A stretch of DNA of 64,000 nt from Aureliella helgolandensis. GTDB taxonomy: Bacteria > Planctomycetota > Planctomycetia > Pirellulales > Pirellulaceae. The notes below the pieces were generated by a model that searched no databases, was not told where the DNA came from, and saw only the letters and a list, made by a program, of their open reading frames with translations. Below, in pieces: positions 1 to 64,000 of the stretch. The stretch lies in NCBI RefSeq assembly GCF_007752135.1, contig NZ_CP036298.1:4836001-4900000 (forward strand), in the 5' to 3' direction. The number at the start of each line of letters is the position of its first letter. The stretch's first letter is position 1. The position numbers were made by a program, and so were the translations under genes.

Positions 1-1451
1 AAATACTAGCCTTTTTCAACAACACCTCCGAGCGTGCGTTGGATGGCAACAAATACGACTATGCTCCGATTCTGCAAGCCCCCAACAATCAAACGCAATG
101 GCAGCTGTGGAGCGAACTGACCGAACGAGAAAGCTTCTTACTCGAACGCGCCGCCGAGTTGATTGAACAAAAGAGGATTTTCAATGCAGAACAGGGGCGC
201 GCATGGGAAATGGCCAGCCCTCGCGAAAAGCTACAGCTGCTGGCGGTACCCAATAGTCTCTTCGGGGACTCGACGATCGCGGAAAGAGCCCAGGACCTGC
301 TGGCCGAATGGTCGAGTGCGGAGTCCAATTGGGTACCAACCCTGGTTGCTCAAGAGCTCGAGCAACGTCGACCTACCTACCTACTCAGCCGTGGCGAGTA
401 CGACTTACCAACCGGGGAGCCGCTTATCCCAGACACCCAAGCAGTGCTCAGCCCCTTTCCGAGCGACGCCCCTAGAAATCGATTGGGACTGGCGCAGTGG
501 ATGGTCCATTCTGACAATCCCTTAGTGTCACGCGTTTTGATCAACCGCGTATGGCAACGAGTCTTTGGGATTGGCCTAGTTCGCACACCCGAGGAATTCG
601 GCTTGCAAGGCCAGCAACCCACCCACCCCGAACTGCTCGATTGGCTCGCCGTTGAATTTCAGGAGAGCGGTTGGGATTTGAAGCACATGCTGCGTTTGAT
701 GGTCCACAGCAAGACATTCCAACAATCCTCCTCGCGACGTTCTGACATTTCCGATCCGGAAAACCGCCTTTTTGCTCGCGGCCCCAGTTTTCGACTCGAT
801 GCCGAAGTCCTGCGCGATCTAGCCTTGTGGGGGAGCGGCCTGATGCTCGAGGAGTTGGGAGGCGAGGGCATTAAGCCGTTCCAACCGGATGGACTGTGGG
901 AGGCTTTATCCCATCCAGCCAGCAATACCAAGAATTACGTGCCGGACACGGGCGATAAACTCTATCGACGCAGCCTGTACGTGTATTGGAAGCGAACCAG
1001 CCCGCACCCCATGATGACACTCTTTGACGCCCCTAGCCGTGAATCGAGCTGTGTGGCACGCTCTCGCACCAGCACCTCATTGCAATCACTAGCACTGTTC
1101 AATGAGACCCAACGCATCGAGTTTGCACGCAAGTTTGCCGAGCGTTTGATGATCGAAAGTCCGCCAGCGGCAGGTGCGACGGCCGACGGAAAAGCAATCG
1201 AGCAGCAGCGGCTTGACGCGTTGTTCGTAAAACTGGTGTGTCGACCGGCCACGGCTGCAGAAGCTGCCGCCTGCCTAAACCTTCTGCAACAAATGAACAA
1301 ACGCTACGCCACCTCCGACGCCGACTGTCAAGCCTTGTTGGCCATCGGCGAATCGCCCGTCGAACAACAGCTCGACGCGGTGGAATTAGCCGCCTGGACC
1401 CAAGTGGTCGTTACCGTGCTAGCCAGTGACCCTGTGATTTTGCTCTACTAG
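1..1451 (+). CDS. PSD1/DUF1553-domain protein, C-terminal part (truncated by window edge)
   Basis: The reading frame is open from base 3, so the true start lies outside the window; a TTG at 39 is only an internal codon. The first codons read LAFFNNTSE, typical of the end of the DUF1549 half of planctomycete cytochrome-type PSD proteins. The DUF1553 domain follows, with RNRLGLAQWMVHSDNPLVSR and NRVWQRVFGIGLVRTPEEFG about 150-190 residues further in, and a C-terminal stretch carrying the usual FNETQRIEFARKFAERL-type helix. Complete family members are secreted proteins of 700-1000 residues, often with an N-terminal c-type heme domain. Their biochemical role is unproven; they are thought to act in degradation of complex organic matter. 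The stop lies 16 bases before a DUF1501 gene, the usual genomic partner, so the two are probably co-transcribed. Confidence 0.9.
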   Translation, partial: ILAFFNNTSERALDGNKYDYAPILQAPNNQTQWQLWSELTERESFLLERAAELIEQKRIFNAEQGRAWEMASPREKLQLLAVPNSLFGDSTIAERAQDLLAEWSSAESNWVPTLVAQELEQRRPTYLLSRGEYDLPTGEPLIPDTQAVLSPFPSDAPRNRLGLAQWMVHSDNPLVSRVLINRVWQRVFGIGLVRTPEEFGLQGQQPTHPELLDWLAVEFQESGWDLKHMLRLMVHSKTFQQSSSRRSDISDPENRLFARGPSFRLDAEVLRDLALWGSGLMLEELGGEGIKPFQPDGLWEALSHPASNTKNYVPDTGDKLYRRSLYVYWKRTSPHPMMTLFDAPSRESSCVARSRTSTSLQSLALFNETQRIEFARKFAERLMIESPPAAGATADGKAIEQQRLDALFVKLVCRPATAAEAAACLNLLQQMNKRYATSDADCQALLAIGESPVEQQLDAVELAAWTQVVVTVLASDPVILLY

Positions 1452-1467
1452 ATGAATCGGTGATAAG

Positions 1468-2982
1468 ATGCAGTCCAACGACCTCCTTCGAGAGCACCAA
1501 CTCAACCTAACGCGCCGACAACTATTAGGCCGCAGCGCACTGGGACTCGGTACAGCCGCCATGGCCGACTTACTAGCTCCCGATCTAGCAGTGGGTGCCG
1601 AGCCAAATCGCTTCCCCGAGGGAGGCATGCACCACCCTGCTAAAGCCAAACGCGTCATCTATTTGTTCATGAGTGGCGGACCGAGCCATTTGGACATGTG
1701 GGACTACAAGCCGAAGTTGAAGTCCCTGTTCAACGAGCAGTTGCCTAGCCATGTTCGAGACGGACAGCGGATCACAGGCATGTCGTCGAATCAGTCCAAT
1801 GGTCTCCCGATTTGCCCTTCCAAATACAAATTCACCAAGGTGGACAACAATGATTCAGGGGTATGGGTTAGCGAGCTGCTGCCGCACACGGCGCGCGTCA
1901 CCAAAGAGCTCTGCGTGATTCGCAGCGTGTTCACTGAAGCCATCAACCACGACCCCGCTATCACCTTCATTCAAACGGGCAGCCAGATTCCTGGCCGTCC
2001 TAGCCTGGGAGCCTGGCTCAGCTACGGTTTGGGGAGCATGAATGAAAATCTGCCTAGTTACGTGGTGATGCACGCGCGAACGAACTTTGCCGAGCAGAGC
2101 CTGTTCAATCGCCTGTGGGGCACCGGTTTTATGCCCTCAGACTACCAAGGCATTCTACTGCGGAGCCAAGGGGATCCCGTACTCTACTTGAGCAACCCAC
2201 AAGGAGTGAGCCGCGCAGATCGCAGACAACAGTTAGATGCCCTCGCGGCTCTCAACCAAGCTCAATTTGATCACTATGGCGATCCTGAAGTGCTCGCGCG
2301 CATCAAGCAACACGAGATGGCCTACCGCATGCAGAGCTCGGTTCCCGAGTTGATGGATTTGTCGCAAGAGCCCGAGGAGACCTTTGGACTCTACGGAGAA
2401 GACGCTCGTACCCCAGGTACGTTTGCAGCCTGCTGCTTGAATGCACGCCGACTGGCCGAACGGGGAGTGCGAAATATTCAAATCTTCCATCGCGGCTGGG
2501 ATGCCCACAATCGCTTACCCACGGAACACGAATCGCAATGCAAGGATATCGATCAAGCCTGTGCGGCACTCATCGAAGATCTGAAACGAAAAGGGATGCT
2601 TGACGATACGCTGGTCGTGTGGGGAGGCGAGTTCGGTCGCACCGTCTACTGCCAGGGCGCATTGACCGACAAAACCTATGGACGCGATCACCATCCACGT
2701 TGCTTCACGGTCTGGATGGCCGGTGGCGGTACGCGTCGCGGCGTTACCTACGGACATACCGACGACTACGGATACAACATTGCTGACGCTCAAGGGGTTC
2801 CCCTCACGCCCCAGCCCACTCCCGACAAATTGACGCCTGGTGCGGTGCACATCCACGATTTGAACGCAACCATCCTCCATCTGCTTGGAATTGATCACAA
2901 GCGATTGACCTACCGCTATCAGGGACGCGATTTCCGACTAACCGATGTCCATGGACATGTCGTCCATGATCTAATCGCCTAG
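1468..2982 (+). CDS. DUF1501 domain-containing protein
   Basis: The 504-residue product begins with a twin-arginine-like leader (TRRQLLGRSALGLGTAAMAD at about residues 15-34), suggesting export by Tat in folded form. The DUF1501 domain has the sulfatase/alkaline-phosphatase-like fold; visible landmarks are FMSGGPSHLDMWDYKP near residue 70 and VVWGGEFGRT near residue 385, which carry probable metal ligands. A HIHDLNATILHLLGIDH segment near the C terminus is also typical. No substrate is established for the family. It is the standard downstream partner of PSD1 proteins in planctomycetes, and the 16-base gap here supports one operon. The start ATG is the only one ahead of the leader; no strong ribosome-binding site is visible. 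Confidence 0.93.
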   Translation: MQSNDLLREHQLNLTRRQLLGRSALGLGTAAMADLLAPDLAVGAEPNRFPEGGMHHPAKAKRVIYLFMSGGPSHLDMWDYKPKLKSLFNEQLPSHVRDGQRITGMSSNQSNGLPICPSKYKFTKVDNNDSGVWVSELLPHTARVTKELCVIRSVFTEAINHDPAITFIQTGSQIPGRPSLGAWLSYGLGSMNENLPSYVVMHARTNFAEQSLFNRLWGTGFMPSDYQGILLRSQGDPVLYLSNPQGVSRADRRQQLDALAALNQAQFDHYGDPEVLARIKQHEMAYRMQSSVPELMDLSQEPEETFGLYGEDARTPGTFAACCLNARRLAERGVRNIQIFHRGWDAHNRLPTEHESQCKDIDQACAALIEDLKRKGMLDDTLVVWGGEFGRTVYCQGALTDKTYGRDHHPRCFTVWMAGGGTRRGVTYGHTDDYGYNIADAQGVPLTPQPTPDKLTPGAVHIHDLNATILHLLGIDHKRLTYRYQGRDFRLTDVHGHVVHDLIA

Positions 2983-3062
2983 CATCAGTGGGCCGGGATA
3001 TGCATTGACTGAATTGGTAGAAGCGGAAGTGGCACCACAGCCTTGCAAAGTCCGTCGCTCTC

Positions 3063-3211
3063 CGGGCTGTCGAAATAGTAACCCGCTGCGTGACGGGCTG
3101 TTGAAGTAGTAACCCGCCGCGTGAGCAAGGAAAGATAACCTCCGCTACAAGGCAGTTTGGGACGCAACCTCCGCGTTAAAATTCAAATTGCTATTAAATC
3201 AACAGCCCGTC
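3063..3211. repeat. Small inverted-repeat element with tandem 31-bp arm
   Basis: Two 31-bp copies lie head to tail at 3063-3093 and 3094-3124, differing at only about three positions; the shared core reads GTAACCCGC(T/C)GCGTGA. The left arm GACGGGCTGTTGA (3092-3104) is repeated as its exact reverse complement TCAACAGCCCGTC at 3199-3211. The whole looks like a short non-coding mobile or palindromic element, about 150 bp, in the spacer after the DUF1501 gene. Its family is not known to me. Confidence 0.6.
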
Positions 3212-4083
3212 TCGCTTCTCATTGGATAATTGGGTGTTCCCTGTTCTGTCTCTACCTGCAATTCAAAAGCGGACTGTTACGCCGCCGCGTTGGTTCAATG
3301 TCCCCAAAATGAAACTCACCACTCAAATATCGGCAAGCCCCCCCGGCCCAAGACTGGGTCGGCCGCTCATTGAGAGGGAGCGAAACGACGGAATCGGACT
3401 TGGCAGAGGAAGGGTTTAGAGCCAAGTAGTTGTAGTTGTTCGGCGTGGGCGTCTGTCACTGAATCCATCGAGTTGGAAATCTCGGGTCATGCGTCGGCCC
3501 AGCTGGCGAATTGCTGGCTACTCGCTCTACTTGCGCACCAGGGGCAATATTGGATCAAATCATACAGCATGACAGCTGAATCCATCACACTCTCTGTTCG
3601 GGTCTAGCCCCTCACATGCAATTTCACACTTCGCCGAGCCATCTCGACATTCCCAAGGCTTAGCCACTCGCGTCTTAACCACTCAGGTCTTAGCCAGATC
3701 GACAGGTACCGATTGCTCGCCGCCCAACAATCACGGCGATGGTCCACAAAGGCATCACTTCAGTGCCCAAGTTCCGGGAGGCAATCGAATCCTACGGCCA
3801 ATTCCTGCCGTGTAGCATTCTCAGTAGCAACGACTGGATCCGCTGCTTGCATACGGTCAATGGAGTTGGCTAGCGACAACAGGGACTTCTACCACAAGCT
3901 CTACCGCTGCCACGATTCAATAAGGAGATGTCAAGCAGCAAGCACAGCGTAGCCACTCAAACTTTGCGAAAGGAAGATCCAAAGCCGCCAAACGCAGCAA
4001 AGCCGTGTTCCGAAAATTGGGCAAGCTATCTAAACTAGGAATGCTTGAGTTTCTTGCTGGGGTCTATACTAGGCAACACTTGA
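3212..4083. other. Intergenic stretch without a convincing gene
   Basis: About 870 bases between the inverted-repeat element and the SYLF gene. Short open frames exist (3222-3419, 3713-3952, 3739-3873) but none has a ribosome-binding site, recognisable domain or compositional support. The 3739-3873 frame encodes a 44-residue peptide with a plausible globular composition and could be a gene relic. A TATACT hexamer at about 4068 might be the -10 box of the next gene, but no good -35 box stands at the right distance. Confidence 0.5.
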
Positions 4084-4122
4084 ATGACTTCGACAATCCA
4101 ATGCTTCAAGGATGAATTCTAC

Positions 4123-5172
4123 ATGCCATCACCACTCCGAATGCTAGCACTCACCGCTTTGCTAGTCCTCTCAACCCGACAGCTCAGCGCTCAGTACCAA
4201 CAGGAAGAAACAGTGCGTGCAGCTGCCAGCGTATTGACGGAAACCATGGCGACGCCGCTCAATCGGATCCCTCAGGCGATGCTTGCGAATGCCCATGGCG
4301 TCGCGATCATTCCGAACGTCATCAAGGGCAGCTTCATCGTCGGCGCGCGGCATGGACGCGGCCTGTTGTTTGTGCGCGAACCCAACGGTGTGTGGCATGC
4401 ACCTGTCTTCATCTCACTGACGGGCGGAAATATTGGCTGGCAGATCGGCGTGCAGTCCTCAGACATCGTGCTGGTCTTCAAGACGCCCAGAAGTATTCAG
4501 GGCATCCTCTCGGGAAAGCTCACCCTAGGCGCAGATGCCGCTGCTGCAGCCGGACCGGTTGGCCGTGAAAGTGCCGTCGCTACCGACGCGCAACTAAAAG
4601 CAGAAATCTATAGCTACTCACGTAGTCGAGGACTGTTTGCAGGTGTCTCCATCGATGGCTCTGTGGTGCAGGTCGACCAAGTGGCAACCGGCACCTATTA
4701 CCGCAGTCCTGGCCCTGGTCTGCCTGTACAAGTCCCAGCTTCAGCCCAGCAGCTCACCGAAGCGATCGTATCGTATACGGGCCAGGGCGCAGCAGCGGTG
4801 CCCACTCCCAACGAACCCTCCACCGGACTGGCGGCTCAGTATGGACAGACGGAATCCGAAGTGCTCCGCCTGCAACTGCTCCAGCTTACACCGGAATTGT
4901 TCGATCTGCTCGATCCACAGTGGCGGGCCCACCTCGCCCTGCCACAGTCGTTTCAACAGCCGAATGCAAATCCGCAGCCTGCAGAAATACAAGCGATCGT
5001 AGACCGATATGCTCAAGTCGCCACGGACCCGCAATTCCAGCAATTGGCGGTACGTCCAGAGTTCCAATCCGTCTACTCCCTGCTACGACACTACCAGCAG
5101 TCCTTTACCGAGAATCTACCTGCGATTCAATTGCCACCACCTCCCAATGTTCCGCAAGTCTTGCCACAGTAG
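4123..5172 (+). CDS. SYLF-domain (Ysc84-type) secreted protein
   Basis: The start is placed at the ATG at 4123 because AAGGA lies about ten bases upstream and the product then opens with a clean signal peptide (MPSPLRMLALTALLVLS, cleavage near LSAQ); an in-frame ATG at 4084 would bury that signal. Residues about 20-190 form the SYLF domain: IPQAMLANAHGVAIIPNVIK, GRGLLFVREPNG, ISLTGGNIGWQIGVQSSDIV, and GPVGRESAVATDAQLKAEIY with YSYSRSRGLFAGVS. SYLF domains bind phosphoinositide-type lipids in eukaryotes; bacterial copies are exported and of unknown role. The C-terminal 150 residues are rich in Gln, Pro and Ala and match no domain I know. It stands alone, convergent with the YiaV-like operon. 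Confidence 0.85.
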   Translation: MPSPLRMLALTALLVLSTRQLSAQYQQEETVRAAASVLTETMATPLNRIPQAMLANAHGVAIIPNVIKGSFIVGARHGRGLLFVREPNGVWHAPVFISLTGGNIGWQIGVQSSDIVLVFKTPRSIQGILSGKLTLGADAAAAAGPVGRESAVATDAQLKAEIYSYSRSRGLFAGVSIDGSVVQVDQVATGTYYRSPGPGLPVQVPASAQQLTEAIVSYTGQGAAAVPTPNEPSTGLAAQYGQTESEVLRLQLLQLTPELFDLLDPQWRAHLALPQSFQQPNANPQPAEIQAIVDRYAQVATDPQFQQLAVRPEFQSVYSLLRHYQQSFTENLPAIQLPPPPNVPQVLPQ

Positions 5173-5347
5173 CTGCGGCGAAGACCGCCGATGGGTCGGG
5201 CCAGTGGAGCTAGCACGAGCATAGCCGTTAAATGGTGGCAGCAAATGGTGTCAGCGTTCCAACGGTTGCCGGGCTCTCTGAGGTGAGTGTGGACGTCCAT
5301 AGCGCGATGTTCTAAAGCGTCGATGAATTCCGCTGCTCCGTTGCATC

Positions 5348-6475
5348 TTACATGATATAACGCAACCAGCTTTGCGCTCGCATCAAAAACATTACGGGGA
5401 TTCCTGCGATTTGCACCTCTTCGGTGTACACAGCCACTTGCGCCTGAGAGCCACCCGGGAGTCGCAGATTATTTCCCTCATCCAGCTTAACTCGGACAGC
5501 GAACCCTGTTGCAGCGTTCCCACCCAAATCGGAAGGAAGTATCCCGGAGACTGGCAACTGCCCATCACCGGAGATATCGATCACATTTTCCACTCTTCCC
5601 GTGAAGATCTGCCCCGGATATCCGTAGAGAGCCACTTCGGCATACTGCCCCGGCTGGATCCTCAGGTAGTTTTTCTGGCTGAACAAGCCAACCACCGTTC
5701 CCTGACTATATTCGCCCCGGTCCTGTACGAAACTCATCACAGAACTCCCCCCGGCACCTCCCACCAACACTCCCTCGCGCAGATTGAGATTGGTTACAAA
5801 TCCATCGCTGGGTGCGTACACCACGGTCTGCGCAAGATCGTATTCAGCTCCCGCCAGTTGGGCGGCCGTTTGCTCAACTCTGGCCATAGCGAGTGCCACC
5901 GAGCTTTGCGCCTGAATGAGTGTCGCCTGGGATTGCACCGCCGACGATTCAGCTGAATTGAGAGTATTGGTAATGGCATCAAACTCTTCCTGACTGATCG
6001 CTTGGGTCTTCACCAATTCGGCTTTGCGCTCGTGCTCCACCCTAGCGAACTTCAAATCAGAATCGGTTCTGGCAATGGTTGCTTGTGCCAAATCGATTGC
6101 CGCCTCGGCAACAGCTTGGCTCTGCTTCGCCTCTTCGAGAGCAGCCTTAAGCTGCGTGATCGAATTTTCGTAGGGAATTGCGTCCACCTGAAACAGCACT
6201 TCCCCCTTTTTGACCGGCACATTAGGCCGTACGACAACCCGAGTGACACGTCCGGCTTGACGTAACTGAGGCGTGATCTGAATGACTTGCTGGTAGACTC
6301 GGCCAACGGCAGTGTACGGGTGGTAATACTGAGCACAAAACAGCAGCACCAAGATCAACCCCGGACCAATTGAAGCCGCTAACAAGGCAATCGGCAGCGT
6401 CAAGCGTATCAATTTGAGCTTTGCGAATACCAACCAGAGTATCCCACAGTAGATTCCACCAAGTAGCCAGGACAT
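5348..6475 (-). CDS. HlyD-family membrane fusion protein (YiaV/YibH-like)
   Basis: The 375-residue product has two hydrophobic N-terminal segments (about 1-20 and 25-48), a biotinyl-lipoyl half (GRVTRVVVRPNVPVKKGEVL near 90-110), a long alpha-helical hairpin rich in Ala, Gln and Glu (about 120-215), the second lipoyl half (VYAPSDGFVTNLNLREGVLV) and a beta-barrel region ending with PGGSQAQVAVYTEE. That order is diagnostic of membrane fusion proteins. It is the last gene of a three-gene minus-strand operon whose first gene encodes a DUF3302 (YiaW-like) protein; YiaV and YiaW are likewise neighbours in Escherichia coli. No MFS or ABC pump and no outer-membrane channel is encoded beside it, so the transport partner is unknown. 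AAAGG lies about ten bases before the start. Confidence 0.88.
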   Translation of the reverse strand: MSWLLGGIYCGILWLVFAKLKLIRLTLPIALLAASIGPGLILVLLFCAQYYHPYTAVGRVYQQVIQITPQLRQAGRVTRVVVRPNVPVKKGEVLFQVDAIPYENSITQLKAALEEAKQSQAVAEAAIDLAQATIARTDSDLKFARVEHERKAELVKTQAISQEEFDAITNTLNSAESSAVQSQATLIQAQSSVALAMARVEQTAAQLAGAEYDLAQTVVYAPSDGFVTNLNLREGVLVGGAGGSSVMSFVQDRGEYSQGTVVGLFSQKNYLRIQPGQYAEVALYGYPGQIFTGRVENVIDISGDGQLPVSGILPSDLGGNAATGFAVRVKLDEGNNLRLPGGSQAQVAVYTEEVQIAGIPVMFLMRAQSWLRYIM

Positions 6476-6667
6476 TTAGCGTTGGCCTTTCTGCTGCGAT
6501 GCGGTGAGTTTTTCCAATCTCCCTTGGAGTGTAGAGATCCGTTCACCTAAAGAAGTGGGCGTGCAACTGGCCTCAGTCCGTCCGGGTTTGAGGTTACCAG
6601 CAGCCGGCTGCTTCAGTGACTGATAGAGGTAAATGACATACACGCAACTTAAGATTGCTGGGATCAT
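6476..6667 (-). CDS. Small membrane-anchored protein in YiaVW-like operon
   Basis: A 63-residue product with an N-terminal transmembrane helix (IPAILSCVYVIYLYQSL) and a hydrophilic tail ending in a short predicted helix (ERISTLQGRLEKLTASQQ). The gene is well supported: AGGAGG stands six bases before its ATG, its start overlaps the stop of the DUF3302 gene (ATGA), and its stop abuts the start of the HlyD gene with no gap. Tight coupling suggests it is a third subunit of the same membrane assembly. I do not recognise a family. The helical tail resembles the coiled tail of the DUF3302 neighbour, so pairing between them is conceivable. Confidence 0.75.
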   Translation of the reverse strand: MIPAILSCVYVIYLYQSLKQPAAGNLKPGRTEASCTPTSLGERISTLQGRLEKLTASQQKGQR

Positions 6668-7038
6668 CGCCGTCCTCCTGCTAGAGCTTGTTCCAGCTTC
6701 GCAACGGTCGCTTCCAATCCTGCAACTTGATCACTGAGACTTCTCCAATTAGCGTCATTGGCCAAATCAACATTGTCGGCGGCCGAGTCTGAAGTTTTTA
6801 CAAAAGCCCACACCAGAGCCGCGGCCCACAAGATACCCGTCGGTAAGCCCACCCATCCACAAATGGCGATAGCTTCGGCCTGGGGATGCTGTCGGCCCTT
6901 GGCAATACGTCCCGGCAACATTGCAATTGCAACGATCACTCCGCAGAGAAGGAGGGCAAAGCCCAGCATAAACAACAGCACCACAATCCGCAGTGCGGGC
7001 CCAAGCGAGGCAAACTGATATTCGATAAGTTGATTCAA
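6664..7038 (-). CDS. DUF3302 inner-membrane protein (YiaW-like)
   Basis: The 124-residue product has two transmembrane segments (about 17-40 and 60-82) separated by the conserved LPGRIAKGRQHPQAEAI loop and followed by CGWVGLPTGILWAAALVWAF, closely similar in pattern to E. coli YiaW (DUF3302), including the H-P-x-A-[DE]-A-I stretch. The C-terminal 40 residues form a likely coiled coil (WRSLSDQVAGLEATVAKLEQ), also as in YiaW. It is the first gene of the operon that ends with the HlyD protein. Function is unknown in any organism I can recall; the pairing with an HlyD protein implies a role in envelope transport or stress. Confidence 0.85.
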   Translation of the reverse strand: MNQLIEYQFASLGPALRIVVLLFMLGFALLLCGVIVAIAMLPGRIAKGRQHPQAEAIAICGWVGLPTGILWAAALVWAFVKTSDSAADNVDLANDANWRSLSDQVAGLEATVAKLEQALAGGRR

Positions 7039-7596
7039 ATCGGCATCTCCTGCGTTGTTGATCCGAGCCCAATTCCTGCTGGTTTCATCCTAGCAGTTCC
7101 TGCCCGCCATGATAACGTATGGAAAACAGTGCAGGGCGGTCCGGGACATTCTTTCCTCAGTTACATTGCAGCCCCATCCGATCGGCATATTCCGTCCCAT
7201 GCAACACACTTCGCCAACGTCTTCAGATCAAGCCGTGCGGATTGCCACCACTTCGCCGCAAGTTCAAAAATTGCCATCGGGCGGACAACGCTTGGACAAC
7301 GACCGCTCACCTCTCGCCCCACAGAAGTGAGCTTGTTCCGAATGGCGTTCTACATCCCGAATGCCAGTTGGTGCGTGCGTTCCACCTGCTATCATGGCCT
7401 GCATCGCCTATGACGCTAGCAGGCTCCCCATTCCATGCGAAGAAGCAGGCGTCTCGCTTGAATTCCTCTGGTCCTTTGGATTTCTTGTAGTCCCAATCCT
7501 AGAGTTGCACTGCACTTCGTGGTGCGTGATATTCGCAAGCTCCAGATCACTCTCCGCACAGCCATTATCCTAATCAGCAGTACCAATTGAGCGTCT
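7039..7596. other. Divergent intergenic region, no gene seen
   Basis: About 560 bases between the divergently transcribed YiaW-like operon and the glycerophosphodiesterase gene. Several short frames are open on both strands, but none has a ribosome-binding site or recognisable protein. Both promoters must lie here; I could not pick clear -35/-10 pairs. Confidence 0.5.
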
Positions 7597-9435
7597 ATGT
7601 TTTTCCAAATTGTTCGATCCGTAAAGCTCAACCTAGTCAAGCTGTTTTTCTGCGACTTGTTGTTCAAGGTAATCGCATTCATTCTCTTAACTCCCTTCAT
7701 TGGCTTCACCTTCCACCTGTTCTTGGCCGCAAGCGGTCGCTCAGTGCTAGCTGATGCAGATATCGCAAAATTCTTCCTCCATCCGATCGGCTGGCTCGCT
7801 TTCATGCTGGTAGGAGGTGCCAGCGTTTGCGTGTTTGCGATTGAACAAGCGATCATGCTGGTAGTGCTGTTGACCGCTCGGAACGGCCACGCGTTGCGTC
7901 CCAGCCGCACCGTGCTCTTCGTCCTCCAACACATGAGCCAACTACTCCGTTTAACCTGTCGTATGGTGGCGTGGTTGGGATGCCTTGCATTTCCTTTCCT
8001 GGCAGTCGGCGGAACCATCTTCTGGCTGCTGCTTACCGACCACGATATCAATTTCTACTTGACGGCCAAACCTCCCAAGTTCTGGCTCGCCGTTGGATTG
8101 ATTGCCGCCGTTCTCCTGGGCCTGGCTATCACTTGGGTCCGACGCATTGCTTCTTGGTCTTTGGCCCTGCCAATCCTGCTGTTTGAGGATCGAAATCCGC
8201 GGGAGAGCCTGCTGGAAAGCTGCCATCGCACGCGTGGGAAACTGAAACCCATTGCATTTGCATTTGTGTGTTGGGGAGTGGGCAGTGGCCTAATGGGAAT
8301 GGCTCTGTCTGCGATCGCCCTGGGGATAGGGCAGTCGATTGTTCCCCATTTCACCGGTTCCCTATGGATGCTAGTCCTGGCGGTAGGTTCGGTCGCCATG
8401 CTGGTCACGCTTGCCAATTGGACTGCTAATTTTATGAGCAACGCCACGTGCGCCGCGCTTGTGACAGAACTCTACTTCCAATTCGCAGCCCCAGAACAAT
8501 TCAATTTCGACCGCTTCCCTGATCCGGAACAAAAGATCTGGCAAATCAACATGTCGAGCCGGGCTCTCGTACTGACTTTGGGATTGCTAGGACTCGCTGC
8601 GGCCTTAGTCGGTAGCTCCGTATTTCGCGGGATTCAACTGGAGGATCGCGTCGAGATCACCGCTCATCGCGGAGGTGCTGGCAATGGCCCGGAGAACACA
8701 CTCGCCGCGATCCGTCAAAGTATTGAACAAGGGACGGACTGGATTGAGATTGACGTGCAAGAATCGCGGGACGGTGTTGTCATGGTAGCCCATGATAGCG
8801 ACCTGAAGAAAGTCGCTGGCAATCCCGTAAAAATCTGGGAGGCATCCGCTGCCGAACTACGGGCCATCGACATCGGAAGCTACTTCTCCACGGAATTCAG
8901 CGACCAACGTATGCCCACACTGGAAGAAGTGTTGGTCGCTTGCAAGGGACGCGCCAAAGTCAATATTGAACTGAAGTACTACGGACATACCCAATCCTTG
9001 GAGCAGCGCGTCGTCGAGCTTGTCGAGAAACATCAGATGCAGTCCGAGATCGTTATCATGTCACTCGACTCCCAGGGGCTCCGCCGGATGAAACAGCTCC
9101 GTCCCGATTGGACCGCCGGATTGCTGACCGCGGTCGCGGTTGGCGACCTGACTCGAGCATCCGCTGATTTTCTCGCCGTGAATAGCAAATTGGCCACACG
9201 AAAGTTCATTGCCAATAGCCACAACCGCTCCAAGCCCGTATACGTTTGGACCATCAACGATGGCTACGCCATGTCCGCCATGATGAGTCGCGGTGCCAAC
9301 AATATCATTACCGACTTCCCCCTCCGCGCGCGACGTGTGCTGGACCAGCGAGCAGGTCTCAGCACTCCTGAACGTCTGATGGTGGAACTGGCTTTCTACC
9401 TCGGACTCAAAATTCCCGTGGGGGGAGAACCCTAA
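7597..9435 (+). CDS. Membrane glycerophosphodiester phosphodiesterase
   Basis: The product (612 residues) is in two halves. Residues 1-345 form a membrane domain with about seven hydrophobic segments, matching the 'glycerophosphoryl diester phosphodiesterase membrane domain' type. Residues 350-595 are the GDPD catalytic domain: TAHRGGAGNGPENTLAA with His357, the metal-binding EIDVQ (Glu384, Asp386), the second catalytic histidine in VAHD (His399), INIELKYYG-like KVNIELKY, and VYVWTIND near the end. Enzymes of this type hydrolyse deacylated phospholipids to glycerol 3-phosphate plus an alcohol. The catalytic domain follows the last helix, so its side of the membrane depends on helix count. No clear ribosome-binding site precedes the ATG. 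Confidence 0.92.
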   Translation: MFFQIVRSVKLNLVKLFFCDLLFKVIAFILLTPFIGFTFHLFLAASGRSVLADADIAKFFLHPIGWLAFMLVGGASVCVFAIEQAIMLVVLLTARNGHALRPSRTVLFVLQHMSQLLRLTCRMVAWLGCLAFPFLAVGGTIFWLLLTDHDINFYLTAKPPKFWLAVGLIAAVLLGLAITWVRRIASWSLALPILLFEDRNPRESLLESCHRTRGKLKPIAFAFVCWGVGSGLMGMALSAIALGIGQSIVPHFTGSLWMLVLAVGSVAMLVTLANWTANFMSNATCAALVTELYFQFAAPEQFNFDRFPDPEQKIWQINMSSRALVLTLGLLGLAAALVGSSVFRGIQLEDRVEITAHRGGAGNGPENTLAAIRQSIEQGTDWIEIDVQESRDGVVMVAHDSDLKKVAGNPVKIWEASAAELRAIDIGSYFSTEFSDQRMPTLEEVLVACKGRAKVNIELKYYGHTQSLEQRVVELVEKHQMQSEIVIMSLDSQGLRRMKQLRPDWTAGLLTAVAVGDLTRASADFLAVNSKLATRKFIANSHNRSKPVYVWTINDGYAMSAMMSRGANNIITDFPLRARRVLDQRAGLSTPERLMVELAFYLGLKIPVGGEP

Positions 9436-9555
9436 GCCCGGACGTGAATAGCGATACTCCCGCACTACCCAGGCCCATTCTTCTTTCTTTTCTCCCCGCT
9501 CTCTGCGTCTCCGCACTCTGCGAGTGGTGTAATTAGCTGGCCAGCGAGCCAGGTT

Positions 9556-9688
9556 GGTTGACGGTTGACGGTTGACGGTTGACGGTTGACGGTTGACGGT
9601 TGACGGTTGACAGGGGACAGGGGACAGGGGACAGGGGACAGGGGACAGGGGACAGGGAACAGGGAACAGGGAACAGGGAACAGGGAAT
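9556..9688. repeat. Heptanucleotide tandem repeat tract (19 units, four variants)
   Basis: From 9556 to 9611 the unit GGTTGAC occurs eight times without error. It changes without a break into six AGGGGAC units, four AGGGAAC units and one AGGGAAT (9612-9688), keeping the 7-base period throughout. Just upstream, 9491-9526 holds a related low-complexity run of CTCTGCG/TCTCCGC motifs. The tract resembles the short tandem repeat (STRR) heptamers of filamentous cyanobacteria. It lies between the glycerophosphodiesterase and the PEP-CTERM gene and has no coding function. Confidence 0.9.
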
Positions 9689-9978
9689 GGAAAACGCGCC
9701 CCTCGCGTTAAGACGGCAAACGTGCTATATCCCGCAAACAACCGCCCCCCTCCAACAGGCGGAATGCACCTTCCGGTAGTCGCCGAATCTAACGGAGTGT
9801 CGCCCCCTACGGCTCTGCAGAGGGGTTCCATACTTCTAGCTCTACTCAGATCTAGTTTAAACCCCAAAAGGATGCATTCTCCGTGCGCAAAGCTTGCCTA
9901 AACTTCCTATTCGATTAACTTTGAAGGATGCACCGTGCAATTACACCTATTTGCCTAGTCGTAATACTTGAGCCCGCC

Positions 9979-10707
9979 ATGAGAAGATTCCTCCCACCAA
10001 CCCTCGCAGCCTTAGCGGTTCTGACCACAGTAGCCCTTACCCCTTCCTTGGCAAACGCCGGGATCATCGCGAAGGGGGACATCGTTAAGTTTGCGAAAGG
10101 ACTGGGTGGCGCAGATGGCGGAGGCGAGTTCTTGCTGCTCAAGAAAAACCTCGCTGGTGACTGGTCCCAAGTAGGCGACCCTACATTTTGTCTCGAAGTA
10201 GACGAATTTATTGACTTCAACAGCCAATTTGTAGTGGGTGGAATTAGCAAGCAAGCTGTCCAAGGTGGTGTAAACACCAGCTCAGGAGATCCGCTGGAAG
10301 GTAAGACGGAGTTCCTCTTCGAATCCTACACGAACGGAACTTTGAGCGGATTCAACGGCGCTTCTGATAATCAGCTTGCCAATGCCGTGCAGTCAGCGAT
10401 TTGGTCACTGGAGGGAGAACGTGGTGCATCAGGTTTAGCCCTGGATCTTATCGAACATGCGAAAGATCAAGAAAGCTTCACTTCCGCATCGGTAGTGGTC
10501 CTAAACCTATTCAAGACTTCGATTTTGAAGAACGCCCTGAACGCCTTCGAAGCGTTTGATCCCAATAATGATTCAACGTGGGACGCGGTTTCGGCGTACC
10601 ACGCCCAAGACCAAGTTTTCTATGCACACGCTCCAGAACCAGTATCGGCTGGTATTTGGGGATTGGGCATCGCGACCATGATGCTGCCTCGCTTCCGTCG
10701 CAAATAG
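9979..10707 (+). CDS. PEP-CTERM-anchored exported protein
   Basis: Starting at the ATG at 9979 the product opens with a signal peptide (MRRFLPPTLAALAVLTTVAL, cleavage after SLANA). An in-frame ATG at 9928 has a GAAGG only one base away and would hide the signal, so it is less likely. The C terminus APEPVSAGIWGLGIATMML followed by RFRRK is a PEP-CTERM sorting signal: Pro-Glu-Pro, a hydrophobic helix and a basic tail, recognised by an exosortase. The central 180 residues contain GDPTFCLEVDEFIDF and an AVQSAIWSLEGE segment, which resemble the thioester-like 'Cys...Gln-x-A-I-W' pattern of exported planctomycete surface proteins, but I cannot name the domain. No exosortase is encoded in this window. 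A strong terminator follows. Confidence 0.82.
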   Translation: MRRFLPPTLAALAVLTTVALTPSLANAGIIAKGDIVKFAKGLGGADGGGEFLLLKKNLAGDWSQVGDPTFCLEVDEFIDFNSQFVVGGISKQAVQGGVNTSSGDPLEGKTEFLFESYTNGTLSGFNGASDNQLANAVQSAIWSLEGERGASGLALDLIEHAKDQESFTSASVVVLNLFKTSILKNALNAFEAFDPNNDSTWDAVSAYHAQDQVFYAHAPEPVSAGIWGLGIATMMLPRFRRK

Positions 10708-10740
10708 CAGTCGCTCAGCATCGAGTTTGAATTTCCTCTG

Positions 10741-10780
10741 AAACTCATTGGCAGCACCTACTGTTGCCAATGAGTTTTTT
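10741..10780 (+). terminator. Rho-independent terminator of PEP-CTERM gene
   Basis: A perfect 13-bp stem (10741-10753 with 10765-10777, arm AAACTCATTGGCA) closes an 11-base loop and runs into TTTTTT at 10775-10780. It stands 34 bases after the PEP-CTERM stop codon, and isolates that gene from the insertion sequence behind it. Confidence 0.92.
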
Positions 10781-10904
10781 CGTTTTGCGATACCCTCCAA
10801 TACTACCGGGTCCCCGTGTCTGACAAATACCTATGGCGCGAAAGATGGGCAGGGGGCATAATATAGGGTGTTCCTTTTTCCCCGTTTAGTGAGGAGTGAA
10901 TGCC

Positions 10905-11183
10905 ATGGGAAGTTCGAAAGTGGATCGCGAAGGTTTGAAAGCTACGCTGCAAGCCGAATTCGAAGCGACGCTCAATGCGGTAGTTGATTCGATTGATAAC
11001 GCTCGCGATGGTGCTTGGATCGAAGACAGCGAAGGACTCAGTCGTCAGGCTTTGGATCGTTTCCGGCAACAGGTCTATGAGGCAGCCTTACAAGCGAAGA
11101 TTAATGCGGTGGAAGCCGCTTTTTCCCCCTCCGAAGAGCGCGACGGGAGTTCGAGCACGGAACAAGGGACGCCAACTACGTAG
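10905..11183 (+). CDS. ISKra4-family transposase, first frame (orfA)
   Basis: The ATG at 10905 is chosen because GAGGAG stands eight bases before it; a GTG at 10896 overlaps that site. The frame encodes about 92 residues (LKATLQAEFEATLNAVVDSI, LDRFRQQVYEAALQAKINAV) equivalent to the helical N terminus of ISKra4-type transposases. It then meets a stop, while the rest of the protein continues in the frame one base further along. The likely crossover is near the TTTTTCCCCC run at 11119-11128, where both frames are open. Either a +1 (or -2) frameshift joins the halves, as reported for some members of this family, or a one-base indel has inactivated the copy. Confidence 0.7.
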   Translation: MGSSKVDREGLKATLQAEFEATLNAVVDSIDNARDGAWIEDSEGLSRQALDRFRQQVYEAALQAKINAVEAAFSPSEERDGSSSTEQGTPTT

Positions 11184-12381
11184 CCTCTTGACTGAGAACG
11201 GCCGTGTGCAACTAAAGCGTGTTCGGTGGGCAGTTCAAGACGAAACCAGCAGCACACCGATCGATGCCTTGCTGGATGAAGCAGAGAAAAGCTTCACGTG
11301 CGGGATACGTGAGATGCTTTGTCGTTTGAATCAAAGTTCCTCCAGCTTTGTAAAGACTGCGGCCAATATCGCTCGTTTATCATCGATCGACATTAGCGGC
11401 GAAAGCGTACGGCAATTGGTCGAGTACGAAGGTCGCAAGGTAACCAACCAGCTAACGCGAGGGGGCATTGATATTGGCTGGTCGTCGGCAGACTGCACGT
11501 TGGAAAATGTTCCCCAGAAGTCGTCGGCCAGTTCATCAGCCGCATCTGGCGCAGTGAATGATCAACAAAAACCAACCCCAACTCGGGTTTATGTCGGCTG
11601 CGACGGAGTGAAGGTACCGGTCGTTACTCAAGCCGAGAAGACTAAGCGTCGCACTACGATCAAACTGAAACGTCGACGTAGTGGAAAGAAATGTCGGCCG
11701 TTGCCAGCAGCTCGAGCAGGTTCGGATCAACAGTACAAGGAAGCAAGAATCGTAGTTGCTTACAACGAATCTCAGACGCTCCGGCTTGTGATAGCTACCC
11801 GCGGTGATTGCGAAGTCACTGGGCGCTTGATGCGAAGTATGGCGACGACCATCAAACTAGATGAAGCGACTGAGTCCATTGCAAATATCGATGGCGCTCC
11901 ATGGATACGCAACCAATTGGAGTTTCACAACATTGTGGATAAAATCAACTTGGATTACTACCACATGAAAGACAACGCACAAAAGGCGCGTCGCGAGATG
12001 TTCGGCGAGGATGAATCGGGAGCCACATGGTTAACGGCATTGACCAACATCCTGATGGAACAGGGAGTCGACGCACTGCTGAGTGAGCTGCTTACTCAGA
12101 AACTCACGTGCTCAGGTCGACGCCTTCAAGCCTTGGAGCAATTGATCGGATATATTTCGGAGCGTCGTGAAATCATTCGTTATCGCGAACTTCGCGCTCG
12201 CGGCATTCAGATCGGCAGTGGTCCGACCGAGGCCCAATGCAAAACTACCACACAACGGGTCAAAGGCCGAGGTCGCCGGTGGGATTTCGCCAATGCCGAG
12301 TGCATGATGAACCTCGCTGCACTCGAAGCGAGTAACCTCTGGGACAATTACTGGGGAAATCATGCAAAAAATGCTGCCTAA
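10984..12381 (+). CDS. ISKra4-family transposase, main frame (orfB)
   Basis: This frame carries the catalytic part. From about 11180 it reads as transposase: a region where a zinc-binding motif is often seen, then YVGCDGVKVPVVTQAEK, the first acidic residue of the DDE triad; NIVDKINLDYYHMKDNAQKA, containing the second; and GIQIGSGPTEAQCKTTTQRV with the final Glu, followed by GRGRRWDFANAECMMNLAAL. The first 65 residues overlap orfA in another frame and are probably not translated as such; an ATG at 10984 exists but has no ribosome-binding site. All catalytic positions appear intact, so the only doubt about activity is how the two frames are joined. Confidence 0.85.
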   Translation: MIRLITLAMVLGSKTAKDSVVRLWIVSGNRSMRQPYKRRLMRWKPLFPPPKSATGVRARNKGRQLRSLLTENGRVQLKRVRWAVQDETSSTPIDALLDEAEKSFTCGIREMLCRLNQSSSSFVKTAANIARLSSIDISGESVRQLVEYEGRKVTNQLTRGGIDIGWSSADCTLENVPQKSSASSSAASGAVNDQQKPTPTRVYVGCDGVKVPVVTQAEKTKRRTTIKLKRRRSGKKCRPLPAARAGSDQQYKEARIVVAYNESQTLRLVIATRGDCEVTGRLMRSMATTIKLDEATESIANIDGAPWIRNQLEFHNIVDKINLDYYHMKDNAQKARREMFGEDESGATWLTALTNILMEQGVDALLSELLTQKLTCSGRRLQALEQLIGYISERREIIRYRELRARGIQIGSGPTEAQCKTTTQRVKGRGRRWDFANAECMMNLAALEASNLWDNYWGNHAKNAA

Positions 12382-12534
12382 AAGTTGTCCAGAAACTTTG
12401 GTCAGACACGGGTCCCCCCAGTTCTTGCTGAACCCTTGCAGCTTGGTATCATCACTTCTGGGAATCGCCCCTCGAATCGCACTCCTTCGACGGCGATCGG
12501 GCTCCTCACTTCCTTCTACAGTCTAGACATTTCA

Positions 12535-12858
12535 ATGGCAGAGCCCAGTCGCACCCCAGAAATCGAGTGTGCGGTGTTCCTGAAAGCCTTAGGGGATCCC
12601 TTGCGTCTGCAAATAGTCCGCGGCTTGCAAAGCGGCCCACTGAGCGTCTCCGACATCGCACTGTCTCTCGACCAAGAAATCGGTGTGGTCTCCCATCATT
12701 TGCGAGTCCTGTTCCACGCCCATGTCGTCACTACCCAACGCGATGGAAAGTTCATCTACTACTCGCTCAGCGAAGATCTCTTGAACCCGCGAACGCGCAA
12801 GCAACTGCTCGATTTTGGCTGTTGCAAGCTCGATATCGGTCCCATGACCACTCACTAA
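12535..12858 (+). CDS. ArsR/SmtB-family transcriptional regulator
   Basis: The ATG at 12535 gives a 107-residue protein of normal ArsR size; frames open further upstream run into the insertion sequence. The winged-helix domain is clear: FLKALGDPLRLQIVRGLQSG, then SVSDIALSLDQEIGVVSHHL as the helix-turn-helix, RVLFHAHVVTTQRDGKFIYY as the wing. The usual CVC metal-binding box of ArsR is absent from the recognition helix (VVSHHL instead). A Cys pair occurs in the C-terminal tail (DFGCCKLDIG), which could bind metal or sense redox. The next gene on the same strand encodes a CobW-type GTPase, a protein often under zinc control, so this regulator may sense metal for it. Confidence 0.88.
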   Translation: MAEPSRTPEIECAVFLKALGDPLRLQIVRGLQSGPLSVSDIALSLDQEIGVVSHHLRVLFHAHVVTTQRDGKFIYYSLSEDLLNPRTRKQLLDFGCCKLDIGPMTTH

Positions 12859-13123
12859 TTCACCGCACAATCGCCACAGCTAGCTTGACTTTCATTCTAA
12901 CGTTCTTCAGAATGTCCTCATCCCTGCCCCCCTCAAATTTCCAGAGCCCAGAGCCCTCTAAACTTAGGGAGCCGGCCGCCCTCGGCCCTCGGCAAGCGAA
13001 ACTGGCCCTCAACCGAACATCGGTGTATCACCAGGGATTCCGACAATCCTCATCGTGGTCTCCTTCAGTACTTCCCACCAAGCTTTTAGTACTCCTTTCT
13101 ACTAGGTAAAGCATACTCTCAAC

Positions 13124-14221
13124 ATGTCCGATCCAATTCAGTTCGTAATGGTGGGTGGTTTCCTTGGAGCAGGCAAAACGACGTTGATTGCCAAGCTCGC
13201 TCAGAAGTTTCAAGCCGAAGGCAAACATGTTTGCGTCGTCACCAACGACCAAGCTGCCGGCTTAGTCGACACCGAGTTGCTACGAAGCCAAGGACTGGAG
13301 GTCAATGAAGTCGCCGGCTCATGCTTCTGTTGCAATTTCAACGGCTTAACCGACGCCATGGATGAATTTGACCGTCGCCAGCGTCCCGACGTCATCTTGG
13401 CAGAACCAGTGGGCAGTTGCACCGACCTGATCGCCACCATTGCCATGCCCATGATGGAGCGGCTCGGTGGGCGTTTCGTGCACAGCCCCTATGCCGTATT
13501 GTTAAAACCGAGCCACGGCCTCCGCATTCTGTCAGGCCAGAGTGGCGGATTCTCTCCCAAAGCCGAGTACATCTTCCGCAAGCAGCTCGAGGAGGCAGAA
13601 ATTGTCCTACTAAATCGAATCGATGAACTCTCCGCCGAAGAAGTGCAAAGACTGACTACGTATATCCATGAGCAATACCCAGGGCGAGAAGTGATCGGTA
13701 TCTCTGCGCGAACTGGCGAGAACGTGGATGCCGTTTTCACATCCTTGCACCGGATCGCTTCCCCGCGAGACACCACCATGGAGGTTGATTACGATGTCTA
13801 CGCAGCAGGGGAAGCGGAGCTGGGTTGGCTCAACTGCACGTGCACGCTGGGCGGCAAACGGCCTATCGCCCTGGACGCCGTCGCCACCGATTTGGTCGAG
13901 CAACTCCGTACACAACTTTTAGCATTGAACGCTGAACCAGCTCATTTGAAAGTTCTCTGCTCGAGCGACGGCAATACCAGTGTCGCCAATTTGGTCAGTA
14001 GCGATTCGAGCACTTTTCTATCGGTCAGTTCCGACTCGCAGGCTACGGAAGTCAAGGTCCTAGTCAACGCACGCGTATGCCTGACTCCCGAAGCTCTAAC
14101 ACTCGCCGTTCGCACTGCCATTCAAACCATCGCCGACCAATTCGAAGCAACCGCTGACATTTCCCAGTTGGAGAGCTTCCGCCCGGGACGGCCCGTCCCA
14201 ACCCACCGCATTACCCGATAA
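13124..14221 (+). CDS. CobW/COG0523-family metal GTPase
   Basis: The 365-residue product is a P-loop GTPase of the CobW/HypB/UreG superfamily. Residues 11-20 are the Walker A loop (GGFLGAGKTT), and the family-defining metal-binding motif C-x-C-C is at Cys67, Cys69 and Cys70 (GSCFCCNF). LAEPVGSCTDL supplies the Walker B-side motif, and LLNRIDEL replaces the usual NKxD base-recognition motif with N-R-x-D. Such proteins are metallochaperones for zinc, cobalt or nickel. The C-terminal half (from about 220) is only loosely similar to the standard CobW C-terminal domain and lacks the usual His-rich loop. It follows an ArsR gene by 265 bases, which suggests metal-responsive control. Confidence 0.88.
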   Translation: MSDPIQFVMVGGFLGAGKTTLIAKLAQKFQAEGKHVCVVTNDQAAGLVDTELLRSQGLEVNEVAGSCFCCNFNGLTDAMDEFDRRQRPDVILAEPVGSCTDLIATIAMPMMERLGGRFVHSPYAVLLKPSHGLRILSGQSGGFSPKAEYIFRKQLEEAEIVLLNRIDELSAEEVQRLTTYIHEQYPGREVIGISARTGENVDAVFTSLHRIASPRDTTMEVDYDVYAAGEAELGWLNCTCTLGGKRPIALDAVATDLVEQLRTQLLALNAEPAHLKVLCSSDGNTSVANLVSSDSSTFLSVSSDSQATEVKVLVNARVCLTPEALTLAVRTAIQTIADQFEATADISQLESFRPGRPVPTHRITR

Positions 14222-14233
14222 TCCCACCACTAT

Positions 14234-14277
14234 TGAACTGATATACGAACTGCAAAGATCGCAGTTCTATCAGTTCA
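14234..14277. promoter_or_regulatory. Long imperfect hairpin before the sulfatase gene
   Basis: TGAACTGATA (14234-14243) pairs with TATCAGTTCA (14268-14277), and GAACTGC (14247-14253) with GCAGTTC (14261-14267), leaving only TAC bulged and a 7-base loop. That is 17 paired bases. It ends five bases before the GAGGAG ribosome-binding site of the sulfatase gene. No T-run follows, so it is not a classical terminator; it may be an mRNA stability element, a leader structure or a protein-binding dyad. Confidence 0.6.
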
Positions 14278-14290
14278 CCGAGGAGTCTCC

Positions 14291-16921
14291 ATGCCACGCC
14301 GTGCTTGCTTGAGTTGCCTATTGGTCCTGCTGTGGCTCGTAGGTGCTAGCCAGATAATCGCAGCTCCACCCAATATAGTCGTCATTTTGGTGGACGACAT
14401 GGGATATGGTGATCCAACTTGCTTCAATCCCAATTCCAAAATCCCGACGCCTCATATCGATAGCTTGGCGCGCGAGGGGCGTAGGTTTACCGACGCGCAT
14501 GCCCCTGGGCCCTTGTGCCATATGTCGCGCTACGGACTGATCACCGGTGAGTACCCGTTCCGCACCGATGTAACCCGTTGGCCAACAGAACCGCTAGTCC
14601 AGCAAGATACTTTTACACTCGCAACCTTAGCGAAACGCGCGGGCTACCGTACTGCGATGGTTGGGAAGTGGCACTTGGGCTTCAAGGAGTCGGGCTACGA
14701 ACATCGACTCCCGGGCGGCCCACTAGACTGTGGATTTGATTCCTTTTTTGGAATGCGTGCCTCCACCGATATTCCACCCTATTTCTATATTCGCGGGGAT
14801 CGCGCTGTCGAATTGCCAACGGATCACATTGATGATCAGTTTTCGGATGGCTGGTCGAAGATTCAAGGGGTGCGAACTCTCTCTGGCGGAATTGCGCCGA
14901 GTTTGAAGTTACCTGACGTCCTTCCTCGTTTTACAGACGAAGCCATAGAAGTCATCTCAGGACACCCTCAAGACGCACAAGAGCCACTGTTCCTGTACGT
15001 TGCTTTGCCCGCACCACATACCCCCTGGCTGCCGTCAAGCGAGTTCGCGGGAAAAAGTTCAGCCAGTTTATACGGTGACTTTGCGATGATGATCGATGCC
15101 CAAATTGGGCGCATCCTGCAAGCTTTAACGGATGCTCAGATGGCCGATGACACATTGGTCGTGTTTACTTCCGACAATGGCCCCTGTTGGCATCCGGCCG
15201 ATGTCGAACGCTTCGACCATGATGCCGTTGGTGGACTCAAAGGAATGAAGGCGGACGCTTGGGAAGGGGGCCACCGCATGCCCTTTATCATCCGCTGGCC
15301 AGGCCATGTCGCCCCCAGCTCCACGAGTGAACAACTCGTCTGCTTTACAGATCTCATGGCAACGTTTGCATCGCTTCTCGGTGTCGAATTGCCTCCCCAG
15401 GCAGGCCCCGATAGTTTCGACTTTTCTCCCGCCCTGCTCATGCAAGCCGATTTGACTAGCACTCAACCGGCACCAATGCGGGAGCAGTTCGTCATGCGCG
15501 CCGGCTCTGCCCCATCCATGATGACGATACGCTCCGGGGACTGGAAGCTGATCACGCAGCTCGGATCGGGAGGTTTCAGCCCACCACGCATTGTTCGGCC
15601 CGGTCCCGATGATCCCGCCGGTCAACTTTACAACCTAGCCGAAGACCTGGGAGAGACGACGAATCTGTACGCCACCCACCCTGACATCGTAGCGCAGCTA
15701 GAAACCGAGTTGCGATCGATCATGGATGCAGGTCGCAGTCGCTCCGTTTCTGCCCGCGTGGATGCGGCGACTCTCAAGGGCAAGGTGATGTGCGGCTATC
15801 AAGGCTGGTTCAATTGCGAAGGTGACGGAGCCGACTTAGGCTGGACGCACTGGTCCAGGAACAACCGGCGCACCATGGGGCCAGGAAATGTAACAGTGGA
15901 TCTCTGGCCGGATTTAACCGAATTCACAGAAGAGGAGCGTTTTGCGACTGAATTCCAACTGGCTGATGGGGCTCCCGCAGAGGTCTTCAGTAGTGCCAAT
16001 CGCGCAACGGTCCTGCGTCATTTTCAGTGGATGCAAGACTATGGACTGGATGGAGTGTTCCTACAACGCTTTGCCAATGGCCTCAAGAGTGGTGCCATGC
16101 TGGAGCACAAGAATAAAGTGCTAGCGCACGTGCGGGAGGGAGCTGCCCAGACGGGCCGGTGCTACGCCCTGATGTACGATCTCAGTGGACTACGTGGCGG
16201 TGGTGTCGCCCGAGTCTACAATGACTGGCATGGTCTCGTTCAAACTCAGGGCATGACGAAAGACGCCGGATACGTGCATCATGAAGGTAAACCCTTGGTC
16301 GCCATCTGGGGCATCGGTTTTAACGATGGCCGCAAGTACACGCTGGAAGAATGCCAACGTCTCATTGCGTCGCTGAAGGATGATGGCTGCGCAATCATGC
16401 TTGGCGTCCCCACCGGCTGGCGAGAAGGCGTGCGCGACGCAACGAACGATCCGTTGCTTCAAGAGATCGTGGCGATGGCCGATATTATCAGCCCCTGGAC
16501 GGTAGGACGCTATCAAACTCCAGCACAAGCGACCAACCACGGGGAAGCATTTTGGACGCCCGATCAGCAATGGTGCCTTCAGCATGAAATCGACTTCCTG
16601 CCGGTCGCTTTTCCGGGTTTCAGTTGGCACAATCTAAAAGGAGCGGAGCTAGATGCCATTCCAAGGCTCGGCGGCGAATTCCTGTGGTCCCAAGTTGTTG
16701 CGGCTAAGCAGGCTGGCTGCGAGATGTTGTACGTTGCCATGTTCGACGAAGTCGATGAGGGGACGGCAATCTTCAAATGCACCAACAACACACCCGTTGG
16801 CGAAGATATTCAGTTCCTTACGTATGAAGGACTACCAAGCGATCACTACTTAAAGATCGTCGGCCAAGCAGCTCGAACCCTTCGAGGCGAAATCCCTTTG
16901 CGAACCTCGCTTCAGCAATGA
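14291..16921 (+). CDS. Sulfatase fused to a GH71/GH99-like domain
   Basis: GAGGAG stands five bases before the ATG, and a signal peptide (LSCLLVLLWLVGASQIIAA) follows. Residues 26 to about 475 are a type I sulfatase: NIVVILVDDMGYGDPT with metal ligands Asp35 and Asp36, the formylglycine site LCHMSRYGLITGEYP (Cys76, Arg80), VGKWHLGF, FTSDNGPCWH and GGHRMPFIIRWPG. The signature has Met in place of the usual Pro/Ala/Ser after C-x. From about residue 490 a second domain begins with GKVMCGYQGWFNCEGDGADL and continues through YGLDGVFLQRFAN, YALMYDLSG and PGFSWHNL; this matches the glycoside hydrolase 71/99-like endo-acting enzymes. The protein therefore seems to desulfate and cleave a sulfated polysaccharide outside the cytoplasm. 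Separate genes are the rule for these activities. Confidence 0.88.
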   Translation: MPRRACLSCLLVLLWLVGASQIIAAPPNIVVILVDDMGYGDPTCFNPNSKIPTPHIDSLAREGRRFTDAHAPGPLCHMSRYGLITGEYPFRTDVTRWPTEPLVQQDTFTLATLAKRAGYRTAMVGKWHLGFKESGYEHRLPGGPLDCGFDSFFGMRASTDIPPYFYIRGDRAVELPTDHIDDQFSDGWSKIQGVRTLSGGIAPSLKLPDVLPRFTDEAIEVISGHPQDAQEPLFLYVALPAPHTPWLPSSEFAGKSSASLYGDFAMMIDAQIGRILQALTDAQMADDTLVVFTSDNGPCWHPADVERFDHDAVGGLKGMKADAWEGGHRMPFIIRWPGHVAPSSTSEQLVCFTDLMATFASLLGVELPPQAGPDSFDFSPALLMQADLTSTQPAPMREQFVMRAGSAPSMMTIRSGDWKLITQLGSGGFSPPRIVRPGPDDPAGQLYNLAEDLGETTNLYATHPDIVAQLETELRSIMDAGRSRSVSARVDAATLKGKVMCGYQGWFNCEGDGADLGWTHWSRNNRRTMGPGNVTVDLWPDLTEFTEEERFATEFQLADGAPAEVFSSANRATVLRHFQWMQDYGLDGVFLQRFANGLKSGAMLEHKNKVLAHVREGAAQTGRCYALMYDLSGLRGGGVARVYNDWHGLVQTQGMTKDAGYVHHEGKPLVAIWGIGFNDGRKYTLEECQRLIASLKDDGCAIMLGVPTGWREGVRDATNDPLLQEIVAMADIISPWTVGRYQTPAQATNHGEAFWTPDQQWCLQHEIDFLPVAFPGFSWHNLKGAELDAIPRLGGEFLWSQVVAAKQAGCEMLYVAMFDEVDEGTAIFKCTNNTPVGEDIQFLTYEGLPSDHYLKIVGQAARTLRGEIPLRTSLQQ

Positions 16922-17032
16922 TTCGATTCGTCTACTCTTGGGGAGCTGATCGATTGAACGGATACACTCCCCCGTAGCGAAATGGCTCCATGCAAGGGGG
17001 CGGTACTGGTCTCAGTGAATTGCCCGGCCCAC

Positions 17033-18313
17033 TCATTGGCACTTCGGAAGCAGGACTTCAAAGCACGCGCCCCCTAGCTCGCTGCGGGTCGCCCGGACCT
17101 CGCCAGCATGGCGTTCGACAATTCGGCTGACGAGTGCCAATCCCAGACCAGCTCCGCTTCCCGGGGAGCCAGGTAGTCGCACAAAGGGTTCAAAGATCTG
17201 CTGGGCTTTGTCCTCTGGTACCCCAGGCCCATCATCGTCTACTCGGATTCGAACTTTCGATTCCATGGCTTCGATCTCCACACGGATCTCGCCGTCGGCA
17301 AACTTGGCAGCGTTACCGACCAAATTCCCAATAGCGCGTCCCACGCTGATCCGTTCGGCAACCACCACGCATTCGGCAGATTGACAGACCATGGAAAACT
17401 TGAGGTTGGGAAAGGGAACCGATCTCGAGTCGATGACCTCCTGGACGAGCTTGCACACATCAAATTCTTCTAGTGCTGCGTGCGGCCGCGGCGCATCCAT
17501 ACGCATGTACGTCAGTAACTCCCCCACCAATTCATCCAATTCATGAATCGAGCGATCGACGGCCGCCAGCCGATCCGACCGAATCGCGTCGCTGGGCGCC
17601 GATTCGATCAGGTCCACCGCAAATCGCATTCTTGCCAGTGGAGTCCGCAACTCATGGGAAACAGCTTGCAACAGTTCCCGCTGCGAATTGAGCAGATTTT
17701 CCGTGCGGTCTGCCATCGTATTGAAGGCGTTCGCCAAAGACACACCTTTCGGGACTTTTAAACTATCGATTCGAGCACTTAAGTCACCGGCCGCAATCGC
17801 CATGGCGGTCTTCTCAACCGCATGCAATTGCCGAGCCACCGGGCGCAAGAGGATGGCGATGGCAATTGCCGCCAGCAAGAGAACGGCCCCCAACCCCAGT
17901 GTCACAATGGTACTCTCGGGTCCTACGAAGCTGGGCAGTGGGCCAAATTCGACGTAGTGCTGCTCGCCCATGGCTGCCGCTACATATCCGCCACCACTGC
18001 GGACATAGTAAACAACCTGTTGATCCAGAATACGATTCTTCCAGCTGGCTCGAAGCAATCCGTCGGCAAACGCATATCGGCGAACTGGGTATTCGTAGAT
18101 CACTTCAAGTGCGGCCAAGGTGGATTCGAGCCCCTCCGCATCCACCGACTCCAACTGGGCGATCGCCGTCCTCACGCCCCCAGCTAATGCCTGCTCGACC
18201 ACCTGCTGATTCTGTGACAGGTTGGACAGCCGGAATACAAAATATTGAATGAGCCACGCCATGACTAGTATGCACAGCACGGCTACATAGAAGCGAAGAA
18301 ACAATCGAATCAT
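17033..18313 (-). CDS. Sensor histidine kinase (RstB-like)
   Basis: The 426-residue product has a transmembrane helix at about 8-28, a periplasmic domain of about 105 residues, a second helix near 136-157, a HAMP linker (about 158-208), and the phosphoacceptor His220 in AVSHELRTPLARMRFAVDLI. The ATPase part shows the N box NLVGNAAKFADGEI, G1 DDDGPGVPEDKAQQIFEPF and G2 GSGAGLGLALVSRIVERHAG. All catalytic motifs are intact. Its start overlaps the stop of the response-regulator gene (ATGA), so the two are translationally coupled. The arrangement and the kinase type recall RstA/RstB, but the signal sensed is unknown. Confidence 0.92.
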   Translation of the reverse strand: MIRLFLRFYVAVLCILVMAWLIQYFVFRLSNLSQNQQVVEQALAGGVRTAIAQLESVDAEGLESTLAALEVIYEYPVRRYAFADGLLRASWKNRILDQQVVYYVRSGGGYVAAAMGEQHYVEFGPLPSFVGPESTIVTLGLGAVLLLAAIAIAILLRPVARQLHAVEKTAMAIAAGDLSARIDSLKVPKGVSLANAFNTMADRTENLLNSQRELLQAVSHELRTPLARMRFAVDLIESAPSDAIRSDRLAAVDRSIHELDELVGELLTYMRMDAPRPHAALEEFDVCKLVQEVIDSRSVPFPNLKFSMVCQSAECVVVAERISVGRAIGNLVGNAAKFADGEIRVEIEAMESKVRIRVDDDGPGVPEDKAQQIFEPFVRLPGSPGSGAGLGLALVSRIVERHAGEVRATRSELGGACFEVLLPKCQ

Positions 18314-19023
18314 GGGCGTGCAACCAATATGTAGCCCACGCCGCGTACCGACTTGATCATTGTTGGATTCTGCGGATCATCTCCCAACTTGCGCCGCAGC
18401 CGAGAGACGCGCAAGTCGATAGAGCGATCGAGTCCGTCGTAACGTATTCCATTGAGCTGTTCGTAGATTTCGGCGCGAGGCACAACCACTCCCGCCTGCC
18501 GCGCAAGACTCTCCAGTAGATCAAACTCGGCAGTGGTCAAACCGATGACTTGACCATCCAAGGTTACCTCTCGACAACTGGGATTGATCGTTAGCTCGCC
18601 GATTCTAAGCACGTCGTTATCGCTATGCGGAAGAGATGCGTCCACACGCCTCAGGTGGACTTTGAGGCGTGCTAGCAAGGCGCGAGGGCGGACCGGCTTC
18701 GACATGTAGTCATCCGCACCAACTTCCAGGGCAACAACTTCGTCGATCTCGCCGCCACGGGCCGTCAGTATCAAGATCGGACCGTCGAAGTTTGGACGCA
18801 CGGCGCGACATACTTCAATACCATCCAAATTGGGCAATCCGATATCCAAAATCACCGCATCAAACGGCTCTTCACGGATGCGCCGAACCGCTTCCAGGCC
18901 GTCATGCTCGACTTGTGCGAGGAATCCATGACTCTCTAGAAAGTCGGCGACCATCCCAGCGAGCTCTCGATCATCCTCTACCACAAGCAATCGGTAGGTC
19001 TCAGTTGGCACCATCGAGCTCAT
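18310..19023 (-). CDS. OmpR-family response regulator
   Basis: The 237-residue product has a receiver domain with acidic pocket Glu16-Asp17-Asp18, phosphoacceptor Asp60 in AVILDIGLPNLDG and the conserved Lys in DDYMSKPVRP. A winged-helix DNA-binding domain follows from about residue 130 (LTTAEFDLLESLARQAGVVV, DRSIDLRVSRLRRKLGDDPQ, IKSVRGVGYIL). AGGA stands about eight bases before the first ATG. It is the first gene of the operon with the histidine kinase. No target genes can be assigned from the sequence. Confidence 0.94.
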   Translation of the reverse strand: MSSMVPTETYRLLVVEDDRELAGMVADFLESHGFLAQVEHDGLEAVRRIREEPFDAVILDIGLPNLDGIEVCRAVRPNFDGPILILTARGGEIDEVVALEVGADDYMSKPVRPRALLARLKVHLRRVDASLPHSDNDVLRIGELTINPSCREVTLDGQVIGLTTAEFDLLESLARQAGVVVPRAEIYEQLNGIRYDGLDRSIDLRVSRLRRKLGDDPQNPTMIKSVRGVGYILVARP

Positions 19024-19530
19024 TCAGCTGTTCCTGCTTCGAGTCTGCGTCACGCGATTTTTCTCAATAATCTTAACACAGAAGATCTCCCCCAAGCTGC
19101 CTACCTGTTGACTTGATACAGTTCGATACTGCCTAAAGACCTCTCTCCCCCTGGCGCGGCGTGCGAGTAAGTCGTGGCAACTCCCGCCGTGCCAACCGCC
19201 TCGTGGCAACTTCAAGGGCACCGATTCCCAACGTGAACGCTATCCCCGAGGATTCGCGTCAAGGAACAGCCGTAATCGGGTCGATATTGACTTGCGTAGA
19301 GATGCGTCCCCACGCTGTAAAAGCCAGCCGCCGTAGCGGCCAGACAGGGGCGACTGCGTGGCTGGGTGGTTCGGAAGTCCCCCTCGCCGTCTTCCGAGAA
19401 TCGGCCTGGCCTCCACGAGCAGATTGCTGAGTCAAAATGGACTCGACGCGCCGTAGATACGAGCTCCAACTCTGCAGCGAAATCTCAACCTACGTTTGAA
19501 CAGACTACCCGAGGTGCAAGGGAAACTTTC
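19024..19530. other. Divergent intergenic region, no gene seen
   Basis: About 500 bases between the two-component operon and the next plus-strand gene. Frames are open here, including an in-frame upstream extension of the next gene to 19366, but no ribosome-binding site, domain or repeat stands out. Confidence 0.45.
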
Positions 19531-20370
19531 ATGCAAATCGCTGGAACCAAGCCCCTGGTTGCCACTCTGCAGCAACAACGTCTCGAACAGGACCATCAAG
19601 TACAGAACTTGTTTACCGAGATCTTGATGGAAGCTGGCCGCGAGGGATATGCATCGGCTGAACCACTAGAGACTTCCGGCCCGCGGACGGAAGCGATTCA
19701 GTCAACGTGGAATGACTGGTTTAACCTAGAAATGACGGGCCGCTACCGCGGAGCGGAACAGCCCATGGAGCTGAAACAACAGTTCGGCGAATTGCTCCAA
19801 CGCGGCTACCAAGAAGGCGCTTACGCCACTCCCAAAGCATTCTTGTCGAGTCTCTCTAAGAGTGAGCTGGAAGTTGTGCAGAACGTGCACTGGCTCGCGG
19901 AGCCCCCGCAAATCGAATCCTTGACCGAAGAGGGAGCTCTCAACCTGATGCTCCCGCCGGTCGCCCAGGTCGATGTCAATGGTGACGGGCTGACCCAATC
20001 GGGTGCCGCCTACGGCCTCCGATTTCCCGACAGCCGAACTCCAGCAGACGTAGCCACCGCTTGGGAACAAGCCACCGAGGGAATGTCGTGGGGCGAGAAG
20101 GCAATCCACGTTTTGCAAATCAAGGCACCCGTACTACTCGCCAACATTGTCCTCGATGCCAATGGAGCCTACTCACACAGTTACGAGCCAGGTGATCCGG
20201 AGTTCGTCAACCCGCTGGCTGCCGACGACTACTCCTATGTCCAAGTGACGCGCGACCATCTCGCCTCGCTGGAGTATTTCAAGAATCAAACCGACCCGAT
20301 CCATTACGCCAAAGAAACGGCCTTTTGGAAGAATTTCCAGCAGCAATTGCTCGAGACGGGCGCAACTTAG
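19531..20370 (+). CDS. Hypothetical protein with one EF-hand-like loop
   Basis: I do not recognise the family. The ATG at 19531 is chosen because AAGGGA stands about eight bases before it; the frame is open further upstream to 19366 but that part is basic, low in structure and has no ribosome-binding site. The 279-residue product is mostly helical and acidic, without signal peptide or membrane helix. One segment, QVDVNGDGLTQSGAAYG, has the D-x-N-x-D-G pattern of a calcium-binding loop, followed by GLRFPDSRTPADVATAWEQA. Its ordinary composition, long open frame and isolated position suggest a real cytoplasmic protein specific to planctomycetes. It is convergent with dnaA. Confidence 0.65.
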   Translation: MQIAGTKPLVATLQQQRLEQDHQVQNLFTEILMEAGREGYASAEPLETSGPRTEAIQSTWNDWFNLEMTGRYRGAEQPMELKQQFGELLQRGYQEGAYATPKAFLSSLSKSELEVVQNVHWLAEPPQIESLTEEGALNLMLPPVAQVDVNGDGLTQSGAAYGLRFPDSRTPADVATAWEQATEGMSWGEKAIHVLQIKAPVLLANIVLDANGAYSHSYEPGDPEFVNPLAADDYSYVQVTRDHLASLEYFKNQTDPIHYAKETAFWKNFQQQLLETGAT

Positions 20371-20430
20371 CCAACGGAGACCTTACGTCTTACGCTCTGG
20401 CTGCCTCGCAAACGGCTACTTGAAAGAGAG

Positions 20431-22002
20431 CTATCCGACCTGCAGTTGCGATTCGACATGACGCAGTGCATCCTTGACCGACATCCCACGCCCACAGGGA
20501 ACATCGTCTCTCTCACTGAGCCAGCCAGTCACGGTTTTTTCGGCAGAGATTACAGTACTGTGCCGACGCTTGCCGAAGTACTCACCGATTTCTTTATAAG
20601 CAGCCGGGGTATACTTGCGAGCTAAGAACATCGCCAGCATGCGTGGCTGACTAACGCTACGCATCTTGCTCGTCGACTGTAGACTGTCCGATGCCAAGCC
20701 AAACACACTGCAAACAACACGCTCAATATCACCGATCCTGACGATCGGCTGGGTGGCTTGCACCAAATCATAGACCGCATTCCAACTCTGATCCCAGTTC
20801 AACGTGCCGTCGTGCGCCGAGGCGACGGCCATTAAGCGTTTGGCGATCCCGCTTAAAACACGTCCATCTCCCGCCGCTCGCTCTGCAAGTCTGACGACGA
20901 CTCCCTCGGCGACTTCGACTCCCGCGTCGCTCAGCAGGCGTGACAGCAAACCACCGCGAGTCGCCTCGTCAAGTGGAAATAGAGGAGACACCAATCCCCC
21001 GCGAAGTCGTCCGATCAAATCGTTTCCAAGTCCACTCAGTTCATTGAGCGAACAATTTGCCGTAAACACAACCTGCTTGTTCAATCGCAGCAGATTGTCG
21101 AGCGTGTGTTTGACTTCGGTTAGTGTCGATTTTTTGCCGACAAAGAACTGGATATCATCGAGGATAAAGGCCTCGACATCTCGGTACTTGCGCCGGAACA
21201 TGGGGAGTCCCCCGCCGCGCAGCCCCTCCATGAAATCGTTGGTAAATTGCTCGCTCGTCATATGCACCACTCGACGCATACGACGTACGATACGCAACTG
21301 TTGCGCGACGGCTTCAAGTAGGCAACTCTTGCCAGATCCACTGGGACCGTGCAACAGCACGGGAGTCAAACGTCCCGGATCATTGATAACCAAGTTCGCG
21401 GTGGTCCAAGCAAGTTGATTGGATTCACCTCGTACAAACTTATTCCACAAATTCTCAATTCGCGGCTGACCCGTTCTACCGGTCGGTTGCCCCGAGGTAG
21501 GCTGATTCGAAACAGGTTGACTCGGAGCTACCTGCCCACCGCTCGACGAACCCGATCCCCCACCAGTTGCCTGGGCGTAGCCACCAGCAACACCCTGGCT
21601 GAGCGCACTGCGCTCGGGTTGGCCAGGCGTCTCGAAAGGCTCACGCTCAGGAGTGCGCGCATCGGAATCTGCTGCATGAATCTTCAGTGCCGGCCGTTCA
21701 GCACTTGCAGCATCCGGCGGATCCGCCGCCTTGCGTTCTGGTACGACCACGATGGAATCAATGGATGTGTGCTCGCCCGCTAGCTCAACTAACCCAGCAG
21801 TCATGTCCTTGAGCAACATCTTCATGGCCAGCTGGCGCGTGAAATCGCTGGGGAAGCCAAGCTGCAAGACATCCCCCGTCCACGTCCAAGTCGTCTCTGC
21901 GGGAATCCACAAGTCGAAGCGCTCCGGGCTGATCCTGTCGACCAGAGCAGATCGCAGTTGATCAGCGATATTCCTTTCGCTCTGGTTCACTTCGCTAGCC
22001 AT
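20431..22002 (-). CDS. dnaA: Chromosomal replication initiator DnaA
   Basis: The 523-residue product shows all four DnaA domains. Residues 1-90 are the oligomerisation domain (ISPERFDLWIPAETTWTW). Residues 95-180 are an unusually Gly/Ser/Gln/Pro-rich linker. The AAA+ domain has Walker A GPSGSGKS (219-226), Walker B LDDIQFF (281-287), sensor 1 FTANCS and an arginine-finger region DLIGRLRGGLVSPL. The C-terminal DNA-binding domain ends with YKEIGEYFGKRRHSTVISAE, the DnaA signature, with KRRHS in place of the more usual RDHT. AGGAG lies about 12 bases before the ATG. The neighbours are not dnaN, recF or gyrB, and I see no cluster of DnaA boxes nearby, so this may not be at the replication origin. 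A second dnaA elsewhere in the genome cannot be excluded. Confidence 0.93.
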   Translation of the reverse strand: MASEVNQSERNIADQLRSALVDRISPERFDLWIPAETTWTWTGDVLQLGFPSDFTRQLAMKMLLKDMTAGLVELAGEHTSIDSIVVVPERKAADPPDAASAERPALKIHAADSDARTPEREPFETPGQPERSALSQGVAGGYAQATGGGSGSSSGGQVAPSQPVSNQPTSGQPTGRTGQPRIENLWNKFVRGESNQLAWTTANLVINDPGRLTPVLLHGPSGSGKSCLLEAVAQQLRIVRRMRRVVHMTSEQFTNDFMEGLRGGGLPMFRRKYRDVEAFILDDIQFFVGKKSTLTEVKHTLDNLLRLNKQVVFTANCSLNELSGLGNDLIGRLRGGLVSPLFPLDEATRGGLLSRLLSDAGVEVAEGVVVRLAERAAGDGRVLSGIAKRLMAVASAHDGTLNWDQSWNAVYDLVQATQPIVRIGDIERVVCSVFGLASDSLQSTSKMRSVSQPRMLAMFLARKYTPAAYKEIGEYFGKRRHSTVISAEKTVTGWLSERDDVPCGRGMSVKDALRHVESQLQVG

Positions 22003-22535
22003 ACGCGGCGCGCACTCCTATTGGTCAAAAGTCACGCAAATCCTGCGCGAACGGGGTCCTATTTGACGCTCGTGGCATACCTTGCCACGCTCCAATGCCA
22101 AACTCGGAGGTTGAAAAGAAAGGCCACTAACTTTCCACCGAGCCCTATCTGTACAATTGTCTTTGTACTCCAGGTTTTGGACGGTCACTCCGTCACTGGC
22201 GAGGCCCGATTGTAGGTTTGCTAGCATTGATGTCAAACTTGTTTATCGCAATCGAGGCTCCAGCAGTCGATCGCTTCCTTTTTCGTCGCGTCCAATCCCG
22301 CATTCGCCTCATTTAACTGCAATCGGGTATCGTAGCAGAGTTTCTTGTTCGACACTGCTCGCGAAAGTGGAAAAAGTGTTCGTCACCCCACCTCAGAGCC
22401 TCGGACCCCAATAACCGAAAACAACATAAACCTTTATAGAAAAACAACTTAACCCCTTAACGCAACCCTCACAACGAACATGGATGTCACTGCACCGGAG
22501 AATGGCTAGCAACGCCCATTGAACCGATCCGGTTC
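22003..22535. other. Divergent spacer upstream of dnaA, no clear origin
   Basis: About 530 bases between dnaA and the next, divergent gene. I looked for TTWTNCACA boxes on both strands and found none that match well; the nearest are CTTTCCACC near 22130 and TTATCGCAA near 22243. An A/T-rich run occurs at about 22419-22460. It could hold the dnaA promoter or a weak unwinding element, but the evidence for an origin is poor. Confidence 0.4.
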
Positions 22536-24509
22536 TTGAAAGAAAAGGTCAGAACTCGGCAATTTTCTCAACTGGCTGATACCATGGTAACGCTGCAATC
22601 ACTACTAAACTCCCAGGGTACCCCACCTACTGCGGTATGCCTCGATTGGGCTTGGCAACTACTCGCGTTGCAGTCAACCACTCCATATGAGGGGGAACCC
22701 TACAACGAGCAGCTGAAGTGGGCAGACCTAGAAGTGGGGGAAGAGGGACGACTACTTATCCGCCGCGCCGATCAGCCCCACTCCCAATCAATTCCGATCA
22801 GAGCATCGCGACGCTCCCCCAGATCGAAATCGACGCCGAACTCCTCCGCGCTGCTGGAAACTCTCATTGAATGGATCGAGCGCGACTCGACTCTCGACTG
22901 TCCCAGTAGCCCTCAAGACTCATTCGAAGTACGCGTCCACCACCTCACCCATCAGCATCGCCGCCACGCCAAACCTGAAGTAGACGTTTCAACAGCACCG
23001 CATTCCCCTCAGTGCAGTGTATCGGCACGATCGGCATTGTCGCTCGATTCAAAGAGCGACGTGGAGGCAGGTTTGACGCCGAGGCGACCTGCAGAGCAGG
23101 GGGGCCGAGCCGCGATCGCTCCAGTGCCTGCGTTCGACAAACACGCTCCGCAGCCCCCGCTGTCCGCAGCGACGCCTGCAAGGGCACGCCAGCGTAGACG
23201 CCCAATGCTCAGGCAGCGTTCTAAGCTATTGGCTCGCTGGATTGTCGGAGCCACCTTGGTCGGCCTGCTGCTGTTCATCTCGTCCATGCAATTCTTTGCC
23301 TACCGCTCCGGCGACGGCCTACCGTCGGCTGTCGCACATACCAGCGAACCCAATCCCGCTCCAAGGGGGATGAGCGGTCTGCTACCCCCCAAAACAAAAG
23401 TGGAGTCGCCTCCCACGGAAGCAACCGACTCGGATGATATCAGCTTGAGGCAGGACGAGACGGGTTTGCCAAGCGGAGTTCCCTTCGACAAAATCACGAG
23501 CAAAGACATCCTCTCGACAACCACCAGTCTGCCCCAGCATGCCCCATTAGCACATTCCGCCGATTCGCCCTTCAGTGACTCGTCTGCTATCGATTCGTCT
23601 GCGACCGATTCCATTGCGATCGATTCGGCCCCTCCAGAATCGGAGGATCTTGCCAATCCTACGCGTGAGTTGACAGACTTGATGCAACTGGCTTCGATAG
23701 AATCCCAAGAGCTCGCAATTCCAATCCAAGCGGAGTCCACGACAGGCGAACCTGCAACGGACGCCGAAACCGACTCACGGACTCCGCCTCCCGCCTGGCT
23801 GCTGTCAACGTTTCCGGTAACGCAATCGCTAAAATTTCCGGAAGCTGGGCGTTTGCGAGTAAAGGTGCCGGAATGGTCGCTGCGACTGTCGGTCGGTCCA
23901 GAATTTGAGTCTTTTCCACCGACTCCGCAAGGTGTCGCTGGACGCAATTCGGTTGCTTGGGAAATCCGGCCATCCAATGCCGCTGCTCCTCCGAGCACCC
24001 TGCTGTATGTGCAAACACGGCTTGCCAATCCTCGCAGCCCCACGTTGGAGTGGCATATTGCCGCAGGAAACCAATCGCTGCCTGGTTTGATGCTGCCTGC
24101 CGAGCTGAATTACCTGGATCGCGCTCATCGAGTCCTAGAAACCGCGAAAGCTCAGATGCAGCAAGAAGTACAGCATTTAGCGATTGTGAGAGGCTCCAGT
24201 GGTTTCAGCAGTTCAATGCGAGCGACTGCCGCCAAACGCCGCCGATTTCTCAAAGAACAATCTGAGTTTTGCGATGAGGCGTTGACGATTGTGGCTGAGG
24301 CGAATCAACTACTCCGTTGGCTCGACGGACAATTTGAGGTGCATGCCGAGCTTCGCGATCTAGCGCAGCCGGCCCCTGTACCGTTGCTCCAATTCGGTAA
24401 AGTGGATACGGCCAGCAACGAACTGGGCAAGGACCTCTCAAACGCTAAAAATGAAACCGATCCCACTTCGGTGAACTCCCTTGATGCGAAATCTCTGAAT
24501 GCCGAGTAA
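22536..24509 (+). CDS. Hypothetical single-pass membrane protein
   Basis: No family recognised. The frame opens at a TTG (22536); an ATG at 22584 is an equally good start, and neither has a clear ribosome-binding site. The product (657 residues from the TTG) has a cytoplasmic N-terminal part of about 220 residues including AVCLDWAWQLLALQSTTPYE, a basic stretch, and one transmembrane helix (WIVGATLVGLLLFISSMQFF) near residue 240. The outer part begins with a Ser/Asp-rich linker (SSAIDSSATDSIAIDS) and ends in a folded domain with a coiled region and WLDGQFEVHAELRDLAQ. Its last 11 bases overlap the ABC ATPase start, so it is translationally coupled to the transporter. A role in that system, or merely co-expression, is an inference. 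Confidence 0.65.
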   Translation: MKEKVRTRQFSQLADTMVTLQSLLNSQGTPPTAVCLDWAWQLLALQSTTPYEGEPYNEQLKWADLEVGEEGRLLIRRADQPHSQSIPIRASRRSPRSKSTPNSSALLETLIEWIERDSTLDCPSSPQDSFEVRVHHLTHQHRRHAKPEVDVSTAPHSPQCSVSARSALSLDSKSDVEAGLTPRRPAEQGGRAAIAPVPAFDKHAPQPPLSAATPARARQRRRPMLRQRSKLLARWIVGATLVGLLLFISSMQFFAYRSGDGLPSAVAHTSEPNPAPRGMSGLLPPKTKVESPPTEATDSDDISLRQDETGLPSGVPFDKITSKDILSTTTSLPQHAPLAHSADSPFSDSSAIDSSATDSIAIDSAPPESEDLANPTRELTDLMQLASIESQELAIPIQAESTTGEPATDAETDSRTPPPAWLLSTFPVTQSLKFPEAGRLRVKVPEWSLRLSVGPEFESFPPTPQGVAGRNSVAWEIRPSNAAAPPSTLLYVQTRLANPRSPTLEWHIAAGNQSLPGLMLPAELNYLDRAHRVLETAKAQMQQEVQHLAIVRGSSGFSSSMRATAAKRRRFLKEQSEFCDEALTIVAEANQLLRWLDGQFEVHAELRDLAQPAPVPLLQFGKVDTASNELGKDLSNAKNETDPTSVNSLDAKSLNAE

Positions 24510-25305
24510 GTCCACCACCGAGGAAACGCTATCCATCGGTATCCAACTTCGCGATTTAGTCGTCGAGTACGCGCCTGGTAAGCCGGTGCTCCAAAACCTG
24601 ACGCAAGACATTTTCTCGGGTGAGATCGTTGCCTGTGTTGGCGCCTCAGGCTGCGGCAAAAGCACTCTCCTGCGTGCAATTGCCAAGCTCATTCCTCTTC
24701 GCAGTGGTTCCATTGTTTTACATCCCAACTCACTAACACGCCCCCCCAACAACATCGCCTATGTATTTCAAGATGCCACATTGTTGCCGTGGCGAACGGT
24801 TGCCGAAAATGTAAAATTGCCGTTCGAACTAGGAAGGGCAGCGTCTCGCAAGGTGAAAGCAACTTCGGCCTCTGACCAACACATGGAAATAAAAAGCGTC
24901 TTGGAAACGGTGGGACTCTCTGCCGACGACGCTGGCAAGTTTCCGCGCGAGCTTTCAGGCGGCATGCGCATGCGAGTGAGTTTGGCCAGGGCGATCGTGA
25001 CTTCCCCCAGCATATTGCTCTTGGACGAGCCCTTTGCAGCGCTCGATGATTTGCTCCGCTCTAAAATGAACGATCTCGTGTTACAACTCCAGCAATCGGG
25101 CCAGCAGACCGTGCTATTTGTAACGCATAACATTGCTGAAGCCGTGTTTCTCAGCCACCGCGTGTTCGTATTGGGGGATGGCAAGATCTGCCGTACGCTA
25201 AACAACCCTCTTGCGTTCCCCCGCAGTCCAGAGATCCGCTCGAGCCTCGAATTTGCAGAATTCTATGGTCGCATAAGCCATGCACTTGCCGAGGTGAGCC
25301 CATGA
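24499..25305 (+). CDS. ABC transporter ATP-binding protein (nitrate/sulfonate/thiamine-precursor type)
   Basis: The 268-residue product has Walker A GASGCGKS, Q-loop YVFQDATLLPWRTVAENVKL, signature LSGGMRMRVSLARAI, Walker B ILLLDEPFAALD and the switch His in FVTHNIAEAVFLS. The Q-loop style 'DATLLPWRTV' is characteristic of the SsuB/TauB/NrtD/ThiZ group. It starts inside the end of the preceding membrane-protein gene and its stop overlaps the permease start (ATGA), so translation of the operon is continuous. It powers the permease encoded next. The substrate cannot be decided from this subunit. Confidence 0.93.
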   Translation: MPSKSTTEETLSIGIQLRDLVVEYAPGKPVLQNLTQDIFSGEIVACVGASGCGKSTLLRAIAKLIPLRSGSIVLHPNSLTRPPNNIAYVFQDATLLPWRTVAENVKLPFELGRAASRKVKATSASDQHMEIKSVLETVGLSADDAGKFPRELSGGMRMRVSLARAIVTSPSILLLDEPFAALDDLLRSKMNDLVLQLQQSGQQTVLFVTHNIAEAVFLSHRVFVLGDGKICRTLNNPLAFPRSPEIRSSLEFAEFYGRISHALAEVSP

Positions 25306-26102
25306 AAAAAGCTATCCTGGCTTGGTGCTTCCAATACGCGACCGCCATTGGTGTAATGTTCCTGCTGGCAGCGATTTGGCATGCCCTAGTCGTACTACGA
25401 GGGATTGAACCCATCATCCTCCCCACTCCACTGCGAGTGCTAGAAGCCGCAATTCGTGAAAGAGAGACTCTGTTCAAGGGGTTTCTAGCGACAGGCATGG
25501 CCGCCAGCCTGGGGCTCACGCTGAGTATCGCACTCGGTTCATTGATAGCCATCGTTTTCAGTCAATCTAAAACACTCCGTTCGGCCTTTTATCCTTACGT
25601 GCTGTTTTTGCAGACGGTACCTATCGTGGCCATTGCTCCTCTGCTAATCACTTGGTGCGGCTATGGGGCGCACACCGTCGTCTTGGTAGCCGCCATCATC
25701 AGCATTTTTCCAATTGTCTCCAATGTGACCGCGGGGTTGATCTCCGTCGATGAAAATCTCAAAGATCTCTTCGAACTCCATCAAGCAACCCGTTGGCAAA
25801 CTTTGATAAAATTGCGAATACCCAATGCAATTGGCAGTCTCATCCTGGGTATGCGCGTCAGTACTGGCCTAGCAGTGATTGGTGCGGTTGTCGGTGAATT
25901 TTTCCTGGGAACGGGGGTTGCTGGATACTCCGGTCTCGGAACGGTCATGATCATTTGGCAAAACCGCTCTCGCACCGATGCGTTGATCGCTGTGGTATTC
26001 GTCAGCACACTTCTAGGTCTTGCCATGTTGGGTGCGGTGAATCTAGGAACCCGTCTCTTACTCCGACGTTGGACCGTTGGCCAGAACTTTGAAAACGAAT
26101 AG
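25302..26102 (+). CDS. ABC transporter permease (SsuC/TauC/ThiX type)
   Basis: The 266-residue product has about six hydrophobic segments and the BPD_transp_1 coupling motif: ELHQATRWQTLIKLRIPNAI (EAA loop). Other typical segments are LPTPLRVLEAAI near the N terminus, FVLFLQTVPIVAIAPLLI-like YVLFLQTVPIVAIAPLLI, and GVAGYSGLGTVMIIWQNR near the end. It overlaps the ATPase gene by four bases. Together with the ATPase and the substrate-binding lipoprotein it makes a complete importer of the nitrate/sulfonate/thiamine-precursor class. Confidence 0.93.
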   Translation: MKKAILAWCFQYATAIGVMFLLAAIWHALVVLRGIEPIILPTPLRVLEAAIRERETLFKGFLATGMAASLGLTLSIALGSLIAIVFSQSKTLRSAFYPYVLFLQTVPIVAIAPLLITWCGYGAHTVVLVAAIISIFPIVSNVTAGLISVDENLKDLFELHQATRWQTLIKLRIPNAIGSLILGMRVSTGLAVIGAVVGEFFLGTGVAGYSGLGTVMIIWQNRSRTDALIAVVFVSTLLGLAMLGAVNLGTRLLLRRWTVGQNFENE

Positions 26103-26152
26103 CGGTTGTCAGAGCTTCCTATTTCGCTTCTTTTACATGGACTTCTCCCACG

Positions 26153-27265
26153 ATGCTAAGCCCCCCGCTCCCATACACCCCTCAGTCCCAGCGAACGAGT
26201 CCAACAGCCCGCAGTAGGTCCATTCCCTACGCACACAAACCACCGCTCCGTTTGCTTTGGTCACGCTTGCTGAAGCTGACGGTATTGAACCTTTGTTTGG
26301 TGTCATGGGGGTGCAATTCTTCCGCTCCTATTGCACGGCAGGACGATGCTGGCAACGACCGCGTCGTACTCATGCTCAACTGGTATCCGGAGGCAGAGCA
26401 TGGCGGCTTCTATGCCGCTCAAGTCCACGGAATTTTTGAACAGCATGGATTGAATGTAGAAATCCGTGCCGGAGGTCCCAACACTCCAGTTGCTCAAGAA
26501 CTCGTTGGTGGACGCGTGCAATTCGCGATCGGCAATGCCGACGACGTTCTCCTTTTCCGAGAACAAGACGCCCCGATCGTGGCGTTAATGGCTCCCATTC
26601 AAACCACACCTCGTTGCATCTTAGTCCGCGCAAGTTCGCCGGTGAAAGACCTGCGAAGTTTAGGGGGCATGCGACTGCAGGCCAACGCGGGACGCCCATT
26701 CTTAGACTACATGAAAGCAGAAGGGCTACTGCAGAACGTACAGGTAGTTCCCTATCCGGGCACCGTAGCCAACTTTGTGACCGACGAGAACACTGCCATC
26801 CAGGCCTATTCATTCAGCGAACCACTGTTAGCGGAAGAGGAAGGAGTCCAGGTTCGAAAGTTGATGCTCTCCGAGATCGGATTCAATCCCTACGCTTCCT
26901 GCTTGCTTTCCACCGAGAGTTACATCGAACAAAATCACGACACGGTCCGACGCATGGTGCTTGCCTGCCGCGAAGGCTGGAAGAAATACCTCGAGTCTCC
27001 GGTGGAGACCAATGCCGCAATCCTCTCCAATAATAAGCAAGGTATGACGACCGAAGCTCTAGAGTTTGGCGTGCAAGCCCTGCGGCCTCTCTGCTTGCCC
27101 AACGGCTTGCCAGCGGATGAGGTGGGAATGATGAGCCCCAACCGCTGGAGCGAACTGGTGGATCAATTCGTCCAACTCAAGCTCATCAGCTCTGGCAAAG
27201 TAACTGCCGAGAGCGCTTATACCCCCATCTTCCTAGACCGAGCCCTCACCGCAGATCAACCATAA
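26153..27265 (+). CDS. NMT1/THI5-like substrate-binding lipoprotein
   Basis: The 370-residue product has a long, basic N-terminal leader and then a lipoprotein signal ending at the lipobox VSWGC (LTVLNLCLVSWGCNSS), so it is tethered to a membrane facing the periplasm. The binding domain starts with VVLMLNWYPEAEHGGFYAAQ, continues VEIRAGGPNTPVAQELVGGR, QFAIGNADDVLLFRE, and closes with a helix-rich lobe. The L-N-W-x-P-E-x-E-H-G-G-F-Y-A-A stretch resembles ThiY-like proteins that bind pyrimidine precursors of thiamine. Nitrate- or sulfonate-type ligands are also possible. No thiamine enzymes or TPP riboswitch were seen nearby, so the ligand remains open. The start is uncertain; an internal start nearer the signal peptide is possible. 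Confidence 0.88.
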   Translation: MLSPPLPYTPQSQRTSPTARSRSIPYAHKPPLRLLWSRLLKLTVLNLCLVSWGCNSSAPIARQDDAGNDRVVLMLNWYPEAEHGGFYAAQVHGIFEQHGLNVEIRAGGPNTPVAQELVGGRVQFAIGNADDVLLFREQDAPIVALMAPIQTTPRCILVRASSPVKDLRSLGGMRLQANAGRPFLDYMKAEGLLQNVQVVPYPGTVANFVTDENTAIQAYSFSEPLLAEEEGVQVRKLMLSEIGFNPYASCLLSTESYIEQNHDTVRRMVLACREGWKKYLESPVETNAAILSNNKQGMTTEALEFGVQALRPLCLPNGLPADEVGMMSPNRWSELVDQFVQLKLISSGKVTAESAYTPIFLDRALTADQP

Positions 27266-27315
27266 ACCGTCAATCGCCATCTCAGTGCCGCCAGCCCCCC
27301 CCGCATTGCTAGCAC

Positions 27316-27540
27316 GCTCCCCGATAGGTGCCACCCATCCATGCAAAACCGCATCACGCTAGCAATCCCCCCTGCAACTCATTTTGCTAGCACAATTCAA
27401 AAGTTGGGTGGCACCTATTGGGCCGGCGCTCCCCGATAGGTGCCACCCATCTATGCAAAACCGCATCACGCTAGCAATCCCCCCCTGCAACTCATTTTGC
27501 CAGCACAATTCAAAAGTTGGGTGGCACCTATTGGGCAAGG
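27316..27540. repeat. Two tandem 112-bp REP-like palindromic units
   Basis: The unit starting at 27316 is repeated at 27428 with a period of 112-113 bases and only a few differences. Each unit has arms CCGATAGGTGCCACCCA (27321-27337; 27433-27449) and TGGGTGGCACCTATTGGG (27405-27422; 27518-27535), which can pair around a 67-68 base centre. A half-site, AGGTGCCAGCCA, stands further on near 27761. The same arms recur around the tyrosine transposase at 37.1-38.9 kb. Confidence 0.85.
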
Positions 27541-27962
27541 AAAGAAGGTCTACAGTTCGCCTCACTCGTCTTCGGAGATTCGACTCGCCATCACATGCAT
27601 GCCGGTGCGCGCAAGCCAATCGAAGCAAATCGGCAGCTTGCCTCAGTGCTTGGGGTGTGGACTTCTCCCCCACAGCCACCATCTGGGAGGCGAAAGCATA
27701 CGATAGGGCCAGCCACCGATGCGTTTCCAAGCATGAGAAAGGTGCTAGAGATTTAAAAAGGTGCCAGCCACGATGCACTGTCGAGTGCTCACCAATAGGC
27801 GGCGGCCGCCTACTTGTCTGTCGCGAGACGCTGGCACGGTCACGCATATCTCCTGAATGGTCTGCTGGAAGTGCGTCCGGTCTTTGCCAAATCTTGAGCG
27901 CGCAGAGACCAGCGTATCAGAGGGGGGGAGGATATGTGAATGCAGCGGCAGGCGACCAGACT
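27541..27962. other. Intergenic stretch after the REP units, no gene seen
   Basis: About 420 bases between the palindromic units and the stop of the peptidyl-prolyl isomerase gene. Frames of 60-200 residues are open in several registers, but they run across the repeats and show no domain. Apart from the isolated half-site near 27761 nothing stands out. Confidence 0.45.
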
Positions 27963-29480
27963 TTAGTCTCCCAGAACATCCGACAACGGGCGCGCGTGAG
28001 CGATGTTCTCTAGATCCTCAGGCCACCGACTCCAGACGGGAGTTCTCGCCAGAATCTTGGCCCGCAGCTCCTCCACATCCTTTTGTCGCTTCTTCTCGGT
28101 GATAGCTTCGCGAATCTCCGGTTGAGCGTCGGCAAAACTTTTCGTATGCCCATCTTCCCGTTCGGTGACTCGGATAATGTGCAATCCAATCTCATCCTCA
28201 ATCACTTGGCTCAGCTCTCCAACCGGGAGCGTAAAGATCGCGTTATCGATCTTGGCACTCTTCAAGCTCCCCATCGTCGTCCAATCGTAGGCCCCTCCCT
28301 TATCAGCGGTAAATCCTTCAGAGGACTGCTTAGCAACTGCTTCAAATGGCTTACCACCTAAAAACACTTCATTTCCTAGACCTTTGATCAACGCCTCCGC
28401 CGACTGGCGATCGTGACGATCAAATCGAATGGTGAGCTGTTGCCATTTTGCGCGGGGTTCCACATTCCAGTCGGTTTGGTGCTCTTGGTAATAAGCCAGC
28501 AATTCCTCACGTGATATTTCGTAGCTCTTCGGAATGTATTTATTCTCGAGCTCCGCCCCTAACACTTGCTCAACGAATTGCCGGCGGAGCATCGAGAGCG
28601 ACATCGCCTTCTCGTCAAGCTTGCGTTCCAAGTCCCCGATGTCGCTAACCTGATACTTTTTCAGCATCGTTGGAACTTGCTTCTCAAAGAAGATCTTGCC
28701 TGCTCTGGTCGATACTTCCTTTTCCATTTTCTGCAGCTCTTGCGGGCTGCCGGTTCCCGCCATGTCGCGAAAAAACTCTAAGTACATCGCCTTAATCTCG
28801 ACGTACTGCTTCAACACTTGACGGGTGAGTTTAAGGCGCAGCTGCTCTTCAGCCTGCTTGTTCGGAATTTTATCGCGGTTGCTTTCAATGATGGGCTCCA
28901 CGAAGCCCGCCATATCCCCGAATAACACATGGGAACTTCCGACAACCGCAATGAGCTCCCCGGAGCTAATTTGCTCGGCTTCCACCTGCGCTGCTTCCTC
29001 CGAGCCGTACGCCACAAGACGCCCCGTGGGAACGCCCGCAGAGCTGAGCGATGGAGTCACTCCTACTGGTGTAGCTCCGACGGCGTTCGGCAGCGTGAAC
29101 GTGTTGGCGACTGGAGCGTTGACGCTCCCCCCCCCAGTACTCGTCGGGAAGGGAGGTAGTCCAGCCACTGGCGACGCCCCCGGAACTTGCCCTGGTACTG
29201 ATGTCTGAACACTAGGTGCTTGAACACTAGGTGCTTGACTCAGCGGTACATAGGCAGGGGTCGAAATACTCGGACCGGGTCCGGCCGGTGGCGAAAGGCT
29301 TACAACGCGAGGCGAAGTCGCCGAATTGTTTGCCGCAGGGAGAGGCAACGCCGCCGGCCGAGCTGGCGCCGCCGCCCAAGGTGTTTGAGCAGGAACCCCA
29401 GAAATCATTCCCCACAATACCACCAGTGTGGCACCGATTGGAGCTCGATATCGACTCGGCTGGAAGATTGGATTTCGCAC
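27963..29480 (-). CDS. Parvulin-type peptidyl-prolyl isomerase (SurA/PpiC-like)
   Basis: The start is the GTG at 29478-29480, with GAGAGG nine bases before it. The 505-residue product has a hydrophobic leader (ATLVVLWGMISGVPA), a Pro/Ser/Ala-rich linker of about 120 residues, a SurA-like N-terminal helical domain (VVGSSHVLFGDMAGFVEPII to about residue 330) and a PpiC rotamase domain (QLTIRFDRHDRQSAEALIKG, GGAYDWTTMGSLKSAKIDNA, IEDEIGLHIIRVTERED). It should help fold exported proteins in the periplasm. A 15-base direct repeat at about 29209-29238 yields the duplicated QAPSVQAPSVQ in the linker. It stands alone on the minus strand, divergent from the MFS gene. Confidence 0.9.
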   Translation of the reverse strand: MRNPIFQPSRYRAPIGATLVVLWGMISGVPAQTPWAAAPARPAALPLPAANNSATSPRVVSLSPPAGPGPSISTPAYVPLSQAPSVQAPSVQTSVPGQVPGASPVAGLPPFPTSTGGGSVNAPVANTFTLPNAVGATPVGVTPSLSSAGVPTGRLVAYGSEEAAQVEAEQISSGELIAVVGSSHVLFGDMAGFVEPIIESNRDKIPNKQAEEQLRLKLTRQVLKQYVEIKAMYLEFFRDMAGTGSPQELQKMEKEVSTRAGKIFFEKQVPTMLKKYQVSDIGDLERKLDEKAMSLSMLRRQFVEQVLGAELENKYIPKSYEISREELLAYYQEHQTDWNVEPRAKWQQLTIRFDRHDRQSAEALIKGLGNEVFLGGKPFEAVAKQSSEGFTADKGGAYDWTTMGSLKSAKIDNAIFTLPVGELSQVIEDEIGLHIIRVTEREDGHTKSFADAQPEIREAITEKKRQKDVEELRAKILARTPVWSRWPEDLENIAHARPLSDVLGD

Positions 29481-29774
29481 GATTCCGCGCCTCTCTGATT
29501 CTTTTCTTTGGACTGATCCCTAATTCCCCGCAGATGGCGTTTCAGTCTGCGCATTCAAAGGGCCTGTTACCTGATGTGACATATTTCCCATTCCGAAGCA
29601 AGGTTGAACTCTGAATTTTCAGCACCTAGCCCCGCGTCTCGAAGATGCATCCGCCCTGCATCGCGACTAGGAAAAGTAAGCGACCTACCGTAAAGTGTTC
29701 TTGGAGGTCCGACCCGATATTCCCACGGCCTTTACCATCCAGTCCACAGGCGACGCCAGAAACGACGGAAAGCG

Positions 29775-31082
29775 ATGACAGACACGGAGGCTCCTCACCA
29801 CGGCCCAAACGGCTCCCACAATCCGGACGAAAAATTGGCACAGTTGCCTCCCCCGGCAACTCGGCATTCCAGCAAACCCTGGGCGCCGCTCGTCTACCCC
29901 ATGTACCGCATCTTCTGGATCGCTGGGCTCTTCTCCAACATGGGAACCTGGATGCACGAGACGGGTGCCCAGTGGTTGATGACCTCACTGCACCCAAGTC
30001 CCGAGATGGTCTCTGCGGTGCGCGTCAGTATGACCATCCCGGTCTTCCTGTTAGCATTGCCGGCGGGTGTCTGGGCCGACCGCTTCAACCGTCGGACGTG
30101 GCTACTATCGACCCAGTTCTTGCTGCTCAGTATCGCAACGCTGATGGCTGTCCTAGCTCGCTTTGACCTGATAACTCCCTCACTCCTGCTGATCCTGACC
30201 GCGGCCATGGGAACTGCCATGATCCTGAATCAGCCCGCTTGGCAAGCCCTTACCCCCGAACTGGTCCCACCCGCACTGGTCCCTTCCGCGGTCGCAGTGG
30301 GGAGCATCTCTTTCAACCTAGCTCGATCCATTGGACCGGCTGTTGGTGGCCTACTTATTGCCTATTTTAGCGTATGGACCACCTTCGCCTTCAATGCCAT
30401 CTCGTTCCTGGGCGTCATCATGGTCTTGCTCATGTGGCAGCCAGCTCCGGAACCGAAAAGCAATCGGGCGAGTCCGGAGTTTATGACCGAACTGAAAAAG
30501 GGAATGTTTGTCATCAAGAACACTCCGCCTCTGCGCAATGCCCTGCTGCGCGTGCTCATGTTCACGCTTTCGGCCAGCATCCTGTGGAGCTTGCTTCCCC
30601 TGGTGGCTACGGAAAAGCTCGGATTTCGCGAACGCGGCTTTGGCATCTGTTTAGGACTAATCGGCGCTGGAGCGGTGGTTGGAGCTTGGTTCCTACCCTA
30701 CGTTCGCTCCCGCTTCCCAAGCGAATCACTCCTGCTCGCGTCAAATTGCATCTACGCTTCAGTATGCATCACAATTGGCCTCACTCACTCGGCCGCCTGG
30801 ATTATGCCAGGACTGTTTGTCATTGGAGCCTGCTGGATGGCAACCATGACGACCCTCAATGCAACCGCCCAAGTCAACCTGCCCCGCAAGTTCCGCGCGC
30901 GAGGCATGTCTGCATTCTTGATGTCCTTTGCACTTGGAATGGGCTTGGGATCCGCCTGCTGGGGCTGGTTTGCCCTCGGCACCAGCCTTGGCCTGACGTT
31001 TATCGTGGCGGGGGTTACACTGATAGCAACAGCCTTCGCGGTCCATTCCAAGAAGATAGGCTCACTCACCGTCTCTCATTGA
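29775..31082 (+). CDS. MFS exporter (EntS/MFS_3 type)
   Basis: The 435-residue product has about twelve hydrophobic segments. It opens with YPMYRIFWIAGLFSNMGTWM and HETGAQWLMTSLHPSPEMVS, and carries the loop 2-3 motif LPAGVWADRFNRRTWLL, the pattern of the EntS/MFS_3 group of proton-driven exporters. SISFNLARSIGPAVGGLLIA and the second-half GICLGLIGAGAVVGAWFLPY also fit. Substrate unknown; relatives export siderophores or drugs. GGAAAG stands just before the ATG. A DUF3472 gene follows after 11 bases and may be co-transcribed, though no functional link is evident. Confidence 0.9.
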   Translation: MTDTEAPHHGPNGSHNPDEKLAQLPPPATRHSSKPWAPLVYPMYRIFWIAGLFSNMGTWMHETGAQWLMTSLHPSPEMVSAVRVSMTIPVFLLALPAGVWADRFNRRTWLLSTQFLLLSIATLMAVLARFDLITPSLLLILTAAMGTAMILNQPAWQALTPELVPPALVPSAVAVGSISFNLARSIGPAVGGLLIAYFSVWTTFAFNAISFLGVIMVLLMWQPAPEPKSNRASPEFMTELKKGMFVIKNTPPLRNALLRVLMFTLSASILWSLLPLVATEKLGFRERGFGICLGLIGAGAVVGAWFLPYVRSRFPSESLLLASNCIYASVCITIGLTHSAAWIMPGLFVIGACWMATMTTLNATAQVNLPRKFRARGMSAFLMSFALGMGLGSACWGWFALGTSLGLTFIVAGVTLIATAFAVHSKKIGSLTVSH

Positions 31083-31093
31083 AAGAATTGCAA

Positions 31094-32056
31094 GTGCTTA
31101 AAAGGGTATTCCGAAAATTCAGCCTGCTGAAGTCCATCAGCGAGTCCTTGCCAATCGGCTTGAAGGACAATGCCCAAAGCGCGATCCTGTGCACCGCAGT
31201 TGTGTTGTGCAGTTACGCCCGTAGCAAGGAATTGTGCGCCGACGAACGTCTGGAAGGAATCGCCTGCCGGTCGGTCCATCTCAACTACCCCGGGGAGGAT
31301 GCAACCGCGTTCTACAATGAAATCACAGTTCGCGAGTCTGCCCCCGGGACGTACTTCTCCGTAATCGGTTGGGACAAGGGATATTTTGGAATTCAACAGC
31401 TGGCTTCCAATCAAAAACTAGTAATTTTCTCCGTCTGGGATTCCGGCGAGAACGACCCAAATGCAACCCAAAAAGAATTGCGCACGAAACTGCTTTTCAA
31501 AGATCCCAACCTACGCGTGAAACGCTTTGGTGGCGAAGGGAGCGGCGGTCAATCCTTCTACGACTTGGATTGGCAAGTTGGGCAGACCTATCGTTTCATG
31601 CTGTGCTGCAACATCCTGGGAAATCGCACCGCCTACAGCGGGCTGATGGTCGATCCAGAAACCAATCGTTGGAAACACTTGGTAACATTTTCGACGATCA
31701 CGGGCGGCCGCCCGATGAGCCGATTCTACTCGTTTGTCGAGGATTTCAAACGCGATCGAGAATCAGCCAAACGGGCCCGTATCGCGGAATTCGGCAATGC
31801 ATTTCGCCTCCCAACGAACTCCGACGATTGGGTGTTTCAGAAGCATGCAAAATTCACCGCTGATGCGAATCCAGTATTGAACATCGATGCCCAACTTGTC
31901 GGAAATCGATTCCAACTGGCTACAGGTGGCGAAACCACCAACAATCACGCAGCCTTGCAGAGTACGCTTACCAACGATGCAGCAGCCGACCGCATGGCGT
32001 TGAAAGGTGCTGAGCAGGCGATTGAAAGTGCCATCACTGCATCGCAGCAGCCATGA
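31094..32056 (+). CDS. DUF3472-domain protein
   Basis: The frame is open far upstream but that part overlaps the MFS gene and is a shadow. A GTG at 31094 or TTG at 31088, just after the MFS stop, is the probable start; no ATG is available. The 320-residue product has a weakly hydrophobic leader (AILCTAVVLCSYA) and then DUF3472: YFSVIGWDKGYFGIQQLASN, KLVIFSVWDSGENDP, VKRFGGEGSGGQSFYDLDWQ and YRFMLCCNILGNRTAYSG. DUF3472 proteins are exported and may bind carbohydrate. The start of the next gene overlaps its stop (ATGA). Confidence 0.82.
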   Translation: MLKRVFRKFSLLKSISESLPIGLKDNAQSAILCTAVVLCSYARSKELCADERLEGIACRSVHLNYPGEDATAFYNEITVRESAPGTYFSVIGWDKGYFGIQQLASNQKLVIFSVWDSGENDPNATQKELRTKLLFKDPNLRVKRFGGEGSGGQSFYDLDWQVGQTYRFMLCCNILGNRTAYSGLMVDPETNRWKHLVTFSTITGGRPMSRFYSFVEDFKRDRESAKRARIAEFGNAFRLPTNSDDWVFQKHAKFTADANPVLNIDAQLVGNRFQLATGGETTNNHAALQSTLTNDAAADRMALKGAEQAIESAITASQQP

Positions 32057-33438
32057 CCTTAGCTTCGGCTTTCGATTTTCCCCTGACAGCCCCATGGCAG
32101 GTTCGTCGCGTTACTCAGCGGCCGATCAACCACATCCTAACCAACACGGGTTGCTGGTCTCCCGATGGACAATGGATTCTCTATGACTTGCGGTCCGATT
32201 TGGAAGGGACTCTTTTCGACTCACCAGCGATCGAAAGAGTCCATTCCGCAACCGGTGAGGTCGAATCCTTGTTTCTAGGAAAACGCGGGGCCAAGGTTGG
32301 GGTCGTGACCCACTCACCCTGTGACGGTCGCATCGTATTTATTCATGGGCCAGCCGCCCCCACTAGCGATTGGGCCTATTCCGCAACTCATCGCCACGGA
32401 TGCATCGTTGATTCGCAAGTCCGGCCCCCACGACTTACTGAAGGCGGTGTGATCCTCGACGCGCGCGATCTGGCTCCCCCCTTCACGTCCGGCGCCCTTC
32501 GAGGAGGTACCCACCTGCACACGTTTAGTGGCGATGGGCATCGCGTTAGCTCAACCTACCAAGATGCCGTGCTGGAAATGCTCAGCCAACAGCCCACCGC
32601 GCCAATCCATGACTTGGATCAACGCAACGTAGCGGTCAGCGTGCGGTTTGACGGTGGCGTCGTCCCCAAGTCTACGCATCCCCACAACCAAAGCGGGGCG
32701 TATTGGACGACTCTCGTAACCCACACTGTCAATCATCCCCAGTGGGGTTCAGACGAAATCTGCCGAGCATTCAGTGATGCATGGATTGGACAAAACGGGT
32801 ACCTGCGTGCAGACGGCTCACGACAGCATTACGCCATCGCCTTCCAAGGCGAATTGCGAAGTCGAACTGGCGTTCCACTGGTAGAGGCTTTCGTCGTCGA
32901 CCTACCGGATGACGAGGCGGCGTTTCGGATCGCCGGTGATTTACCGCTACAAGGAACTCCGTTCAAGCGACCAGCTCCACCCGCTGGCATCGCGCAACGC
33001 CGCATCTCGCATACCGAATCCCATCGATTTCCGGGCTTAGCTGGCCCACGTCACTGGCCGCGTAGTTCTCCCGACGGAAGCCGGATTGCTCTGCTCAAAC
33101 GCGATGAAACCGGAGTTGTCCAGATCTGGCTCATTTCACCACTTGGAGGTGACCTGCAGCAGCTCACCTCCAACCCACATGACATCGCTTCCGCATTCAG
33201 TTGGTCGCCAAACGGAGCATGGATTAGCCATGTGATGGGCGGTGAGATCTGCGTGACCAATACACATTCGGGTAAAACGCATGCGCTCACAGACCTAGCG
33301 GCGAGTGAGCTTGCCCCCTCGCCGCTGGCCTGTGTTTTCTCTCCTTGTGGTACACGCATCGCTTACCTCCAGCCTCGAATCGAATCAACGGGCGAGACGG
33401 TCAACCACATTGCTCTAGTCGAGAGCTTGAGTACTTAA
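32053..33438 (+). CDS. yidR: DUF3748 beta-propeller protein, YidR homologue
   Basis: The 461-residue product matches E. coli YidR along its length: NHILTNTGCWSPDGQWILYD, IERVHSATGEVESLF, GAKVGVVTHSPCDGRIVFIH, GALRGGTHLHTFSGDGHRVS, GPRHWPRSSPDGSRIALLKR and VVQIWLISPLGGDLQQLTSN. The repeats are TolB/WD-like blades. No signal peptide is visible, so it is probably cytoplasmic. Function is unknown; in enterobacteria yidR lies near sugar-metabolism genes. Here it is coupled to the DUF3472 gene through a four-base overlap, suggesting a joint role with that exported protein. Confidence 0.88.
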   Translation: MTLASAFDFPLTAPWQVRRVTQRPINHILTNTGCWSPDGQWILYDLRSDLEGTLFDSPAIERVHSATGEVESLFLGKRGAKVGVVTHSPCDGRIVFIHGPAAPTSDWAYSATHRHGCIVDSQVRPPRLTEGGVILDARDLAPPFTSGALRGGTHLHTFSGDGHRVSSTYQDAVLEMLSQQPTAPIHDLDQRNVAVSVRFDGGVVPKSTHPHNQSGAYWTTLVTHTVNHPQWGSDEICRAFSDAWIGQNGYLRADGSRQHYAIAFQGELRSRTGVPLVEAFVVDLPDDEAAFRIAGDLPLQGTPFKRPAPPAGIAQRRISHTESHRFPGLAGPRHWPRSSPDGSRIALLKRDETGVVQIWLISPLGGDLQQLTSNPHDIASAFSWSPNGAWISHVMGGEICVTNTHSGKTHALTDLAASELAPSPLACVFSPCGTRIAYLQPRIESTGETVNHIALVESLST

Positions 33439-33506
33439 ACTCTGGCCAAGCAAGGGCGACTTCCGAGACCAGCACAGTCCCACTTTTGCGTTCACTCCGC
33501 CCTAGG

Positions 33507-34169
33507 TTACTTAGGTCCCGGCTCAGCGATTTCTAGGATTTCGCTGGAGCTCAAGACGATCCCATTGCGATCCACGATCTCCTTTTTGACCTGTCTACCT
33601 GGAATGGTGCTCGATCGCCATAGGGTGACATCGACGAGGCCTGCTTCGGTCGTATCTTCGAACTGAAAAACCTCAGTCTCAACCTGCCTTCCTCCCACTT
33701 GCAGATTCTCAGCACGAACCAGTTTGGCTTTCAGCGATGGCAGTTCAAACTGTTCAACTTTCATGCCAGTCGGCAAGCGAAAGGTAGCGGGGTATTCAAC
33801 TCGATTAACGTCGCTCTCAATGCGTTCCCCCGCCTGCTCAATCGCTGTCTGTGTCTCCAGTGCTAACATGGTGTCCGACTTCTCCGCTAAACGCAGGGTC
33901 GTATAGAGGAAACGGTCTTCTGTCGGACTGGCTAACATATCTTTCCTCACGACGCGCGTTCCCACCGGAAACCGATTCCAGTTTGCATACTCTGGGTGCG
34001 AAACCTTAGCCCTCGCTTCGTCGGCAGACGAAGTCGCAACGACAGGTGATACAGTCGAAGAGCCGCCGCAGCCCGCGACAGAAATGCAGAAAACAACGCA
34101 TAGCGTTTGGGGGATAGAGGCTTTAGTGATAGAGTTCAATCGAGTCGTCCTTACACGGGATAGAGGCAT
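33507..34169 (-). CDS. Hypothetical lipoprotein
   Basis: The 220-residue product begins with a lipoprotein signal ending in the lipobox SVAGC (QTLCVVFCISVAGCGGSS). The mature part has no family known to me. It contains NWNRFPVGTRVVRKDMLASP, several beta-strand-like stretches, and a repeated theme of conversion of text-like values (RFLYTTLRLAEKSD, ETEVFQFEDTTEAGLVDVTL). It is the last gene of a minus-strand group: DUF1559 prepilin, small lipoprotein, this gene. The 17-base gap from the small lipoprotein gene supports co-transcription. Confidence 0.75.
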   Translation of the reverse strand: MPLSRVRTTRLNSITKASIPQTLCVVFCISVAGCGGSSTVSPVVATSSADEARAKVSHPEYANWNRFPVGTRVVRKDMLASPTEDRFLYTTLRLAEKSDTMLALETQTAIEQAGERIESDVNRVEYPATFRLPTGMKVEQFELPSLKAKLVRAENLQVGGRQVETEVFQFEDTTEAGLVDVTLWRSSTIPGRQVKKEIVDRNGIVLSSSEILEIAEPGPK

Positions 34170-34186
34170 GGGAATTGAGGGTGGGG

Positions 34187-34375
34187 CTACTTTTTCCGCT
34201 TGCTGATCTTCTGAACAGCTCCCTCTTCCTCTTCAATGGCACGATCTTCGGCGTGCATCGCTTCAATTTGTTCAGGTGTTGGCTGGTCGGTTGGCAAAAT
34301 GGTCTCTTGGCTACCAGTACAACCTACCGAAGCGAGGGCAAGAAGCAGTAGCAATTGGGCAATAGCATGTTTCAT
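34187..34375 (-). CDS. Small lipoprotein downstream of DUF1559 prepilin
   Basis: A 62-residue product with a clear lipoprotein signal (IAQLLLLLALASVGCTGSQ, lipidated Cys at about 19) and a short charged tail, EEEEG and KISKRKK. AGGA stands seven bases before the ATG. Small lipoproteins of this type often follow DUF1559 genes in planctomycetes; their role is unknown. It lies between a hairpin (34423-34449) and the larger lipoprotein gene. Confidence 0.75.
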   Translation of the reverse strand: MKHAIAQLLLLLALASVGCTGSQETILPTDQPTPEQIEAMHAEDRAIEEEEGAVQKISKRKK

Positions 34376-34422
34376 GATGCAGTCCTAAATAAAGTGGTCA
34401 AAAAAACGTGAGTCTCTGAACT

Positions 34423-34449
34423 GCGGGGTGAATCGAACTCACCCCGCAA
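34423..34449 (-). terminator. GC-rich hairpin after the DUF1559 gene
   Basis: TGCGGGGTGA (34423-34432) pairs with TCACCCCGCA (34440-34449) around a 7-base loop. It lies 25 bases after the DUF1559 stop on the minus strand; a T-run on that strand begins only about 15 bases further on. It is probably a partial terminator or an mRNA-stabilising 3' end that raises prepilin over lipoprotein expression. Confidence 0.6.
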
Positions 34450-34473
34450 GTTGGATATTTAGAAGGATCGAAC

Positions 34474-35538
34474 CTACTCGATCGTTTCAGACGGCTGCCC
34501 GTCATCGATCACACAGGCTCGCATCCACACTGTCGAGTCCACGCTGAACGAAGCGAACCGCACTGAGCCGTCGCCAAAAACACTGTTCAAGCCACCGGGG
34601 TGTGACGAGCCGAAATAGCGACGCCAGACGGTTCCCGTCTTGTCGGTCATGTTGCTATATGGGATGGCTCGTGGATCGGTGTCCGCCATGGGTGGGAAGT
34701 GCCAACGCAGAACGCACTCATCCCAGCCGGCATTGTTCCAGCGTTCGTTGTCGCCACCGTCAGAACCGTGACGAGTCGGCGGCAGACACTTCTCCGAAGC
34801 GACGATTGAATTCGACGTTCCATCGATAGCGTCAGCCAATCGACGCTTGTCACCCAAGGCGTTCCAAACCACGAACCCTTTACGGCCTCCCACGTTGCCA
34901 CGATTTTCTTGCGCACGCTCATCGCGACGAGGGTCCAATCCCAAAGGCGCAGCTGGGATATCGCCCATATTTTCATGCATTTCACCTTGGTAGAATCCGG
35001 CACAACCCGCGTAGTCGCTTCGCCCGAACGACAGTGAACCGTATCCAGTTGCACCGCGGCGTGAAGGGCAATAATAAGTGGGGATCAGAGCCCGTGCGAC
35101 ACTGTCCTCACCGTTGTAGTCAGCGGGTCTACCGCTATGCAAAGCAGGTAGATTGAAGTCAGCTAAATTATAAACGTTTTGCTGTTCCACGAAGGGAAGG
35201 ATCTTGAACCAGTGGCTCCACCCCTTGGGACTTGCCGCATTGCAGCAAACCACCGAACCGTAGGTTCCAGCCGGCTCAACATAGTTGGGTGAAAGACTCG
35301 GATCGCTGTCGTAGGGACCGGCGGGTAGCTGCTGGAAGGCCGATTCAAAATTTAAAAATCCGAGGCCAATTTGCTTGAGGTTGTTGGAGCACTGCATCCG
35401 GCGTGCAGCTTCGCGAGCCGCTTGAACGGCAGGCAACAACAAACCGACTAGTATGCCGATAATCGCAATCACAACAAGCAATTCGACCAGCGTGAACGCA
35501 CGATGCGGTCTCTGCGTCGACAAACACTTTCTTTTCAT
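34474..35538 (-). CDS. DUF1559 prepilin-like protein (H-X9-DG family)
   Basis: The 354-residue product has a type IV prepilin N terminus, [20 protein letters not shown], with the cleavage site before Phe and Glu at mature position 5, and then the planctomycete [20 protein letters not shown] continuation. The C terminus carries the H-X9-DG motif [20 protein letters not shown]. These proteins are expected at the cell surface as pseudopilins; planctomycete genomes carry dozens of paralogues. AAGGA stands about nine bases before the ATG. It heads a group with two lipoprotein genes. Confidence 0.95.
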
Positions 35539-36258
35539 CTAACGGAATCCTTTTCTTAGGTAACCGAAGCTTTCAGAACGTATGAAATGGCACTGCCCAT
35601 CAGCGAAGCAGTCACAGAACAGTTCACGCTTAAGAACATTCCGATGAGTGCTGATCATCCGCCCGACCTACCGCTGGAAATTTCCAGTGCGACGGCACGA
35701 GTCGTGATGCCTCTTCAGAATGAGCTCTGAACGTTGAACGTCCGAGATTCTACGAGAGAAAGACATTGCAGCAATTTGCATTTGTGACTATTCACAGACT
35801 CTTCGCCGCTGCTTAATCGCCTCTTCATCGCACCTTCATCGAGCGCAGAACACAGGCTCAAATGGCGACTCTGGATAAGACAAACCGAAGCATTGGGAAC
35901 TGCGTTTGAGCTCGCACGAAGCCTACGATCGCCGAACGCCGCAACCTTGTGGACGACACGTGTTCCCCGGAGGCAAACGCGTCAAGTTCCATCCGCGCCC
36001 CGCAGACACCCGCTGGCAAATTTCGGTACGGGCACTTCGCACTCCGGAAAAGCACGCATTGCTGCCAAGTATCATTCGTTGTTGCCGAACCGCGCGTGGG
36101 CTGACTAAAGCGGTTTGCACTCATTTCAGAAGATGTCTGTCGAGTGCCCTGGATGGGCGTTTCGCCACTTGAGCCCGAGTTGAACCGACCGGAAGCCAGC
36201 TCTAGGCCTGGAAATTTGAACGTATTGCCCTCTCGACGTAGGGAAAAAGCGGAATATA
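35539..36258. other. Long divergent spacer before infC, no gene seen
   Basis: About 720 bases between the prepilin gene and the infC promoter. Frames of 65-90 residues are open on both strands around 35860-36170 but have no ribosome-binding site or recognisable protein. A perfect 14-base palindrome, CTGGAAATTTCCAG, lies at 35674-35687 and could be an operator for the prepilin gene. Confidence 0.45.
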
Positions 36259-36288
36259 TTGACTTTAATAGCCGAAATATGGGATACT
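36259..36288 (+). promoter_or_regulatory. Sigma-70-type promoter of infC
   Basis: TTGACT (36259-36264) and GATACT (36283-36288) are separated by 18 bases in an A/T-rich setting. Transcription would start near 36295, leaving a leader of about 140 bases before the GTG of infC. It is the best-looking promoter on this strand in the window. Confidence 0.65.
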
Positions 36289-36437
36289 CCGGCTCCTACC
36301 GGGGAATGGAACTAGTTCATAGGCTAGAATTTTCTCACGTGTTGTTGTCGGACCGATGTTGGTCCAAGCAGATTTGCCTGCCGATTATTTCGCAACACGC
36401 AGTTCGACATGCATTCAGAAGGGGTGAACGCAACACA

Positions 36438-36977
36438 GTGGCTCTACCAGGAAAAGATAGAAGGAACGAGCGTAATTCGGATCAAACTCGAATCAACAGC
36501 AACATTCGTGAGCGACAGGTCCGTGTCATTAGCGAAGAAGGTGAGCAGCTCGGCATCCTCGATACAGAGGCCGCGCTCACTCGAGCACGCGATTCAGGCT
36601 TAGACCTTGTTGAGGTCGCGCCTACCGAAAAACCTCCCGTATGCCGCATCATGGATTATGGGAAGTACAAGTACGAAAAGGGCAAAAAACGTGCTGGCCA
36701 ATCGTCGGGCCACCAAGGCAAGCTTAAGGAAATACGCTTGCGTCCGAAAACCGGCGAGCATGACATCGGTTTTAAAGTTAAACAAGCCGTCGGATTCCTA
36801 AAGCACAAGGACAAAGTGCAAGTCTCTGTCATCTTCCGCGGTCGCGAAATGGCCCACATCGAAGAAGGTCGACGCGTCATGGACAGCGTGCTTGAAGAAC
36901 TCCTGCAGCACGGCAAGCTGGACGGAAACCCCATGCAAATGGGACGACGCATGATGTGTACTGTCTCTCCCAAGTAA
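36438..36977 (+). CDS. infC: Translation initiation factor IF-3
   Basis: The frame is open back to 36144, but IF-3 homology begins at [15 protein letters not shown] and the probable start is the GTG at 36438, giving 179 residues, the normal size for the family; AAGGGG lies 13 bases upstream. The N-terminal domain contains [20 protein letters not shown] and [16 protein letters not shown]; the C-terminal domain has [20 protein letters not shown] and [22 protein letters not shown]-3 binds the 30S subunit and checks start codon and initiator tRNA. A rare start codon is a common autoregulatory feature of infC; GTG is mild in that respect. The usual partners rpmI and rplT do not follow; instead a hairpin and REP elements do. 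Confidence 0.93.
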
Positions 36978-37059
36978 CGCTCGCCCCCCGCCAGACACTC
37001 CCCGCTAGGATAGCGCAGGTACCTGGCCTCTTGGCCCAGCGAACTCTACCACAGACCTC

Positions 37060-37085
37060 AACCTCCCCCGCCAAGCGGGGAGGTT
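37060..37085 (+). terminator. Hairpin downstream of infC
   Basis: AACCTCCCC (37060-37068) pairs with GGGGAGGTT (37077-37085) around an 8-base loop, about 80 bases after the infC stop. There is no T-run. The right arm is part of the 112-bp repeat unit and recurs at about 37189-37197, so it may belong to the repeat rather than act as a terminator. Confidence 0.4.
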
Positions 37086-37290
37086 AACGCGACACCACTT
37101 CCCCATCAGTGCCACCCACCTATCCCGATAGGTGCCATCCACTGATTGGCAAATGTGGATGGCACCTTTTGGCTTTTTCCCGCCAAGCGGGGAGGTTAAC
37201 GCGACACCACTTCCCGATCAGTGCCACCCACCTATCCCGATAGGTGCCATCCATTGATTGGCAAATGTGGATGGCACCTTTTGGTTTTTT
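37067..37290. repeat. Two tandem 112-bp REP/BIME-like units beside the RAYT gene
   Basis: A unit of 112 bases is present twice (for example CCCGCCAAGCGGGG at 37067 and 37179). Each copy holds a perfect 12-bp inverted repeat, AGGTGCCATCCA and TGGATGGCACCT, around a 14-base loop: 37130-37141 with 37156-37167, and 37242-37253 with 37268-37279. Each is preceded by a further half-site (GTGCCACCCACC). The copies lie at the 3' side of the minus-strand tyrosine transposase gene and share arms with the repeats at 27.3 and 38.8 kb. Confidence 0.88.
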
Positions 37291-37503
37291 GGCTGATTCT
37301 CGGGGGAAGCTGCTGCTGTCGAGAGCTCTGTGCTAGCAAAGGCGTCGCTTGTTGGACGATGAGACCCCGCATGAGAGGCGGTGTTTTGCAGAGAGAGGCC
37401 GTCGCCTTCCAGCGGCGAGCTAGGCGAGCGCACAGCGATCGCGTGCTGCACAGGAGATCGTCGGAAAATGGGGGCTAGCTGGCAGGAGGCAGCAAGAAGG
37501 GGG

Positions 37504-38673
37504 CTACCCAGATGCGAGAAAGCACTCGCTGGCCTTCTGCTGGCCGTGATGGCAACGCCGATTGTGCCGACGTGCGTCGGCGGACATGGTACTCGGGCGC
37601 CCCGCACAGGTACTCCGGCCAAAGTAGCGTTTGTAATCCCACACCAAGTCACGCCACATCGAGACCTCGATCCCAGTCGACGCTAAAGCCGACTGCAGTC
37701 GCTGCGGTACTTTGGAGGCGGCCTGCTTAATACGCTGGGCCGCCGTCCACTGCAGTAGCTCCAGGTACTTACTCCACTCCATGCACAAGAAGCCGCGGTC
37801 GCTGGCTCGCAATCCGCCCGCATGAGCCTGCGGGTCGTTCGACATCGTTTGACTGGCCAGTTCTAGAGGTGCCAGCCAGCTGTCTCGCAAGACACGCTTG
37901 CCGGTGGGATTGCGACGTTTCGCCTTTTGTTCCTGCATCCGCTGCTGCACGGGTGTCTCGCGTATTTTCTTCCCCGCTTCGGCGGTGGGCACCGCCCGTA
38001 GATCGAAGGCTGCTGAATCGATCTTTGCGCCCCGCTCAGCCTGGATGCGATCGTAGGCTGAGGTGTGTTCGGCTTGTTCCGGGGACTCGGCCATCGCCGC
38101 TCGAATGGGATTCAAGTCGACATACATGGCGCAGGCCAGCAAGCCCGCTTCGTCGGCGAGCCGTTGTGCTTTGAAGCGGCCTTCCCAGAATCGTCCCGTG
38201 CATTTCTCTTGAGCGTTCGCGAGCCGCGCGACAGGCTCGGCCAGAGCTCGCATAAACCAAGAGATATCAGACAAACGCGAGCGAATCACCGCCATGCGCT
38301 CCTGGTCTCTAATTAACGCCTGCACATCGGCCTCGGTGGGCTCTGCCAAATGCTCCTCAAACCGACGCCCGGGAAAGACTTTCAGCCACCGCTGGGCAAC
38401 CTCTTCCTCCGACCACAGGGCAACCACGTCGGGACGATTTCGCAAGATGATGTGGAGGTGTGAGCTGAGAATGGCATAGGTCAGTACGTCTATGCCGAAC
38501 GCGGAAGCGAGGGCTTCCATCCGTCGCCGGATCCACTCGCGGCGGAAGGAGTAATCCTTACCAGAGACGGGGTCGACGCCAGTCAGGAACGCTCTTCGTA
38601 CACAACGTTGTATGGCATGCACGATACAGACTTCGCCCGCTTGAAATTGTTCATTACGGTTGGGTCTACTCAT
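37504..38673 (-). CDS. REP-associated tyrosine transposase (RAYT, Y1/HUH family)
   Basis: The ATG at 38673 is chosen because AGGAGG stands eight bases before it; a GTG at 38682 overlaps that site. The 389-residue product has the HUH motif HLH (His72, His74) in AILSSHLHIILRNRPD, the GRFWEGRFKAQRL segment and the catalytic tyrosine in CAMYVDLNPIRAAM (Tyr184). These are hallmarks of the IS200/IS605-related TnpA-REP group, single-strand endonucleases that act on REP palindromes. The C-terminal 190 residues, basic and including RDSWLAPLELASQT and YLELLQWTAAQRI, form an extension absent from short RAYTs. Palindromic repeats with common arms lie on both sides of the gene, as expected for a domesticated or self-mobilising RAYT. 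Confidence 0.85.
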   Translation of the reverse strand: MSRPNRNEQFQAGEVCIVHAIQRCVRRAFLTGVDPVSGKDYSFRREWIRRRMEALASAFGIDVLTYAILSSHLHIILRNRPDVVALWSEEEVAQRWLKVFPGRRFEEHLAEPTEADVQALIRDQERMAVIRSRLSDISWFMRALAEPVARLANAQEKCTGRFWEGRFKAQRLADEAGLLACAMYVDLNPIRAAMAESPEQAEHTSAYDRIQAERGAKIDSAAFDLRAVPTAEAGKKIRETPVQQRMQEQKAKRRNPTGKRVLRDSWLAPLELASQTMSNDPQAHAGGLRASDRGFLCMEWSKYLELLQWTAAQRIKQAASKVPQRLQSALASTGIEVSMWRDLVWDYKRYFGRSTCAGRPSTMSADARRHNRRCHHGQQKASECFLASG

Positions 38674-38767
38674 CACAAGCACCTCCTAGGAGCACCGGTT
38701 CAGTCTAACATTCTGTCATCCTTCGTCAATTAAAATCTGGCAGACACCTACTTGACAATCCGCGGAA

Positions 38768-38894
38768 GATGGATGGCACCTACCGGGGGTTGCTAGCAAC
38801 AGGTGGAAGGTGGGTGGAACCTAATGGGAATAGTGGAAGATGGGTGGCACCTTTCAGGGAGGGGGGCTGGCAATGGAATAGATGGGTGGCACTT
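38768..38894. repeat. Four REP half-sites upstream of the RAYT gene
   Basis: Four direct copies of a G(A/G)TGG(A/G)TGG(C/A)AC(C/T)T motif stand at 38768-38781, 38809-38822, 38839-38852 and 38881-38894. On the strand of the transposase gene they read AGGTGCCA(C/T)CCATC, AGGTTCCACCCACC and similar. They equal one arm of the palindromes at 37.1-37.3 kb and 27.3-27.5 kb; the opposite arms are missing or degenerate here. Confidence 0.8.
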
Positions 38895-39025
38895 TTTGAG
38901 TGGGGGATTTACTTGCAATTGGGGCTCGAAAACTGGTAGACTAGCGTAGAGTTCCGTCCACAACGGTTTGCGAATCCCACCTATTCCCCCTCGTCGCACA
39001 CCTCCCGCCAATTCGGTAAAGCCCA

Positions 39026-40915
39026 ATGAAGTTCGCGTGCAGTTTCTGTTGGATGTGCTCGGCATTAATGGTTTTGAGCAGCTCGGTGGTAGCTGTTGGA
39101 GTTGAGGAACCGGACGCGCTGACCGTTCCGAATGCTGCGGTGGAGACGCTGCAGACCTACTGCATGGACTGTCACAGTGGCGGAGATGCGGAGGGGGGCA
39201 TTCGTGTGGACTTCTTGGCGACATCGGCCAATCTCGGCAATCACGTCGAGCAAATAGAGAAGATCATCCTGGCGCTTCGTGAACAGCAGATGCCTCCGGC
39301 CGACGCTGAGCAGCCTTCGGCAACCGACCGGGTGCAGACTCTAGAGTGGATAGAATCGCAGTTGCAGAACTTTGACTGTGGTGCCATTAGTGGCCCCGGC
39401 CGCGTTACGATGCGGCGTCTCAACCGCAGCGAGTTCAACAATACCGTTCGCGACTTGACGGGCTTGCCCCTCACGCTAGCAGATGACTTCCCTTCAGACG
39501 ACGTGGGAAACGGCTTTGACAACATTGGTGATGTGTTAACGATTCCGCCTATCCTGCTGGAAAAGTACCTGTCGGCAGCTCACGCAATTGCGACGGCGAT
39601 AACCGACGATCCTGCTGCGCGAAAGAAGGCATTTCCACTTACCCCACAACAGCCAGATGACTTAGAGGAAGTCGTCGCCGTAGCGCGTAAGAACGTAAGC
39701 GACTTTGCGCGCCGCGCTTGGCGGCGTCCGTTGGCCGCGTCTGAGGTCGACCGATTGATGGAGTTAATGAAGGGAGCTTGGGACGCCGACGCGACGGAAG
39801 TCGAAATCATGCAAACAGCCATCACAGCGATTCTTGCATCCCCGAATTTTGTCTATCGCGTTGAAGAGGACGAGGCGGCTCAGTACATCGACGGGGTTCG
39901 TAGCTTGAATGATCATGAGCTGGCGTCGCGACTATCGTACTTTCTGTGGAGCAGCATGCCCGACCAACGCTTGTTCGAACTTGCCCAGCAGTCGAAGCTG
40001 CATACAGCCGAGCAATTGGAAGCCGAGGTCGAACGCATGCTCGAAGATCCGAAGTCCATGGCTTTAGTGGAGAACTTTGCCGGACAGTGGCTGCAATTGC
40101 GAGATTTGCAGCGGCTTTCTCCCGATCCAACCCTGTATGCCTCGTTTGATGAAAAACTGCGCCGTTCGATGCGGCGCGAAACCGAGCTACTTTTTGCGTC
40201 CATCATGCAAGAGAACCGAAGTCTTTTAGACCTCCTGAACGCGGATTACACCTATGTAGATGAAAGACTTGCCGAACATTACGGCATGGAAGGCATCACT
40301 GGGGATGAGTTTCAGCGGGTTGAACTGACGGGGAATCGCCGCGGTGTGCTGATGCATGCCAGCGTGCTGCTGTTAACCTCCAACCCGACTCGCACCTCTC
40401 CGGTCAAACGCGGTAAATGGGTATTGGACAATTTGCTTGCGGAAGCCCCACCACCACCGCCCCCCAACGTTCCCGAACTGGCCGGGGCAGGAGAAGCTCT
40501 GGGAACCCTCCGTCAACAAATGGAGCAGCATCGGGCGGATCCCAACTGTGCGGTCTGCCATGTTAAGATGGATGCAGTGGGTTTTGGACTCGAAAACTTC
40601 GATGGCATTGGTAAGTGGCGAGAAACCGACGGACGTGAGCGAATCGATCCATCCGGTAGTTTGCCGGGCGGAAAGACTTTTAGCGGCCCCGTCGAGTTAG
40701 TAGAAATTTTAGCTGAGGAAAAGAAGTCCGAGTTTGTGCGATGTGCGACGACCAAAATGTTGACCTATGCGTTAGGCCGCGGGTTGAATGTTTCGGACCG
40801 CTGCACGATTAACACCATCGTTGCCAGTCTGTCGAACCAAGATTATCGGTTCGTTCCTCTTGTCAAATTGATCGTGACAAGCCAACCATTCACAATGCAA
40901 GAATCAGGACGCTAG
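39026..40915 (+). CDS. DUF1592 (PSD3-type) cytochrome-like protein
   Basis: The 629-residue product has a signal peptide (residues 1-24) and a c-type heme motif CMDCH at 46-50. The domain order then follows PSD3 proteins: DUF1587 (RVTMRRLNRSEFNNTVRDLT), DUF1595 (NFVYRVEEDEA), DUF1592 (ELASRLSYFLWSSMPDQRLF), DUF1588 with a second CxxCH (CAVCH) after PPPPPPNVPEL, and DUF1585 at the C terminus (MLTYALGRGLNVSDRCTINT). Such proteins are exported and presumed redox-active, but no reaction is known. The DUF1552 gene starts three bases after its stop, the standard planctomycete pair. Confidence 0.94.
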   Translation: MKFACSFCWMCSALMVLSSSVVAVGVEEPDALTVPNAAVETLQTYCMDCHSGGDAEGGIRVDFLATSANLGNHVEQIEKIILALREQQMPPADAEQPSATDRVQTLEWIESQLQNFDCGAISGPGRVTMRRLNRSEFNNTVRDLTGLPLTLADDFPSDDVGNGFDNIGDVLTIPPILLEKYLSAAHAIATAITDDPAARKKAFPLTPQQPDDLEEVVAVARKNVSDFARRAWRRPLAASEVDRLMELMKGAWDADATEVEIMQTAITAILASPNFVYRVEEDEAAQYIDGVRSLNDHELASRLSYFLWSSMPDQRLFELAQQSKLHTAEQLEAEVERMLEDPKSMALVENFAGQWLQLRDLQRLSPDPTLYASFDEKLRRSMRRETELLFASIMQENRSLLDLLNADYTYVDERLAEHYGMEGITGDEFQRVELTGNRRGVLMHASVLLLTSNPTRTSPVKRGKWVLDNLLAEAPPPPPPNVPELAGAGEALGTLRQQMEQHRADPNCAVCHVKMDAVGFGLENFDGIGKWRETDGRERIDPSGSLPGGKTFSGPVELVEILAEEKKSEFVRCATTKMLTYALGRGLNVSDRCTINTIVASLSNQDYRFVPLVKLIVTSQPFTMQESGR

Positions 40916-40918
40916 CTT

Positions 40919-42271
40919 ATGAACGACTTAAGACACTCAGTTGTAACACGACGTAACGTACTGCGTGGATTGGGAGTATCCCTAGCGCTCCCATGGTTGG
41001 AAGCCACCAGCACGATTGTCAAAGCGGCAGAGGCGGCTCGCTCGCCGACGCGAATGGCCTTTATCTTTGTCCCCAATGGCGTCGCACTTGATCAATGGAC
41101 CCCTACAACCGAAGGGTATGGGTTTAAATTGTCTCCGACTCTGCAACCCTTGGCACCGGTCCGAGAAGACCTGCTGGTCCTCAGTGGGCTAACCCACGAC
41201 AAGGGACGCGCTAATGGCGACGGCGCGGGGGATCATGCGCGCAGTGCTTCAGTTTTCCTAACCGGCGCGCAGCCGCGTAAAACCGATGGCGAGAACATTC
41301 GATCCGGAGTTTCGGTCGACCAAGTCGCCGCTCAGGCAATTGGCCAACTCACCCGTTTCTCCTCACTTGAATTGGGCGTTGATCCAGGCCGCAACGCAGG
41401 AAATTGCGATTCGGGTTATAGCTGCGCCTACTCCTCCAACATTTCTTGGTCCTCGGAATCGGCGCCCGTCGGCAAGGAAGTTAACCCGCGTCTAGTTTTT
41501 GAACGGTTATTTGCAGGAGGTAAATCTCACGAGATCGACAAGGGGCAGCAGCACCGTTCCGTACTGCACAAAAGTGTGTTGGATTTCATAGCGGACGATG
41601 CCAAGCGGTTGCAATCGAAACTGGGACGCAACGACAATCGCAAACTTGATGAGTACTTGACTGGCGTGCGGGAAGTGGAACGCCGATTGGGGAAGGGAGT
41701 TCCAGCCCAGTCGTTAGATGTCGACTTGGATTACGCTATGCCAGAGGGAATTCCGGGAGACTATCAGGATCACATGCGGTTGATGTGCGACATGATGATC
41801 TTAGCATTTCAAACGGACGCAACACGTGTGTCAACGATGATGTTTGCCAACGCTGGCGACAACAAGAACTATCGGAAAATTGGCGTGCCGGATGGGCATC
41901 ACGATCTCTCGCACCACGGAAACGACCCCTTAAAGCTCGAGAAGATCAGTCAAATCAATCGCTTTCATGTTCAACAATTGAGCTACTTGTTGCAAAGAAT
42001 GAAGTCGATTCGAGAGGGTGAGCGGACCTTACTGGACAATTCGATGGTCTGTTATGGGAGCGCGATCAGCGATGGCAACCGCCACAACAATGAAAACCTT
42101 CCCATCGTTTTAGCGGGCTCTGCTGGTGGCACCATCGACACAGGCCGACACATCCGCGTTCCTGCCGAAACCCCAATGTGCAATCTCTTCCTTTCGATGC
42201 TAGAACGCATGGGAGTCAATGTCCCATTTGTGGGAGATAGCACGGGCCAAATTGGCAGCTTGACCGTTTAG
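40919..42271 (+). CDS. DUF1552 domain-containing protein
   Basis: The 450-residue product opens with a twin-arginine-like signal (VTRRNVLRGLGVSLALPWLE), so export by Tat is likely. DUF1552 landmarks include AFIFVPNGVALDQWTPT, LVLSGLTHDKGRANGDGAGD with DHARSASVFLTG, and DNSMVCYGSAISDGNRHNNE with LPIVLAGSAGGTI. The fold is probably sulfatase/phosphatase-like, as for DUF1501; the reaction is unknown. AGGA stands nine bases before the ATG. It is coupled to the DUF1592 gene and is the counterpart of the PSD1-DUF1501 pair at the start of the window. Confidence 0.93.
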   Translation: MNDLRHSVVTRRNVLRGLGVSLALPWLEATSTIVKAAEAARSPTRMAFIFVPNGVALDQWTPTTEGYGFKLSPTLQPLAPVREDLLVLSGLTHDKGRANGDGAGDHARSASVFLTGAQPRKTDGENIRSGVSVDQVAAQAIGQLTRFSSLELGVDPGRNAGNCDSGYSCAYSSNISWSSESAPVGKEVNPRLVFERLFAGGKSHEIDKGQQHRSVLHKSVLDFIADDAKRLQSKLGRNDNRKLDEYLTGVREVERRLGKGVPAQSLDVDLDYAMPEGIPGDYQDHMRLMCDMMILAFQTDATRVSTMMFANAGDNKNYRKIGVPDGHHDLSHHGNDPLKLEKISQINRFHVQQLSYLLQRMKSIREGERTLLDNSMVCYGSAISDGNRHNNENLPIVLAGSAGGTIDTGRHIRVPAETPMCNLFLSMLERMGVNVPFVGDSTGQIGSLTV

Positions 42272-42331
42272 CCTGCAGCGTGACCGGCCGGTTCAAGTTC
42301 CACCATCTGCATCTCGTGAGGAGTATTTGCC

Positions 42332-44674
42332 TTGTCCGCAACCTGGCCTGCCGTACTTGTTCTATTTCTGATCAGCTTGCCATCTATCATCGAAGCTGGC
42401 CAAACGGAAGATGCGAGCATTTCGGAGCTGGTTGCGCAACTTGCCTCCGATGAGCTTGAGGTGCAACGCGACGCTGCCTACGAGTTGGCTAGGCGGCAAA
42501 ACAGCACTCCCGAAGTCATCCAAGCGCTTGGGGTAGCCACGCTTGCATCGGATACTCAAGTTCGCTTCCAAGCCCTCATGACTCTGGCCAGGATTGGAGC
42601 TCCAGCCCATGCTGTGACTCCGCAATTGATTCAATGCTTGTCTGATCGAGATGACCAGATCCGCTATCGCGCCGGGACAGCCTTAGGATGCATCGGTGCC
42701 GCAGCGGTCCCTGCACTTGCGGAGGCATGGACCGAGGCATCCAACGACGCAAAGCTAGCCATTGCCCAAGCGGCATCCAGGATTGGCCCTGATTCCCAAA
42801 CGCTTGCAGCAGTGTTCACCGAGGAGCTCGATAAGACAGAAGACGCAGAGTTGGCACGCTTCACCGCAGAGGCTCTGGCGGCGATAACGCCTAGTAACGA
42901 AGCTTTATTTGTACAGATGTGCGGGCATCCAGTCAGCGGAGTACGACGCGTGGGTGCAGAAGCATTATCCGCTTTGCCATCAGCCTCCGCCGCAGCTCAC
43001 GCTGCTTTGCTCCAAACGGTCAGTGACGCGGATCCTGTTTTGAGGGAGTGGGCAGCCATTGCCCTAGCTAAATCCTCTCTCCCAGCCGAACAGAAGTATG
43101 AGCCTGTCGAGCGTTTGCTGCTCGACTCCAATGCTTCAGTAAGGGCAGCGGCAGTTGTTGCGATGCGCAAATCCAACTTGTTAACCGAAGTTTTTGCGAA
43201 ACGGCTTATCGATCACCTTGCAACAATTGACGGAGAATACGCCGACGGGTTGGTCGACGCCATCTGCGAAATTGGAAACCGTTCGACCGCCGCTTTGCCG
43301 GCATTGGTAAAATACGCCCAGCAGCCTGCCGTCGATGCGTCCCACCTGTCTAAGTCTTTGGCTAGATTTGGAGGCGTAGCCGTTGCCCCCCTACTCGATG
43401 CAATTGAAGACCACCCCAACTTGGAAATGCTTTTTTCTTCCGCATTGGCTTTCATCGGGGCTCCGGCCATTCCTACGCTGCTAGAGCATGCCACCAATGA
43501 AAATGAGCTAGTTCGAATTGCCTCCGTGCGCGCTCTCGGTGAAATGCAGCCCGCGCAGATCGAATCCGTTCCCCCCCTGACTCGTGCCATCGAGGACCCG
43601 TCCGCCTCTGTCCGCAGCGTGGCAGTAGCTCTACTCCTGGCACAACCCTTCGACCTTAGCGCGGCTCAAGATACGCTGGTGAATGCCACTACTGATGATG
43701 CTGAGGACGTGCGGGCGGCCGCCATGGGAGTGATTCACGCTTGCGACCTATCCAGCGAAGAACGGCAAGCGTTGATTGTGCGTGGCTTGCATGACGGCTC
43801 ACCTAAGGTGCGCACAAGCGTGCTCCTAGCAGTACGAGAGCTACCTCAAGAGCTTACAAAGAGCACCACCGAAATCATCGCTCTGCTAGAAGACGACCTC
43901 GCTAGTGTCAGAGCGGCTGCGGTAGGCACGCTCGCCTACCAACCCCAGCAGCAAGTCCATGAGGGGACGGTAGCGGCATTGGTGGAGGCGTTGAACGACC
44001 CCGCCACCGAAGTACGTTTGGCAGCCACCACTACAATCCAGTTGCTCCATCTGGTTGATCCGGCTCTGCTGGTTGCTCTAGGCGACAATTTGACCGCATC
44101 TCCTGAACTTTTGATCTCAACCTTAGAGGCAATCAAGCTGAGTGGGAAAGAGGGTAGCCAGTTAGCATCCGCTGTAGCGGAGTTGATCTTTCACGAGGAG
44201 CAGACGGTACGAGTCACTGCAATTCAGACCTTGGGGCAAATCAATGATCACCCGCAACAACAGTGTGAACTCCTAGTCAAAGCACTGGAAGACCCCGAAT
44301 GGGAGGTCCGACAGGCGGCAGCAGTCGGCTTGGGAGAGAAAGGCACGTTAGCTGAGGTGGCGGTACCCAAATTGTTTACGATGCTCAGTAACGAGGAGGA
44401 TTCTGATTTCGCCAGCAGAGCGCTGCGAGAGATCAATACGGCACCACTTACATCCATTCCACTCTTCATCGAGAATTTAGATTCCGAAGATAGGCGGGTA
44501 GGCTATTATGCGGTAACGCTGCTGGGCAAGATTGGTCCGCCGGCCCGTGCGGCAATACCGAAATTAGAAGAGATGCAGGAAACGCTGAAAAAGGGTGATC
44601 GGCGCGGAGGTTTTCGGAGGGACTATTTGCAAGATGCTATCGATGCGATTCATGGCCGAGAAACGCCTGAGTAG
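42332..44674 (+). CDS. Exported HEAT-repeat protein
   Basis: The start is a TTG at 42332, supported by GAGGAG eight bases upstream and by the signal peptide that follows (WPAVLVLFLISLPSIIEAGQ). The remaining 750 residues are a continuous series of HEAT/PBS-lyase repeats of 30-38 residues, for example LASDELEVQRDAAYELARRQ, LSDRDDQIRYRAGTALGCIG and LEDPEWEVRQAAAVGLGEKG. Such solenoids serve as protein-binding scaffolds. It lies 60 bases after the DUF1552 gene and may be part of that operon. No enzymatic domain was seen. Confidence 0.9.
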   Translation: MSATWPAVLVLFLISLPSIIEAGQTEDASISELVAQLASDELEVQRDAAYELARRQNSTPEVIQALGVATLASDTQVRFQALMTLARIGAPAHAVTPQLIQCLSDRDDQIRYRAGTALGCIGAAAVPALAEAWTEASNDAKLAIAQAASRIGPDSQTLAAVFTEELDKTEDAELARFTAEALAAITPSNEALFVQMCGHPVSGVRRVGAEALSALPSASAAAHAALLQTVSDADPVLREWAAIALAKSSLPAEQKYEPVERLLLDSNASVRAAAVVAMRKSNLLTEVFAKRLIDHLATIDGEYADGLVDAICEIGNRSTAALPALVKYAQQPAVDASHLSKSLARFGGVAVAPLLDAIEDHPNLEMLFSSALAFIGAPAIPTLLEHATNENELVRIASVRALGEMQPAQIESVPPLTRAIEDPSASVRSVAVALLLAQPFDLSAAQDTLVNATTDDAEDVRAAAMGVIHACDLSSEERQALIVRGLHDGSPKVRTSVLLAVRELPQELTKSTTEIIALLEDDLASVRAAAVGTLAYQPQQQVHEGTVAALVEALNDPATEVRLAATTTIQLLHLVDPALLVALGDNLTASPELLISTLEAIKLSGKEGSQLASAVAELIFHEEQTVRVTAIQTLGQINDHPQQQCELLVKALEDPEWEVRQAAAVGLGEKGTLAEVAVPKLFTMLSNEEDSDFASRALREINTAPLTSIPLFIENLDSEDRRVGYYAVTLLGKIGPPARAAIPKLEEMQETLKKGDRRGGFRRDYLQDAIDAIHGRETPE

Positions 44675-44826
44675 TCGCTGTCCCCAACGGCGAATCTAAC
44701 GCCAGGGTCCCTAGACTTGCTTGCAGGAAACAACCTCCCTCGAATCCCTTTCCGTCATCCAGCGAAAGAAGTAGATCTCCCCTGGCCTAACCTAGCCGCA
44801 ATCCATGCTAACCCAAACGGTATCTT

Positions 44827-47800
44827 ATGACGACGCGATCTGATTCCCACGAGCCCGATCGCGGCCCTACCGATTTCGACCATTCCGTAGACGCAACAGA
44901 AAAGAATGGTGAGCAGACCCGAATCCCGCAAATGGGTCCCGATCCTAGCCCCACGACCCCGGATGGTCAGGCTTCTTGTGTCGAGCATGGGGCGAGAAAA
45001 AACGAACGGCCATTGCAACTGATTGATGCAATCGTGCCAGAGGGTGATTCTAGTCAACAATATTTGGTGATGGAGGAAATTGATCGTGGCGGTATGGGAG
45101 TCGTGCTCAAGGTTTGGGATGTAAACCTGCGGCGGGTCATCGCACTCAAAGTCATCCGTGGGGATGAATTGTCCAACGGCTCGCGAAGTGAGGAGGCGGG
45201 CACCGGATTGCTGAAGCGATTCGTCCACGAAGCGCAGATTACCAGTCAGTTGGATCATCCGGGTGTTGTTCCAATTCATGAGCTGTCGGAAGATCACGAC
45301 GGACGCAAATTCTTCACCATGAAGTATGTCCATGGTTTGACGCTCAAGAAAGTACTCCACAATATCCGCAATGGTAGTTCGCAGTGGACGGTACCGCGGA
45401 TTATTGATGTATTGATTCGCGTTGCTGAGACGTTGGCTTTCGCACACTCCAAAGGAATCATTCATCGAGATTTGAAACCTTCCAATATTATGGTCGGGCA
45501 GTTTGGCGAAGCCTATTTAATGGACTGGGGCATCGCCAAACAGCTTGGTGGCGAAGAAAATGTATCGCATTTTGAAAGTTCAGACACAGAGACGACCCAG
45601 GATTCGCAAACAAAATATGGTTCTGCGATTGGAACGCCCGCCTACATGTCCCCGGAACAGGCTGCCGGCAAACTCGAAGAGCTGAATGCTCGTTCGGACA
45701 TTTACTCTCTAGGCGCAATCCTTTACGAAACAGTAACGGGGCAGCATCCCTACGCAACCCAACCGCCGACCTCGAACTCAGACTTGCTGCGGCAAGTTGT
45801 CGAACGTCCTCCTCAAGGGGTTCGAGAGATCAACAAGAAAGTCCCAGCAGAGTTGGTTGCAATCATTGAAAAGGCGATGCATCGCCAACAGACGCAGCGC
45901 TACCAGAGTGCAGTCGAATTGGCAGAGGATCTCCGGGCGTTTCTTTCGCAGCGAGTTGTCTTAGCGTACCGGTCGGGACACATCACCCAATTAAAGAAGC
46001 TGATTGCGAGAAACCAAGGAATTGCAATCGCGGCCTTTTTAACTCTATCCACTATCGTCGCCGCTCTGAGTGTTGTCACGTTGATCCAATACAGTAATCA
46101 GTCTGCCATTGAATACAAGAACACACTACTACGTCAAAGCATCATCGAAAAGCAAGCTGCCGATGTGCGCGAGCGAGAAACGAGATTAGCGTCCGAAAGC
46201 TTGTCACTCACTCGACATTCACAAAATCTGAATACATCCGGGGATTCAACGCTCGCGACTCTCCTGGCCTTGGAAGCGATACATCGCAATCCTACCCCCG
46301 CCGCATATGAAACACTTTACGCTGCTGCCTCAGACTTGGTTCCCAATCGTAATATTACCTCGACGGCCGAACAGGTATCCGATTTAGCCTGGAGTGCCGA
46401 CGCGACGCTTTTGGCAATGGTCCAACGAGATGGTACCGGCGGAGTATGGAGAGTGACCGATGGTCAACAGACAGCGATGTTTGTCAATCATCGCGAAGAA
46501 CGCTTTACGTCAGTTGCTCTGTCAGCAGACAATCGTGTAGCGTTGACCTCCGGAGACAATGGCACATTGGCTACCTACGACGTTGGCAGCGGAGTTCGCC
46601 AGCAGACATTTTGGTTGGGCATTACGGAAGAGGAAGATGGAGATGGAATCCGCGGACGAAGACCCAACCTGATTGGTGCTCATTTTTGTCTTGAAGACAG
46701 GCACGCCATCGCCGTAGCTGAGAATGCAACATTGTATTTCATTGAACTTGCCAGCAACCAAGTTATTCAACTGAGCAAAGACGAAACGCCCCTGGGCACC
46801 ACTTGCTTGACCAGCGCTATCAATCAGTCTGGCGATCGCTTGGCGATTGCCTGCGACGATGGGAGCATTCATCTATGGGATTTGCGAGAACGGAAGAAAA
46901 TCGCGAGGTTTGACGGACCGAACCAACCGGTGTATTCCCTCTCGTTTTCGCCCGACGAACAACTGCTAATGGCCTGTCCCTCGCCCCCGCTTGGCTCCCG
47001 CATCGAAACGAAATCTAGCGTCTACTGTTGGAACGTGCACTCGGGTAGTTCGCGTAGTTTTAGGCCCCGTGAAATTTCGGTGACTTGCGCAGCCTTTCAC
47101 CCCGGTGGAAAACTCATTGGCGTTGGCCTGGAGAGTGGCGGCTGTTGCTTGGTGGATGTAGAGTCATGGGAAGCGGTGGCCGAGACGGACGTATTGAAAG
47201 AACCGCTACAAGAAATCTTATTCTCCCCCAATGGCCAGCAGTTGTTAACCTTGACCGGAGCCAATCGGCTCACTGCTTGGCAAGTGGTCAGAACCAATCA
47301 GAGGCTTGGAATCGAGTTGCAAGATCGCCTCATCGGGCACACGCTTCCCATCAGACACATCCGCTACGATTCCTCTGGAGAGCAAATCCTCTCGATTTGT
47401 AACAATGAGGTGCGGGTGTGGCAGACGTCCAAGGATCGACTGATACCTGACATAGGAACTTCGGTACCGCTAAGGCAAGTCTCTTTGAACTCGAAGGGCA
47501 GTCGCATTTTTATCCCTAGCTCGGATATGCAGCAAGGTTCATTGCTGACGTATCCTGGGCTTAAATTCATCGCAACCCTTGATTTCGGCGGAAAATACTA
47601 CTTTGGCTCGTTCCTAGAGACAGGCAACCTCTTTGTTTCCTCCAACTCGGATGGCCTGTGTCAGGTTTGGAATGAGGACCTAGGAACACTAGAGTACGAA
47701 TTCGACAATGGCATGCCAGCGCATCGAATCGTAGGTACGATCTCCGGCGACGGCGGCCAGAGTGAAGTGAGTCTGTGCGACAAAACGGGCTGTAATATCT

Positions 47801-50064
47801 GGGAGCTTCGAGAGGACAGCGAGGCTCTTCTGCGCGTGCGAATAGACCGCCAAGGTGTGTTGGCGCCTAACGGATGCCTGTACGCTCAGCCTATCGAAAG
47901 TGAAGGGCCGCAGCCAATCGGGGTTGTCAATCTGGAAGACAACAGCGAGAGTTTTTTTGAGAATTCCCACGGCTGCACCTTTGGAGGTTTCTCGTCGCGG
48001 GGCGAGTTGATCTGGGCCCATGGAGTTGAGAAGTCGGTCGTCAATCCACAGTTTTCCACGCACGTCGCGGTGTTTCGTCACCCAGACCGAAAGCTGCTCT
48101 TTTCCACCCCCGCCAGCGATCCCAAAATGACGCTCGTCAGCTCGGCTGAGTTTAGTCAAGATGGCAACAATATCCTGATCCACTACATCGCTCACCCAAA
48201 TTGTGCCGCAGAAATCTATTCGGTCGCCACAGGGGAGCTCACTGCCCGGATTGGAAAGCCAGCGGACCGCGTCCTCAATTGGGCCAACAACCTTCAGCGA
48301 GTTGTGACCTATTCCGATCAACGCGAACTCAAGATTTGGGATACGGGGCTCCAAGCACCCATCACATCCGTTCCCTTTCCTCATACGAAATACCCCGTGG
48401 TGACCTTGGCGCCGGATGGCCGGTCCTGCATTGTTCAATTTAAGAGTCATGAAGCGGGTTCGGGTAGGCTGACCGATCGCGTTGGTGTATGGAGCACTCA
48501 GACGGGCCAGTTGCTGACGATGCTCCCCGCAGGCAATACCATCCACCCTTCCAATGCAATCCATCAAGCCAGCTCAATGCTGCTGACCTCTTCTAGCGAA
48601 GGAAGTCTTCGTGTTTGGCCGTTAGACATTGTCGACCGCGTATTGAAGTTCATTCCCCGCAGGTTGACTGCTGAAGAGCAAGCAACCTACGGCCTGCCTG
48701 TAATTGCGTCACTCGATTCGGCGCAAGCGGAATTGGATTTAACATCCGAGCTAACGCGCCGCCTTCAATTACTCACGCCAGTCACTCCAGAACGCCGTCG
48801 TCTCACATGGGATCTCTTCACGGAGATTTCAGAATGGTTGGGAGACGCGAGCGACCGCGAACGTAGCGCAATGCAGAACGCGGTAAAGGCGCTCACCCAA
48901 GGTTCGCCCGATGTCGATCCTCGCACACTTGCAAGAGCCTCTGACCTATTCACACAGCTGGGAGAGCCCTTACTTGCGTTAGAGTTTTTGGAGAGAGCGG
49001 CAGCTCATCCTGAAGCCTGGGATCTCCAAGCAAAGTTAGTCGAGCTGCGTTTACAATCGAGCCCTATGGTGACGAGTTACCGTGCGGTGCAAGCACTGTA
49101 TGAAGCGACCCAAGCGGAAAATGATCAGGACCAGGCAAATCGCGAGCTAGAAGCTGCGCGTCGATGGGCCAAGAAGCAGGCTCCTCACTATGCGGAGTAC
49201 GTTTACATCTTGGAATTATTGCATGAAGAACGCCTTGGAGAAGCAATTTCCTCCCTCAATCAACTGCTTGAAGCGGCCCCAACCATCCCCCTTGAGCCAA
49301 TTCTGCTGCTGTCCGATTGCGAACTCAAATTGCATGGACCGCAAGCTGCAGAGAGCGTGATTCGTCGAACCTTAGAGGAGCATCCACAGGCCCCCATGCC
49401 ACTCTGGCAGCGGTGGTGCCAATTGTGCTTCTCCGAGCTGGAGCGAACTCCCCGAGAGATTATGCAGCAGATGTCGAAGTGGCCAGCCCTAGAAACAGGG
49501 CACACCAATGCGGCGCAGGTCCAAGCCATGTTGGAGTCCCTGATGATCCATCATGAGTATTTGCTCAATTGCGGAGGCGAGGATTACCGAGCAGGGGACG
49601 GTCGCGTGTGGCATGCCGATTCCTTCTACACAGCGGGGCTTCGATTTTTCGAGAGTGAAGGTGAACCACTCCTCTTTGCTGCCCCGATCGACAACACGCT
49701 CGACGACGTGCTGTACCAGACCGAGCGTTACTTTGATCATCGCACGCGCGACAAGCCGTTGGGCTATGGAATTCCTCTACCCAATGGCAACTATCGCGTA
49801 ACGTTAGGGTTTGCAGAAATATATGATGCCGATCGCTCTTTTGATGTGCTGGTGGAGGGTGAACCGGTAGCCAAGGGTTACAATCCGGCAACGCCGGACG
49901 ATCTGTGGGCAACAGCGGATGAATTCGAATTTCAGACGGAGGTCTTGGATGGGCAACTTGATATTGAATTCTTGAGTCGCAACAATGCGGATGCTAAGAT
50001 CTCTTGCATCGCGATCAAGTCCATCAATCAACTTGAGGAGCAAGCGAGTATTGATTCGCAATGA
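44827..50064 (+). CDS. Giant Ser/Thr protein kinase with WD40 region and malectin-like C terminus
   Basis: The 1745-residue product has a PknB-type kinase domain (about 80-385): glycine loop IDRGGMGVVLKV, Lys108 in ALKVI, HRDLKPSN near 213, DWG in place of the usual DFG (YLMDWGIAK) and GTPAYMSPEQAAG. A transmembrane helix (IAAFLTLSTIVAALSVVTLI) lies near 398-420. Residues about 500-1290 form WD40-type blades (IHLWDLRE, VRVWQTSK, LRVWPLD). A helical TPR-like region follows (about 1300-1560), then a malectin-like domain (about 1577-1735) with LLNCGGEDYRAGDGRVWHAD and NGNYRVTLGFAEIYDADRSF. Planctomycetes have many kinase-WD40 proteins, but the malectin cap suggests the outer part binds carbohydrate and signals inward. 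The kinase is intracellular by topology. Confidence 0.92.
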   Translation: MTTRSDSHEPDRGPTDFDHSVDATEKNGEQTRIPQMGPDPSPTTPDGQASCVEHGARKNERPLQLIDAIVPEGDSSQQYLVMEEIDRGGMGVVLKVWDVNLRRVIALKVIRGDELSNGSRSEEAGTGLLKRFVHEAQITSQLDHPGVVPIHELSEDHDGRKFFTMKYVHGLTLKKVLHNIRNGSSQWTVPRIIDVLIRVAETLAFAHSKGIIHRDLKPSNIMVGQFGEAYLMDWGIAKQLGGEENVSHFESSDTETTQDSQTKYGSAIGTPAYMSPEQAAGKLEELNARSDIYSLGAILYETVTGQHPYATQPPTSNSDLLRQVVERPPQGVREINKKVPAELVAIIEKAMHRQQTQRYQSAVELAEDLRAFLSQRVVLAYRSGHITQLKKLIARNQGIAIAAFLTLSTIVAALSVVTLIQYSNQSAIEYKNTLLRQSIIEKQAADVRERETRLASESLSLTRHSQNLNTSGDSTLATLLALEAIHRNPTPAAYETLYAAASDLVPNRNITSTAEQVSDLAWSADATLLAMVQRDGTGGVWRVTDGQQTAMFVNHREERFTSVALSADNRVALTSGDNGTLATYDVGSGVRQQTFWLGITEEEDGDGIRGRRPNLIGAHFCLEDRHAIAVAENATLYFIELASNQVIQLSKDETPLGTTCLTSAINQSGDRLAIACDDGSIHLWDLRERKKIARFDGPNQPVYSLSFSPDEQLLMACPSPPLGSRIETKSSVYCWNVHSGSSRSFRPREISVTCAAFHPGGKLIGVGLESGGCCLVDVESWEAVAETDVLKEPLQEILFSPNGQQLLTLTGANRLTAWQVVRTNQRLGIELQDRLIGHTLPIRHIRYDSSGEQILSICNNEVRVWQTSKDRLIPDIGTSVPLRQVSLNSKGSRIFIPSSDMQQGSLLTYPGLKFIATLDFGGKYYFGSFLETGNLFVSSNSDGLCQVWNEDLGTLEYEFDNGMPAHRIVGTISGDGGQSEVSLCDKTGCNIWELREDSEALLRVRIDRQGVLAPNGCLYAQPIESEGPQPIGVVNLEDNSESFFENSHGCTFGGFSSRGELIWAHGVEKSVVNPQFSTHVAVFRHPDRKLLFSTPASDPKMTLVSSAEFSQDGNNILIHYIAHPNCAAEIYSVATGELTARIGKPADRVLNWANNLQRVVTYSDQRELKIWDTGLQAPITSVPFPHTKYPVVTLAPDGRSCIVQFKSHEAGSGRLTDRVGVWSTQTGQLLTMLPAGNTIHPSNAIHQASSMLLTSSSEGSLRVWPLDIVDRVLKFIPRRLTAEEQATYGLPVIASLDSAQAELDLTSELTRRLQLLTPVTPERRRLTWDLFTEISEWLGDASDRERSAMQNAVKALTQGSPDVDPRTLARASDLFTQLGEPLLALEFLERAAAHPEAWDLQAKLVELRLQSSPMVTSYRAVQALYEATQAENDQDQANRELEAARRWAKKQAPHYAEYVYILELLHEERLGEAISSLNQLLEAAPTIPLEPILLLSDCELKLHGPQAAESVIRRTLEEHPQAPMPLWQRWCQLCFSELERTPREIMQQMSKWPALETGHTNAAQVQAMLESLMIHHEYLLNCGGEDYRAGDGRVWHADSFYTAGLRFFESEGEPLLFAAPIDNTLDDVLYQTERYFDHRTRDKPLGYGIPLPNGNYRVTLGFAEIYDADRSFDVLVEGEPVAKGYNPATPDDLWATADEFEFQTEVLDGQLDIEFLSRNNADAKISCIAIKSINQLEEQASIDSQ

Positions 50065-50203
50065 GTTACGAATGTGTTGCGTAGTATCACGAGCTCGTAC
50101 GGATGGCTCACTCTGGATGTTCTCCCCCAAAAAAGTAGCATGCAGCTAGTCGAGCACTTCGAGCACTTCCCCCGTTTCGTCCCTGAATTAAGGTTCCTCA
50201 ATT

Positions 50204-50422
50204 ATGCCTGAATCAAGCAGTTCCAGTAGCTCTAGCAGTTCCAGTTCCAGTTCCAGTAGCTCAAGCAGTTCGAGCTCGATACCTGGAGGATACTGCACAT
50301 ATCGCTACACCTTAGAAGGCTGGGAATTGGAAGACAACAGTTGTCGATCGGGTTGGGAACCCAGTCCCCCCACCATCCCCAATCCCAATGTAGGGCAAAC
50401 CTATCCTGGGGAATGTCTGTAA
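50204..50422 (+). CDS. Poly-serine Cys-containing small peptide
   Basis: A 72-residue product. AAGG stands ten bases before the ATG. Residues 4-25 are 22 consecutive serines, encoded by six different codons with the hexamer AGTTCC repeated in the middle, so the tract is kept at protein level though it may change length by slippage. The rest, 47 residues, is rich in Gly, Pro, Trp and Tyr and has three cysteines (Cys31, Cys47, Cys71), including GGYCTYRYTLEGWELEDNSC and TYPGECL. There is no signal peptide or membrane helix. It stands alone between the giant kinase and two glycosyltransferase genes on the same strand; the first lies 129 bases downstream. The serines could be sites for O-glycosylation by those enzymes. 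I know no named family. Confidence 0.75.
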   Translation: MPESSSSSSSSSSSSSSSSSSSSSSIPGGYCTYRYTLEGWELEDNSCRSGWEPSPPTIPNPNVGQTYPGECL

Positions 50423-50551
50423 AGCGAGTCTTACGGTTGAGTCCGCGTATCCGATAGTCCTGTCTCGGAGATTCTTTCCGTGCAGGACGCGGTGTAAGAC
50501 CTTGCAGGACAGATTTAAAGCCGCCCATCGTCTCGATAGAAGTCGGACTGG

Positions 50552-51559
50552 ATGAATCTCTTTTTTTTTGGTTGGCCGTCGGAGTATGGCGGCGCAGATA
50601 CCAAGGCTGCGCATTTACTGCAATTGCTTGCTCCTCATCTCTCGATTACGGTCATACCGAATTCGTCCCTGTCTCTGCAAGAAAAATGCTGGACTGACAA
50701 GTTCGATCAATGGGGAATTGCCTATAGATCCCTCGAGTCCTTGCCACAACAACTCGAGGGCACAGCCCTGGCGCTCTGCAACGCTCACTTTTTTACCGGC
50801 GGGATCTATTCGATCGCCCGCAGACGTGGCTTGAGAGTCGTATGGTCATCGGAAATGATGTGGCACCATCGGCATGAAGTCGAACTGATTCAAGCCGGAG
50901 CCATTGATCGCCTATTGTACGTCTCGGAAGTTCAACGAACGTGCCTGAACTACGAATCGTTTTGCAATGTCCCAACCCGCATGGTAGGCAACTACATTTC
51001 ACCTCAGGCATTCCCTTTCGTCCCACGCAAGGTCGACGGATCGATCACCATTGGCCGCCTATCTCGCGCCGATCTGGACAAATACCCGGAAGACTTCCCC
51101 GTGTTCTATGAGGCGTTACAAATACCTGGGGCGCAATTTCGCGTTATGGCCTGGTCCCCTGCATTGCAGGAAAAGTATCGTTGGCACCATTTCGACGAGC
51201 GTTGGACACTGCTTGAACCCAACGCACTCGCTGCAGGCGATTTCCTGCAGAGTCTTGACCTATTCATCTACACCCTGGGGCACCATTTTGTAGAATCCTG
51301 GGGACGCAGCACCTTGGAAGCAATGCTCACGGGAGCGATCCCCCTGGTCCCCCATGGACATAATTTTGACCATTTGATCGAACACGGCGTGACGGGTTTC
51401 CAGTGCTCGGACTTTCGGGAATTCCAAACGTACGCAATGGAACTAGCTGACAACCCCATGGCTCGCCAACAGATGTCGCATGCCTGCCGCGAGCGGGCTG
51501 AGCAACTCAATGATGCGGTCACTCATTTAGAGATTTGGCTGGAGGCATTGGATGTCTGA
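50552..51559 (+). CDS. Glycosyltransferase, GT4/GT1-like (GT-B fold)
   Basis: The 335-residue product starts with FFFGWPSEYGGADTKAAHLL, the N-terminal glycine-rich loop of GT-B enzymes, and has ESWGRSTLEAMLTGAIPLVP in the C-terminal domain. This is the E-x7-E motif that holds the nucleotide sugar in GT4 enzymes (ESWGRSTLE). NYISPQAF and a GRLSRADLDKYPEDFP segment mark the donor-domain start. No membrane segment is present; it should be cytosolic or peripherally membrane-bound. The next gene overlaps its end by eight bases. The poly-serine peptide gene precedes it. The sugar donor and acceptor are unknown; the peptide is one candidate acceptor, a cell-surface polysaccharide another. Confidence 0.85.
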   Translation: MNLFFFGWPSEYGGADTKAAHLLQLLAPHLSITVIPNSSLSLQEKCWTDKFDQWGIAYRSLESLPQQLEGTALALCNAHFFTGGIYSIARRRGLRVVWSSEMMWHHRHEVELIQAGAIDRLLYVSEVQRTCLNYESFCNVPTRMVGNYISPQAFPFVPRKVDGSITIGRLSRADLDKYPEDFPVFYEALQIPGAQFRVMAWSPALQEKYRWHHFDERWTLLEPNALAAGDFLQSLDLFIYTLGHHFVESWGRSTLEAMLTGAIPLVPHGHNFDHLIEHGVTGFQCSDFREFQTYAMELADNPMARQQMSHACRERAEQLNDAVTHLEIWLEALDV

Positions 51560-52352
51560 ACAACCAAGATTTTGCTATTGGTCCGTGGCTGACGGGTTTT
51601 ATTCCCATTTAATGTCCGCCTGCATTGCCTCAGCCAGAGCGACCGGAGTCACGCAGGATTTCCACGTGTGGACCGATAAACCGATTCCAGGTGCCACGTG
51701 TCATCCGTGCGGAAAATATGAGCACAAGAACTATCTCTTCAAGTTTGACTTCCTGCTGAAAGCCGTGGAACTGCCGTACGACTATTTCATCTTCCTGGAT
51801 GCTGACAACTATTTCGTGCGGCATCCGGGCGACATATTGCGATTGGTCCGCGAAGCTCCCGTGCATGTTTTGCTAGAGAGCGATTGCACACACCCAACGA
51901 ACACTCGCCCCGATTGGTGGGGATGCCCGCTGCAGGAATATGCTCGATTGATGCGTTTGCAGGGCGTGCAGAGTCGGTCGATTTTCAATACTAACGCAGG
52001 ATTTTGGATCGTTCATCGCGACGTAGCAAGACGTGCCGTAGAACTCGGGCTGGAGTTTTGGCACGCTGCCCACACCGCAGGGTATTCGTTTACGGAAGAG
52101 GCACCACTGGCCTATGTAGGTCATATGCTGATGGGCAACCCCTACACTCACACGCTTGAAGAAAATGTCGATGCTTGGGCATCGGATTGGACAGGAGTCT
52201 TCGCGGATCGTCTTCCCAGCGATCGAGAGTGGATGTTCACCGATTACTTAGCTGGACACCAGACGCGGGTACGTCCGGCGATAGTGCATTGCATGCGGAG
52301 CAAACAGGCCATGTATGAGCAGACGCAGAAAAATCGGCACGACAGTCTTTAA
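51552..52352 (+). CDS. GT-A-fold glycosyltransferase (GT8-like)
   Basis: GGAGG stands six bases before the ATG, inside the end of the previous gene, with which it overlaps by eight bases, so translation is coupled. The 266-residue product opens with RFCYWSVADGFYSHLMSACI and has the DxD metal/nucleotide motif in FIFLDADNYFVRHPGDIL, then FNTNAGFWIVHRDVARRAVE, as in GT8-like retaining enzymes. Its short size and lack of transmembrane helix are ordinary for such enzymes. It is the last gene of the poly-serine peptide group. Both transferases may act in turn on one acceptor. Confidence 0.82.
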   Translation: MSEQPRFCYWSVADGFYSHLMSACIASARATGVTQDFHVWTDKPIPGATCHPCGKYEHKNYLFKFDFLLKAVELPYDYFIFLDADNYFVRHPGDILRLVREAPVHVLLESDCTHPTNTRPDWWGCPLQEYARLMRLQGVQSRSIFNTNAGFWIVHRDVARRAVELGLEFWHAAHTAGYSFTEEAPLAYVGHMLMGNPYTHTLEENVDAWASDWTGVFADRLPSDREWMFTDYLAGHQTRVRPAIVHCMRSKQAMYEQTQKNRHDSL

Positions 52353-52373
52353 ATCTAGCAAACCTCTTCCACG

Positions 52374-52409
52374 CCATAAAAAAACGCCGCACAAAAAAGT
52401 GCGGCGTTT
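52374..52409 (-). terminator. Terminator of ppdK on the minus strand
   Basis: An 11-bp stem, AAACGCCGCAC (52382-52392) with GTGCGGCGTTT (52399-52409), closes a 6-base A loop. Read on the minus strand it runs into a T7 tract at 52378-52384, giving a standard Rho-independent terminator 43 bases after the ppdK stop. It may also serve the plus-strand glycosyltransferase genes, as the two transcripts converge here. Confidence 0.88.
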
Positions 52410-52451
52410 GAGGCTGCTAGCAGCGTGGTAGATATCTCATCACTTCAAGAA

Positions 52452-55100
52452 CTACTTCGCGTTACGCAAAGCTGCTTGAGCGGCAGCAAGCCGAGCGATG
52501 GGCACTCGGAACGGTGAACAGCTCACGTAGTCGAGGCCTACCGTATGGCAGAATTGCACCGATGCTGGATCTCCGCCATGTTCTCCACAGATGCCCAACT
52601 TGAGCTTGTCTTTAATCGAACGGCCCTTCTTGCACGCAATTTCCACCAACTGCCCTACGCCACTCGTATCGAGCGACTGGAATGGATCGACTAGCAAGAT
52701 GTCTTGCGACAGATAGTCGGGCAGGAAGGAGTTGATATCGTCACGACTGAAACCAAAGGTCATTTGAGTCAGGTCATTGGTTCCGAAGCTGAAGAAGTCA
52801 GCTTGCCCAGCGATTTCATCGGCAGTCAATGCAGCGCGAGGCACTTCGATCATGGTGCCGATCAAGATGTCCAGCTTGCCAGTGAAGTTCTTAGCCTTCT
52901 TCACCGCTTCGATGGTCTCTTCGGTCTTGCGGCGAAGCAGTTTCAATTCGGCTTCGGTACCAACCAACGGGATCATAATCTCTGGAATGGCATCGATTTT
53001 CTTGAGCGTGCATTCGATGGCCGCCTCAACGATCGCCGTAACCTGCATTTCCAGGATTTCGGGATAGGTAATGCTCAGGCGACAACCACGGTGGCCAAGC
53101 ATCGGATTGAATTCATGCAGACTATCGACCCGAGCCTTGATGTCAGCGGCACTGACTCCCAATTCCTTGGCGAGCTCGGCTTGTCCCTTTTCATCATGAG
53201 GCACAAACTCGTGCAGCGGAGGATCGAGCAAACGCACGGTAACGGGCAGGCCGTTCATCGCGGTGAAGATCCCAATGAAATCCTCGCGTTGGAAGGGCAG
53301 CAACTTCGCCAGCGCTGTGCGGCGAGTAGCTTCGTCGTTGGCTACGATCATTTGCCGAATCGCTAGGGTACGGTCACCACCGAAGAACATGTGTTCAGTA
53401 CGGCAGAGCCCGATACCTTCAGCACCAAACTCGCGAGCCCGAGCGCTATCTTCTGGCGAATCCGCATTTGTGCGAACCTTGAGCGTGCGGAACTTATCGG
53501 CCCACACCATCAACTTGGCGAAATCGCCGGACAGTAGAGCTGGCTGGGTTGCGATGGAGCCTTCAGCGACTTCACCGCTGGTACCATTGATGCTGAGCTC
53601 GTCGCCCTCGCCATAGGTCTTACCGCTGATGACAGCGGTCTTGTTCTTGGCGTCGATTTTGACACCTGCAGCACCAGCGATACAGCATCGTCCCCAACCG
53701 CGAGCAACCACGGCAGCATGACTCGTCATGCCCCCAGTACTCGTCAGAATACCAGCGGCGGCGTGCATGCCGTCGACATCTTCCGGGCTAGTTTCCTTGC
53801 GGATCAGAATTACTTTCTCGCCCTTCAATGCACGAGCTTTGGCGTCTTCTGCGGTGAAGGCGAGTTTACCCACAGCTGCACCAGGAGAAGCTGGCAGGCC
53901 CTTGGCAATCTTTTCAGCCTTAGCCCAAGCTGCGGTATCGAAACTAGGCAGCAGCAATTGTGTTAAATCGCCAGCTGGCACGCGCAACACGGCTTCCTTT
54001 TCCGTGATCAGCTTTTCTTCCACCATGTCGCAAGCGATCTTGACCGCAGCCATACCGGTTCGCTTACCAGTACGGGTTTGCAGCATGTACAGAGTTCCCT
54101 TTTCGATGGTGAACTCGATGTCCTGCATCTCGCTGTAGTGGGTTTCGAGCTTCGTCTTGATCGCCATCAATTCTTGATAGACAGGATCATTCCACTTGCT
54201 CATCTCTTCGGTTGGCTGAGGCGTGCGGATACCGGCTACAACGTCTTCACCCTGAGCATTGATCAGGAATTCGCCGAAGAATTTGTTTTCGCCAGTGTTG
54301 GGATTGCGGGTAAAGGCAACACCAGTACCGGAATCATCTCCCATGTTGCCATAAACCATGGATTGGCAATTGACGGCGGTTCCCAGCAAGCCACGAATGC
54401 CCTCAATTTCGCGATACTTAACCGCCTTGTTGGTCATCCAACTCTTGAATACCGCTTCGACGGCCTTCTCGAGCTGCTTGATAGGATCTTGGGGGAAGTC
54501 CTCGCCAGTTTCCTTCTTGTAAAGCGCCTTGTAGGCATCGCACAGTTCCTTCAGCCCTTCGGCTGGAACCTGGGTATCCTCTTCGGTCTTGTACTTCTTC
54601 TTAATTGCATCGAAGGCTTCTTCGAAGTGCTCATGGTCTACGCCCATCACCACGTCACCGAACATATTGATCAGGCGGCGGTAAGCATCGTAAGCAAAAC
54701 GTTCGTTGCTGGTCGCCTTCGCCAACCCAGCGGTTGAAACGTCGTTCAACCCTAGATTGAGAATCGTATTCATCATGCCAGGCATCGAGACGGCAGCACC
54801 CGAACGCACCGAGAGGAGCAGGGGATTCTTGTCATCACCAAACTTCTTGCTCAATTCCTTCTCGAGCGTCTCAACATTCGTTTTAACGTCGGCCATGAGT
54901 GCCGCGGGCATTTTCCCGCCATTGGCATAATAATCGCCACAAACTTCTGTGGTGATGGTGAATCCAGGAGGTACAGGCAAGCCAATTGAGGTCATTTCAG
55001 CTAGATTGGCACCCTTGCCGCCCAGGATTGATTTGCTTACGCCAGTTCCCTCGGTCCGCGTTTTGCCGAAGTAGTAGATCATTTTTTTCGAGCTGGACAT
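52452..55100 (-). CDS. ppdK: Pyruvate, phosphate dikinase
   Basis: The ATG at 55100 gives 882 residues, the normal length; the frame is open 43 codons further but that part would overlap its own promoter. The N-terminal ATP-grasp domain shows MIYYFGKTRTEGTG, GGKGANLAEMTSIGLPVPPG and VSMPGMMNTILNLGLND. The swivelling phosphohistidine domain has the catalytic His in GGMTSHAAVVARGWG near 460, and the C-terminal PEP/pyruvate barrel ends with GTNDLTQMTFGFSRDD and KLGICGEHGGDPASVQF. The enzyme interconverts ATP, phosphate and pyruvate with AMP, pyrophosphate and PEP, in glycolysis or gluconeogenesis. It stands alone with its own promoter and terminator. Confidence 0.96.
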   Translation of the reverse strand: MSSSKKMIYYFGKTRTEGTGVSKSILGGKGANLAEMTSIGLPVPPGFTITTEVCGDYYANGGKMPAALMADVKTNVETLEKELSKKFGDDKNPLLLSVRSGAAVSMPGMMNTILNLGLNDVSTAGLAKATSNERFAYDAYRRLINMFGDVVMGVDHEHFEEAFDAIKKKYKTEEDTQVPAEGLKELCDAYKALYKKETGEDFPQDPIKQLEKAVEAVFKSWMTNKAVKYREIEGIRGLLGTAVNCQSMVYGNMGDDSGTGVAFTRNPNTGENKFFGEFLINAQGEDVVAGIRTPQPTEEMSKWNDPVYQELMAIKTKLETHYSEMQDIEFTIEKGTLYMLQTRTGKRTGMAAVKIACDMVEEKLITEKEAVLRVPAGDLTQLLLPSFDTAAWAKAEKIAKGLPASPGAAVGKLAFTAEDAKARALKGEKVILIRKETSPEDVDGMHAAAGILTSTGGMTSHAAVVARGWGRCCIAGAAGVKIDAKNKTAVISGKTYGEGDELSINGTSGEVAEGSIATQPALLSGDFAKLMVWADKFRTLKVRTNADSPEDSARAREFGAEGIGLCRTEHMFFGGDRTLAIRQMIVANDEATRRTALAKLLPFQREDFIGIFTAMNGLPVTVRLLDPPLHEFVPHDEKGQAELAKELGVSAADIKARVDSLHEFNPMLGHRGCRLSITYPEILEMQVTAIVEAAIECTLKKIDAIPEIMIPLVGTEAELKLLRRKTEETIEAVKKAKNFTGKLDILIGTMIEVPRAALTADEIAGQADFFSFGTNDLTQMTFGFSRDDINSFLPDYLSQDILLVDPFQSLDTSGVGQLVEIACKKGRSIKDKLKLGICGEHGGDPASVQFCHTVGLDYVSCSPFRVPIARLAAAQAALRNAK

Positions 55101-55200
55101 GTGCCTTGTGAGCCTCCGAAAGTTTCGTGATAGAACCAATAAATTGGCAGTTGGATGAGCCCTTATGGGCTTGACATTGCGCAATAAAATTGAGCGAGCG

Positions 55201-55229
55201 AGTGTACTGGCGCTCGCAAAAATCGTCAA
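55201..55229 (-). promoter_or_regulatory. Sigma-70-type promoter of ppdK
   Basis: On the minus strand TTGACG (55224-55229) and TACACT (55201-55206) are separated by exactly 17 bases. Transcription should start near 55194, leaving a leader of about 94 bases before the ATG at 55100. Its position rules out translation from the farther in-frame TTG at 55229. Confidence 0.7.
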
Positions 55230-55244
55230 TCGGGAGCCCCCCGC

Positions 55245-56279
55245 ATGCTTACCTCAGAAGGCTTAGATTTGCCCTACAAGTGTACCGATTCTAACGCTCA
55301 AACCGGCTATCTTCTCGTTGGACATGGCACGCGGAATCCGGACGGTGCTGCGCAAATGAAGAGGGTCTACGAACAATTTGCGCAACTGGCCCCCGATTTA
55401 ATGGCCGAGTATGGCTTTTTGGAACTGGCCCAGCCGGACATTCCGACCGCGATCCAAAAGCTGGCCCAGCGGGGGGCCCGACAACTTGTAACCATTCCCT
55501 TGCTCCTGTTCACCGCTGGGCATGCTCAGCAGGACATTCCCCAGGCGGTTGAGCATTCTGCTAGCAATTGCGGGATGGAGATCCTACGGCAGACCCCTGC
55601 CTTGGAATGCGCCCGCCCGATTCTCGAACTCTCGGCCAAGAGGTTTCGCCAAGCGGTATGCCTGCCCCATCGGCCGTGTGGAAACCGCCAGCGTTCACCT
55701 AGCAACTCCACGGAAAACCAAGCCCCCCCCAGTAGAACCAATTGCAATTTTACTCAGCAGGGCCCGCCCCCCCTTTCGGTGCTATGTGGCTTCCACACCC
55801 CTTCCGGGGACTGTGCAGCCTCCCATGTCGACCTGATGTGCCCGCAGCGTCCGGCAGGGGAGGTCGATGAGGCTTGCGTAGCAGCCTGCGGGCAGATTCA
55901 TTGCGGTCGAGTGGGCTTGCTGATGGTCGGCCGGGGCAGCAGTTCCCCCCCCGCTACGGCCATGATGCACCAGTTCACGGAACAGCGTGTCCAGCTAACC
56001 CGCGTCGCCTGGCGGCAAACGGCCTTCATCCATGCTCAGTCCCCAAACGTGGAACAGGGGCTCGACGCCTTGGAGGCGGAGCAAGCACCCATCGCAGTAG
56101 TCCAGCCACACCTTCTATTTGAGGGGGAACTGATGGGACGCTTGCGTCAACAGGTCGCCCTTCGCCAAGCCCGCAATCCCCAGCAAAAATGGTTGCTTAC
56201 AGCAACGCTTGGCACAGATAACGCTTTAGCCGCAGCACTGGAGAGCGTGGCGCGTCAGGCAAACTGCGCTGGCGGCTGA
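55245..56279 (+). CDS. cbiX: CbiX-type sirohydrochlorin chelatase, two-domain
   Basis: GGGAG stands eight bases before the ATG. The 344-residue product has two CbiX domains. The first (about 20-145) starts with GYLLVGHGTRNPDGAAQ, carrying the metal-binding His of the HG motif, and has ELAQPDIPTAIQKLAQRGAR and ITIPLLLFTAGHAQQDIP-like VTIPLLLFTAGHAQQDIPQA with a second His. The second (about 220-340) starts with VGLLMVGRGSSSPPATAMM, where the His is replaced by Arg, and continues FIHAQSPNVEQGLDALEAEQ and IAVVQPHLLFEGELMGRL. Long CbiX proteins insert cobalt or iron into sirohydrochlorin for cobalamin or siroheme. No other tetrapyrrole genes lie in the window. A 60-residue Pro/Asn-rich linker joins the domains. 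Confidence 0.88.
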   Translation: MLTSEGLDLPYKCTDSNAQTGYLLVGHGTRNPDGAAQMKRVYEQFAQLAPDLMAEYGFLELAQPDIPTAIQKLAQRGARQLVTIPLLLFTAGHAQQDIPQAVEHSASNCGMEILRQTPALECARPILELSAKRFRQAVCLPHRPCGNRQRSPSNSTENQAPPSRTNCNFTQQGPPPLSVLCGFHTPSGDCAASHVDLMCPQRPAGEVDEACVAACGQIHCGRVGLLMVGRGSSSPPATAMMHQFTEQRVQLTRVAWRQTAFIHAQSPNVEQGLDALEAEQAPIAVVQPHLLFEGELMGRLRQQVALRQARNPQQKWLLTATLGTDNALAAALESVARQANCAGG

Positions 56280-56337
56280 TTTAACTCCAACAATTTCCTC
56301 AAAAACCGACCAGGAACGTGCAACAATCGTCCTCTCC

Positions 56338-56402
56338 CAGCAACATTCATGTTGCTGCGAGGTGTAGGATTCCGTACGATTTTGTCGGAAAACTGATTTT
56401 CC
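56338..56402. promoter_or_regulatory. Two short hairpins between cbiX and prc
   Basis: CAGCAACA (56338-56345) pairs with TGTTGCTG (56350-56357) around a 4-base loop. GGAAAA (56387-56392) pairs with TTTTCC (56397-56402) around CTGA. Neither is followed by a T-run. The first may end the cbiX transcript; the second sits in the leader of the protease gene. Confidence 0.35.
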
Positions 56403-56487
56403 AGTGAAGGTAACATCACCGGCAAGTTTTGAGTCCCGAGTGGGACCTAATTGTTTGACTTTTAAGAATGCATGCGAAAGTTGGCTT

Positions 56488-58632
56488 ATGCGAACGAATA
56501 TAAAACTGACCGGGTTAGGGCTGCTAGCAAGTTTTGCTGGCCTCTGGGTAGCGGGAAATATTGTCGTGGCTCAACAAGCACCACGCGAAAACCTCGCAGT
56601 GCAGGACATGACGACCGCGCGTCCGCTGGATCACACGATCATTCAAACCGTCGCGCGATACATGGATCGCCAGCATTTGTCGAAGCACCGCATGGATGAC
56701 GAAATATCGAAGCGTGCGTTCGACCAATTCCTTCGAGCACTCGACCCACTCAAGCTCTACTTCTTGCAGAGCGATATCGAGGCGTTTCACTCGAGTCTGA
56801 CGCGGTTGGATGATTATGCCTTGGCAGGCAAAATGGACTTTGCGATCGACGCCTTTAAGACGTTTCTCAAACGCGTGGATGAACGCGTAGAAATGGCGCA
56901 TGCCGCCATCGATAGCGAACACGATTTTACCGTTGCAGAAAAACTGGCCATCGACCGCGATGTCATTGAATATCCTGCCTCGGATGCAGAGGCTCAAGAC
57001 CGAATGCGTCGGCAAATCAAATATCAATTGCTGGTGCTCGAAAGCGAAAAGATCCAAGCCGACAAGGACAAGGAATCGGGCAAGGAATTAACTGACACGC
57101 AGCGCGTTCTAGCAGCGGATCCCAATGAGGATCCTCGGGAGCGTTTGCATCGCCGTTATCGAACGATCCACAAGCGTTGGCACCAAACCGATGCCGATGA
57201 GCTGCTGGAGATATATGTCTCGGCCATTACCACCAGTTTCGACCCTCACACCTCGTACATGTCGCCCGACACGCTCGACAACTTCCGGATTGTGATGAGC
57301 CTCAATCTAGATGGAATTGGTGCTCAACTAATGAGTGAAGATGGCTACACCAAGCTGACCAGCATTGTCCCTGGTGGTGCCGCGGACAAGGACGGTCGAC
57401 TCAAGCCAGGAGATAAAATCGTCCAAGTGGCACAAGGCGAAGACGGAATGCTGGAAGACGTTGTCGACATGAAGCTGGACGACGTAGTTCACCGCATTCG
57501 CGGGACAGCTGGCACGGTCGTAAGGCTCGGCGTCATGCCAGCCGCTGGCGGTGAGCTGCAAATCTATGACATTACGCGGGCCAAGATTACCTTGGATGAC
57601 AGTGCGGCGCGAAGCGAAGTGGTTGAATATGGGAAGAAGGCGGATGGCCAACCATTCAAGTTCGGCTATATCGATTTGCCGAGCTTCTACATGGACATGC
57701 AGGCAGCACGCGATAATTCCGATAGCTTCCGCAGTACCACGCGTGACGTCAGCTTAATCCTCAGTGATTTTCGTGCTCAAAAAGTCGATGCTGTCGTCTT
57801 AGACCTCAGCCGCAATGGAGGAGGCAGCCTTACTGAAGCCATCAACCTCACCGGTCTCTTCGTCGACCAAGGACCTGTCGTGCAGGTCAAGAACCCTCAG
57901 GGGCAGGTCGACGTTTACGACGACTCAGCCTCCGGTGTCGCCTGGGATGGACCACTTGTCGTGATGACCAGCAAAGAGAGTGCCAGCGCCAGTGAAATCC
58001 TGGCAGGTGCTATCCAAGATTATAGGCGAGGCATCATCGTCGGTGACCCAACCACACACGGAAAGGGAACCGTACAAAGCTTGATTGATCTGGGCGAGCA
58101 ACTCATGGGCATTCCGGGTGAAATGGGTGCACTCAAGTTGACCATCCAGCAATTCTATCTCCCGGGTGGCAAAAGCACGCAGCGGGCAGGCGTCTTGTCG
58201 GATGTCGTGCTGCCAGCCATTACAGCGAGTATCGACAACTCCGAGTCGGATCTGGATTACGCATTGCCAAACGATACGGTTCGCGAGGCCAAGCACATGG
58301 ACTACAAGATGGTAGATGGTGCGGTGTTAGGTATTTTGCGAGCCAACAGTACCCAGCGGGTTAGCAATTCCAAAGGATTCGAAAAGCTGTTTCAGCGTAT
58401 CGAAATGTTCAAGCAACAGAAGGACGAAGATTACGTTTCGCTCAAACGGGAAGACTTCCTGCGGAGACGCAATGAACTCGACGCACAGCGGGAAGAGCAA
58501 ACGCAGGCACTCGATTCCCAAGTGCCTAAGAAGGACGTCTTCAAGATGGACTACTACAATGAAGAGATCTTGAACGTTGCTAAAGACTACGTCGAAGCGA
58601 TGAGCAAATTAGACTTGGCCCAAGCTAGCTAG
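56488..58632 (+). CDS. prc: Carboxy-terminal processing protease (Prc/Tsp, family S41)
   Basis: The ATG at 56488 is preferred since a signal peptide follows directly (LTGLGLLASFAGLWVAGNIV); a GTG at 56404 would add 28 unlikely residues. The 714-residue product has an N-terminal helical domain with RYMDRQHLSKHRMDDEISKR and FLRALDPLKLYFLQSDI as in E. coli Prc, a PDZ domain (SIVPGGAADKDGRLKPGDKI), and an S41 peptidase domain with VVLDLSRNGGGSLTEAI, the catalytic Ser in SKESASASEILAGAI and the catalytic Lys in THGKGTVQSL. A charged C-terminal tail follows. It degrades or trims exported proteins from their C termini in the periplasm. A strong terminator follows. Confidence 0.94.
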   Translation: MRTNIKLTGLGLLASFAGLWVAGNIVVAQQAPRENLAVQDMTTARPLDHTIIQTVARYMDRQHLSKHRMDDEISKRAFDQFLRALDPLKLYFLQSDIEAFHSSLTRLDDYALAGKMDFAIDAFKTFLKRVDERVEMAHAAIDSEHDFTVAEKLAIDRDVIEYPASDAEAQDRMRRQIKYQLLVLESEKIQADKDKESGKELTDTQRVLAADPNEDPRERLHRRYRTIHKRWHQTDADELLEIYVSAITTSFDPHTSYMSPDTLDNFRIVMSLNLDGIGAQLMSEDGYTKLTSIVPGGAADKDGRLKPGDKIVQVAQGEDGMLEDVVDMKLDDVVHRIRGTAGTVVRLGVMPAAGGELQIYDITRAKITLDDSAARSEVVEYGKKADGQPFKFGYIDLPSFYMDMQAARDNSDSFRSTTRDVSLILSDFRAQKVDAVVLDLSRNGGGSLTEAINLTGLFVDQGPVVQVKNPQGQVDVYDDSASGVAWDGPLVVMTSKESASASEILAGAIQDYRRGIIVGDPTTHGKGTVQSLIDLGEQLMGIPGEMGALKLTIQQFYLPGGKSTQRAGVLSDVVLPAITASIDNSESDLDYALPNDTVREAKHMDYKMVDGAVLGILRANSTQRVSNSKGFEKLFQRIEMFKQQKDEDYVSLKREDFLRRRNELDAQREEQTQALDSQVPKKDVFKMDYYNEEILNVAKDYVEAMSKLDLAQAS

Positions 58633-58675
58633 TACGGCTAGGATCATGGCAGCGATTTGACCATGGCAGCGATTT

Positions 58676-58705
58676 AAGGGCAGCGTTTTACGCTGCCCTT
58701 TTTCG
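58676..58705 (+). terminator. Rho-independent terminator of prc
   Basis: A 10-bp stem, AAGGGCAGCG (58676-58685) with CGCTGCCCTT (58691-58700), closes the loop TTTTA and is followed by a T-run. Just before it the 14 bases CATGGCAGCGATTT stand twice in tandem (58645-58675), an apparent local duplication. Confidence 0.9.
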
Positions 58706-58721
58706 TTTTCCGAGAAGGCGT

Positions 58722-61640
58722 TTAACTCCACACGACGTCGACATTCACCTGCTCACTGGAGCGTAGGGCAATCGTCACTCGATCCCCTGAAACGCTCAGG
58801 TCGCCCACCTTTCCTCCAATGTAATCGACGCGGGCCGCCGACTTCAGCTCTCGGAAGAGTCGGATCCCGGCACTGGTAGATTTACCAGCGTTCTCAGTTA
58901 AGAACAAACGCATACCGATCAACCGCTGCTGTTCATCCACCAGCGGGCATTCGAGTTCGACCGTTACATTCTTCGCGTTGCAACTGACCAGCCAACCACT
59001 CTTGGAAATCGGTTTATTTCCCTTCGGCAGGGAAACTTCATAGGGGTGATCCATAAACGCCATGGCCGACTGTATTGGGTAGGGCAAATCTACGCCAATG
59101 CCCATGCGATGTTCAACCGAACTCTGGCCTTCGGTGGCCAGGATAGTTTCAAGGAAACGCAAATCGGTGCGTCGATGGAAGGCCAGACCACCGGTTAGGA
59201 TCTGAGTGTGGTAGTCCGCTTCGTCGATGTCGATCAAGGCTGGTGCAATGGCCTTGCCACTGGTCCAACTCTGCCGGCCACCACACGCGTAGGTCTTCAG
59301 AATGGCAGCTTCGGTTGGCCAAGCCAGTCGAGCAACGTAGGCGGCCCGCCAGGGGTTTCCATCCCCCAATGGTTGCAACTCACTTAAGCGAAACTTCACT
59401 TCGAGAATGCGACTACCGCGAGTGGTTTGGTAGTCGACTTCAAACTTCCCAACGCTGCGTCCAGCCTCTTTGAGCACACCGGACGCGCGGATCACACCAC
59501 AGATTGGATTGGCGGTAATGACTTGGACTTTGGAAGCCACCATCTCGGAATAGACGAGCTCGCCCTGGGCATCATGAGTACGCCGGGCAAGCTGTAGGCT
59601 GAACCGATTCCCACGGATTCCAGGAACGTGCAGCGTCCGCAGATGGCCGCGCGACATATCGACTTGAGCTTCGAGAAACTCGTTTCGAATCAACCCACCA
59701 TTTTCTGCCAGCGCAGCCTCGCGAGGTCCGGAGGAAGGCTCGGCGGCCAAGTCGCTCGCGACAAAGCCCATTGAGGGAAGGTCGATGCAGGCCTGGCGGG
59801 CGTCGCCGGTAGACGCTTCTGCGAAATGCCATGCAGTATCGGCTGGATAGGACCGCTGCGTGGGAAGCGTCGAAATCACTCGAACTGGGCAACTCCGCGG
59901 ATTCAGCAAGACGCGTACACAATCGTCATTATCAGTTGGGGCCGCCTGCTTGATCGCAGCCAGCAAGCCGGCCAGTTCCTGCAGGACTTGGTTCGCGTAT
60001 TGGTCGAGCTGCTGCTGAATCTCGGCGGCGCGCTGTTCGGCGCGAGGAATATCGTCGAACAGGCTATCCACTCGAGATTGAAGGGCAGCCAAATCTGGGG
60101 CCCAGGCCTGCATCGCCAGGGGCAAGGGGAGGGCGGACGGATCTGGCGAGATCTCGGGCGTCGGTACCGGAAGTTTGTCGTTTCGCGTCGAGGAATGCTG
60201 CAGTTGCCACAGCAAGTTGCTCAGATTCTGCACCGACCGCAACTGTGCCTGCGCGAGATGGTATGCCTTCGTTGCCAGCAATAGCTCACCGGCATCCTCG
60301 GTTTCAGCCAGCCAGTTGCATTGAAACGCATCGGCCTTCAATCGTTCTTGATGATAGGGCTGGTCGGTATCGATGAAGTAATCGCTCGCGGTTTGCCACT
60401 TGCCGAGGGCAGGGGTGCGAGCTGCGACGAGCTGGAGCAATTCGTAGAACTCGCAGTAGCGCCCCGGCCAGTGAGCGAAAAGGACTGTGGGGACATGCTG
60501 ATGGTCGAGGGCGTCCCCCAGGGTCCAACCGATAGAATGAAAGCTGGCTGGATCGGACGCATCGAGCACCGGTCCCGCCAACGCGGACAGGAATGTGCCA
60601 TCGGAGGCTTCCCAGGAAATCTTAGTTTGATTGCCTAGCGGGTATCGACCATTGCTGAATGCCAACAGGAGCGTTCCCTTGTAGCCCAGGCGGCGCAGGA
60701 ACGCAGCGCTATCGGGCAAGAGTCCGTAGCTCATGCGGCCGAAAACTAGCGGAGGCTCTACGCCCAATTCGGCATAGGCCGCGCGGCCGGCCAACGCATC
60801 GCGGGCCATCGTCTCGCGAGCCATCAACGGAGTGGGACGCTCTCGCTCCAATCCGCCAACCACACACGCTTGCTCCGAGGCAACGCTATCGACGAACTGC
60901 TGAAAGTTGGTTCCATTCTTATCTCGCAACTGGGACAACAATTCAGCACTGGCCAAGTAGGAAGTCTTAAAACCGTTGTCTAACTGCTTCGCCAGCGAGC
61001 GGCCGAGCGTGGTGGGCGCTAGCAGCGTGACATCGACCAGATGCACATCCAGCGAGTAATAATGATCGCGTTCCTGCCCTAGAGAGTCGAAGCAGCCTTG
61101 CAGTTTTTCCTCAGCCAATTCCGCATTGCCGGCCTGTGCCGCCTCAGCCGCCTCCATCGCCTGCTCGGAAAAAGCGGTTAAATCGAGATTGCTCGAATAA
61201 CGCAACTGCCGCGTCATCAACTGGACTTGCAAATAGGCAAAGCCGAGTGCAGCGAACTGAGGCACGATCCAAGCCAGAGGATGCTCGTCTGCGTACTCAT
61301 CCACCAAGCCCACCGATTTGAGCACGCGCTGCTGCATGTCGCGCCACGCGGTTACGGGGCGGAGCAGGACCGAATTTGCGTCAGCCACTCTCGCCTCTAA
61401 GTCGTGGGGCAAATACTCCGTGGAACACTCGGGCAAGACGTAGATGCCGTGCTCTAGATTGGAGGGTGGGCTCTCCACTTGATGCCAGCGTGGGAGCGTT
61501 TGACTGAGCGCCATCAACTGCGGATGCCATAGCCCGATCCAACCAGAGAGCAGGGCGGCCGCCTCTGGTGAGGGAAGATGCCGGGGATAACCATCGAGTT
61601 CATAACTAGGAAGAAACAACACACATTCGCGAACTTGCAT
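58722..61640 (-). CDS. Large GH38/alpha-mannosidase-like protein
   Basis: The 972-residue product has no signal peptide. The N-terminal part contains FLPSYELDGYPRHLPSPEAA and, near residue 180-300, helical stretches with a FGRMSYGLLPDSAAFLRRLG segment that recalls the deacetylase-like barrel of GH38/GH57 enzymes. The C-terminal half, with SLQLARRTHDAQGELVYSEM, VDYQTTRGSRILEVKFRLSE and WRAAYVARLAWPTEAAIL, looks like the beta-sandwich domains of alpha-mannosidases. I could not locate a convincing catalytic Asp pair, so activity is unsure. Proteins of this shape recur in planctomycetes and are commonly unnamed. It is convergent with prc and its ATG lies 366 bases from the divergent pilM gene. 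Confidence 0.65.
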   Translation of the reverse strand: MQVRECVLFLPSYELDGYPRHLPSPEAAALLSGWIGLWHPQLMALSQTLPRWHQVESPPSNLEHGIYVLPECSTEYLPHDLEARVADANSVLLRPVTAWRDMQQRVLKSVGLVDEYADEHPLAWIVPQFAALGFAYLQVQLMTRQLRYSSNLDLTAFSEQAMEAAEAAQAGNAELAEEKLQGCFDSLGQERDHYYSLDVHLVDVTLLAPTTLGRSLAKQLDNGFKTSYLASAELLSQLRDKNGTNFQQFVDSVASEQACVVGGLERERPTPLMARETMARDALAGRAAYAELGVEPPLVFGRMSYGLLPDSAAFLRRLGYKGTLLLAFSNGRYPLGNQTKISWEASDGTFLSALAGPVLDASDPASFHSIGWTLGDALDHQHVPTVLFAHWPGRYCEFYELLQLVAARTPALGKWQTASDYFIDTDQPYHQERLKADAFQCNWLAETEDAGELLLATKAYHLAQAQLRSVQNLSNLLWQLQHSSTRNDKLPVPTPEISPDPSALPLPLAMQAWAPDLAALQSRVDSLFDDIPRAEQRAAEIQQQLDQYANQVLQELAGLLAAIKQAAPTDNDDCVRVLLNPRSCPVRVISTLPTQRSYPADTAWHFAEASTGDARQACIDLPSMGFVASDLAAEPSSGPREAALAENGGLIRNEFLEAQVDMSRGHLRTLHVPGIRGNRFSLQLARRTHDAQGELVYSEMVASKVQVITANPICGVIRASGVLKEAGRSVGKFEVDYQTTRGSRILEVKFRLSELQPLGDGNPWRAAYVARLAWPTEAAILKTYACGGRQSWTSGKAIAPALIDIDEADYHTQILTGGLAFHRRTDLRFLETILATEGQSSVEHRMGIGVDLPYPIQSAMAFMDHPYEVSLPKGNKPISKSGWLVSCNAKNVTVELECPLVDEQQRLIGMRLFLTENAGKSTSAGIRLFRELKSAARVDYIGGKVGDLSVSGDRVTIALRSSEQVNVDVVWS

Positions 61641-62006
61641 GGATAGGCCTAAATCAGGGGGAGTGCCGACATCGGGGGGGCATGAGGCACTGGTTGCGAG
61701 TCGCCCAGCGAGCTAAAGGGCGTTAACCGGACCAAAAGTAATTAAAAAAAGGCAAAAACAGTATGTCGTGACCTTAGAAATTTGACAGAGGGGGGCTGAC
61801 CTCGATACAGTTTAGTAGGTGGAGGATTCTCTTGGCACTTTCGAGACTTCCGCACCGAGCTGGAAACTCCGTTATCCGGCAACTTTTCGTATCCGTCTAG
61901 TCCTTGCAGTTTGCCCCTCCCCATCGAATCGCGTGTCGCGATTTAGTGGGTGGTTGTATCAAGACTGAGCAATGCATGGGCTATTTCCGCTAAGGTAAAA
62001 ATCGCT
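61641..62006. other. Divergent spacer before pilM
   Basis: About 370 bases between the GH38-like gene and pilM. No gene or repeat seen. It must hold both promoters; an A-rich run at about 61738-61760 and TAAGG at 61991-61995, twelve bases before the pilM ATG, are the only features I can point to. Confidence 0.45.
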
Positions 62007-64000
62007 ATGGCCAAAGCACCATCTGTCTGGGGAATTGAGATCGGACAGAGTGCGCTTAAAGCGCTCCGTTGTACGCTGGATGGTAACCAGGTTGTTGCTG
62101 AAGCCTTCGACTATATCGAATATCCGAAGATTCTTAGCCAACCGGAAGCCGATCCTGAAACATTGATCCACGAAGCGCTGGAAACTTTCGTCAAACGCAA
62201 CGATCTTAAAAAGACGAGCGTCGCGTTGAGCGTGCCTGGCCAGAGCGGGCTGGCGAAATTCTTCAAGCCACCACCGGTGGAGCTGAAAAAAGTTCGGGAT
62301 ATCGTTAAATACGAAGCCAAACAACAGATTCCTTTCGACCTAAACGATGTCGTTTGGGATTATCAATTGATGGCCGGTAGCGACATTTCCGAAGGCTTCG
62401 CGCTAGAGAGCGAAGTCGGATTGTTTGCGATGAAGCGGGACGCGGTCTACCGCGCCTTAAAGCCGCTCCAAGCAGCCAATGTGGAGATCGATCTGCTGCA
62501 ACTGGCACCGCTTAGCATCTACAACATGGTCACCTATGACCTGAGTTTATCCGAAGACCCTGAATTCAAATACGACCCGGAACACCCTCCCAAGTCCACA
62601 GTGGTGCTGGCGATGGGGACCGACGCAACCGACTTAATCGTCACCAATGGTTATCGAGTCTGGCAACGTAGTATGCCCTTGGGTGGCAACCACTTCACGC
62701 GCCAGTTGACCAAGGATTTGAAGTTAACTTATGCCAAGGCGGAGCACCTCAAACGGCATGCGATGGAGGCGGACGATCCCAAGCTGATCTTCCAAGCCAT
62801 GCGCCCGATCTTCAATGACTTGGTCACCGAGATCCAGCGTTCCCTGGGCTTTTTCCGCAGTTTAAACAAGAAGGCCGAGATCGATTCGCTGCTGATGTTG
62901 GGCAACTCGGTCAAGCTGCCAGGCCTGACGCAGTACCTCAACAAAAACTTGGCCATCGATATCAATACGGTAGACTCCTTCGCGAGACTGACCGGTAGTG
63001 AAGTAACCAACGCGCCAGCGTTTCAAGACCACATCGCCGCCTTCGCTCCAGTCTACGGGCTGTGTCTGCAAGGCCTGAAGAAGGGACCGATTGCGACCAA
63101 CCTCATCCCGCAAGAGGTGCTCAAAGAGCGGCTCATTCGTTCCAAGAAGCCTTGGGCGGTGGCTGCCGCTGCAGTCCTCATGCTGGGATTTGCTTCGAAC
63201 CTCCTGCCGGCTGGCAGCCGCTGGGCTGACGTCCATCCCACGCGTTGGGACCCGGCCATGACCGCCGCAGCCAGTACGGCCGAAACCAGTAAGCTCCAAG
63301 TCTCTGAGGATGAAAAGCAAGCCAACGAAATTAAGTTGCTGCAAGATATCGGAGACGAAGTCAGCGGAAGCAACGATCGTCGCATCCTTTGGATGGAATT
63401 GTTGTCTGCCCTCTTCAAGTCCTTGGAGCGTCCGGAGGATTTCGACCTCAAGAATCTCCCCAGCCCCATGGAAGTCCCCTACATCGAACGGAAGGTAATT
63501 CATGTTGAGAAGGTTGATTGCAAGTACTATCCGGACCTCTCGACATACCTCACCGAACGCGTGCTGGCAGCTTACGAACAAGACAAAAAAACACGTCTCG
63601 ATCGACTTGGACTGCTGAAAATCCCTGCCGCTGGGGAAGAGGGAGCCGAAGAGGAGACTGAAGCGGTAGAAGATCTGGCCGCCGCCGAAGGGGAAGACGG
63701 AGAGCTTGGAAACGCGGGGTGGGTCATTCAAATCGATGCCTACCACTTCCACAACAGCCCAGACTATGCTCCGACCGGCGACGAGTTGGAAGAGTTTGTC
63801 CTGAAGTACTGGATCACGCGTCTCGAAGACGGAAGTGTGGAACTCCCATCGGGTCCCAATGGGGAAATGGTCGAATTCACCTTTAAAGAATTAGGAATTT
63901 CCTACCCTTTTGTCATTCCAGGAACCTTACAAGAAAAGCATACGATTCCTAACCCTGAGTACATCAAGAAGTACGGCAAGAGCGGTGCGGGTGGAATGAT
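62007..64000 (+). CDS. pilM: PilM-like type IV pilus assembly protein, extended (cut by window edge)
   Basis: The frame starts at the ATG at 62007 and is still open at base 64000, so only the first 664 residues are seen. Residues 1-360 are PilM, an actin-like cytosolic ATPase: SVWGIEIGQSALKALRCTLD, VALSVPGQSGLAKFFKPPPV, KVRDIVKYEAKQQIPFDLND, MGTDATDLIVTNGYRVWQRS and SLLMLGNSVKLPGLTQYLNK. A transmembrane helix follows near 381-400 (WAVAAAAVLMLGFASNLLP), and then an outer region of at least 260 residues, partly acidic (EEGAEEETEAVEDLAAAEGE). The extension takes the place of a separate PilN/PilO-like partner. It would connect the pilus motor to the envelope. The DUF1559 prepilin at 34.5 kb could be one substrate of such machinery. 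Confidence 0.88.
   Translation, partial: MAKAPSVWGIEIGQSALKALRCTLDGNQVVAEAFDYIEYPKILSQPEADPETLIHEALETFVKRNDLKKTSVALSVPGQSGLAKFFKPPPVELKKVRDIVKYEAKQQIPFDLNDVVWDYQLMAGSDISEGFALESEVGLFAMKRDAVYRALKPLQAANVEIDLLQLAPLSIYNMVTYDLSLSEDPEFKYDPEHPPKSTVVLAMGTDATDLIVTNGYRVWQRSMPLGGNHFTRQLTKDLKLTYAKAEHLKRHAMEADDPKLIFQAMRPIFNDLVTEIQRSLGFFRSLNKKAEIDSLLMLGNSVKLPGLTQYLNKNLAIDINTVDSFARLTGSEVTNAPAFQDHIAAFAPVYGLCLQGLKKGPIATNLIPQEVLKERLIRSKKPWAVAAAAVLMLGFASNLLPAGSRWADVHPTRWDPAMTAAASTAETSKLQVSEDEKQANEIKLLQDIGDEVSGSNDRRILWMELLSALFKSLERPEDFDLKNLPSPMEVPYIERKVIHVEKVDCKYYPDLSTYLTERVLAAYEQDKKTRLDRLGLLKIPAAGEEGAEEETEAVEDLAAAEGEDGELGNAGWVIQIDAYHFHNSPDYAPTGDELEEFVLKYWITRLEDGSVELPSGPNGEMVEFTFKELGISYPFVIPGTLQEKHTIPNPEYIKKYGKSGAGGM

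What the first reader, a model, noticed from the sequence alone, without database searches (positions are those of the whole stretch)
50204..52352. Poly-serine peptide followed by two coupled glycosyltransferases: a possible new glycopeptide locus
A 72-residue peptide has 22 serines in a row (residues 4-25), no signal peptide, and a 47-residue tail with three cysteines. It sits directly upstream of a GT4-like and a GT8-like transferase that overlap by eight bases. The serine codons are mixed, so selection is on the protein. A serine run is an ideal O-glycosylation platform, and small Cys-containing peptides next to transferases recall glycocins, but there is no peptidase, transporter or immunity gene here. 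It could be a glycosylated storage, surface or signal peptide. I know no described system of this form.
Basis: partly seen in the sequence, partly recalled or inferred. Interest (0 to 1): 0.78.

Follow-up and report, generated by a model that had tools for sequence, protein, structure and literature searches.

The report
Serine-run peptide cassette with two glycosyltransferases
A planctomycete bacterium carries a small peptide with 22 serines in a row, set between a giant signalling kinase and two sugar-attaching enzymes; the same gene set recurs in other bacteria and related pieces occur in prophage-like regions, so it is probably a dedicated, undescribed system in which the enzymes modify the peptide, though no chemistry has been shown.

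Summary
Window 50204-50422 encodes a 72-aa peptide (Ser 4-25, three Cys), followed by two glycosyltransferase (GT) genes that overlap by 8 bp. The genome is very probably Aureliella helgolandensis Q31a, by exact length.

(1) Directly upstream is a 1745-aa Ser/Thr kinase with WD40 and malectin domains. The order kinase > Ser-run peptide > GT4 > GT-A recurs in two genomes of another family, with GTs 66-69% identical and the overlap conserved. (2) The tail belongs to a module family found in 27 of 397 class genomes: in kinase-adjacent peptides, often with GTs downstream, and in prophage-region proteins with Ser/Thr runs next to or fused to GTs.

Against: some module peptides have a kinase but no GT; some GT pairs have no Ser-run neighbour; many GT-linked module peptides lack a Ser run.

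Best explanation: the peptide is the dedicated partner, probably the O-glycan acceptor, of the two GTs. No glycosylation is demonstrated. "GT8" is not confirmed; the fold is GT-A, remotely nearest GT6.

The parts
44827..50064 (+). 1745-aa Ser/Thr kinase: kinase domain, one hydrophobic, probably transmembrane segment (about 398-423), WD40 propeller region, C-terminal malectin domain
   Evidence: Pfam PF00069 6e-37, WD40 families, PF11721 malectin 4e-17; hydropathy; 36-37% identical homologue directly upstream of the peptide in L093/L092
50204..50422 (+). 72-aa Ser-run peptide: M-P-E, 22 Ser, 47-aa tail module with 3 Cys
   Evidence: coding signature; homologues at the same place in L107/L092 and L108/L093
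50213..50278 (+). Serine run, residues 4-25, mixed Ser codons
50279..50419 (+). Tail module (residues 26-72); in the three cassette peptides it ends P-N-P-x2-G-x-T-Y-P-G-x-C
   Evidence: profile matches in 27 of 397 class genomes; module alignment; refined HMM
50552..51559 (+). GT4-type glycosyltransferase, GT-B fold, EX7E motif present in 7 of 7 aligned homologues
   Evidence: Pfam PF00534 2.7e-4, below its gathering score; profile matches BshA chains; AlphaFold model pLDDT 88, Foldseek HepE E 2e-15 and BshA; motif
51552..52352 (+). Second glycosyltransferase, GT-A fold with DxD motif (L-D-[AS]-D); family unassigned, remotely nearest GT6; overlaps the GT4 gene by 8 bp
   Evidence: AlphaFold model pLDDT 90, Foldseek GT6 A/B blood-group transferases E 1e-8, TM about 0.5; homologues; overlap also in L107, L108, L109

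Best explanation
The locus is a mobile four-gene cassette. A membrane Ser/Thr kinase with WD40 and malectin domains beyond its membrane segment senses or gates the system. The cassette supplies its own small acceptor protein, and two soluble glycosyltransferases with overlapping genes (a GT-B/GT4 enzyme and a GT-A enzyme) build a short glycan on that peptide, most likely O-linked along the Ser run. The Cys/Trp/Pro tail is the recognition or display module. The same module, Ser/Thr runs and GTs occur together in prophage-like regions of related bacteria, so phage and host probably share and exchange this glycosylation kit.

Shown (by sequence): gene order, its recurrence, coding of the peptide, predicted folds of both GTs, the module family and its prophage relatives. 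Inferred: that the peptide is the GT substrate, that the Ser run carries the sugars, that the kinase regulates the system, that the set moves as a unit, and what the product does at the cell surface.
For: The kinase > peptide > GT4 > GT-A order is conserved in three genomes from two families. GT identity is 66-69% and kinase identity 36-37%. The GT overlap ATGTCTGA is conserved in 4 of 7 pair loci.

Homologues of the GT-A enzyme directly follow and overlap Ser-run proteins in L120 and L121, in regions with phage capsid, adaptor and tail families (L171) or head protein, endolysin and primase families (L172, L121).

The module is in one chain with a GT25 domain in a prophage with portal and capsid genes (L087). 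Module proteins with Ser/Thr runs precede GT2 genes in L089, L090, L091 and L098; Pfam confirms GT2 in the first three.

GT within 5 kb: 18 of 30 module loci versus 1 of 20 random points, p 7e-5; without the 8 loci that supplied reference GTs 10 of 22, p 0.004.

A Ser run of 6 or more is encoded within 7 kb in 7 of 11 loci holding the GT-A family, versus 2 of 20 random 20-kb regions, p 0.003.

Neither GT has a strongly hydrophobic stretch and the peptide has no signal-like segment, so all can meet in the cytoplasm.
Against: L094 has a kinase plus a Ser-run module peptide but no GT found within 5 kb. L103 and L104 have a kinase plus a module peptide and no GT. Verrucomicrobial GT pairs L111 and L112, and the remote relatives L122 and L123, have no Ser-run neighbour. 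Many GT-linked module peptides (L095-L097, L102, L105, L106, L131, L133) have no Ser run; GT linkage is 10 of 13 loci with a run and 10 of 19 without (p 0.27), so the run itself is not proven to be what the GTs need. One prophage-region module protein (L088) has no GT that Pfam confirms. GT folds do not reveal acceptors. The GT reference set used for counting came partly from the same loci. In L108 the peptide reading frame is broken once. No experiment shows a glycan.
Confidence: 0.42

Rival explanations
1. The peptide is primarily the partner or substrate of the upstream Ser/Thr kinase: a secreted or cytosolic output or sensor peptide whose Ser run is phosphorylated. The GTs are a separate output or an occasional add-on.
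For: A kinase is within 5 kb of 17 of 30 module loci against 0 of 20 random points. Kinase-module pairs exist without GTs (L094 with a Ser run, L103, L104). In Roseiconus (L109) kinase and Ser-run Cys protein are adjacent while the GT pair lies on the other side. A Ser run is also an ideal phospho-acceptor.
Against: Most kinase-linked module peptides lack Ser runs. Prophage-region module proteins with Ser/Thr runs have no kinase within 5 kb, and most have a GT (L088 is the exception for GT). The peptide's kinase link does not explain why GT4 and GT-A are the best conserved genes of the cassette.
Confidence: 0.22
2. The Ser run is only a flexible linker, like the polyserine linkers of polysaccharide-degrading enzymes. 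The tail module is a binding or capping domain, perhaps for glycans, and the GTs make an exopolysaccharide that the peptide binds.
For: Run length varies from 6 to 22 among the three cassette homologues. Modules occur without runs next to GTs. [quoted passage not shown] The GT4 fold is nearest HepE and BshA. The remote relative L122 lies in what looks like a glycan cluster (by eye).
Against: In the window the run is at the N terminus and links no second domain. No flippase, polymerase or export gene was seen by eye between the kinase and the dikinase-like gene downstream.
Confidence: 0.2
3. The cassette is a remnant of phage tail genes captured by the chromosome, with a decayed tail tip and its GTs, now with no defined host function.
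For: Module, Ser runs and GT-A homologues sit in prophage-like regions of related genomes. Distribution is sporadic: 2 of 241 Pirellulaceae genomes.
Against: No phage structural gene was seen by eye beside the window cassette, L092 or L093. The cassette is kept with two-thirds identical GTs and synonymous codon change in the peptide across families, which indicates selection. Pattern-based scans of viral contigs with both GT profiles found no relative.
Confidence: 0.1

Closest known systems
Serine-rich repeat adhesin loci (GspB/Fap1 type) with GtfA-GtfB and SecA2 (recalled; not searched here as a system)
   Same: Dedicated GTs encoded with a Ser-rich acceptor that is modified before export
   Different: Here the peptide has only 72 aa with a pure Ser run and no signal peptide or sorting signal; the second GT is GT-A; a kinase is part of the set; no accessory Sec genes were seen
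Glycocins (sublancin/SunS type; recalled)
   Same: Small Cys-containing peptide beside a GT
   Different: No leader motif, peptidase, ABC transporter or immunity gene seen in the window locus; two GTs; long Ser run
Virion glycosylation in mycobacteriophages (Freeman et al. 2023, seen only as a reference in PMC11256854; abstract and passages of the latter read)
   Same: Phage-encoded GTs proposed to decorate virion structural proteins, as the prophage relatives here suggest
   Different: The window cassette has no virion genes; the putative acceptor is a free peptide; a kinase belongs to the host version
Staphylococcal SdgA/SdgB glycosylation of SD-repeat proteins (PMC3794999, start of abstract seen in a listing)
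   Same: GTs that modify Ser-rich repeats; SdgB (7vfo) is a structural match of the window GT4, rank 27
   Different: Sequence identity 13% in the structural alignment; here a pure Ser run on a small peptide, and a GT-A partner enzyme
Polyserine linkers of carbohydrate depolymerases (PMC2386152, passages read)
   Same: Runs of Ser in bacterial proteins
   Different: There the run separates functional domains of an enzyme; here it is N-terminal on a 72-aa peptide

Membership tests
SRR glycoprotein locus | Dedicated GT genes adjacent to a Ser-rich acceptor | tested here: met
   Window and L092/L093 gene order; that the peptide is an acceptor is not shown
SRR glycoprotein locus | GtfA/GtfB-type pair (both GT-B, recalled) | tested here: not met
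   Second GT has a GT-A fold
SRR glycoprotein locus | Signal peptide, SRR repeats, wall anchor, accessory Sec (recalled) | tested here: not met
   72-aa peptide without hydrophobic segment; neighbours are a kinase and a pyruvate phosphate dikinase-like gene (by eye)
Glycocin cluster | Leader peptide, bifunctional peptidase/ABC exporter, immunity (recalled) | tested here: not met
   No such gene in the ORF list 45000-57000 by inspection; no NCBIfam match of the peptide reaches its cut-off
GT4 (GT-B) glycosyltransferase | GT-B fold and EX7E motif | tested here: met
GT8 glycosyltransferase | Match to a GT8 family model | tested here: not met
   Only sub-threshold PF03407; no PDB sequence match; fold nearest GT6 at TM about 0.5, GT-A with DxD
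Protein O-glycosylation system | Glycan on the acceptor | not testable with these tools
   Needs mass spectrometry
Prophage or phage-derived island | Virion or replication genes at the locus | tested here: not met
   None seen by eye near the window cassette; met for relatives L087, L088, L089, L121/L172, L120/L171; not shown for L090 and L091
Known anti-phage defence system | PADLOC models for the set of genes | tested here: inconclusive
   Kinase matches kinase models (PD-T4-6 and others), mostly over the kinase domain; peptide and GTs match none

The most novel reading that the evidence does not exclude
A kinase-gated protein-glycosylation cassette that brings its own acceptor peptide: a membrane kinase with a sugar-binding-type (malectin or FGE) outer domain reads glycans outside the cell and controls multi-site O-glycosylation of a poly-Ser 'glycan carrier' peptide by a coupled GT-B/GT-A pair. 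The carrier module is shared between planctomycete chromosomes and prophage tail regions, so host and phage would draw on a common pool of glycosylated surface peptides.
Probability: 0.17. Interest if true: 0.85.

Novelty: new variant of a known kind. Interest (0 to 1): 0.62.

Why it matters
Dedicated protein-glycosylation loci are known mainly from adhesins of Gram-positive bacteria, glycocins and a few phages (recalled). This would be a distinct, recurring kind in Planctomycetes, with a tiny natural acceptor of almost pure serine (useful for enzymology), a signalling kinase in the same cassette, and a module shared with prophage regions. It also gives a handle on a family of small planctomycete proteins: the window peptide matched no Pfam or PHROGs family above threshold.

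Tried and rejected
Full-peptide search of 60 relatives: 51 of 60 genomes 'match' at E<=1. Tail search of 392 phylum genomes: 15 genomes at E<=0.02. Of the 51 loci opened (window copies left out), an HMM re-check found the module only in L011 (G021) and L042 (G378); the rest are taken as chance. Not all matches had been given a locus.

A simple 'Ser run = glycosylation' argument was rejected, because GT linkage is not clearly stronger with runs: 10 of 13 versus 10 of 19. These 32 loci are the 30 plus the window and L121; a run means 6 or more consecutive Ser/Thr in the module ORF, L093 being counted by the Ser run in its neighbouring frame and L126 by eye.

Rows dropped: three of the 21 GT-positive loci (L127, L128, L130). 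L127 and L130 rest on proteins of 417 and 391 aa without any Pfam match, L128 on a similar protein not put to Pfam; their second, opposite-strand hits were not examined. In one search one of 7 loci (L113, 32 residues, E 1e-4) was dropped as too weak. In one search the second genome, G965, was not opened; its frame length equals that of Roseiconus L109, so it may be the same genome. L123 (G562, partial match of 60 residues) was kept as a miss in the 7 of 11 count. In that count the L108 Ser-run ORF has 47 aa, under the 50-aa floor used for the background. The L132 module match is a 36-aa frame and may be chance; it is counted among the 30.

Insertion site: gene order around the dikinase-like gene is not shared with three same-genus loci (L167, L169, L170); L168 ends at a contig end. 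So no empty site could be shown. GC content is unremarkable. Phage collection searches with the peptide, L121 and L088 proteins gave nothing. The first genome-contig scan, with the GT4 alone, gave nothing; the second, with the GT-A alignment, worked. The tail-module fold was not predicted. The L120 tail module was recognised by eye only; the HMM did not report it. The 2086-aa neighbour in L110 looks RHS-like by eye, but Pfam did not confirm it.

Papers: searches gave no paper; one found 119 papers of which 15 were shown, none on such a system by title or abstract start; one gave one unrelated paper. Searches (53 papers, 10 shown; 5; 6) were for comparison systems. This is a limited open-access library.
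Full report
WHAT IS THERE. The 72-aa ORF at 50204-50422 is exactly as described: 22 consecutive Ser (residues 4-25) in mixed codons, then a 47-aa tail with three Cys. At the Ser frequency of the neighbouring kinase about 2e-18 such runs are expected in a genome of this size. In 20 other 20-kb regions from four genomes, two contained an ORF of at least 50 aa with a run of 6 or more Ser; the longest was 7. The window lies in an 8,439,957-base single-contig genome. That equals the published length of Aureliella helgolandensis Q31a (PMC7716919, passages read). The same paper counts 73 glycosyltransferases (Table 2) and 6419 protein-coding genes.

THE KINASE WAS OVERLOOKED. Upstream, 139 bp away and on the same strand, is a 1745-aa protein with a Ser/Thr kinase domain, one hydrophobic segment near residues 398-423, a WD40 region and a C-terminal malectin domain. 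Downstream of the GTs lies a convergent pyruvate phosphate dikinase-like gene (52452-55229, minus strand; named by eye, not put to a family search).

THE WHOLE CASSETTE RECURS. The profile and synteny work led to G715 (L092) and G749 (L093). Both carry kinase > Ser-run peptide > GT4 > GT-A. GT4 is 66-69% and GT-A 67% identical to the window proteins; the kinase is 36-37% identical. The spacing is tight: 43-50 bp from kinase to peptide and, in L108, 19 bp from the end of the module frame to GT4. The L107 peptide has 6 Ser and the same tail ending (VPNPTPGQTYPGTC, against IPNPNVGQTYPGEC in the window). In L108 the six-Ser start and the tail lie in two frames; a frame break or an assembly error cannot be told apart. 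Codon comparison of the window with L107 shows protein-level constraint: position differences are 18, 19 and 34, and 19 of 23 conserved residues use different codons.

THE GT PAIR IS MORE WIDESPREAD THAN THE CASSETTE. GT4 plus GT-A pairs occur in 7 loci: window, L107, L108, Roseiconus nitratireducens (L109), WY5.bin88 (L110) and two Verrucomicrobia MAGs (L111, L112). The 8-bp overlap ATGTCTGA is identical in window, L107, L108 and L109. EX7E (GT4) and DxD (GT-A) are present in 7 of 7. A Ser-run protein is encoded within 7 kb in 5 of these 7 pair loci: the peptide itself in 3, a 196-aa Ser-run Cys protein behind another kinase in Roseiconus, and a 2086-aa protein with an N-terminal Ser run in L110. 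L111 and L112 have none. Adding the other GT-A relatives, both phage-like loci L120 and L121 have a Ser-run protein directly upstream, while L122 and L123 have none. In all that is 7 of 11, against 2 of 20 background regions, p 0.003. One of the 7, L108, rests on a 47-aa frame, just under the 50-aa floor of the background. L122 lies among GT4-like and methyltransferase-like genes and looks, by eye, like an ordinary glycan cluster. The pair is rare and scattered: the GT-A enzyme is in 1 of 60 relatives searched, the own genome, in 2 of 241 Pirellulaceae genomes and in 6 of 170 genomes of the G715 family, one of them only a partial match; GT4 is in 1 of 270 phylum genomes, again the own one. In some searches only the first 8 to 15 candidates per genome were scored.

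THE TAIL IS A MODULE FAMILY. A profile made from five segments found matches in 27 of 397 class genomes, the own one included, at E<=0.001, with at most 16 candidates scored per genome. A refined profile in 392 phylum genomes at E<=1e-5 found 4, the own one included, with at most 18 scored. Only one copy passes in the own genome; the next match has E 0.37. The consensus is about G-x5-W-x-G-x2-W-x-L-x4-C-x2-G-x4-PP-x2-PG-x3-GQ-x5-C. No PDB sequence matches it at E<=1, and Pfam and PHROGs give no family to the window peptide above threshold.

THREE CONTEXTS. (i) Short peptides directly behind giant kinases. Four of these kinases put to Pfam (L094, L095, L104, L105) are kinase-nSTAND1-FGE proteins. 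Many of the peptides have a hydrophobic stretch and no Ser run, and are followed by GT4 proteins of about 480-750 aa; Pfam supports GT4 in L095, L096, L097, L102, L105, L106, L131 and L133. (ii) Large module proteins, most with Ser/Thr runs, in prophage-like regions: L087 (portal and major head protein; GT25 domain in the module protein itself), L089 (tape measure; GT2 next door) with its near copy L098, L120/L171 (major head, head-tail adaptor, minor tail; GT-A homologue next door), L121/L172 (primase, head protein, endolysin; GT-A homologue next door), and L088 (portal; no GT confirmed by Pfam). L090 and L091 have the same arrangement with GT2, but their phage status is not shown: no PHROGs structural match in the proteins tested. 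(iii) G378 (L056), where a 526-aa protein with Ser runs and three modules lies among GT genes.

COUNTS. Of 30 module loci (29 and one, the window not counted), 21 have a GT-like gene within 5 kb by phmmer. I keep 18 after removing three that rest on proteins without Pfam support; 14 of the 18 were confirmed by Pfam. Background: 1 of 20, p 7e-5. Leaving out the 8 loci that supplied reference GTs: 10 of 22, p 0.004. Kinase: 17 of 30 against 0 of 20, p 1e-5; one locus (L095) also supplied a kinase reference. Bias: the reference proteins came from some of these loci, and several loci are from related genomes or from the same genome (G715, G742 and G749 gave two each).

FOLDS. GT4: AlphaFold mean pLDDT 88; Foldseek best HepE (E 2e-15), then BshA, PglA, PimB', and SdgB at rank 27. 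Second GT: mean pLDDT 90; GT-A; best matches are the GT6 blood-group transferases (E 1e-8, TM about 0.5), and in the viral library an uncultured Caudovirales phage protein (TM 0.64). So the label GT8 is not supported; the enzyme is an unassigned GT-A transferase. That GT6 and GT-A are the right names for these PDB entries is recalled knowledge.

HOW IT MOST LIKELY WORKS. Two soluble GTs whose genes overlap, with a small cytosolic Ser-run peptide encoded just upstream, suggest that the peptide is made to be modified by them, with the kinase as controller. The strongest support is the recurrence of module/Ser-run protein plus GT in two different settings, chromosome cassette and prophage. The strongest objections are kinase-module peptides without GTs (L094, L103, L104), GT pairs without Ser-run neighbours (L111, L112), and GT-linked modules without Ser runs, which may mean that the module, not the run, is what the GTs recognise. 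The kinase-substrate and linker rivals therefore stay open.

STATUS. I found no description of this arrangement in the searches made, which cover only an open-access library. It resembles known dedicated glycosylation loci in logic, but fails membership tests for SRR adhesin loci and glycocins.

Noticed in passing
L095 9215-10053, L096, L097, L102, L105, L106, L131, L133: A wider planctomycete arrangement: giant kinase (nSTAND1-FGE where tested), small peptide with the module and a hydrophobic stretch, then a GT4 of about 480-750 aa with a Cys-rich N-terminal region, and often a second protein of about 380 aa that Pfam does not name.
   Followed up: partly
L087 8513-10930: A prophage protein that combines a Ser-run/Cys module with a GT25 domain in one chain.
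   Followed up: partly
L109 15411-16001: Roseiconus nitratireducens has a 196-aa protein with two Ser runs framing a different Cys-rich segment, directly behind a kinase-nSTAND1-FGE gene.
   Followed up: partly
L099 2-6745: A 2247-aa protein with an RHS repeat also carries two copies of the module and a 12-Ser run.
   Followed up: partly
L108 8798-8981: The homologous peptide in this MAG is split over two frames just after the Ser run and Pro residues.
   Followed up: no
L111 7769-9757: A further GT-like gene (by eye) lies beside the verrucomicrobial GT pair, on the other strand.
   Followed up: no
window 37504-38682: An ORF that looks like a REP-associated/Y1-type transposase by eye lies about 6 kb upstream of the kinase.
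   Followed up: no
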